A DNA stretch of 27,627 nt from a virus: IMG/VR virus record IMGVR_UViG_3300022890_000089, positions 1 through 27,627 of that record; one strand, 5' to 3'. Positions 1-27,627 of this stretch are shown here, one piece after another. Position 1 is the stretch's first letter; each line of letters opens with the position of its first letter. The notes under the pieces are model-generated. The model worked only from the letters and a program-made list of their open reading frames with translations, had not been told where the DNA came from and searched no databases. The translations under genes were made by a program, and so were the position numbers.

Positions 1-319
1 TTGGCAATTTTTGCCTCAATGTTGTTCTAATAAAAGGGTTTGGTCTATTTCCGGGGTGTTTTATCATTTTCATTGGATGTTTTGCTCCTTTCCAGCTTAA
101 TGCCTTTTTGTTTTTTGGCTTAATAATATGTGGAAGTGTGCCAAATTCGACAAATTTACCATAATTGGCCATTGTAATTACTAAACCATTTTTATTTGAC
201 TTGATTTTTATAGAATTTCTTAATCGTCCAGTATCTGCTGGTGTCTTAATTTTTAACTCTCCGGCTAATTCTATGGCTATTCCCGGCATTGCTTTATCTA
301 AAATTTTATTAATTTCCAC
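1..319 (-). CDS. HK97 gp10-like tail-completion (neck) protein, C-terminus cut by window edge
   Basis: Translation from the GTG at 319 gives about 106 residues and stays open to base 1, so the C-terminus is missing. The pattern TPADTGRLRNS near residue 32, followed by YGKFVEFGT and later GNRPNPFIR, is characteristic of the HK97 gp10-like family, which completes the tail or joins it to the head. The start is chosen because GGAG lies seven bases upstream of the GTG, and the frame upstream closes at the stop of the 41-residue gene. Position after connector and head-closure genes is where this family normally sits. Identification is good; the exact start is less certain. Confidence 0.85.
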   Translation of the reverse strand, partial: MEINKILDKAMPGIAIELAGELKIKTPADTGRLRNSIKIKSNKNGLVITMANYGKFVEFGTLPHIIKPKNKKALSWKGAKHPMKMIKHPGNRPNPFIRTTLRQKLP

Positions 320-352
320 TTGGATACTCCGTCTCTTGACATTAAAAATAGT

Positions 353-478
353 CTATTCCGCTTTATATTCTTTATTAAACACTTTTTGCCCAAGCTTTAA
401 CTGTAGTAATTTTATTAAAACACCAATAGTCATACAAATAAATAAAGTGTCTTGAACCGATAAGAATTTCTCGATCAT
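353..478 (-). CDS. 41-residue predicted membrane peptide
   Basis: ATG at 478 overlaps the stop of the preceding 150-residue gene as ATGA, so translation is probably coupled. Residues 12 to 32 are largely hydrophobic (LFICMTIGVLI) and could form one membrane helix, followed by a basic tail. Family not recognised. It is the last gene of a small cassette between head-closure and tail-completion genes. Its final codons contain a copy of the late-type promoter motif. Confidence 0.55.
   Translation of the reverse strand: MIEKFLSVQDTLFICMTIGVLIKLLQLKLGQKVFNKEYKAE
361..379 (-). promoter_or_regulatory. Late-type promoter-like element inside the end of the 41-residue gene
   Basis: The minus strand reads TTTAATAAAGAATATAAAG, identical over 19 bases to the elements before the protease and tail-fibre operons. 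It lies 42 bases upstream of the GTG of the gp10-like gene and could restart structural transcription after the inserted cassette. It also encodes residues of the 41-residue peptide, so chance similarity cannot be excluded. Confidence 0.4.
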
Positions 479-927
479 ACAACCTCGCTCCCATCTTTAT
501 ATCTTGCATCTTTAACTTCTCCTATTGGATATAGGCACATAATAAAGTGATTTCCTTTTTTACGTTCTTCTTCTATTAATCCACTTGATTCTTTAAATTC
601 CATTTGTTTTATTTGAGGAAAAAATCTTCTTAACCATTTAAATATCTTCATCATTTTGTTTTTAATTCCCATGCCTGATTGTTTTTTTCCAGTCCAACTA
701 CCATCTTTTAAATCAAATTGTTCATTTAAACACAAATCTTTAATGTCTTTCATAAATTCTTCATCTCCACATTCATTTATACCAAAATGATATAATTTTA
801 TTTCCCTTAATCTTACCTTAGCTTTTCCATTTTTGTATGTTTTACCATGCCAGAACTTTTCAAATTTATCAAATTGATCAGTGTATCCTTCTGCTAAAAA
901 TATTTTATGCACCATCTTCTTTTCCAT
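475..927 (-). CDS. Conserved-looking protein of unknown function, 150 residues
   Basis: No family recognised. The protein is soluble and basic in the middle (about residues 80 to 105, rich in Lys/Arg and aromatics, IFKWLRRFFPQIKQ) and ends with a predicted strand near FIMCLYPIG. The first ATG at 927 overlaps the zinc-ribbon gene by 23 bases. A second in-frame ATG at 915 would shorten it by four residues and is an equally good start. It is the largest gene of the 353-1143 cassette, which has its own early-type promoter, so it may act on the host rather than in the virion. That role is inference only. Confidence 0.7.
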   Translation of the reverse strand: MEKKMVHKIFLAEGYTDQFDKFEKFWHGKTYKNGKAKVRLREIKLYHFGINECGDEEFMKDIKDLCLNEQFDLKDGSWTGKKQSGMGIKNKMMKIFKWLRRFFPQIKQMEFKESSGLIEEERKKGNHFIMCLYPIGEVKDARYKDGSEVV

Positions 928-1039
928 ATTTTATTATTTGGGCTCTTTTTTTATCTGAATGAGTATAACCGCACTTTTCGCATCTTAATTCTATTTCTCC
1001 TCTAATTCTTGTGCTATTGCACACCGGACATTTTTTCAT
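905..1039 (-). CDS. Small zinc-ribbon protein
   Basis: With ATG at 1039 the product is 44 residues, starting MKKCPVCNST and carrying a second pair, CEKCGY, so two CxxC knuckles form a classic zinc ribbon, followed by a basic tail. The frame is open upstream to 1120, but 1039 is preferred because it overlaps the stop of the preceding 35-residue gene as ATGA and because the longer form would extend through a membrane-peptide gene. It may bind nucleic acid or a protein partner; the specific role is unknown. Confidence 0.65.
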   Translation of the reverse strand: MKKCPVCNSTRIRGEIELRCEKCGYTHSDKKRAQIIKYGKEDGA

Positions 1040-1143
1040 TTTTTCTCTGCAAGTTTCAATATTATATAGACGATTGCTGCTGGATAAAAAAATATTATCC
1101 AAAATATTAACCAAAACCAACTAAACCATTTTTTATTTTTCAT
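1036..1143 (-). CDS. 35-residue single-span membrane peptide
   Basis: ATG at 1143 lies about 25 bases downstream of a TATA-like box, giving a leaderless start. After a short basic N-terminus (MKNKKW) residues 6 to 29 are almost wholly aromatic or aliphatic (FWLIFWIIFFY), a clear membrane segment, followed by a basic end. The stop TGA overlaps the next ATG. Too short to assign to a family. First gene of the 353-1143 cassette. Confidence 0.6.
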   Translation of the reverse strand: MKNKKWFSWFWLIFWIIFFYPAAIVYIILKLAEKK

Positions 1144-1164
1144 ATAATCTAATATTAATTAATA

Positions 1165-1180
1165 TTTATAAATGTTTCTA
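1165..1180 (-). promoter_or_regulatory. Early-type (BRE/TATA-like) promoter of the 1143-353 cassette
   Basis: The minus strand reads TAGAAACATTTATAAA, the full consensus. The ATG at 1143 is about 25 bases from the TATA centre. The first three bases, TAG (1180-1178), are the stop codon of the head-closure gene. Confidence 0.7.
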
Positions 1181-1528
1181 TATTTCAAAAAGTAAAACTG
1201 TATAAAAGATTGCGTTTGCTCCAAAGAATCGCTTGCTTATTGTATCTACTCTATATGTAGCAGAGTTTAATGTTACTTTATCGTTTTTATTTAATGTTAC
1301 AGACGGATTAATAAACATTCTAGCATCTGCACCTTCAGAAAGCCCACTTTTATTAAAATCATATTTTTTGTTTGCATTCTCGAAAACACAAGAAAATGTA
1401 GTTGTAGCAGCATCAGTATAAACCTTTTCTCCTGTTATATTATGAATTGATGTTGTGACTGGAGTTCGTGTGGCTGTTTGCCCGTGATCACCAAGCGGTC
1501 CATTTGTAAAATCTGCACTAGTTACCAT
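1178..1528 (-). CDS. Probable head-closure / head-tail adaptor protein
   Basis: A 116-residue protein whose ATG overlaps the connector stop by one base (TAATG). It has a Gly/Thr-rich start, a central Asp/Asn-rich region and a C-terminal beta stretch (TYRVDTISKRFF...FYTVLLFEI) typical of small SPP1 gp16-like closure proteins that plug the portal after packaging. The assignment rests mainly on size and gene order: connector before, gp10-like protein after. Its TAG stop is the first part of the next promoter. Confidence 0.55.
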   Translation of the reverse strand: MVTSADFTNGPLGDHGQTATRTPVTTSIHNITGEKVYTDAATTTFSCVFENANKKYDFNKSGLSEGADARMFINPSVTLNKNDKVTLNSATYRVDTISKRFFGANAIFYTVLLFEI

Positions 1529-2352
1529 TATGTTAATATTGCCGGGAATGGTCTGACTTTTGATAAAATATCCTTTTTCTCGGAAACTAACTGGTTTATT
1601 GTTTCTCTGAATTGAGTGTATGGCTCCCCCTTTTGAACTTGAAATTCTCCCATTGTATATCCTACAATATCATCGTATGATTGGCCAACCGCTCTAGTTA
1701 CTGCCGCGATTCCAACTGCAATTTTCATTAATCTTTTTATAATACTTGGAACTACCATCAAATGGATTATGCTTCCAGATGAATGCGTTTGGCTTAATTG
1801 GTCTACTGTTATCTCATCTGTGCCTGTTGCTGTAATTTTTGCTACTTCCCTATGTTTGTCTGTTCCGAATATTTCTATAAAATCTCCTATTGCGAATCCT
1901 GTCTCATCTAAAACACTTAATGCAATACTTGTTCCTGCTATACTTGCCGCGTCTGTGCTTGTTGATGTTAGTCTGTCCCATTCTACAGTTCCATATAAAT
2001 ATTTAATAACCACGCCCTCTCTAACACTTGTAAAAACTGATGTTTCCGCGCTATTGACTAAAATTATTTGTCCTGATTTTTTATAATATAAATTGGAAAC
2101 AGATAAAGACACATCGTTTGATTCTAAGCTTCGAACTCCTAAAAGTGGCCCTCTTCTTGTAAAAATTAAATTTCTAGCATTTCCATCTAAAACATCAATC
2201 TCTTCGACTGGTGTGTAAGATGTATTTAAATATCTCTCAATTTGATATTCTACATCTTCAATTAAATCTGTCATGTCTGGATCATCAATTAACGTGACAT
2301 CAATACCACTTACAACTCTTGCATCTGCAACCGATATAAATCTTATGGCCAT
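1528..2352 (-). CDS. Head-tail connector protein with an inserted beta domain
   Basis: The N-terminal part (VADARVVSGIDVTLIDDPDM then ERYLNTSYTPVEEI) resembles the helical head-tail connector family (HK97 gp6 / SPP1 gp15 type), which forms the ring beneath the portal. At 274 residues it is longer than the usual 100 to 150. Residues about 135 to 200 form a Thr/Ile-rich beta module (GDFIEIFGTDKHREVAKI), followed by a return to helical sequence (IIKRLMKIAVGIAAV). This looks like a domain inserted in the connector. Starts one base into the stop of the preceding gene. Confidence 0.65.
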   Translation of the reverse strand: MAIRFISVADARVVSGIDVTLIDDPDMTDLIEDVEYQIERYLNTSYTPVEEIDVLDGNARNLIFTRRGPLLGVRSLESNDVSLSVSNLYYKKSGQIILVNSAETSVFTSVREGVVIKYLYGTVEWDRLTSTSTDAASIAGTSIALSVLDETGFAIGDFIEIFGTDKHREVAKITATGTDEITVDQLSQTHSSGSIIHLMVVPSIIKRLMKIAVGIAAVTRAVGQSYDDIVGYTMGEFQVQKGEPYTQFRETINQLVSEKKDILSKVRPFPAILT

Positions 2353-2606
2353 TATTTCTTCCTCTTAACAACTTTTTTCTTTGCTTTTTTAAGTTTAGAT
2401 TTTTTCTCTTGTAAAACTTTAGTCTCTACTTTTACTTTATGAATTTTAGATTCGAATGCTTTTAATCCTATAATTTTTGCAGATTTAGAGGCTTCGCTAG
2501 GTAAATCTTTGGTTTCTTTCGCTTTTAATAAAACATGGCCTACAAAGCCGTTTTCTCGTTTAAAAGATACTATTTTGTCTTTTTCTGATGTGTTTGTGAA
2601 TTTCAT
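2352..2606 (-). CDS. Small lysine-rich protein in the head cluster, function unknown
   Basis: 84 residues, beginning MKFTNTSEKDKIVSFKR, a short beta-like region with VGHVLLKAKET, and ending in a very basic tail (KKSKLKKAKKKVVKRKK). A strong AGGAGG stands seven bases before the ATG. Position between capsid and connector genes suggests a minor virion or assembly protein. The basic tail could contact packaged DNA, but this is inference. Confidence 0.6.
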   Translation of the reverse strand: MKFTNTSEKDKIVSFKRENGFVGHVLLKAKETKDLPSEASKSAKIIGLKAFESKIHKVKVETKVLQEKKSKLKKAKKKVVKRKK

Positions 2607-2645
2607 TTGTTTCCTCCTGTTCTTTCTGTTGTCACCTGTTTTTGT

Positions 2646-2670
2646 TTAAATAAAAAAATAAAAAAATAAT
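2646..2670 (-). terminator. T-rich terminator after the second small virion gene
   Basis: Just after the stop at 2678 the minus strand has two T7 runs separated by single A residues, without a strong hairpin. This form fits archaeal intrinsic termination. The downstream gene has its own strong ribosome site, so partial read-through is likely. Confidence 0.45.
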
Positions 2671-2677
2671 AATTTGT

Positions 2678-3028
2678 TTAACTTAATGTTACTGATCCAA
2701 TGTTCTCAACAACTACCCATCTACTTGCGCTTATTCCGAATAAAACTAAAGTTTCTTCAGCCGCATCAAATGTAGCAGTTGAGTTTGAACCATTATAGTC
2801 TCCAGCTGTACAAACTACAGTATGACCTGCTGTTCCTGCATCAGTTTGAGTAATTACTAAAAATTTACCCGCTTCTGGTGCTGCGATTGTTGCTTCAATT
2901 TTAGTTGTGTTATTTAACTCAACGTATGATGCATCATCTGGAATTACTGCTGCTCCACTATCTACAATCTCGTAAGTATCAATTTTAAGTTTCCCAACAA
3001 GTTTGTTTGTTTCTCCAAAGTTTGTCAT
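2678..3028 (-). CDS. Small beta-rich virion protein, probable capsid decoration or head fibre
   Basis: 116 residues, dominated by Ala, Thr, Val and Gly, with a repeated strand-turn pattern (IEATIAAPEAGKFLVITQTD, then SASRWVVVENIGSVTL). The C-terminal half resembles modules found at the ends of phage fibre proteins. It follows the capsid gene and another small beta protein, and is closed by a T-rich terminator, as expected for an abundant capsid-surface protein. No exact family assigned. Confidence 0.55.
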   Translation of the reverse strand: MTNFGETNKLVGKLKIDTYEIVDSGAAVIPDDASYVELNNTTKIEATIAAPEAGKFLVITQTDAGTAGHTVVCTAGDYNGSNSTATFDAAEETLVLFGISASRWVVVENIGSVTLS

Positions 3029-3044
3029 TTTAATTTAATGAAAA

Positions 3045-3341
3045 CTAATAGCCGTAAACGAAATAAACTCGTCTTTTGTCTGAAACTGTTGATCCGCCGA
3101 TAGTGATTGTTAAATCTCCACTTGAAACTGCTGTAGTTGGTGCTTCCGCAACAACAACTGAACCGTCAGTTGTATGAATAAATCCTTCTACCGCTAATAA
3201 CGTACTGATTCCGTAATCTGATAAGTCTAAAACTACTGTGTCTGCTGTGTCAGCAGTTGATGCAGTTCTAACTACGATCATTTTTCTGCCAGCGTTTGGC
3301 ATTGCTTCAACAAATGTTGATCCGCTTGATATATCTCCCAT
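3045..3341 (-). CDS. Small virion protein, probable capsid decoration protein
   Basis: 98 residues, rich in Ser, Thr, Val and Asp, with strands such as MIVVRTAS, TVVLDLSDYG and LTITIGG. It begins with a flexible MGDISSGSTFVEA. AGGAG lies upstream of the ATG. Being directly downstream of the major capsid gene, a decoration or stabilising role is the usual one, but there is no family-level evidence. Confidence 0.55.
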   Translation of the reverse strand: MGDISSGSTFVEAMPNAGRKMIVVRTASTADTADTVVLDLSDYGISTLLAVEGFIHTTDGSVVVAEAPTTAVSSGDLTITIGGSTVSDKRRVYFVYGY

Positions 3342-3371
3342 GTTTTCTTTTTCTCCTGTTTAATTTTTGTT

Positions 3372-3430
3372 AGGGGTTAAACCCCTCTTCCGGTCTGATT
3401 TAAATAAAAATAAAAAAAATAATAATTAGC
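3372..3430 (-). terminator. T-rich terminator and short hairpin after the capsid gene
   Basis: Immediately after the capsid stop, the minus strand carries T8 and T5 runs separated by single A residues (about 3402-3419). Further downstream is the perfect palindrome AGGGGTTTAACCCCT (3372-3386). The T-runs come before the hairpin in the transcript, so this is not a bacterial-type arrangement. The hairpin may protect the 5' end of the following messages. Confidence 0.45.
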
Positions 3431-3431
3431 T

Positions 3432-4583
3432 TTAAGCTATATTTACGATGCTTGCATTGAACTCAGGCGCTCTCATGATTAAACACTCGTATATCTTAAG
3501 ATAAAACTTTCTACTATCATTAACTTGCGCTAATAATTGGTAAGTCATATCTAATAATACTCGCATTTCAATCCAATCCATATCTAAGAAATAGATACTT
3601 CTTGCTGCTGCTGTGTCATCTAAATACATACTTGGTATAACCGGTATATCTCCTACAATTGTCATTAAGACTACTTGCGATGATATTCCGAAACCTAGTG
3701 AAACCCTCATGTCTGCTGGTGACATCCTAAAAGAATCAATCATGATTTTTCTAAGAGCTATTAAGGCACTTGTTGATGCGATAGCCAAGTTTGGTCTACC
3801 TCCATCATTAAATGCGTCTCTAACTGCACCTTCAACATTGTCCCACGTTAATGCAGCTCCAGATAAGTCTGTTTGATTTGTTGTACTCTGTAAAGTAACA
3901 ATACCGTCAAACTCTGAACCGTCAGGTCCAGAACCTACTGAGGTTGTTGCATTTCCGTTGATAATCAAGTTTTCTTCAAGTTCCTTTAATGCTCTAGCTG
4001 CCAATAAAACTTCCTGTTGCATTGCGTTTGGTGCAGATGCGTCAGAAAATGGGTTGCCATTAACATTTCCGGCTCCGGTTGGATTATATTGCTGTAAAGT
4101 AAAAGCAGGTATTGCTGCTTCAGCTTGTCCAGTAACTCTTCCAACTGAATAAAGATATTTGATTGTTTTACTAACCCTTGCTCTTGTGCTTGCAACATCT
4201 GTTAAAGATGCGTCTTCAATATCTGTAGTAGCTGCACCTTTTGCAGTTACTCTGATATAGTCAGCTGTAGTTCCTTGGTTTGAAACCCTAGGTACTAACT
4301 CTGTCAAAGGAGTAAACTTTCTTGAAATATCAACGATTCGGGAATCTAGGTAAACTGGAATTAATGCATTTCCTGCAGTTCCAGTTCCACCAGTTGATGT
4401 ATTTAATGATTTACACTGAACTCCGTAAGCCGATCCCATCTCTTTCCGCATATCAATACTTTTAAGTTGAGCTCCATAAGTTCTACTTAAACCTGCATGA
4501 TAAGCTTGTTTAGTTGGGAAATTTCCAAATGATTTCGCATATATAGATTCATCGCCATCATAAGTTGCTGTTGATGTTATCAT
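3432..4583 (-). CDS. Major capsid protein, HK97 fold
   Basis: 383 residues. The order of an N-terminal variable arm, IPVYLDSRIVDISRKFTPLTELVPRV, an Ala-rich spine region (LAARALKELEENLIINGN), a downstream NLAIASTSALIALRKIMID and a final beta domain (IPVIPSMYLDD) matches HK97-like major capsid proteins. It directly follows the prohead protease/scaffold gene. The ATG overlaps the protease stop as ATGA and has no clear ribosome site, so translation may depend on coupling. The first 60 or so residues may be removed during maturation, though no cleavage site can be read with confidence. Confidence 0.9.
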   Translation of the reverse strand: MITSTATYDGDESIYAKSFGNFPTKQAYHAGLSRTYGAQLKSIDMRKEMGSAYGVQCKSLNTSTGGTGTAGNALIPVYLDSRIVDISRKFTPLTELVPRVSNQGTTADYIRVTAKGAATTDIEDASLTDVASTRARVSKTIKYLYSVGRVTGQAEAAIPAFTLQQYNPTGAGNVNGNPFSDASAPNAMQQEVLLAARALKELEENLIINGNATTSVGSGPDGSEFDGIVTLQSTTNQTDLSGAALTWDNVEGAVRDAFNDGGRPNLAIASTSALIALRKIMIDSFRMSPADMRVSLGFGISSQVVLMTIVGDIPVIPSMYLDDTAAARSIYFLDMDWIEMRVLLDMTYQLLAQVNDSRKFYLKIYECLIMRAPEFNASIVNIA

Positions 4584-4936
4584 AATAATTGGTCTAATGG
4601 TTGAGACTTTTTCTCAGTATGAAGATTACCTAAATTTTTATTTTCAACTATTACTTTTGAGTTTGCTTTCACTTCAGGGGCTTTAACATCTTCTAATGTT
4701 TGAATCCTGTTTTGTAAAGATTTAATCTCTTTAAGTATGTTAGCACTTGATTCAGTTTCTGCAGGTTCTTCAGATTCTAAAACTTCTTCAGATTTCTCTG
4801 GTTCTTTTTTAGGCTCTTCAGTTTCTTTAGATTCTTCTACCTTAGTAGGTTCAACTACTTCGGCTACAGATTCCTTAGATTCCTGTGTTTCCGCTGGTGC
4901 TTCCGGTTGAGTTTGGATAATTTCTTCGTTACTCAT
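4580..4936 (-). CDS. Nested scaffold protein, in-frame internal start within the protease gene
   Basis: An in-frame ATG at residue 213 of the protease is preceded by GGAGG with eight bases of spacing, a better site than most in the window. It would produce a 118-residue acidic, coiled-coil scaffold beginning MSNEEIIQTQ. The arrangement is like lambda C/Nu3, where the scaffold is made from an internal start in the protease gene. The boundary coincides with the end of the protease domain, which supports it. Confidence 0.7.
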   Translation of the reverse strand: MSNEEIIQTQPEAPAETQESKESVAEVVEPTKVEESKETEEPKKEPEKSEEVLESEEPAETESSANILKEIKSLQNRIQTLEDVKAPEVKANSKVIVENKNLGNLHTEKKSQPLDQLL

Positions 4937-5572
4937 TAAATTTTCCTCCGTTTTTAATTTAATTATTTTATGTCCCTTAGGGGATAAATCTGATTTGACT
5001 TCTAGTTTTTCTTTGTCGCATTTCTTTATTTCTTCTTCATATGCGTCCATACTTTTCATAAAAACTTTTACTATTTCTGCTTTAGTATTTACTGGATTAC
5101 CTGTTAGTGCTACGTTTAAAAGTCTAACATCATTTAATGATCTTATTTCTTCTTGGCCATCTGAGATTGTTTTAACATCTGTTGGTATATATGCAATACT
5201 AAAAGCATCTAAGAACTTTTGTTCAATACTACCTTTTATTTCTTGAAATTTAGAATGGAATTTGTTAATAACTGCTTTAACTCTTAATCCTTTAGAATCG
5301 ATTGTCGCGTCTATTATTCGGCCTACTGGTAATTTTGTTTTATTAATCTCTGTTTCAAGTTCTGAATCTCCTCTAAAAGCTTCGTGCTCGTAATCTAATT
5401 TAATATTTCTGTCTAAAATTTGGGATTGCATTGACTTTAAGCATTCGTCTGATACTATATCATTTACTAAATCCTTGTCTTTTGTTGAGATATGCCCCTC
5501 TATGTATAACTCTTGCGACCCCTTTAAATCAACTAAATTGTGATTGATTGGTGTTGTGAATATGAAGCTCAT
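4580..5572 (-). CDS. Prohead protease fused to a scaffold domain
   Basis: Residues 1 to about 190 match caudoviral prohead serine proteases: DYEH gives the catalytic His63, DAFSIAY the nucleophile Ser125, and LLNVALTGNPVN (about 151 to 162) follows as usual in the family. Residues about 213 to 330 are a Glu/Pro-rich low-complexity stretch followed by a coiled coil (ILKEIKSLQNRIQTLED), a typical scaffold. The enzyme matures the capsid by cutting scaffold and capsid arms. The ATG lies about 25 bases from the TATA part of a late-type promoter. An internal start at 4936 probably makes the scaffold alone. Confidence 0.88.
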   Translation of the reverse strand: MSFIFTTPINHNLVDLKGSQELYIEGHISTKDKDLVNDIVSDECLKSMQSQILDRNIKLDYEHEAFRGDSELETEINKTKLPVGRIIDATIDSKGLRVKAVINKFHSKFQEIKGSIEQKFLDAFSIAYIPTDVKTISDGQEEIRSLNDVRLLNVALTGNPVNTKAEIVKVFMKSMDAYEEEIKKCDKEKLEVKSDLSPKGHKIIKLKTEENLMSNEEIIQTQPEAPAETQESKESVAEVVEPTKVEESKETEEPKKEPEKSEEVLESEEPAETESSANILKEIKSLQNRIQTLEDVKAPEVKANSKVIVENKNLGNLHTEKKSQPLDQLL

Positions 5573-5583
5573 ATTATTATATG

Positions 5584-5614
5584 TCTTTTTTCTTTATATT
5601 CTTTATTAAAGTAG
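5584..5614 (-). promoter_or_regulatory. Late-type promoter before the protease/capsid operon
   Basis: A 31-base element identical to 24627-24657. Its core reads TTTAATAAAGAATATAAAG on the minus strand. The palindromic CTTTAATAAAG lies just upstream of a TATA-like box, and the ATG at 5572 is about 25 bases further, consistent with a leaderless late transcript and an activator site. Confidence 0.6.
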
Positions 5615-5625
5615 GTTGTTTTGAA

Positions 5626-7881
5626 TTATAATGCTTCTTTTAATCTATCTTTCATTGATTTTGTTTGTAGCCCATCATCTAAAAAGAAAATTGCTTGATC
5701 TCTATCGTTAGGCATAAACGGTGGAACTAAACCGGAGTACTCTTTTCCTTTCATTTTTACACTAAATGTTTCGTTTATTCCTATTGATTTTTGCTTTGAT
5801 CCGTATTTTCTAAACATGGCCTTGCTGACTTCGCTAGTCCTTGCATCACTTACTATTGAAATATACTTCTTCATGTCCATGTTGGCCTTTTTTGCTGCTT
5901 CTAATGACCCAAAGTTCTCTGCTCTTGCTGTTTCTGTTCTTGCTATTGCATCTGCTCTATTATCAGCAACATCAAAAACTGATTTAACTCGTTCACTAAT
6001 CTTTCCTATTCCTTCGCCGTTCATTATTCCCATTCTTAATTGTTGTTTAAGTTTGTTCTCAATATCTGATTCCATTCCTTTTATGTTAGAAAATGTATTA
6101 TTTGATAAAAACTTTATTTGTTCTTCGTTTGGATTAACGTCTTGCTTTGTTGTTTTCTCCACACTTTTCATTCCAGACTCATATAAACTTTTAGTTATTG
6201 CATTGATATAGGGTCTTAATGAATCTAAATTTAAGAAGCTCTTAACCTTATCTATTACTGAGCTTAGCGATTTAATTTGTGTTAGTCTATCTTTTTTTGC
6301 CTCTAGTTTTAATGCTGCCAATATTTCTTTTTCTTTTTCTCTTAATAATCTTTTAAATGTGCCCATGACTTCATTTTCTTTTGGGGCTATTGGGCTACTT
6401 GTCATTAGAGCTTTTTGTTCTTTTTCTTTCTCTGCTTCTTTTTTCATACCTTCTTGATCTTCTTGTTCGTTTTGCCCTAATTTCGGATCACCGAACTTTT
6501 GAAATGCATTTGCCATGTTATCTGATTCGAAAGTATCTCCACCCTCTATTTCCTCTAAACCTTCCTCTCTTCTTAATTCGTTTCTAGTCCTTAGCTTAGT
6601 ATTGATCATCTTTTCATATAGCTCATATTTTCTAAATTCGTCTTCTATATCGTATGTATTAAATTCAAACTTTAATTCTCCACCAAAATCCCACTCACTT
6701 ATTATGTTATTATTGATAAAATATTCTATTGTTCTAAGCAATGGGAGTATAGACTTTCTTTTATTTATTTTGTTTTGTCCTGATTCTGTTGCCTTATTAG
6801 AGTTTTCTGTAAAACCTAGCTCACTTGGTGTTACTCCAAACATTGCCCATGCCAACTTACTAAACCATTGTTGAGACTCTAATAGTTGTAATTCCTGCGA
6901 ACTGAACTGAACATTAACAAAAGATGCATTTTCTGTATTTGTGATTGGTACTCTGTGGAAACTCTTTTTTAATAAACCTGATTGATTAACTTTCATTTGC
7001 ATCTCATTCCATCTGTCTCTGAATGCTTCCATTTCTCCTGCATCTGATCCTGCTAAATTGATAAAACCTCTAGGAATATTGTTGTCTTCAAAGTAATCTA
7101 AATTATACTCCGCAGAATAAAGAAGCGATTGGACTATCTCTTGTATATTTTCGACTGGTGCTCTTCCATATAATTGTTCTGTCTGGGGGTTCTTCTCAAA
7201 CCATACTATTTCCCTTCTTCCGAATGGGATAGGCCTGCTTGTTGTTATAAATCCGAATTGAAAATATGCTGATTGATCCCTTGCTTCAATTAAAGTCATT
7301 CCTTGGCCTTCAAAGTTTTGTTGACCTGTTTGCGGGTTGATTGTCATTCCAATGCTATCTGTAATTATATCCTCTCTGGAGCCATATCGTCCATGTATAT
7401 CCGGATTTTTTAAGAAAGAAGCACCATCTGCACATACTATTTCAACCATTCTGTCATGTTTATCGAACTCTTTAACCCATATCCCTGAGTCCATATCTAA
7501 TAAATCATTTAGCATTTGTCTTAATAAATATTCGAATGATTGATTGTTTGTATTGGGGTTTTCAAAAAAAGCTTCCACTTCTTCTATTTTAGAACTTAAA
7601 ACGTCACTTTGCTCTTTGTCTGAATCTTTTGGCTTAATAGACCAGTCAATAGAAACCACCTCATCTATTATAAGTTGTTTTGCCATTGCTATTTGTGCAG
7701 TTTTGCCTAATCTCCTTAATGTAATAACATCCTTGTATCTTGGTGTTCCGAAAGGCGGTTTAAATAAAAAATTTGGTAAAAGAACTTTATTGATTGCTCC
7801 CCTTGTGCTTTCATCTGCAAATACCACTCTAGGCGGGTTTGCCTTCTGTTCTGTTTTTTTGAAATAATCTAGTAATCCCAT
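5626..7881 (-). CDS. Portal protein fused to a MuF-like minor head protein
   Basis: 751 residues. Residues 1 to about 450 resemble a portal protein: a membrane-free helix/strand body, LDYFEDNNIPRGFI near 262, and FGVTPSELGFTENSNKA near 348, the conserved tail of the clip/wing region. Residues 470 to 560 form a charged linker. Residues 580 to 730 carry MuF (SPP1 gp7-like) features: ARTETARAENFG near 647, YISIVSDARTS near 673 and a final PPFMPNDRDQAIFF. The portal forms the DNA entry ring; MuF proteins act at the portal in assembly. A single polypeptide is less common than two genes. It lies between large terminase and protease as expected. Confidence 0.88.
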   Translation of the reverse strand: MGLLDYFKKTEQKANPPRVVFADESTRGAINKVLLPNFLFKPPFGTPRYKDVITLRRLGKTAQIAMAKQLIIDEVVSIDWSIKPKDSDKEQSDVLSSKIEEVEAFFENPNTNNQSFEYLLRQMLNDLLDMDSGIWVKEFDKHDRMVEIVCADGASFLKNPDIHGRYGSREDIITDSIGMTINPQTGQQNFEGQGMTLIEARDQSAYFQFGFITTSRPIPFGRREIVWFEKNPQTEQLYGRAPVENIQEIVQSLLYSAEYNLDYFEDNNIPRGFINLAGSDAGEMEAFRDRWNEMQMKVNQSGLLKKSFHRVPITNTENASFVNVQFSSQELQLLESQQWFSKLAWAMFGVTPSELGFTENSNKATESGQNKINKRKSILPLLRTIEYFINNNIISEWDFGGELKFEFNTYDIEDEFRKYELYEKMINTKLRTRNELRREEGLEEIEGGDTFESDNMANAFQKFGDPKLGQNEQEDQEGMKKEAEKEKEQKALMTSSPIAPKENEVMGTFKRLLREKEKEILAALKLEAKKDRLTQIKSLSSVIDKVKSFLNLDSLRPYINAITKSLYESGMKSVEKTTKQDVNPNEEQIKFLSNNTFSNIKGMESDIENKLKQQLRMGIMNGEGIGKISERVKSVFDVADNRADAIARTETARAENFGSLEAAKKANMDMKKYISIVSDARTSEVSKAMFRKYGSKQKSIGINETFSVKMKGKEYSGLVPPFMPNDRDQAIFFLDDGLQTKSMKDRLKEAL

Positions 7882-7930
7882 GAGTATTAAAGCTGTGATG
7901 CGTGTGAGGTGATAATATTATATGTTTTTT

Positions 7931-7954
7931 CCTTTTAAATTCTTTATTATAGTG
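7931..7954 (-). promoter_or_regulatory. Divergent copy of the late-type promoter before the portal gene
   Basis: The minus strand reads CACTATAATAAAGAATTTAA then AAGG, matching the late element with several changes. It overlaps the terminase stop. The portal ATG at 7881 is about 58 bases downstream, leaving a leader of roughly 30 bases, unlike the leaderless late genes. Confidence 0.45.
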
Positions 7955-9296
7955 TAATTACTTTTTGCTTTAATTCAAAATACATTCTCATCATCATCGC
8001 ATCACCAATATCGGTTGATCTCCCTATGTGTTCTTTGATCTCATCCTTGCTAATAACTCTCAATTTTCCGTCTTTATCTTGATCTTTTTGTTTTATTTGC
8101 TCCAGATCTTCTATTAATAATACCTTGTCTTCTGATTTTATTCCCTTATAGCATCCGATTAACCCTGAATTGACAAAATTTGCCAAATGGAACCAGCACT
8201 GACTCTTTAAATTTGTGTAATTGTATGTAATTGGCTTATTTTTAGAATATTTCTTTTTTCCGATAGCTGTAGAGTTATTAACAAATCCCTTAATCCCTTG
8301 TGTGTCTTTTACTAATCCGAATCCAACCCCATCATTATCTGCCAAACAATGACTTCTTGGTATTTTATACTTTATTAATATTTCATCTAGCTCCTGTGTT
8401 GAGATATTGTCCATTGTGGTTATTTTTGTTATAAACAATCCATCCCAAAACATCAAAATTGTTTTATCTCTTCCTCTCCCTGCAACATCAATAGTTAAAT
8501 ATTTGTTTCCTCGCTCGGCATCATTTGTAAAAATATCAATAATTGCATCATATTCAAATAATCTATTCGGATCATCATCATATTCCCAGTTGCCTAAAAG
8601 TAGTCTTTCTTTTGTTTGCTTGTCTGCTCTCTTTAAGCTTTCTATGTATGTTTTTGGTATATGTGGGTTATCTTTTGCCAATGCTTGTATAAATACCCTT
8701 GTTTTTGTTATCTTTTTGTCCTTTTCTGCTTTATAAAATTCTAAATATGACCAGTTCTTTGATGGATTAGTACAATAAAGGGCTTTTCCAATGATATTAT
8801 ATTCATCTATTTTGTATCTAAGTCTTGTTAAAAGTATTTGCTTGGCCTTAATTGGTATTTCTGATATTTCGTCTAAGAATGCTCCAGTATACTCTGTTGA
8901 TCCCAATGTGTCGAACTCTGGATCGCTTGGTTGTTGCTTCATATCTTGTAAAATAATCTCTGAATTTTGGAAATTAGGGAAAATAACTGATCCATCCATT
9001 GAATTATACCTGTAATCAATATCTTTCTTAAAGTTGAATATTCCTTTGTTTCCTGATCCTAATATCTCAAATAATGTTTTAAGTGTTGATTGCTTTAATC
9101 TCTTTAGTTCTGCTCTTCCAATTAACCATCTTGTTCCAGGATAACGCATACAATTTAATACTATCCAAAAGCATCCAAGTAGACTCTTTCCTCCACCTGC
9201 TCCGCCACCAAATAATAATTCCTCTGTTGTTTCATCATTTAGAACCTCTAATGCTTCAAATTGTTTTATTGTCGGCTTGAACTTTATCTCTTTCAT
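7947..9296 (-). CDS. terL: Terminase large subunit (packaging ATPase/nuclease)
   Basis: 449 residues. The ATPase domain has Walker A GGGAGGGKS at 30-38 and Walker B/catalytic AFLDE at 139-143. A motif-III-like YCTNPS follows near 174. The RNase H-like nuclease domain has YLTIDVAGRGRDKT (Asp270), ADNDGVGFG (Asp320/Asp322) and STDIGDAMMM (Asp429/Asp432). It cuts and pumps viral DNA into the prohead through the portal encoded next. It overlaps the small-subunit gene by 41 bases. All key residues are present. Confidence 0.95.
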   Translation of the reverse strand: MKEIKFKPTIKQFEALEVLNDETTEELLFGGGAGGGKSLLGCFWIVLNCMRYPGTRWLIGRAELKRLKQSTLKTLFEILGSGNKGIFNFKKDIDYRYNSMDGSVIFPNFQNSEIILQDMKQQPSDPEFDTLGSTEYTGAFLDEISEIPIKAKQILLTRLRYKIDEYNIIGKALYCTNPSKNWSYLEFYKAEKDKKITKTRVFIQALAKDNPHIPKTYIESLKRADKQTKERLLLGNWEYDDDPNRLFEYDAIIDIFTNDAERGNKYLTIDVAGRGRDKTILMFWDGLFITKITTMDNISTQELDEILIKYKIPRSHCLADNDGVGFGLVKDTQGIKGFVNNSTAIGKKKYSKNKPITYNYTNLKSQCWFHLANFVNSGLIGCYKGIKSEDKVLLIEDLEQIKQKDQDKDGKLRVISKDEIKEHIGRSTDIGDAMMMRMYFELKQKVITL

Positions 9297-9657
9297 TAGG
9301 ATTTATGATGCTTACTTGAACATTAGTGGTTTTGCTTCCAGAATGTTCTATGTTTATTTGTTCTCCATAACCCCTGTCTCTGTTTTTAGTCTTATTGAAA
9401 TGTAATACAACGGCTGGATTTTTGTCTCTAAGTAAACTAATTAGTGCACTTTCCCCAAAATCTTTCAAATTTAACCTAGCAAGTTCTATTTCTTCTTTGA
9501 ATTTTGGTATTTCTAACCATCTATAAAATGTTTTAGGTGACTTAACATTTGCTTTTGCACAACTTACTATTAATAATCCCATATTCTTTTTGAATATTTC
9601 TATAAAATCAATTTGTCTTTGGGTCAAATTGTTTGTCTTTTTTGTCTTTTTTGCCAT
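9256..9657 (-). CDS. terS: Terminase small subunit
   Basis: From ATG 9657 the protein is 133 residues and starts MAKKTKKTNNLTQRQ. An N-terminal helix-turn-helix region (NLTQRQIDFIEIF...SCAKANVKSPKTFYRWL) resembles terminase small subunits that recognise the packaging site. The frame is open to 9681, but 9657 is preferred because GGAGGAG lies 10 to 12 bases upstream and the preceding gene ends at 9660. It overlaps the start of the large subunit. Family assignment rests on the HTH, size and context. Confidence 0.8.
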   Translation of the reverse strand: MAKKTKKTNNLTQRQIDFIEIFKKNMGLLIVSCAKANVKSPKTFYRWLEIPKFKEEIELARLNLKDFGESALISLLRDKNPAVVLHFNKTKNRDRGYGEQINIEHSGSKTTNVQVSIINPNERDKVQADNKTI

Positions 9658-9659
9658 TT

Positions 9660-10187
9660 TTATACATCTCCTCCAAGCCATATATTCTCTTTGCCAAAAA
9701 CTCCTTTTAATTGCTTGGCCAAGTTTCCAATTTGTCCGTTGTATCTATCTAAAAATTCCTTTAATTTAGTTTCTGATTCTTTTGAATATCCTGCTTCATA
9801 ATAACTTGATTCGTCGTGTATTTCTACCTTTTTACAGTAACTTGATATAAATCTTAGAAATTCTGCCACTTTTATGTGTGTTTTGTATCCTGCATAGTGT
9901 GTTTTTATGAATCCTGAACAAAACCAATCCTCATCATCTAACTCTCCTACTTCATTTCTCTTTATTGTTTCGCTTTCTAAATCGTATCCTTCTCTTTTTT
10001 TTACTGTTTTTACTTTATGGAAATGTAGTCCTATCCATTCAGATTTTTCGTCTGGATTGATTATTAGTTTATTCCATCCTCTTTCTTCAATTTTAAACCC
10101 TAATTGGACTGCGATTTCCTCGGCCCTTATTAAAAGTGTCTCTGGTTCCTTTTCTCTCACAAAAGTATAATGTATTGTCAATCCCAT
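9660..10187 (-). CDS. Conserved viral protein beginning MGLTIHY, unknown function
   Basis: 175 residues. The N-terminal MGLTIHYTFVREKEPE followed by RAEEIAVQLGFKIEERGW, and the later WIGLHFHKV and FIKTHYAGYKTHI, look like a folded alpha/beta protein of a family I associate with plasmids and phages under no known function. It lies between the methyltransferase and terminase genes. A 17-bp palindrome lies just upstream. There is no good ribosome site at the ATG, which may be near a transcript start. Confidence 0.7.
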   Translation of the reverse strand: MGLTIHYTFVREKEPETLLIRAEEIAVQLGFKIEERGWNKLIINPDEKSEWIGLHFHKVKTVKKREGYDLESETIKRNEVGELDDEDWFCSGFIKTHYAGYKTHIKVAEFLRFISSYCKKVEIHDESSYYEAGYSKESETKLKEFLDRYNGQIGNLAKQLKGVFGKENIWLGGDV

Positions 10188-10206
10188 TTTAATATTAGAT
10201 AATATT

Positions 10207-10223
10207 AAGACTTTTAAAGTCTT
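10207..10223 (-). promoter_or_regulatory. 17-bp perfect palindrome at the methyltransferase/MGLTIHY-gene junction
   Basis: AAGACTTTTAAAGTCTT covers the last base of the methyltransferase stop codon and the start of the intergenic space, 20 bases before the next ATG. It could be a protein-binding site or a short hairpin. A second imperfect palindrome (TAATATTAGATAATATTA) follows at 10192-10209. Confidence 0.35.
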
Positions 10224-11491
10224 TAGTAATCTGGGAATTCTCCTTTAATTTTTGGCTTTGCCTGTTCAATCTTTTCTGCTTTTTTGTTTGTTAATTTTTC
10301 CCATCTTTCTATGATCACTGAACAGTATATTGGGTCTAGTTCCATCATATAACATTTTCTGTTTGTTTGTTCGCATGATATTAAGGTACTTCCACTGCCT
10401 CCAAACAAATCTAATACTATATTGTCTTTATTTGAACTGTTCTTTATTGCCTTACCACATAATTCTAATGGTTTCATTGTTGGGTGTAGCTTTGAACTGT
10501 GTGGTTTATCAAATTCCCAGACATCTGATTCATCTCTTTGATCTAAATGTTTGATTTTTTCTCCTTCCTTCCAACCATATAAAATTGGTTCAAATTTTGG
10601 GTGATAATCTTTCCTGCTTAATACAAAGTTTGATTTATTCCATATAATTGTGCTACTCCAGTGTCCACCTAATCTCTCAAAACTCTCCATGATCGTTCCG
10701 CATTCCTTGCAACTCATAAATATATAATAAGGCCCATCACAATTTTCTAAATATCTGCTTAAATATTCATTTGTAAATACTCTAAATTCCTCTCTACTCA
10801 TATTATCATTTTCGATTGTTCTTTTATTCTTTGATTTTGCCATTTCTTGTTGAATTTTTGATTGTTTTTCCAACGGCATTGCACCACCACCACAAATATT
10901 CACGTTATAAGGAGGGTCAGTGAACACCATATCTGCCTTTTTTTGGCCCATTAATGCGCTTACGTTCTCTTTTATTGTTGCATCTCCACACATTAGTCTA
11001 TGGTTTCCTAATTGCCATATTTGACATATTTGTGCCTTATATTTTGGATCTTTGAGTGCTTTCTCTTGATCGAAGTTGTCTTCATTTGTTTCGTCCCATA
11101 TATTGCTTATTTCTTGAGAATCAAACCCTGTAGAATCAAAGAAGTCTGTATCTTCTAAATCATGGAATTCTTCTTTTAATATATCAAAGTCGAATCCTGT
11201 ATCTAAGTTAAGTTTATTGTGTGCTATCCTATAAGCTTTCTTTTGCGGTTCTGTTAAGTTTGTTAATTTAATTATATCAATATCCTTGTCTTTGTAGTTA
11301 GTTATTTGTTTTAGTGCTTTTAATCTTCCGTGTCCTTCTATTATTTCGTTATTTTCATCTATGGCTATTGGATCGTTATAACCGAAATTTATTATGCTCT
11401 CTTTTATCTTGTCTATTTGGTTCTCTGTGTGAATCTTTGCGTTTTTTTTGTATTCTTTTATTTCGTTTATGTTTATTTTTTCTATTTGCAT
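10223..11491 (-). CDS. ParB/Srx-like domain fused to a beta-class DNA N4/N6 methyltransferase
   Basis: 422 residues. Residues 1 to about 110 match the ParB/sulfiredoxin-like module often fused to phage methyltransferases (IDENNEIIEGHGRLKAL near 44 to 60, then AYRIAHNKL). The methyltransferase domain has catalytic DPPYNV at 192-197, HPTMKP at 336-341 and the AdoMet-binding DLFGGSGST at 361-369. This order (catalytic motif first) marks the beta class acting on N6 of adenine or N4 of cytosine. A good AAGGAG precedes the ATG. It is likely cotranscribed with the AbrB-like gene and may protect viral DNA from restriction. Specificity cannot be read. Confidence 0.92.
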   Translation of the reverse strand: MQIEKININEIKEYKKNAKIHTENQIDKIKESIINFGYNDPIAIDENNEIIEGHGRLKALKQITNYKDKDIDIIKLTNLTEPQKKAYRIAHNKLNLDTGFDFDILKEEFHDLEDTDFFDSTGFDSQEISNIWDETNEDNFDQEKALKDPKYKAQICQIWQLGNHRLMCGDATIKENVSALMGQKKADMVFTDPPYNVNICGGGAMPLEKQSKIQQEMAKSKNKRTIENDNMSREEFRVFTNEYLSRYLENCDGPYYIFMSCKECGTIMESFERLGGHWSSTIIWNKSNFVLSRKDYHPKFEPILYGWKEGEKIKHLDQRDESDVWEFDKPHSSKLHPTMKPLELCGKAIKNSSNKDNIVLDLFGGSGSTLISCEQTNRKCYMMELDPIYCSVIIERWEKLTNKKAEKIEQAKPKIKGEFPDY

Positions 11492-11506
11492 TGTTTACTC
11501 CTTAGT

Positions 11507-11683
11507 TTATTCATTTTTTAGTTCCTTTATTTTGTTTTTAATTAATGCACTTTCATCTATTATGTCTTTCATCTTTATTATTAAAACTTCATCTCCCGGT
11601 TCTATGCTTGATCTTCTTGGGATTCCTGCTAGTTTTTGTCCTGACTTCCCTATTTTGTATGCTTTCGCTGTTACTGTTTCCAT
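11507..11683 (-). CDS. AbrB/SpoVT-like DNA-binding protein
   Basis: 58 residues from ATG 11683. The pattern AKAYKIGKSGQKLAGIPRR followed by IEPGDEVLIIKM is the swapped-hairpin AbrB/MazE fold common in archaeal regulators and antitoxins. A short charged helix completes it. It is about 28 bases from an early-type TATA box, so probably leaderless, and directly precedes the methyltransferase gene. Likely a regulator of its own promoter or the late switch. No toxin partner is visible next to it. Confidence 0.75.
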   Translation of the reverse strand: METVTAKAYKIGKSGQKLAGIPRRSSIEPGDEVLIIKMKDIIDESALIKNKIKELKNE

Positions 11684-11707
11684 GTTAATATTAATAAATA
11701 TTAGATT

Positions 11708-11722
11708 ATTTAAATGTTTCTA
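11708..11722 (-). promoter_or_regulatory. Early-type promoter of the AbrB-methyltransferase operon
   Basis: The minus strand reads TAGAAACATTTAAAT. It begins inside the T-run of the upstream terminator, so termination and re-initiation are packed together. The ATG at 11683 is about 28 bases from the TATA centre. Confidence 0.65.
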
Positions 11723-11754
11723 AAAAACTTAAGGGAATTCACGTTCCCTTAAGT
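11722..11754 (-). terminator. Hairpin-plus-T6 terminator
   Basis: An 11-bp perfect inverted repeat (ACTTAAGGGAA / TTCCCTTAAGT, 11727-11737 and 11744-11754) with a six-base loop is followed on the minus strand by TTTTTT. It ends the coiled-coil gene transcript. On the plus strand no T-run follows, so it works only in the gene direction. Confidence 0.75.
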
Positions 11755-11800
11755 AAAAGAGGTGATAATAGTTTAAATATTAGATAATATTTAAATCTAT

Positions 11801-12232
11801 CTATTTTAATTTTGCTTTCTGCATAATTTTATGTAGATCAGACTTTACTGTTTTTAAATTGTCTTGGTAAGACTTAAGTGCGTTTTCTTGCTGCTTAATC
11901 TTCTCTCTAACATTTTCTAATTCAGTGAACTTTTGAACTTCTTTAAGTTTTTCAATAAATTCTTTTTGTTCATCTGTTGGCTCTTTAGTTTTTTTTATTA
12001 TAGCTACTTCTTGCTCTTTTAGCTCTTCTACTAGCTTTTCTGTTCTGTTTACTACTTCTTGTGCTTTTGACTTTGAGCTTTCAATATTTGTTCTTAATTG
12101 CTTTATTCCCTTTTCATTAAACTCTTTGGTCATTGTTGCCTTTGTGAACTCTGTAGATTGCTCTTCAAAAACAGTTAAAATCTTTCTTCTTTCATCATAT
12201 TCTAATTTTCTTGCTTGTTCTTTTGTTTCCAT
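11801..12232 (-). CDS. Long coiled-coil protein, unknown function
   Basis: 143 residues, nearly all charged helix with heptad-like spacing (SKAQEVVNRTEKLVEELKEQ, then LENVREKIKQQENALKSY). Length and composition suggest an elongated coiled coil with two segments separated near KKTKEPTDEQK. GGAGG lies before the ATG. It sits between a winged-helix gene and a strong terminator. No family assigned; a structural or adaptor role is possible. Confidence 0.65.
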   Translation of the reverse strand: METKEQARKLEYDERRKILTVFEEQSTEFTKATMTKEFNEKGIKQLRTNIESSKSKAQEVVNRTEKLVEELKEQEVAIIKKTKEPTDEQKEFIEKLKEVQKFTELENVREKIKQQENALKSYQDNLKTVKSDLHKIMQKAKLK

Positions 12233-12247
12233 TTTTATTCCTCCAGT

Positions 12248-12514
12248 TTAATTTGAATAATAAAGTATCTTTATTTTATTGAGTAGTTTTCTTAATTTAT
12301 CGCCTTTGTTTGTCAGCTTTAATGAATATCCTCGGTCTTTGTTAGTTGTTATCTCTTTTAAAATTATCCCCTTTGTTTCCCATCGATTTATTATATGAAA
12401 CATATTTATATATGTTAATTTACAATATTTGGCCGCGGTCATCATATTTGGCCCCTTTTTGTGTATAAAATTTAATACATCAATGTTTCTTTCTTTTATT
12501 GTTCCTACATACAT
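12248..12514 (-). CDS. Winged-helix transcription regulator, MarR-like
   Basis: 88 residues. NIDVLNFIHKKGPNMMTAAKYCKLTYINMFHIINRWE forms helix-turn-helix, and GIILKEITTNKDRGYSLKLTNKG a beta wing ending in the typical LTxKG of MarR-like proteins. An early-type TATA lies about 37 bases upstream, leaving a leader of about 12 bases. It likely controls viral transcription; its target is unknown. Confidence 0.75.
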   Translation of the reverse strand: MYVGTIKERNIDVLNFIHKKGPNMMTAAKYCKLTYINMFHIINRWETKGIILKEITTNKDRGYSLKLTNKGDKLRKLLNKIKILYYSN

Positions 12515-12547
12515 TCTTTTTACCCAATGATTCTAATATTTAATAAT

Positions 12548-12562
12548 ATTTAAATGTTTCTA
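12548..12562 (-). promoter_or_regulatory. Early-type promoter of the winged-helix gene
   Basis: The minus strand reads TAGAAACATTTAAAT. The first TAG (12562-12560) is the stop codon of the small HNH gene. Confidence 0.65.
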
Positions 12563-12778
12563 CTTTTGCTGTCCACAGGCTATTCTTTGAGCAGCAGAAA
12601 ACAATTTGTGGCACTTAGAGCACACCATTTTGATATTTCTATGATTATATGTTCCCCCTTGAAAGCCTGGCCTTATTCTGTGTGGCTCTAATGTTCCTAC
12701 TTGGTCTTCGTGTTCGTTACATTCCTCACAAGTAAACCATACAATTTCTCTCATTAGTTTTAATCTCCTAGAATCCAT
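12560..12778 (-). CDS. Small HNH-type nuclease
   Basis: 72 residues. CEECNEHE (first zinc knuckle), LEPHRIRPGFQGGTY near residue 30, then HRNIKMVCSKCHKLF follow the zinc-bound HNH layout: CxxC, HRI, N, CxxCH. It overlaps the RusA gene by 11 bases, suggesting a joint role in DNA processing. It is free-standing and short, so it may be a nicking enzyme or a recombination partner rather than a homing nuclease. Confidence 0.75.
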   Translation of the reverse strand: MDSRRLKLMREIVWFTCEECNEHEDQVGTLEPHRIRPGFQGGTYNHRNIKMVCSKCHKLFSAAQRIACGQQK

Positions 12779-13136
12779 TTATAGTTATCTCGGCTTTTTC
12801 TTCATTTGATTGGATTTTCTCCATTGTATGTTTAAAGATTCCCTTATCATCTATTCCTAATGCATCGAAAACAGAATCAACTAAAAACTTTTCTCTATTT
12901 GAAATATCCTTGCGCTTAACTTTTCCTTTTTTAGTGTACCAATTTTCGTATATTTTAATATTAACCTGTAGTTTGTTAGCATTTGAGAAGAAAAGCCCAT
13001 TGTCTTTTTCGAACTCAATTATTTCTTTAATTCTTTCTCTTAATTCTTTGGCTTCTGGTTTAAGATACTTTCTTACTCCATGTTGTCCGTATAAATGGTT
13101 TATTGTTGGTGTTTTAAATGGTATTGTTATTTTCAT
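12768..13136 (-). CDS. rusA: RusA-like Holliday junction resolvase
   Basis: 122 residues. Typical start KITIPFKTPTINHLYG, and RKDISNREKFLVDSVFDALG near 76 with DDKGIF near 96, giving the conserved acidic residues (Asp77, Asp87, Asp91, Asp96/97) and Asn80/Lys83 of RusA endonucleases. It resolves four-way junctions formed by recombination or replication before packaging. It sits in a short operon with SWIM and HNH genes. Length fits the family (about 120). Confidence 0.88.
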   Translation of the reverse strand: MKITIPFKTPTINHLYGQHGVRKYLKPEAKELRERIKEIIEFEKDNGLFFSNANKLQVNIKIYENWYTKKGKVKRKDISNREKFLVDSVFDALGIDDKGIFKHTMEKIQSNEEKAEITINGF

Positions 13137-13137
13137 T

Positions 13138-13323
13138 TTATAATGTTTTAATCATTTCTTGCATTTCTTCTATTTGTTTTTCATATTTTTTTATTCTATC
13201 GTTTGCCAATTTCATCATTTCTGGCCTTGTTTCTTTTTTTGCTCTTTCAATAATTCTGTCATCAATTTCAATTAATCCCATATAGTCATTTATACCTTGT
13301 TTTAAGATTTCTTTAAAATTCAT
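13138..13323 (-). CDS. Small coiled-coil protein
   Basis: 61 residues, helical and charged throughout, ending KYEKQIEEMQEMIKTL. The ATG overlaps the stop of the SWIM gene as ATGA. It ends one base before RusA. No family recognised. Confidence 0.6.
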   Translation of the reverse strand: MNFKEILKQGINDYMGLIEIDDRIIERAKKETRPEMMKLANDRIKKYEKQIEEMQEMIKTL

Positions 13324-13682
13324 AATATTACCTCAAGTATTTCTTTTGATTTTTTTATATGCTTACATTCATACTCGTCACTTTCTGCGCGATTTATTGT
13401 ACAATTTGGGCAATCACATATAGTATTTGATACTTTTTTTAAAAATGGATCGTATTCTATATCTACTGTCCAAAAGTCTTTTTTAATAATTCTGTCAATT
13501 TTTTCTTCTTTCTTTCTTTGTAAATAGGTAAAAGTGAGAATACTATTCCCTGATCTTTCTGTTTCTGTAAATGGAATTAATATCTGCTTTTCTGTAAATA
13601 ATTCTTTTAATACATCCAAACGGGCTTGTTTTTTCATTAAATCGTATTCTTTTTGGAATTCTTCACTATTTTCTTCATACAT
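13320..13682 (-). CDS. SWIM zinc-finger protein
   Basis: 120 residues. The C-terminus has CDC at 89-91 and CKH at 106-108, the CxC-xn-CxH signature of SWIM zinc fingers, placed as usual after a beta strand (VSNTICDC). The N-terminal part is helical and polar. SWIM proteins bind DNA or partner proteins; archaeal examples are linked with recombination mediators. The gene is two bases from RusA's neighbour, so a recombination role is plausible. An extra Cys94 lies in the loop. Confidence 0.7.
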   Translation of the reverse strand: MYEENSEEFQKEYDLMKKQARLDVLKELFTEKQILIPFTETERSGNSILTFTYLQRKKEEKIDRIIKKDFWTVDIEYDPFLKKVSNTICDCPNCTINRAESDEYECKHIKKSKEILEVIL

Positions 13683-13683
13683 T

Positions 13684-13995
13684 TTATATTTTCTCCATTT
13701 TTACCATGTCGCCTATTTTCCAGCTCTTTGTTTCGTTTGTTTCTGGTATTGAGATCATTTTATATTTATTTCTATTGGGCCTAATTTTTGAAACAATATC
13801 TTGGTTTTTTAAGAAGATTATTTTGTCTCCTATTTTTATTAAACTTCTTTCTTCTAGTCTCTTTAATGAACGTTTTAACGTTCCCATAATGCTACTATCG
13901 AATTTATTATAAATCTTTTTGCACATTTCTTCTATTGTATATTCTTTCTTGCTTGACAATTTTAATACTAAGTTTTGAATCTTACCGTTTCTCAT
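13684..13995 (-). CDS. Winged-helix-like DNA-binding protein, unknown target
   Basis: 103 residues. EYTIEEMCKKIYNKFDSSIMGTLKRSLKRLEERSLIKIGDKI fits helix-turn-helix plus wing. The tail (SWKIGDMVKMEKI) may be another strand pair. The ATG overlaps the stop of a 15-codon leader as ATGA, so expression is likely coupled to it. Confidence 0.6.
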   Translation of the reverse strand: MRNGKIQNLVLKLSSKKEYTIEEMCKKIYNKFDSSIMGTLKRSLKRLEERSLIKIGDKIIFLKNQDIVSKIRPNRNKYKMISIPETNETKSWKIGDMVKMEKI

Positions 13996-14039
13996 TGTTC
14001 ATTATCATCTCTATTTTTAATAATTAATCCTCTTACCAT
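13992..14039 (-). CDS. 15-residue leader peptide
   Basis: ATG 14039 is about 25 bases from a perfect early-type TATA box and starts MVRGLIIKNRDDNEQ. Its stop overlaps the next ATG (ATGA). It probably serves to load ribosomes on a leaderless message for the downstream gene rather than as a functional protein. Confidence 0.45.
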   Translation of the reverse strand: MVRGLIIKNRDDNEQ

Positions 14040-14079
14040 ATTATTATATATTTTTATAGTTTATAAATGTTTCTATTAT
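14034..14079 (-). repeat. 46-bp exact repeat, copy 1 (promoter plus start codon)
   Basis: Identical base for base with 18947-18992. It contains the promoter, the initiator region, the ATG and the next codon GTA. Conservation is beyond what promoter function needs, suggesting duplication or gene conversion. Confidence 0.8.
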
Positions 14080-14245
14080 CAAAATACTTGCACCAAGTCT
14101 TACCGTGATTGCCAGTATAACAGTGTTTATTGTCGACCATTTCTTCTGTTAAATAACAATCGTGCTTATTGCAATAAGCAGTTCCTGCTTTGACTAAATT
14201 TTCTAATTTAATCTTTCTCTTTTTTACTTTTGATTTCTTTGACAT
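14054..14245 (-). CDS. Small Cys/His-rich protein
   Basis: 63 residues. Basic N-terminus (KKSKVKKRKIK), then CNKHDC, HCYTGNHGKTWC, giving four Cys and several His, a possible zinc site. Its last codons and stop are made of the promoter of the next operon (NRNIYKL is coded by the BRE/TATA bases). It overlaps the preceding gene by 38 bases. Confidence 0.55.
   Translation of the reverse strand: MSKKSKVKKRKIKLENLVKAGTAYCNKHDCYLTEEMVDNKHCYTGNHGKTWCKYFDNRNIYKL
14060..14075 (-). promoter_or_regulatory. Early-type promoter before the SWIM/RusA operon
   Basis: Full consensus TAGAAACATTTATAAA on the minus strand, with ATG 14039 about 25 bases from the TATA centre. It lies in the 3' end of the preceding coding region. 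Confidence 0.7.
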
Positions 14246-14399
14246 CTTTAATTTTTTGTTCTAAATTGCAACCATGAAATTTATTCCCAGATATTAAAAA
14301 TGATATTGAACTTATAAAATATTCACAATCAAATTTATTTCTATTACAAATATATATCCCTCCGCAAAGTGTTGGGTTGCATTTAGTGGCATATATCAT
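14208..14399 (-). CDS. Small Cys-rich protein
   Basis: 63 residues with Cys at CNPTLC, CNRNKFDC and GCNLE, then a lysine-rich tail. It may bind metal. It overlaps the HAD gene by 17 bases and the next gene by 38. The long overlaps leave some doubt about the exact start. Family not recognised. Confidence 0.5.
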   Translation of the reverse strand: MIYATKCNPTLCGGIYICNRNKFDCEYFISSISFLISGNKFHGCNLEQKIKDVKEIKSKKEKD

Positions 14400-14739
14400 T
14401 TTTTTTTAAGAATTCCTCTAATCCTTTTAGGTTATTTTCTGTTTTATCATCAATTAATAAATCAAAATACATTTTATTAAAAATAATCTCGCTATATCTT
14501 ACACCATATAATCTTAACCAATGTGTTGTGATTTGACTAAACTTAATGCTTGGCCTTGCTGTCCATATAAGTATTTCATGTCCTTGATCATATAATTCGT
14601 TTACCTTGTCTATCATGTCATAATTTGGAATTGCATTTGCATATCTGTCTGTTGCTTCTTCTTTCGATATTGTTAAATAATCATCTTTACAAACATCTTT
14701 TTTTGTTAAGACTCCATCCACATCAAAAGCAAATTTCAT
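14383..14739 (-). CDS. HAD-superfamily phosphatase
   Basis: 118 residues. FDVDGVLT gives nucleophile Asp6 and Asp8. IWTARPS near 58 is motif II. Lys89 and DLLIDDK near 93 to 99 are motifs III and IV. The compact size resembles small viral and bacterial HAD phosphatases acting on nucleotides or polynucleotide ends. The ATG overlaps the stop of the dATP/dGTP diphosphohydrolase-like gene, hinting at a joint role in nucleotide metabolism. Substrate unknown. Confidence 0.85.
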   Translation of the reverse strand: MKFAFDVDGVLTKKDVCKDDYLTISKEEATDRYANAIPNYDMIDKVNELYDQGHEILIWTARPSIKFSQITTHWLRLYGVRYSEIIFNKMYFDLLIDDKTENNLKGLEEFLKKNDICH

Positions 14740-15083
14740 TTAAGTTCCTCATGTAAATAACCTTGTGCATTAAACATAACTCCGCAAAGTGCCTCTTTTA
14801 AATTTACTTTATTTCCTTTTTCATCAATAGTCTTATTTCCTCTGTAAATTAACCAAACTTGCATAAAATGTCTGAATAAACTTTTCATATATACTTCAGA
14901 TGATATTCCCTTCTGCCAGTTATCTGATTCCCTAATGCTTCCATCTGATTGAATTCTGTTTTTATTCATATAATTTCCAAACTCTTGAATAACCAATGGG
15001 CTTAAAAATCCTTCATAATCTGGCTTGTTTAGGTCTGTATCGCGTGTTGCTCCTGTTTTAAATTTTCTTACTTTAGATTTCAT
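14736..15083 (-). CDS. dATP/dGTP diphosphohydrolase-like protein (DUF5664 type)
   Basis: 115 residues. The start FKTGATRDTDLNKPDYEGFL, then IRESDNWQKGI, SLFRHFMQVW and EALCGVMFNAQGYLHEE closely follow the phage family described as dATP/dGTP diphosphohydrolase N-terminal domain (DUF5664). The conserved acidic and His residues suggest a MazG-like all-helical nucleotide hydrolase. It would trim dNTP pools. In some phages such enzymes accompany modified purines, but no PurZ is present here. The ATG overlaps the preceding small gene by 11 bases. Confidence 0.75.
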   Translation of the reverse strand: MKSKVRKFKTGATRDTDLNKPDYEGFLSPLVIQEFGNYMNKNRIQSDGSIRESDNWQKGISSEVYMKSLFRHFMQVWLIYRGNKTIDEKGNKVNLKEALCGVMFNAQGYLHEELK

Positions 15084-15249
15084 CTGGGTCCCTTACTCTA
15101 TAAAATGATATATCTCCATCTGGACCATAGATTATTGTTAAATCTTTGTCAAATGCTAAATCTACAAATTGTTCATAATTAAATTTTCTATTACTTCCAC
15201 CTGTTTCTAAAATTACATTTTTACGAAAAACATCTTTTAATGTAATCAT
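15073..15249 (-). CDS. 58-residue protein, unknown function
   Basis: ATG 15249 overlaps the stop of the metallophosphoesterase gene as ATGA. The product (start MITLKDVFRKN, later IYGPDGDISFYRVRD) is soluble with a likely beta hairpin. It overlaps the next gene by 11 bases. Tight coupling on both sides supports a real gene; no family recognised. Confidence 0.65.
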   Translation of the reverse strand: MITLKDVFRKNVILETGGSNRKFNYEQFVDLAFDKDLTIIYGPDGDISFYRVRDPDEI

Positions 15250-16085
15250 TCGAAAAACGGAACGAAAGTTGTAGTGACTCGTTCCAACCCCTTTTTTCTC
15301 ATATTAGCATCAATTATCCAATATCCTAAATGTGCAGGAGTTCCTATTTTTTTCATAAATGGTGTTTGTTCACATAATGTTGCTCCATCAATACAATAAA
15401 CGTTTCTATAAAACATCGACAAAGCCTTGTGGAAATGTCCTTGAATTAGCATGTGCGGTTTTTTTCCTCCACTAATCGATTCTACATATTTTTGCATTTT
15501 ATAAGAAAGTGCATAAGCTGTTCCTCCGCCTGGATGTCTTAATCTTAATTTTAATCCATTATCTAATATGATGTCTTGTTCGTCAAATCCTATAAAGTCA
15601 TAATGCTTTGATCGTCTTGATAATTCTTCTCCAATATTTAGACCCATATTGCCTTTATTGTGAAACCATCCTCCGTGTGAATCTTGTGCTTCTATCGAAT
15701 ATACTGGTTTTCTGAATTTTTTAAATTGCTCTGCGAAATATTTAAGCTGTTCGCTTGCTCCAATGTGTGTTAATTCATAAACGTGCCCTTCTCGTCCTGA
15801 CATTCCTTCGATTGTATCTCCAGCATTAACAAAAAACTCTACACCTTCCCGCTTGGCATCTTTTAACATTTTGTTTAGAATATCTGGTCTATAACATTTG
15901 TGGCCCATGTGGGCGTCTGCGAATGCTGCAAATTTAACATGGTTGTCTGGGAAGTCTATTCTTTTTGGTTTGTATTTATTTTTATCTGCACCCTTTAACC
16001 CTTTTAATATTAATGCCAATTCTTTGTCAGATAGATTCTTCTTTTCAACCAGATTTAAAATTTTGTTTATCTTTTTTTTAACCAT
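15246..16085 (-). CDS. Calcineurin-like metallophosphoesterase
   Basis: 279 residues. Metal-binding motifs occur in order: FADAHMGH at 55-62, NAGDTIEG at 87-94, DSHGGWFH near 135, and QGHFHKA at 215-221. These fit phosphoesterases cleaving phosphodiesters or phosphomonoesters. An N-terminal helical extension of about 45 residues precedes the core. Similar genes are common in phage replication modules with uncertain substrate, possibly DNA ends or nucleotides. Expressed from an early-type promoter 30 bases upstream and followed by the nucleotide-pool genes. Confidence 0.88.
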   Translation of the reverse strand: MVKKKINKILNLVEKKNLSDKELALILKGLKGADKNKYKPKRIDFPDNHVKFAAFADAHMGHKCYRPDILNKMLKDAKREGVEFFVNAGDTIEGMSGREGHVYELTHIGASEQLKYFAEQFKKFRKPVYSIEAQDSHGGWFHNKGNMGLNIGEELSRRSKHYDFIGFDEQDIILDNGLKLRLRHPGGGTAYALSYKMQKYVESISGGKKPHMLIQGHFHKALSMFYRNVYCIDGATLCEQTPFMKKIGTPAHLGYWIIDANMRKKGLERVTTTFVPFFE

Positions 16086-16113
16086 CTTCTTATGTTTTTA
16101 AAGTTTTTATTTT

Positions 16114-16128
16114 ATTTATATGTTTCTA
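16114..16128 (-). promoter_or_regulatory. Early-type promoter of the metallophosphoesterase operon
   Basis: The minus strand reads TAGAAACATATAAAT. TAG at 16128-16126 is the stop of the preceding 77-residue gene. The ATG at 16085 is about 32 bases from the TATA centre. Confidence 0.6.
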
Positions 16129-16359
16129 TTTCTTGTAGCTACTTGATAGTTCATATAATTTATCTTTTAAGTTCTCTAATGTTTGATATTGATCGCCAGC
16201 CATTGTTTCTTGCATCCCTTCTATCATGTTTTCCAAATCGCTTAATAGTATTAACTCTAAATGTTGTAAATCTTTTTTAATAAACCTTTTTCTGAATCCT
16301 TTTGGCAAATTTATTAATGCGTTTCTCCATAAATCTATTGTTGCTTTGTATATTTTCAT
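16126..16359 (-). CDS. Small helical protein, unknown
   Basis: 77 residues, helical and amphipathic (LWRNALINLPKGFRKRFI, then LELILLSDLENMIEGMQE). The ATG overlaps the stop of the previous gene as ATGA. The TAG stop is the beginning of the next promoter. No family recognised. Confidence 0.6.
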   Translation of the reverse strand: MKIYKATIDLWRNALINLPKGFRKRFIKKDLQHLELILLSDLENMIEGMQETMAGDQYQTLENLKDKLYELSSSYKK

Positions 16360-16541
16360 TTGTTCCCACCTGTGATATTAAGCGGATACTTAAAGTTTTC
16401 TAATGCGATAAGGTGTCCTTGCATTTCTCCAATTAACATAAACAACTTCTCTGCAAACTTTGCAGATTCTTCAGATGGTACTACAAATTTATTAAAATCT
16501 TCAAGGATTTCATCTATTCTTTCTGAGTAAATTGTTTTCAT
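16356..16541 (-). CDS. Small helical protein, unknown
   Basis: 61 residues (start MKTIYSERIDEILED). GGAGG lies ten bases before the ATG. A 13-codon reading frame from ATG 16579 ends on this ATG (ATGA) and contains that ribosome site, so it may be a leader. It forms a pair with the following 77-residue gene. No family recognised. Confidence 0.6.
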   Translation of the reverse strand: MKTIYSERIDEILEDFNKFVVPSEESAKFAEKLFMLIGEMQGHLIALENFKYPLNITGGNK

Positions 16542-16592
16542 TTATTCACTTCCTCCAGAATTTGTGTTTCTTTTTTCATTGTTAATATAATT

Positions 16593-16638
16593 CCTCGTCT
16601 TTCCGAGGTGTCAAAGCCTATATTATGCATACTTAGGC
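16593..16638 (-). other. Two RNA hairpins downstream of a tRNA-like element
   Basis: On the minus strand GCCTA...TAGGC (16638-16616, 13-base loop) is followed by CCTCG-GAAAGA-CGAGG (16608-16593). No T-run follows, so they are not simple terminators. They lie between the tRNA-like element and the next operon and may be processing or stability structures. Confidence 0.5.
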
Positions 16639-16641
16639 AAA

Positions 16642-16717
16642 TACCCGTGCTTGGATTTTAACCCACAACCTGCGGTTTTCAGTTCGTTGTTGTTTTAAGC
16701 TACTCGAACTCACGGGC
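16642..16717 (-). ncRNA. tRNA-like element, degenerate
   Basis: A 76-base stretch begins GCCCGTG and ends CACGGGTA, pairing as a seven-base acceptor stem (one G-U) with an A discriminator. GGGTTAAAATCC sits where the T-loop should be, with A in place of the invariant C56. A CTGAAAA loop, matching a Phe GAA anticodon loop, is correctly placed, but the bases around it do not pair as an anticodon stem. An alternative fold pairs GTTCG with CGAAC. It is best seen as a decayed tRNA or a tRNA mimic, not a standard tRNA. Confidence 0.35.
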
Positions 16718-16719
16718 TT

Positions 16720-16740
16720 AATAAAAAAAAATATAATAAT
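16720..16740 (-). terminator. T-rich terminator after the pentapeptide-repeat gene
   Basis: The minus strand has a run of nine T residues preceded by TTATTATA, seven bases after the stop of the pentapeptide-repeat gene and just before the tRNA-like element. No hairpin precedes it. Fits archaeal-type termination. Confidence 0.45.
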
Positions 16741-16747
16741 AAATTGT

Positions 16748-17179
16748 TTAGTTTAGTTGTTCAATTAATTGTTTTAGTTGCTCTTTTTTATAAGATTTTA
16801 GATTAATTATAATACCTTCTGATTTAGCATTTCTTAAATCAGCACCACTTAAATCAGCATTTCTTAAATTAGCATTTCTTAAATCAGCATAACTTAAATT
16901 GGCATTTCTTAAATCAGCACCACTTAAATCAGCATTTCTTAAATTAGCATTTCTTAAATCAGCATAACTTAAATTGGCATTTCTTAAATCAGCACCACTT
17001 AAATCAGCATTTCTTAAATTAGCATTTCTTAAATCAGCATATCTTAAATTGGCATTTCTTAAATCAGCATATCTTAAAGAATATCCTTTATATTCAAAAA
17101 TTACTTTTTTTGAATCATATCTTGAATAAATCTTAATAGTTTTTTCTTCTATTTCTTGGCCACATTTATCACATTTCAT
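16748..17179 (-). CDS. Pentapeptide-repeat protein with an N-terminal zinc knuckle
   Basis: 143 residues. The start MKCDKCGQ is a CxxC knuckle. Residues about 35 to 118 are pentapeptide repeats ([20 protein letters not shown]), which fold into a square right-handed beta helix. A charged helix ends the protein ([14 protein letters not shown]). Such proteins can mimic DNA and bind topoisomerases, or serve as scaffolds; the role here is unknown. The repeat region is built from 75-bp tandem units almost identical in DNA. The ATG overlaps the preceding gene as ATGA. Confidence 0.8.
16833..17057 (-). repeat. Three 75-bp tandem repeats coding for pentapeptides
   Basis: Units start at 16833, 16908 and 16983. 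Units 1 and 2 are identical, unit 3 differs at one base. Each unit codes 25 residues, five pentapeptides, so expansion or loss keeps the frame. The near identity implies recent amplification. Confidence 0.95.
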
Positions 17180-17697
17180 TTTAATTCTTCAGCCATTACT
17201 TCTCCTATATTTAAATAATCTCTAAATGCTCTCCCTTTTGCTCTTGTGTGGGCCATTTCAACTGGGTGGTCTGATGTCATTTTTCCTGTATTTTCAGGAG
17301 TTGAACTTCCAATTCCATCGAATATTTGTCCACCTGCTGTTAATCTTATTTTAACCCAAGCTTTAGTCATATCATCTGATATTACTTCATTTAAGATTTC
17401 CATTGAAAACTCTCCTTTTTCGTGAGCTTTTTTAAGTAATCCTTCGTATGTCATGTAACTTTTACCTTTAATATCTATTATATTATTTTTAGGTTCACTT
17501 GGTATAAATGCTTTTGGAGATTCTCCAGTTTGTTCTAGTTTAATAAAACTTATCTTATCATCTTTGATAGTTATTTCATTAATTCCTAGTTTGATAAAAC
17601 TTTCTAACACAAAAGGCATTACTTCGTATTCTTTAGATTTTCCATCTTTTTCAACGGTTACTTTTGGATAATTAATTTTTGTTATTTTTGCTATCAT
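17176..17697 (-). CDS. Possible single-strand annealing / Rad52-like protein
   Basis: 173 residues. An N-terminal beta region ([19 protein letters not shown]) is followed by [32 protein letters not shown] and [21 protein letters not shown]. The last pattern resembles the alanine/arginine helix that closes the core of Rad52-like and related annealing proteins (xxAxTRAxGRAxR). Size and place in a replication/recombination region support this, as do the RusA and SWIM genes elsewhere in the window. This is a weak family call; it could instead be an unrelated ssDNA-binding protein. Confidence 0.45.
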
Positions 17698-17876
17698 TCG
17701 AATTTTCTAAGCAATTCAAACGTTTTAAAATTTAAATTATCACTATAATTACTACACTTTGCTTTTTCAAGTGATCCTGCAGCCATTGTTAATCCAAATA
17801 AAAATTCAAATTCTTCTCTTGTCTCTAATGTTAAAACAATCGGCACAAAACCTTTCTTTGTTTCTTCTATTTTCAT
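17694..17876 (-). CDS. Small protein of unknown function
   Basis: 60 residues. VPIVLTLETREEFEFLFGLTMAA then [11 protein letters not shown] resembles short phage proteins with an LETREE helix, whose function I do not know. The ATG overlaps the zinc-ribbon gene stop (ATGA), and GGAGG stands before it. The stop overlaps the next gene as ATGA. Confidence 0.6.
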   Translation of the reverse strand: MKIEETKKGFVPIVLTLETREEFEFLFGLTMAAGSLEKAKCSNYSDNLNFKTFELLRKFE

Positions 17877-17998
17877 TTGCTTTTCCTCCTTTCACCTATT
17901 TCAGACTTTTTTATTTCTTTTAAACATTTAAAACATATTGTGCCTTCTCCATTACACTCATCGTATTCAATCTCATTGCCACATTCTTCGCAATTCAT
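17873..17998 (-). CDS. 41-residue zinc-ribbon peptide
   Basis: The start MNCEECGNE and later CFKC give paired CxxC knuckles, with an extra Cys in between. The ATG overlaps the previous stop (ATGA) and its own stop overlaps the next ATG. The C-terminal codons carry the GGAGG of the next gene. Real but functionally unassigned. Confidence 0.6.
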   Translation of the reverse strand: MNCEECGNEIEYDECNGEGTICFKCLKEIKKSEIGERRKSK

Positions 17999-18090
17999 AA
18001 TTCTTCCTCTAATCTTTTATTTTCTTTTTGCAATCTTCTTATAATTATATTATTGCTTTCAATTAAATCTTCTATAAATTCATTATTCAT
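17995..18090 (-). CDS. 31-residue helical peptide
   Basis: Starts MNNEFIEDLIESNN and continues as a charged helix. ATG and stop overlap both neighbours as ATGA, and its end contains GAGGAAG, a ribosome site for the zinc-ribbon peptide. It may work mainly as a coupling frame. Confidence 0.45.
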   Translation of the reverse strand: MNNEFIEDLIESNNIIIRRLQKENKRLEEEL

Positions 18091-18338
18091 TTTTTAACTC
18101 CAAATTTAAATCTATTATCCCATTCTTTTTTTGTTACTTCTTTATTAAATATCCAAAATTTATTTTCATCTTTTTTTTCTAAATTTAAATTTTTACACAT
18201 AGATCCATTTACTAAATTTTTACAATAATAACAATAATCACAATCATCACAATAATCACAAAAATTACAAAAATTACAAAAATTATTAAAATTACAAGAA
18301 TTACAAAAATTACAAGAATTACAAGAATTACAATTCAT
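18087..18338 (-). CDS. Cysteine-triplet repeat protein, unknown function
   Basis: 83 residues. Residues 3 to about 39 are a period-three repeat, mostly CNx or CDx (for example CNSCNFCNSC and CDDCDYCYYC), with about 13 Cys. The C-terminus (FWIFNKEVTKKEWDNRF) is an ordinary domain that I associate with gut phage proteins bearing the same repeat. The period of three would place all Cys on one face of a beta helix, fit for a metal cluster. GGAGG precedes the ATG. Function unknown. Confidence 0.7.
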   Translation of the reverse strand: MNCNSCNSCNFCNSCNFNNFCNFCNFCDYCDDCDYCYYCKNLVNGSMCKNLNLEKKDENKFWIFNKEVTKKEWDNRFKFGVKK

Positions 18339-18372
18339 TTATTAACTTCCTCCGCCAATCTTTTTATATTAC

Positions 18373-18564
18373 TCATTTTCTTTGCCTTTTTTTAGTCCCC
18401 TTGGCGAACTTTCTATTTAATTTTGGTTTTGGTGGGTTCATTCCGTGTATTTTATCATGACATTTTCTGCATACAAATATAAATGGCTCAGTATGTCCTC
18501 CGTTTAGACTATGCTTGTTTAATAATCTTATATTTTTACAATCTGGACATCTTCCTAATTTCAT
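18373..18564 (-). CDS. Small HNH-like zinc protein
   Basis: 63 residues. CPDCKNIRLLNKHSLNGGH near the start and CRKCHDKIHGM near residue 32 form the paired CxxC with His residues of small HNH nucleases, followed by a basic tail (KFAKGTKKRQRK). It may cut or nick DNA or be a degenerate zinc DNA-binding protein. It overlaps the winged-helix gene by four bases. Confidence 0.65.
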   Translation of the reverse strand: MKLGRCPDCKNIRLLNKHSLNGGHTEPFIFVCRKCHDKIHGMNPPKPKLNRKFAKGTKKRQRK

Positions 18565-18818
18565 ATTGTTGTCTTCCAGTAGATTGTTTTTCTACCTGTA
18601 TTTAAATCTGGTCCTTGGAATGCTACGCCTACAAGTTTCTTTTCTCTTAATTCTTTTACTCTTGGTGTTACTGAATTAATTTGCCATCCTAATTTACGTC
18701 CTATCATCTGATTATTTGCTGTTTTTAGGCATTTTAAAGCATTATAAACAACTTTCTGCTTATCGCCTAAGTTATACTTAACTTCTTCAAAAACCAACCT
18801 GCTTGTCTCTTGTATCAT
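18561..18818 (-). CDS. Winged-helix DNA-binding protein
   Basis: 85 residues. KVVYNALKCLKTANNQMIGRKLGWQINSVTPRVKELREKKLVG is a clear helix-turn-helix, followed by a wing ending TGRKTIYWK. This pattern recurs in small phage proteins. Overlaps the 45-residue gene upstream as ATGA and the HNH-like gene downstream. Probable early regulator. Confidence 0.75.
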   Translation of the reverse strand: MIQETSRLVFEEVKYNLGDKQKVVYNALKCLKTANNQMIGRKLGWQINSVTPRVKELREKKLVGVAFQGPDLNTGRKTIYWKTTI

Positions 18819-18952
18819 TTGTTTTCCTCAATATATTTTTTAGGGTCTTTTGTTAGTTCGATTAAATCACCAATTGTCTTACCTTGTTTTTCCATTCTTC
18901 TTAAAACCTTTCCGCTTAAAATAATGTTTGTTTTTTCCTCTTTTTTTACCAT
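18815..18952 (-). CDS. 45-residue basic protein at the head of the winged-helix operon
   Basis: Start MVKKEEKTNIILSG, then KVLRRMEKQGKTIGDLIELTKD. It resembles a short ribbon-helix-helix protein, but the match is weak. ATG 18952 is about 25 bases from an early-type TATA box (leaderless). Its stop overlaps the next ATG (ATGA). Confidence 0.6.
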   Translation of the reverse strand: MVKKEEKTNIILSGKVLRRMEKQGKTIGDLIELTKDPKKYIEENK

Positions 18953-18992
18953 ATTATTATATATTTTTATAGTTTATAAATGTTTCTATTAT
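18947..18992 (-). repeat. 46-bp exact repeat, copy 2 (promoter plus start codon)
   Basis: Identical with 14034-14079. The two genes that begin here share only the first two codons. Confidence 0.8.
18973..18988 (-). promoter_or_regulatory. Early-type promoter of the 18952-16356 gene cluster
   Basis: Full consensus TAGAAACATTTATAAA on the minus strand, about 25 bases before ATG 18952 and five bases after the stop of the preceding gene. Confidence 0.7.
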
Positions 18993-19283
18993 TTATCTAA
19001 TCCAACTTTTCATCCAATAAGGGGTCGTATCTTTCTTGGCTTTAGTATATCGTCGGTGAATTTTTGGTTCTATATTTTTTATTGGTTTTTCTCTTCCAGT
19101 GTGTATATCTCCTCTAGTAACTTCATTTAATACTTTTGCTTTCTTTGTTATATAATCTCTCAATAATTCGTCAAATTCTTGTCTATTTTGTACTTTAACC
19201 ATTCTACTACCTTTAATCATCTGATCATCTTTATCTGTGATCTCTTCTCTTAATTGTTGGGTTTTTTCAATCGTGTCTTTCAT
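18993..19283 (-). CDS. Small charged protein, unknown function
   Basis: 96 residues, helical start (EKTQQLREEITDKDDQM), then VQNRQEFDELLRDYITKKAKVL, and a basic end with aromatic residues (PYWMKSWIR). Overlaps the preceding gene by 17 bases. No family recognised. Confidence 0.6.
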   Translation of the reverse strand: MKDTIEKTQQLREEITDKDDQMIKGSRMVKVQNRQEFDELLRDYITKKAKVLNEVTRGDIHTGREKPIKNIEPKIHRRYTKAKKDTTPYWMKSWIR

Positions 19284-19683
19284 TTCTTGGTTTAAGCGAA
19301 TTATCTTTTATCAACTCTTTTGCTCTTTTGTTCATTAATTCCAATTTCTTATCTTGTGGTAAAGCTTTCCATATATCCTCTATTTTTTTATAACATCTTG
19401 CTGCTGCTTTTGATCTTATTATTCTTATATGTGGAAGTTGATTATATATTTTTAGTTTTTCTATAACCTCTGGTCTTTGGCGATACTCTTTTCTATATAT
19501 CTTTAGTCTTTCTATAACATCTGGTCTTTTGTGATACTCTTTAATATATTGTTTAAACTTTTCAGAATTATTATATTTTTTACTATTTTTATTATTTGCA
19601 ATTATTCTACATATTTCACAGTACTTTACGCTATGGTGAACGTCTATTAATTCCTTTTCGCAAATTAAGCATTTTTTGTTCAT
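19267..19683 (-). CDS. Zinc-knuckle protein with RPxVIExLKIY repeats
   Basis: 138 residues. N-terminus CLICEKELIDVHHSVKYC then EICR gives a CxxC...H...CxxC zinc site. Two copies of YxKEYxxRPxVIExLKIY follow (about residues 46 to 80). A basic helical end may bind nucleic acid. Similar RPEV-repeat proteins are common in archaea and phages, related in places to HNH proteins, but no HNH core is visible. The ATG overlaps the coiled-coil gene stop (ATGA). Confidence 0.6.
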   Translation of the reverse strand: MNKKCLICEKELIDVHHSVKYCEICRIIANNKNSKKYNNSEKFKQYIKEYHKRPDVIERLKIYRKEYRQRPEVIEKLKIYNQLPHIRIIRSKAAARCYKKIEDIWKALPQDKKLELMNKRAKELIKDNSLKPRNERHD

Positions 19684-19976
19684 TCTAAGTCCCTTAATTC
19701 GTAATTTAATTCTTTTAATTCATCTGATAGTCTGACTAACTTGTCTGATCTTTCGGCTATTTGTTTTTTTAATTGCCTTCTTTGTTCTAATATTCCACTA
19801 ATTTTAATTTTTTGGAACTCTGGCTTATTAGAAAAATGTGTGACTAACGCTTGACGAACTTCGGCAGAAACTTTCATACTATCTCCATTTTTGATTAAAT
19901 ATTCCATGATTTGTCTTGCTAGTTCTCCTTTTTTTCCGAATGATATACTTTTACTTAATCTCAGTTTTTTTGTCAT
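19680..19976 (-). CDS. Helical/coiled-coil protein beside the repeat arrays
   Basis: 98 residues. FGKKGELARQIMEYLIKNGDSMKVSAEVRQAL could be a helix-turn-helix, followed by a coiled coil (RRQLKKQIAERSDKLVRLSDEL). The ATG is 15 bases from the AGTTAACAACT array, so this protein may be controlled by, or bind, the array. No family recognised. Confidence 0.6.
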   Translation of the reverse strand: MTKKLRLSKSISFGKKGELARQIMEYLIKNGDSMKVSAEVRQALVTHFSNKPEFQKIKISGILEQRRQLKKQIAERSDKLVRLSDELKELNYELRDLE

Positions 19977-19990
19977 TTTGCGTTTAAATT

Positions 19991-20014
19991 AGTTAACAAC
20001 TTTAGTTAACAACT
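19991..20014 (+). repeat. Paired 11-bp repeat array, left
   Basis: AGTTAACAACT occurs at 19991-20001 and 20004-20014, 13 bases apart. The same word in reverse orientation forms an identical pair at 20185-20208. A partial reverse copy (AGTTGTTAGC) lies at 20031-20040. Possible iterons or operators. Confidence 0.85.
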
Positions 20015-20164
20015 AATTTTTTTATTGTTTAGTTGTTAGCATTTTGTCAACATTTTATCTTTTTATTTATTTTTATTATTTTTTTAAGAGAATTACCTCT
20101 AATCAAATACCAAAAGTTCTTGTTTTTTTAACATTAGCAACCTATTTTTTAAATTTTAAGAGCA

Positions 20165-20398
20165 CTAAGATGTTTCTTGCGGATAGTTGTTAACTTTAGT
20201 TGTTAACTCCGTTTTTTGGTTTTGAGCGTTATTTTCTTTTACTAATTTTAATATTTCTGACTTGTTAATTAATATTTTATCACCAAACTTATCTATCATA
20301 ATTATAAAAGGGTCGTTAAATTTCAAAAAAACTCCAGAATAAACACCTTGCTGACTTTTACAAAAAATCCTCTTATTTTCAAATTCTTTCCATTCCAT
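20165..20398 (-). CDS. Sm-like (LSm/Hfq-type) small protein
   Basis: 77 residues. KRIFCKSQQGVYSGVFLKFNDPFIIMIDKFGDKILINKSEI follows the Sm fold: strand, G-rich turn, strand with D at FND, FIIMID, and a final hydrophobic strand. Such proteins bind U-rich RNA. The C-terminus is a polar tail. ATG is about 25 bases from an early-type TATA (leaderless). The right-hand repeat array lies in its last codons. The fold call is by pattern only. Confidence 0.55.
   Translation of the reverse strand: MEWKEFENKRIFCKSQQGVYSGVFLKFNDPFIIMIDKFGDKILINKSEILKLVKENNAQNQKTELTTKVNNYPQETS
20185..20208 (-). repeat. Paired 11-bp repeat array, right, inverted relative to the left
   Basis: AGTTGTTAACT, the reverse complement of AGTTAACAACT, occurs at 20185-20195 and 20198-20208 with the same 13-base period. 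The array lies within the 3' coding end of the Sm-like gene. Confidence 0.85.
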
Positions 20399-20418
20399 GA
20401 TTATTATAATTTTAACCT

Positions 20419-20435
20419 ATTTAAATATCTTTCTA
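20419..20435 (-). promoter_or_regulatory. Early-type promoter of the Sm-like gene
   Basis: The minus strand reads TAGAAAGATATTTAAAT. TAG at 20435-20433 is the stop of the ribbon-helix-helix gene. The ATG at 20398 is about 25 bases from the TATA centre. Confidence 0.6.
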
Positions 20436-20567
20436 ATCTGTAAGATATTGAACAACTGACATATCCATAAGTTCTTTTACTTTATCTTTATATGATATTC
20501 CTTCTGAAAGACACATCATTTTAAATGTCTGTTCCATTTTCTCGTCTAAATCTAATATTAAGTGCAT
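20433..20567 (-). CDS. Ribbon-helix-helix (CopG-like) regulator
   Basis: 44 residues: a strand (MHLILDLDEK), helix (MEQTFKMMCLSEG), turn and second helix (SYKDKVKELMDMSVVQYL), matching the size and hydrophobic pattern of ribbon-helix-helix proteins, which bind DNA as dimers through the strand. About 25 bases from an early-type TATA. Three ATATCRCT repeats lie just upstream of the promoter and could be its own operator. Confidence 0.7.
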   Translation of the reverse strand: MHLILDLDEKMEQTFKMMCLSEGISYKDKVKELMDMSVVQYLTD

Positions 20568-20588
20568 ATTAATAATAGGTTTTTTTTA

Positions 20589-20604
20589 TTTATAAATGTA
20601 TCTA
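20589..20604 (-). promoter_or_regulatory. Early-type promoter of the ribbon-helix-helix gene
   Basis: The minus strand reads TAGATACATTTATAAA, one base off consensus. ATG 20567 is about 25 bases from the TATA centre. Confidence 0.65.
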
Positions 20605-20606
20605 TT

Positions 20607-20647
20607 ATATCGCTTATATAAATTATATTCATATCACTTATATCACT
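20607..20647 (-). promoter_or_regulatory. Operator-like ATATCRCT repeats
   Basis: Plus-strand ATATCGCT (20607-20614) and ATATCACT (20631-20638, 20640-20647) are direct repeats immediately upstream of the BRE of the ribbon-helix-helix promoter. The last two are nine bases apart, about one helix turn. Likely binding sites for that regulator or an activator. Confidence 0.4.
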
Positions 20648-20652
20648 ATAAC

Positions 20653-20677
20653 AAAAAAGCCGATCTAGGCAACCGGC
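20653..20677 (-). terminator. Hairpin-plus-T6 terminator after the tRNA-like gene
   Basis: The minus strand has GCCGG...TCGGC (five pairs counting G-U, nine-base loop, 20677-20659) followed by TTTTTT. It starts two bases after the tRNA-like discriminator and ends that transcript. Confidence 0.7.
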
Positions 20678-20678
20678 A

Positions 20679-20749
20679 TAATCGCGCCGGGAATTGAACC
20701 CGGAACTATAATCCACTTTGGATATATCGACACCTCGTCTTTCGCGATC
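20679..20749 (-). tRNA. tRNA-like gene, isotype unassigned
   Basis: 71 bases. Acceptor arms GATCGCG and CGCGATT pair over seven bases (one G-U), with discriminator A and no CCA. The T-arm CCGGG-TTCAATT-CCCGG is canonical. The D-arm is short (GAC-GAGGT-GTC, five-base loop). The next hairpin, ATCC-AAAGT-GGAT, has a five-base loop instead of seven and no U33, so no anticodon can be read. Either a very divergent or non-decoding tRNA, or a tRNA mimic. Placed after a membrane-protein gene and closed by its own terminator. Confidence 0.55.
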
Positions 20750-20773
20750 AAAAAAATAAAAAAAAATAAAAAC
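20750..20773 (-). terminator. T-rich stretch between the acidic membrane protein gene and the tRNA-like gene
   Basis: The minus strand has T runs of five, eight and six separated by single A residues, following the stop at 20792. Similar stretches follow the capsid, second virion protein and pentapeptide genes. Confidence 0.45.
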
Positions 20774-20791
20774 TTAGTTGGGTTATTAGAA

Positions 20792-21397
20792 TTATTCGAA
20801 TTGAGATAATTCTTCTAAACTAAATTTAATCTCAACGTCTTCGTCTGAGAAGTCACCTTCATCAAATTCAACAAACGCTGAAGCATAAACATAAGTTTTG
20901 TATTGCTCAACAGGCCCAGATTCTAAAGTATATTTAACTTTGATTTTAAAGTAAACCATTGCTGACTTATCTTCATCATCTTCTAGTCCTAATTCTAAGT
21001 ATTCAACTTCAACATCGTTGATGTCAACATCTTTGATTTTCTCTAAGCTCGGAACCATTAATTCGAAAAATTCTTCTAATTCTTCAAAATTATCGTCTTC
21101 TAGCTCTTCTGTAGCAACATCTTCTGCTTCATCTTCTAATTCATTGATCTCTGATGATGCGAAGTGTTTCCATAAGTCGTTTAACTTATTATCATTTTGT
21201 ACAGGTAATTTTATCAAAGCTGCTGTTTTATTCGCAATATCATCCACTGATGGGATAACAATTGAATCTAACTTATCATTTAATACTTTAATATCTTCTT
21301 GCGTTGCAGAATTTACCATGTATCCCATAGAGCTAATACCAAAGATTAAAAGAACAACACTTGCAATTAAGATTGATACTAATAATTTATTTTCCAT
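20792..21397 (-). CDS. Membrane-anchored acidic protein
   Basis: 201 residues. Residues 5 to 24 (LLVSILIASVVLLIFGISSM) form an N-terminal membrane anchor or uncleaved signal. The rest is strongly acidic (ELEDEAEDVATEELEDDNFEELEEF) and ends with a beta domain (MVYFKIKVKYTL, KTYVYASAFVEF). GGAGG stands seven bases before the ATG. It is alone between a promoter and a terminator, so probably strongly and separately expressed. It may be displayed on the cell or virion surface. No family recognised. Confidence 0.7.
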   Translation of the reverse strand: MENKLLVSILIASVVLLIFGISSMGYMVNSATQEDIKVLNDKLDSIVIPSVDDIANKTAALIKLPVQNDNKLNDLWKHFASSEINELEDEAEDVATEELEDDNFEELEEFFELMVPSLEKIKDVDINDVEVEYLELGLEDDEDKSAMVYFKIKVKYTLESGPVEQYKTYVYASAFVEFDEGDFSDEDVEIKFSLEELSQFE

Positions 21398-21421
21398 TTA
21401 TAAACCTCCATTAATTTAATT

Positions 21422-21433
21422 AAACCGCGGTTT
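21422..21433 (-). promoter_or_regulatory. 12-bp palindrome in the leader of the acidic membrane protein
   Basis: AAACCGCGGTTT lies 25 bases before the ATG, in an untranslated leader of about 65 bases, the longest in the early set. It is unusually GC-rich for this genome. Operator or RNA hairpin. Confidence 0.35.
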
Positions 21434-21483
21434 GCGGAAGTATGAAATATCATTGTTTTTTATAAAATTAGTATGTTTGATTG

Positions 21484-21500
21484 ATTTATTAATGTTTCTA
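21484..21500 (-). promoter_or_regulatory. Early-type promoter of the acidic membrane protein gene
   Basis: The minus strand reads TAGAAACATTAATAAAT. TAG (21500-21498) is the stop of the preceding 41-residue gene. A second TATA-like stretch (TTTTATAAAA, about 21458-21467) is nearer the gene. Confidence 0.55.
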
Positions 21501-21623
21501 TTTCGGCATTTCTTCTTTTGGTCGTGCTATCGATCCACCAATTCTTAGAATATTGTTGCCAATTTCTACAATTTCCCATAAGTTAAATCTTCCGTCTTCC
21601 CTTTCTTCTACTTGAAAAATCAT
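21498..21623 (-). CDS. 41-residue protein, unknown function
   Basis: Starts MIFQVEEREDGRFNLWEIVE, then ILRIGGSIARPKEEMPK. Soluble, beta-like. The ATG overlaps the stop of the beta-helix gene as ATGA. Its TAG stop is the start of the next promoter. It resembles short accessory proteins at the end of tail operons, but no family is recognised. Confidence 0.55.
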   Translation of the reverse strand: MIFQVEEREDGRFNLWEIVEIGNNILRIGGSIARPKEEMPK

Positions 21624-22513
21624 GCTGCTACTTCTCCGGTTTTATTTCCAGTTCCTGAATCAGATAAATTGTTGGAAGTATTTTGAGAAACTCCATAAAT
21701 ACAATTATAATTATTTCCAGAATCAATTGCTAGACCATTTGCTCCGCCTGATGCATTTGTAACATTATATATTAAAATATTAAATACATTCCTTAAAGAA
21801 GAGGATTGAATTCTCATTGCGCTTAATGTGTTAGAAGTATCCATGTCAATATTTTTTATTGTAAAATTACCCTTAGAATCAGTTATCCCGACAGGCCATA
21901 TTGGAATACATGGTCCAGTGGCACTTACCGATATATCTTGCACAATAATATGTCCTAAGTCATTATCTGATCCAGCTAATTGAACAATTAATGTGCTATT
22001 TGTACCAGTTGATTCAGAAACAACCTGCATAGTTAAACCGCTAAAATCATTATCACTACCGCCAACATTAACAAGGTTCCCACTTACTGCAACACCATCT
22101 CCTTGTATTGTAACATTGCCAACCATTGTTGTGTCATCTGTTGCTGCTAGATTAAAATATAAATTATTAGTAGAATAATCTATAACAACTTGTTGCCAAT
22201 TTATATAGCAATTGTCTGGAACAACTACACTGCTTGTTTCAGAATAAGTCCCTTTTCTTATTAAATAACTTTTATTTGATCCTTCTGTGTTGAATGCTGT
22301 ATAAATTGAGGTATAATCTCCTCCGCTAGCTGCAACAATAACATCATATACGCTTTGTCCTGAATCTCCAAGTGTTACGTCAGAGTCTGGCATTGTAATT
22401 GTTCTAGTTGTTCCTGTTGTAATTCCTGATGCTGCAAATGCAATCTTTTTAGTCTTATCAGTAGGATCAATTATTTTTATTTTATCTGTTGGGTGTGCTG
22501 TTGTGTATGCCAT
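21620..22513 (-). CDS. Beta-helix tail or receptor-binding protein
   Basis: 297 residues. The N-terminal DKIKIIDPTDKTKKIAFAAS and TRTITMPDSDVTLGDSG are typical of fibre attachment collars. VYDVIVAASGGDYTSIYTAF begins a right-handed beta-helix region like pectate-lyase folds, with repeated strands (GNVTIQGDGVAVSGNLV, NVGGSDNDFSGLTM). It could bind or degrade host surface sugar. No catalytic residues can be pointed to. It follows directly after the long fibre gene (one-base overlap). Confidence 0.7.
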   Translation of the reverse strand: MAYTTAHPTDKIKIIDPTDKTKKIAFAASGITTGTTRTITMPDSDVTLGDSGQSVYDVIVAASGGDYTSIYTAFNTEGSNKSYLIRKGTYSETSSVVVPDNCYINWQQVVIDYSTNNLYFNLAATDDTTMVGNVTIQGDGVAVSGNLVNVGGSDNDFSGLTMQVVSESTGTNSTLIVQLAGSDNDLGHIIVQDISVSATGPCIPIWPVGITDSKGNFTIKNIDMDTSNTLSAMRIQSSSLRNVFNILIYNVTNASGGANGLAIDSGNNYNCIYGVSQNTSNNLSDSGTGNKTGEVAA

Positions 22514-24258
22514 TAATATATGAACCAGTTAGAACCATCGCAATATAAATTAATTGAATCGTAATCTCCTGCAAGAACAGCAGTAGCAGATCCATCGATA
22601 GTTTGAGCTCCCTCCGTATCTATTGTAATATTATTTGTTCCGGCATTTCCTCCGGCGTCTTTAATGGTAATTCTACGACCCGCTGTTGTTTGAGCAGTTG
22701 GTAAAGTTAAAGAAGTTACTGCACCTGTTGCTGCATAAGTAACGTTTAAAATATCATCTGTTATTAATAAATCATAAGTAGCCTCATTAACTGTTGTTAC
22801 ATTAACGGATCGTCCTCCGGTTGTATGTAATTGAGTATCTGGGCTTGCAGTGCCAATTCCTACTTTCCCTGCATCTAAAACTAGATTGTTTGGCTTTTCT
22901 GACCCACCAACTGTTGTTACAAATTTAAAAACATTATTTGTATAATCCCATCTTAATTCCCCTATATTTCCAGATGGTCCACCAACTGATCCAATAAAAA
23001 ATCTTGCGTCGTCAGTTTCATTTTGTATAAATGGAGCTTCTGATGCAATTGTGTGTTTAAGATGAAAGTTTGTAAATGGAGAATCATTATTTACTCCAAT
23101 TTTTCCACTATTATCTATATATAATTTTGAAGCATTATCTCCAGTTGTAATATTTAATAATGAAGTATCTCCATAGCCTGCAGTTGCAGTTATTGCGTTT
23201 GATAAATCTGAATCTACAACAAAATTATCAGTATCTGTAACTGTCGCAACTGTAAATATTTCTAATGCTGCTGCTGCTCCACTTGGTAAACGAACCGCTG
23301 CTCCTTGGGTTAATCCGTGGGCTGTTGATGCTATATCCCTATTGCCAGCTCCACTGCTTGTACAAGTATTTGTTAAGGCAACACCTAGCTCCCCTTTAAT
23401 GTGCGTTCTTGATGTTGGTGTATCTTCTCCGACTCCTAAGTGCCCATCCGCGCTCAGCCATAATTGATATTTCCCGCTTGTCCCAAATGCCAAATAATTG
23501 TCTGTATGATTATATTTTATTCTTCCTGCATCTATATCGTCAGTATCACCCAAGTCGATTATAACTTCTCCGTTGTTTCCTGCACAATAAGCAACTCTTG
23601 TGTTTGAATATGCATCTGTTGTATTTTGAATTATTTGAGAAGTCCCTGCAAATATTGTAGGTAAATCACCAACTGCTCCACCAATTAAAAAATGGAATAA
23701 TGCTTGCGGGTTGTCTGTTCGTAATCCGAATTGTCCAGTTGCGTCAAAATATGCTCTTGCAGCTCCACCTGTCGAAATTCCTATCTTATTATCTCCGGCT
23801 CTATAAAAACCTGTATCTGTATCACTTGCCCATGAGATTGATGGTGCGGCTGCAGTTCCGTCTGCTGCTAAAATAACACTGCTTGCTCCTAATCCAACTG
23901 CAAAAAGAGTTCCATTGGAATCTATTGAAAACATTTCTGCATTATCTGAATCATTAACTATTAATGGCTTAGTTGTTCCATCATTTGTATCTCCTCTAAC
24001 CAATAGTTGATTTGAAATTGTATTTATTGTAACACAATCACCTGCATCTCCATCTTTTCTTGCTAAAAATGCTTCTGCATTGTCTGTATCAATTAATAAA
24101 TGTCCGTCTATTTTAAGTTCGTCTGCTGTTACGTCTCCAAAAGTAAAGTCCCCTGAGACACTTAAATCTCCGCCAATTGTAACATTATCATCCCAATTTA
24201 AAGTAGTTCCGCTGTTTATCAATGACCACGGTGAATCATTTAAATTATAGTGAACCAT
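22513..24258 (-). CDS. Long tail-fibre-like structural protein
   Basis: 581 residues. WDDNVTIGGDLSVSGDFTFG, AEAFLARKDGDAGD, APSISWASDTDTGFYRAGDN and KIGISTGGAARAYFDATG are repeating modules common in phage fibres and metagenomic virion proteins. The C-terminal 90 residues (TVNEATYDLLITDDILNVTY ... SINLYCDGSNWFIY) form a frequent trimerisation-like cap. Probably a trimeric fibre. The ATG is one base after the stop of the 118-residue protein, in the operon driven by a late-type promoter. Confidence 0.8.
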   Translation of the reverse strand: MVHYNLNDSPWSLINSGTTLNWDDNVTIGGDLSVSGDFTFGDVTADELKIDGHLLIDTDNAEAFLARKDGDAGDCVTINTISNQLLVRGDTNDGTTKPLIVNDSDNAEMFSIDSNGTLFAVGLGASSVILAADGTAAAPSISWASDTDTGFYRAGDNKIGISTGGAARAYFDATGQFGLRTDNPQALFHFLIGGAVGDLPTIFAGTSQIIQNTTDAYSNTRVAYCAGNNGEVIIDLGDTDDIDAGRIKYNHTDNYLAFGTSGKYQLWLSADGHLGVGEDTPTSRTHIKGELGVALTNTCTSSGAGNRDIASTAHGLTQGAAVRLPSGAAAALEIFTVATVTDTDNFVVDSDLSNAITATAGYGDTSLLNITTGDNASKLYIDNSGKIGVNNDSPFTNFHLKHTIASEAPFIQNETDDARFFIGSVGGPSGNIGELRWDYTNNVFKFVTTVGGSEKPNNLVLDAGKVGIGTASPDTQLHTTGGRSVNVTTVNEATYDLLITDDILNVTYAATGAVTSLTLPTAQTTAGRRITIKDAGGNAGTNNITIDTEGAQTIDGSATAVLAGDYDSINLYCDGSNWFIY

Positions 24259-24615
24259 TTAACTTACCTGGCCTGTAATCTTTGCGGTGACTGTAGAACT
24301 TGATTGTGTTGTTGTTTTTACTCGAATATATGGTGAATAATCATAAAAAGAAAAAGAGTCTTCATCAGAAGTGTTTGAGGCTGTATATGTCTTTGGAAGT
24401 TCTCCGTCTTGAATTTCGCTCCATGATGTCCCGTCGTGGCTTATTTCTACACCAACTGTTACTGCCCCAGTATTTGCTGAAACTTTAACAAAAACTGTTT
24501 TATTTACAAATTTTCTCATCTCAACTGCATCTCCTTCAGTAGCAGATGTAACAGCATTTAGATTGGTTACGTTTATAACTTCTATGCTTGGCTGTGATAA
24601 TTTTTCTATTGCCAT
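24259..24615 (-). CDS. Small beta-sandwich virion protein
   Basis: 118 residues, rich in Thr, Ser and Val with alternating strands (TVFVKVSANTGAVTVGVEIS, YIRVKTTTQSSSTVTAKITG). First gene of the fibre operon and leaderless with respect to a late-type promoter. Probably a tail or fibre-associated subunit. No specific family. Confidence 0.65.
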   Translation of the reverse strand: MAIEKLSQPSIEVINVTNLNAVTSATEGDAVEMRKFVNKTVFVKVSANTGAVTVGVEISHDGTSWSEIQDGELPKTYTASNTSDEDSFSFYDYSPYIRVKTTTQSSSTVTAKITGQVS

Positions 24616-24626
24616 AATATTATATA

Positions 24627-24657
24627 TCTTTTTTCTTTATATTCTTTATTAAAGTAG
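24627..24657 (-). promoter_or_regulatory. Late-type promoter of the fibre operon
   Basis: 31 bases identical to 5584-5614, with core TTTAATAAAGAATATAAAG on the minus strand. ATG 24615 is about 26 bases from the TATA part. Confidence 0.6.
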
Positions 24658-24659
24658 AC

Positions 24660-24824
24660 TTACTTTTTATTAGAATACCAATTCTTTAAACCGTAACAAA
24701 TCGGTCCAGTAAGCCAAGCATATTCACTTGGAACACCAGCAATCATTGCCAAAAGAAATGGAACTAAAAGAACAGCAGAATTTTTAAAAGTTTTAACTAT
24801 TCCAGTCCAAAAACTATATTTCAT
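24660..24824 (-). CDS. Small membrane protein, holin-like
   Basis: 54 residues. After MKYSFWTGIVKTFKN, residues 16 to 36 (AVLLVPFLLAMIAGVPSEY) form a membrane helix, and a second hydrophobic patch lies near AWLTGPICYGL. The overall layout resembles small phage membrane proteins sometimes annotated as holins. The ATG overlaps the XhlA-like stop by one base (TAATG). Role in lysis is inferred from context only. Confidence 0.6.
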   Translation of the reverse strand: MKYSFWTGIVKTFKNSAVLLVPFLLAMIAGVPSEYAWLTGPICYGLKNWYSNKK

Positions 24825-25009
24825 TATATTAACCCCCCTAATTTAATTCCAGCGAGTGTAGTGATTAGTGCTAACGATAATCCTAAAGATAATCTACCAA
24901 TCAACCTATTTATTTTTACTTTTCCATTTGTTTCAATAACGTGGTTTTCTATATCTAATAATTTATTGTAAATTGTGCTTAAACTTATTTTAACGCACGG
25001 CTCGATCAT
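24824..25009 (-). CDS. XhlA-like membrane-anchored coiled-coil protein
   Basis: 61 residues. Residues 8 to 35 form an amphipathic helix (LSTIYNKLLDIENHVIET), and 40 to 60 a membrane helix (LSLGLSLALITTLAGIKLGG). This helix-then-anchor order resembles haemolysin XhlA proteins, which act with holins. It overlaps the preceding gene as ATGA. No endolysin is next to it. Confidence 0.55.
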   Translation of the reverse strand: MIEPCVKISLSTIYNKLLDIENHVIETNGKVKINRLIGRLSLGLSLALITTLAGIKLGGLI

Positions 25010-25173
25010 TTTCTATCCTCGTATTTCTTTAAACTTAATTTGTTTTTCTTATCATAAACTTTTCCAACTAATTGTTTAAACAATGGTTTAGTATCCCTAA
25101 TTGAAACCATTTGTTCTCTGTTTTTTGTTGAGAAGTTTTTTATTTTATATTTTCCTTTAATCTTATTTAACAT
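25006..25173 (-). CDS. 55-residue basic protein, unknown
   Basis: Starts MLNKIKGKYKIKNFSTKNR and stays very rich in Lys. It overlaps the membrane-protein gene before it by seven bases and the XhlA-like gene as ATGA. No family recognised. Confidence 0.55.
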   Translation of the reverse strand: MLNKIKGKYKIKNFSTKNREQMVSIRDTKPLFKQLVGKVYDKKNKLSLKKYEDRK

Positions 25174-25502
25174 ATTAACTCCTTAATTGTTGGTATAAAT
25201 AATTTAAATGGATTTGATTTGTTGTATGTTGCACCCAATAAAAATCCGCATACAACAGGCAGTATAATAAAATAACTACCGATTATTATTAATCCAATAA
25301 CCATTAAATAAAGTCCCCACCACTCATGTCCAATTAAATAATCATAAAAATCCCATCTATCCCAAATAAGATAATGCTCTGCTATTAAAATAAATCCTAA
25401 ACAAACTAACCAACTAAAATTACTTAATGAATAAATAAAGGCCATACTAATTAAAACAAACCCTATTAACTTTTTTGAGTAATTAAATCTTGACCAACTC
25501 AT
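25167..25502 (-). CDS. Membrane protein with three predicted spans
   Basis: 111 residues. Hydrophobic spans at about 12-27 (IGFVLISMAFIYSL), 30-46 (WLVCLGFILIAEHYLI) and 63-95 (GLYLMVIGLIIIGSYFIILPVV). Aromatic, acidic loop WDRWDFYDYLIGHEWW between. First membrane gene of the cassette, overlapping the discoidin-like gene as ATGA. May act in exit or superinfection exclusion; unknown family. Confidence 0.65.
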   Translation of the reverse strand: MSWSRFNYSKKLIGFVLISMAFIYSLSNFSWLVCLGFILIAEHYLIWDRWDFYDYLIGHEWWGLYLMVIGLIIIGSYFIILPVVCGFLLGATYNKSNPFKLFIPTIKELIC

Positions 25503-26002
25503 TGTAACCCCAAATGATACATAGTTAAAGTTTTATCACCCGCTCCTCCAGGAGCAACAACTAAATTAAAACGTATGTATCTTGCTTTTATTGTTGCTAA
25601 ATCACCCGTTAAAGAACCTTCATATGTTGCATCTTCTGTGAATGTTTTTATATCAAACCAATTAGAATCATCTGTGCTAACTTGTATACGAACATCTGGA
25701 GTTTGAGCCACACCGGTATTTGCCAATGTAAATTTATAGGATATTTTTGTGAAATAAGTTGTTTGTCCTAAATCTATTTGCAAGTACGCATTTCCTCCGG
25801 TTCCAGTTCCATTTGCTACCCCATCTGAATGTGTCGTTAAATCTTCGTCAGTAATATTTGTCATAGTAGTAGGAGCGGTTGACCAGTCTCCTGTTTGTGT
25901 TGGAGTTAAATCTTTTAACTTATTAGAGTTATTCCACATAGTATTTGCTTCACTAGCATATAATACATCTCCATCAGACTTTGGGAATGTTCCTTCTGCC
26001 AT
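25499..26002 (-). CDS. Discoidin/F5-8C-like adsorption protein
   Basis: 167 residues. The core AYLQIDLGQTTYFTKISYKF, VRIQVSTDDSNWFDIKTF and ARYIRFNLVVAPGGAG ... LTMYHLGLQ follows the F5/8 type C (discoidin) pattern: LQIDLG, strand with RI.VS.D...W, then ARYIR. Such domains bind carbohydrate or lipid. The N-terminal 30 residues (FPKSDGDVLYASEANTMW) are like phage tail attachment segments. Probably a receptor-binding tail component. Confidence 0.75.
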   Translation of the reverse strand: MAEGTFPKSDGDVLYASEANTMWNNSNKLKDLTPTQTGDWSTAPTTMTNITDEDLTTHSDGVANGTGTGGNAYLQIDLGQTTYFTKISYKFTLANTGVAQTPDVRIQVSTDDSNWFDIKTFTEDATYEGSLTGDLATIKARYIRFNLVVAPGGAGDKTLTMYHLGLQ

Positions 26003-26859
26003 TATTTATCCGTTATGGCCACCCCGTAGCCATATAATTTAGGTGTAACTTCATCGTCAGTTGTTGCTAAATTGAATTTAAGAGCCAAATCTCCTGTAGT
26101 AAAAGCTGAAGTATCTATTGCAGTATTTAATGATTTTCCTGTTAATCCAAAAGTAGAGCCTCCATCCTCTGAAACATCCACCGTTATGCTTGTATTCGCT
26201 GGTATATCTGTTTTAGCATAAACAACTATTGAGTCTGGTATAACATCATCAATTATTGTGTCTGTTTCGACTGAAGAAGAAGAATCATAAGCAGTTGAAT
26301 ATTCTAAAGTATAAAGTTTTGCTGTAACTGTACCTCCAATTGATCCCATATTAGATTTTATTCTTAATCCCTGAACAGATGAATTTAAAGCATAAACTCC
26401 GTCATAGCTAGTGGTTCCACTACCAAGACTTCCATCAGTTGCTAAGGTTGCTTCTGTAGACCAAGCAGCTCCATCATAAGACTCTAAAGTTATTGTTGCA
26501 TTTTTAAGATTTGCTCCATTCCCATTCCAAGTAGCAGATGCTATAACTCGAACATTTTGAACAGTCTTCACGGCGAACGTTTTGCCAAGTTCAAATTCAG
26601 AAGTTCCTGCAAAAGCTTTATCTGCAAAGGTTGCATCATCAGAATCAAAAGCATTCCCTGGATTTGTAAAACTATCTGGATCATTTGTTGCATCTCCACT
26701 TGCCTCGTCTGTAAAAGATAGCATATAATATTCATCTGTTAGATAATAAAGCGCGTCTGTTGAACTTGTATCAACAGTATTTTTAACACCATTTGAATCA
26801 GTAAATTCATCTGCTCCCAAATAATCAGTATTTGTCCAATTAGTTGCATCAGAAACCAC
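26002..26859 (-). CDS. Tail/baseplate structural protein with unclear start
   Basis: 285 residues from the GTG at 26859, but the frame is open 32 codons further upstream and that stretch reads as good protein (SIQNGNVADADEV, a pattern usual near the start of phage tail proteins). No ATG, GTG or TTG exists there. An ATT at 26946 has GGGAG six bases upstream. Beta-sandwich regions near residue 60 (GNAFDSDDATFADKAF) and a later strand-rich end suggest a discoidin-like or fibre domain. The HNH gene directly upstream may have disturbed the start. Confidence 0.7.
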   Translation of the reverse strand: MVSDATNWTNTDYLGADEFTDSNGVKNTVDTSSTDALYYLTDEYYMLSFTDEASGDATNDPDSFTNPGNAFDSDDATFADKAFAGTSEFELGKTFAVKTVQNVRVIASATWNGNGANLKNATITLESYDGAAWSTEATLATDGSLGSGTTSYDGVYALNSSVQGLRIKSNMGSIGGTVTAKLYTLEYSTAYDSSSSVETDTIIDDVIPDSIVVYAKTDIPANTSITVDVSEDGGSTFGLTGKSLNTAIDTSAFTTGDLALKFNLATTDDEVTPKLYGYGVAITDK

Positions 26860-26947
26860 ATTTTCATAAGCTAATTGTGATAATGGATTACCATATCCAC
26901 TTAATACTTCATCTGCATCTGCAACATTTCCATTTTGTATAGAAATT

Positions 26948-27400
26948 TTATACTCCCAATTTTCTCAAATCCCAATGTAATTGAGAATGTTGTGCATTCT
27001 CAATCAAAATCAAATTTGAAGAATTATTATTTAATTTATTTCCATCACAATGATGGATTACCATATTAGATGGTATATATGGAATATTTGTTTTTTGTGA
27101 ACACCAAATTTTACGATGTTCTAATACTTTTTTTCTATTTACATTATTTGCTTTATATCCTTGATTATCTAAATATCCTTTTCCTTTATTTAATCTAGGA
27201 GAATCTTGTCCTTTTTTGAATTTAGTATCTATTCCACTTAATATTTTTGGCTTACCCATTCCTTCATTCCAAGCTTTCTGCCCAATATGACTTTCGCTTT
27301 GTCTCTTTAATACCTCTGGTCTAGTTTCTTTTCTACCCTTATTCCAAGAAATTTTCCCCTTAAGACTTTTCCAATATGCTTTCTGTTTATCAGTTACCAT
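26948..27400 (-). CDS. HNH homing endonuclease
   Basis: 150 residues. N-terminal NUMOD3-like modules (ISWNKGRKETRPEV, KAWNEGMGKP, LNKGKGYLD) bind DNA. The HNH core is EHRKIWCS, VIHHCDGNKLNNNSSNL and QHSQLHWDL, with HH, N and H present. It lies between two tail genes in the same direction, sharing bases with both, in the manner of a free-standing mobile endonuclease. Its own stop lies inside the coding stretch that continues into the next tail gene. Confidence 0.85.
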   Translation of the reverse strand: MVTDKQKAYWKSLKGKISWNKGRKETRPEVLKRQSESHIGQKAWNEGMGKPKILSGIDTKFKKGQDSPRLNKGKGYLDNQGYKANNVNRKKVLEHRKIWCSQKTNIPYIPSNMVIHHCDGNKLNNNSSNLILIENAQHSQLHWDLRKLGV

Positions 27401-27627
27401 TGTATTACTTCCTTGGTTATTATTGAACCATTTGTTTGTTTTATTTTTTCTATTGTAATTTGCATTTGTGTACCTGTTAATTCACTTAACTCTTTTATTC
27501 TCGACCTACATTCCTCTTTATTTTCTATTTGAAAGTTTCCAAAGCCAAACATTAAATGTGAGATAGGGAATTCATTCTTATTATAAAAGTCTATGAATGT
27601 TTTTAATCTTTGCTTAAGTGCCTTCAA
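27394..27627 (-). CDS. C-terminal part of an upstream gene, probably tail-related
   Basis: 77 residues, open to the window edge, so the N-terminus is missing. Helical (LKALKQRLKTFIDFYNKNEF) then IENKEECRSRIKELSELTG, ending KEVIQW and TAA. It overlaps the HNH gene start by seven bases. The family cannot be recognised from the fragment. If the intervening 441 bases are removed at the TGG codons on either side, it runs in frame into the next tail protein, which may be coincidence. Confidence 0.6.
   Translation of the reverse strand: MKALKQRLKTFIDFYNKNEFPISHLMFGFGNFQIENKEECRSRIKELSELTGTQMQITIEKIKQTNGSIITKEVIQW

Follow-up and report, generated by a model that had tools for sequence, protein, structure and literature searches.

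Paired palindromic repeat arrays ahead of a small gene in an uncultivated tailed virus are predicted operators of a virus-encoded repressor

The DNA analyzed here, whose full length is referred to as the window, is a 27,627-bp viral record that features terminase, portal and major capsid genes and carries nearly all of its genes on the minus strand. Two arrays of short palindromes flank an AT-rich segment ahead of a gene for a protein of 98 residues (19680-19976, minus strand), and we consider it probable, at roughly two chances in three, that they represent paired operators of a virus-encoded dimeric repressor that would control this gene. This reading is drawn from sequence comparison and is favored because one array is placed directly before the start codon, because the units have dyad symmetry, because both arrays are conserved in a divergent relative and because the neighboring genes are preceded by promoters of the archaeal type.

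The sequence AGTTAACAACT occurs at positions 19991-20001 and 20004-20014 of the plus strand, and its reverse complement resides at 20185-20195 and 20198-20208, in both cases with a period of 13 bases and exactly where the first-pass annotation had placed them. Each unit is an 11-bp palindrome of the type AGTT-NNN-AACT with the general form AGTTNNNAACT, and two such units separated by a gap of 2 bp make up an array of 24 bp, of which there are two in total, about 190 bases apart. The proximal array (19991-20014, minus strand) reads AGTTGTTAACT-AA-AGTTGTTAACT in the sense of the 98-residue protein gene and is situated 15-38 nt upstream of its ATG. The distal array (20185-20208, minus strand) reads AGTTAACAACT-AA-AGTTAACAACT in the same sense and is located, as had been noted before, inside the 3' end of a gene for an Sm-like protein (20165-20398, minus strand). 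The four units are the sole exact copies of AGTTNNNAACT in the 27.6-kb window, and the 24-bp double unit has no exact copy elsewhere in the record. No inverted repeat of 24 nt and comparable quality arose within 300 bp in 20 dinucleotide shuffles of the whole window, and not a single perfect 24-mer was found among 5000 shuffles of the 600-bp neighborhood. There is thus no doubt that the repeats exist, and they greatly exceed what chance would produce. Their outer arms are complementary at 22 of 24 positions, with the two TT spacers left unpaired. The earlier description as mirror-image arrays holds in so far as the arrays are indeed inverted, but the mirror symmetry is in part a by-product of the palindromic units. 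A degenerate reverse copy that had also been listed (TGCTAACAACT, 20031-20041, minus strand) does not stand out from chance matches, of which 16 are present at two mismatches where 15.4 are expected; it is not conserved in the relative and probably fortuitous. The AT-rich core between the arrays (20015-20184) was described correctly: it has a GC content of 21%, and just 1.8% of windows of the same size are equally low.

Scans of viral records and genome contigs yielded a single informative divergent relative, IMGVR_UViG_3300035698_006764 (L019/L038, L019 in the following), which is syntenic with the window over much of its length. Protein identities amount to 87% for the terminase, 89% for the capsid protein, 55% for the Sm-like protein, 60% for a ribbon-helix-helix protein and 38% for the 98-residue protein. 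Searches with the 98-residue, Sm-like, helix-turn-helix, terminase and capsid proteins returned as informative records L019/L038, L015, which is a 99%-identical strain of the window virus, and a fragment, L037, that lacks the region. A match in L005 was false and concerned a GGDEF-like protein. When IMG/VR was scanned for the double-unit pattern, 24 contigs emerged, L015 and L019 among them; in the others examined the pattern mostly lies inside open reading frames and in no case ahead of a related gene, which is about what chance would yield. The scans of genome contigs produced no finds, and no phage record carries a 98-residue protein of this kind.

In L019, the distal array aligns at 1879-1902 (GGGTATTAACTCAAGTTAATAACT) with 14 of 16 arm bases retained and the proximal array at 2063-2086 (AGTTATTAACTTGAGTTAATAACT) with all 16. 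Taken together, 30 of the 32 arm bases are retained as compared to 7 of the 16 spacer bases and 94 of the 152 bases (62%) in the remaining gap, so that, in this one relative, conservation of the arms exceeds the local background (Fisher p 1.6e-4 against the remaining gap and 2.6e-4 against the spacers). Within each virus the four units follow one sequence, AGTTAACAACT in the window and AGTTAWTAACT, with two arm changes in one unit, in L019. Such uniformity within a virus combined with a difference between viruses is as expected for sites that track one trans-acting protein. The distal array is read in codon phase 1 of the Sm-like open reading frame in the window and in phase 2 in L019, where the array itself provides the stop codon. 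As the array has been retained in spite of the different phase, it is the nucleic acid and not the peptide that is under selection, in agreement with the first-pass annotation, which had suggested that the array sequence was kept despite coding. The distance from the proximal array to the ATG is 14 nt in the window and 9 nt in L019. On these comparisons, conservation indicates that the array element is functional. A further conserved non-coding block, AACAAGAACTTTTGGTATTT, lies between the arrays (20105-20124, minus strand), is unique in the window and is possibly an activator site.

Promoters were scored with a matrix written from general knowledge. Both the Sm-like gene and the gene for the ribbon-helix-helix protein of 44 residues (20433-20567, minus strand) are preceded, in both viruses, by archaeal-type BRE/TATA boxes located 27-31 nt ahead of the ATG, such as tagaaacaTTTAAATA in L019. 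In the window, the Sm-like gene has its own promoter at about 20418-20425, and a strong TATA box is present at about 20589-20596 for the ribbon-helix-helix gene. These boxes point at a host that is probably an archaeon. For the 98-residue protein gene, a strong TATA box did not emerge from the same scoring. A weak TATA-like candidate (20070-20077, minus strand) is found in the AT-rich segment between the arrays, approximately 100 nt before the ATG, and at the aligned place L019 has TTTATAAA, 96 nt before its ATG; the AT-richness of the segment makes such a match weak, and a promoter between the arrays is weakly indicated. As a separate observation, a recurrent promoter of approximately the form TAGAAACA-TTTAAATA occurs about 27-40 nt before the starts at 11683, 12514 and 20398 (minus strand) and at 1697 in L019; it corresponds to an archaeal BRE/TATA consensus and likewise points to an archaeal host.

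How might such operators work? Each 11-bp AGTTNNNAACT palindrome would take one dimer, and two dimers would sit side by side on each array with a spacing of 13 bp. The start codon of the 98-residue protein gene would be separated from the promoter region by the proximal array, and the distal array would lie about 190 bp upstream at the end of the Sm-like gene, such that occupancy by the repressor would block transcription of the 98-residue protein gene and the genes behind it. The likeliest binder may be the 98-residue protein itself, which would then act as an autorepressor. Its structural model, which is of low confidence, has a disordered start, helices at residues 15-29 and 38-49 and a long coiled-coil helix at residues 52-89. 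From the succession of an SISF strand, a helix, a turn and a second helix we infer a ribbon-helix-helix-like N-terminus, and the coiled coil at the C-terminus could serve to join dimers. The protein has no profile match to the ribbon-helix-helix fold, also when hhalign was run against a ribbon-helix-helix profile, and neither Foldseek nor VIA-align returned a significant match for the model. Sequence searches of the PDB with 98-residue, Sm-like and ribbon-helix-helix profiles gave nothing useful.

The second candidate binder would be the 44-residue protein, which matches Pfam RHH_10 at an E value of 0.0012, below the curated cut-off. Two winged-helix candidates, encoded at 12248 and 18561, would be further potential binders. 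The ribbon-helix-helix gene is associated with a separate TGATAT/ATATCA array with a period of about 9 bp (20605-20647, minus strand) just upstream of its TATA box, which has a counterpart at 1428-1484 in L019 and is probably the gene's own operator. The region upstream of the same gene also harbors a tRNA-like element in both viruses (20672-20748, minus strand, in the window and 1351-1422 in L019). The L019 element scores as a tRNA (39.5 bits), with an anticodon helix of 8 bp, a loop of 3 nt and AAU as anticodon by position. Stems resembling the acceptor and T arms are kept in the window element, and a tRNA search of the window found none; since this element is recognized neither by ARAGORN nor by Rfam, it may be a decaying tRNA or a tRNA-like structure. 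L019 contains in addition an intact tRNA gene (5576-5646) with the anticodon UGC (Ala) by position and an Rfam score of 56.9 bits. Elsewhere in the window, the open reading frame at 16748-17179 contains near-identical in-frame repeats of the pentapeptide type (16824-17078) with a period of 15 bp and blocks that are about 95% identical.

A tighter block could possibly be achieved if the two arrays were bridged and the AT-rich promoter segment between them were looped. The array spacing is 194 bp in the window and 184 bp in L019, a difference of approximately one helical turn, a coincidence that has odds of roughly 1 in 5 by chance. The first-pass annotation had proposed looping operators that control the gene at 19976. 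Placement before the ATG, the dyads, conservation in L019 and the promoters all speak for operators, while DNA looping between the arrays is possible judging from their arrangement. The full picture, in which a tailed virus of archaea would use a small coiled-coil repressor to bridge two paired operators and loop out the repressor's own promoter on TBP/TFB machinery, is put forward tentatively and with more doubt than confidence. If true, it would amount to a lambda-like or gal-like repression loop with an operator pair that overlaps an Sm/Hfq-like gene.

The main rival to the operators considered so far is an RNA hairpin, because both arrays can also pair in a transcript. In the transcript of the Sm-like gene they would form a hairpin of 22-24 bp with a loop of about 170 nt just before the start codon of the 98-residue protein gene, which would control how the transcript is processed, degraded or translated, and the U-/A-rich loop might be bound by the Sm/Hfq-like protein. 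The product of the upstream gene does adopt an Sm/Hfq fold: its model has a pLDDT of about 90 over residues 11-50, and the best matches are Sm ring proteins and Hfq from M. jannaschii with an rmsd of 1.5 A. A gene for a protein of this fold is unusual in a virus, and this one has no Pfam or NCBIfam match and very weak PHROG matches. The RNA is predicted to be more stable than shuffled sequences, with z-scores of -3.8 for the window and -6.4 for L019, and pairing of the arrays closes both structures. In the alignment of L019 and the window, three spacer pairs are altered on both sides with pairing retained, and all three of these double changes lie within the palindromic units. Pairing at 16 of the 24 positions is, however, automatic for any two arrays of palindromic units, and RNA pairing therefore weighs little. 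The matching orientations of the units have a probability of about 1/16 by chance alone, the helix in the window barely extends past the arrays and leaves two spacer positions unpaired, and a hairpin does not require tandem 13-bp units with internal dyads. On balance, we regard a functional hairpin as unlikely.

A replication origin, in which a viral initiator would bind sites resembling iterons next to an AT-rich unwinding element, had likewise been suggested, and the AT-rich core flanked by repeated sites is the feature that recommends it. Low GC content is usual in promoter gaps, which counts against reading this segment as an origin, and instead of direct iterons the site comprises two pairs of short palindromes that adjoin a gene start. 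The cumulative GC skew, which had been named as a check, falls monotonically through the site with no switch at the arrays, a weak test given that the genes are co-oriented, and no initiator gene was recognized among the proteins scanned, where most small genes are unannotated. We found no positive evidence for iterons and consider an origin very improbable.

A partition site, also suggested at first pass and considered here as one bound by the 44-residue protein, has even less to recommend it. This protein has a weak match to Pfam ParG (E 0.013, below the cut-off) but matches the general ribbon-helix-helix model better, a distinct repeat array accompanies the gene that encodes it, and no ParA-type ATPase was recognized among the proteins scanned. 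Positive evidence for partitioning was not obtained, and the idea is hardly credible. Equally implausible is a site of recombination, a segment capable of inversion or a miniature transposable element whose ends carry inverted repeats, as might be imagined for a short non-coding segment bounded by near-perfect inverted repeats: no integrase or transposase was recognized nearby, and the repeats and the inner block are orthologously placed and in the same orientation in L019 (direct score 72, inverted score -20), which speaks against an invertible segment.

To our knowledge, only a small number of operator systems have been described in archaeal viruses. Those covered in a review stem from viruses and one plasmid-virus of the Sulfolobales (PMC5569661). 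The closest resemblance to the arrays is offered by F55 of SSV1, a ribbon-helix-helix repressor of an archaeal virus that binds two sites per promoter, each consisting of two tandem 11-nt repeats (PMC5569661, PMC9608457). Further points of likeness are autoregulation, which is predicted for the window virus, and the location of the F55 sites close to or directly at the start of transcription (PMC5569661, PMC9608457). The F55 consensus ATAGATAGAGT is non-palindromic, whereas the window has no tandem copies of it but the palindromic AGTTNNNAACT with a period of 13 bp, and unlike the F55 sites the pairs in the window flank a segment of about 170 bp. Moreover, the window virus is of the tailed type and unrelated to SSV1, and its binder is a candidate. 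As predicted operators, the arrays would work like the F55 system, yet they are not a member of it. SvtR from SIRV1 and AvtR from AFV6 are also ribbon-helix-helix regulators of archaeal viruses that act on imperfect inverted repeats, exert autorepression and spread from distal high-affinity sites to the promoter (PMC5569661). They differ in their longer and more degenerate consensus and in spreading along the DNA in contrast to the two discrete paired sites described here. The bacterial repression loops of AraC, Lac repressor and lambda CI likewise employ two operators around a promoter region, but the proteins are unrelated to those of the window. In the case of AraC, the operators are about 190-210 bp apart and helical phase is important (PMC7408454).

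The conserved site together with its two candidate binders makes up a testable regulatory switch in a tailed virus that is uncultivated and probably archaeal, and the arrays would allow DNA looping to be tested with archaeal transcription factors.
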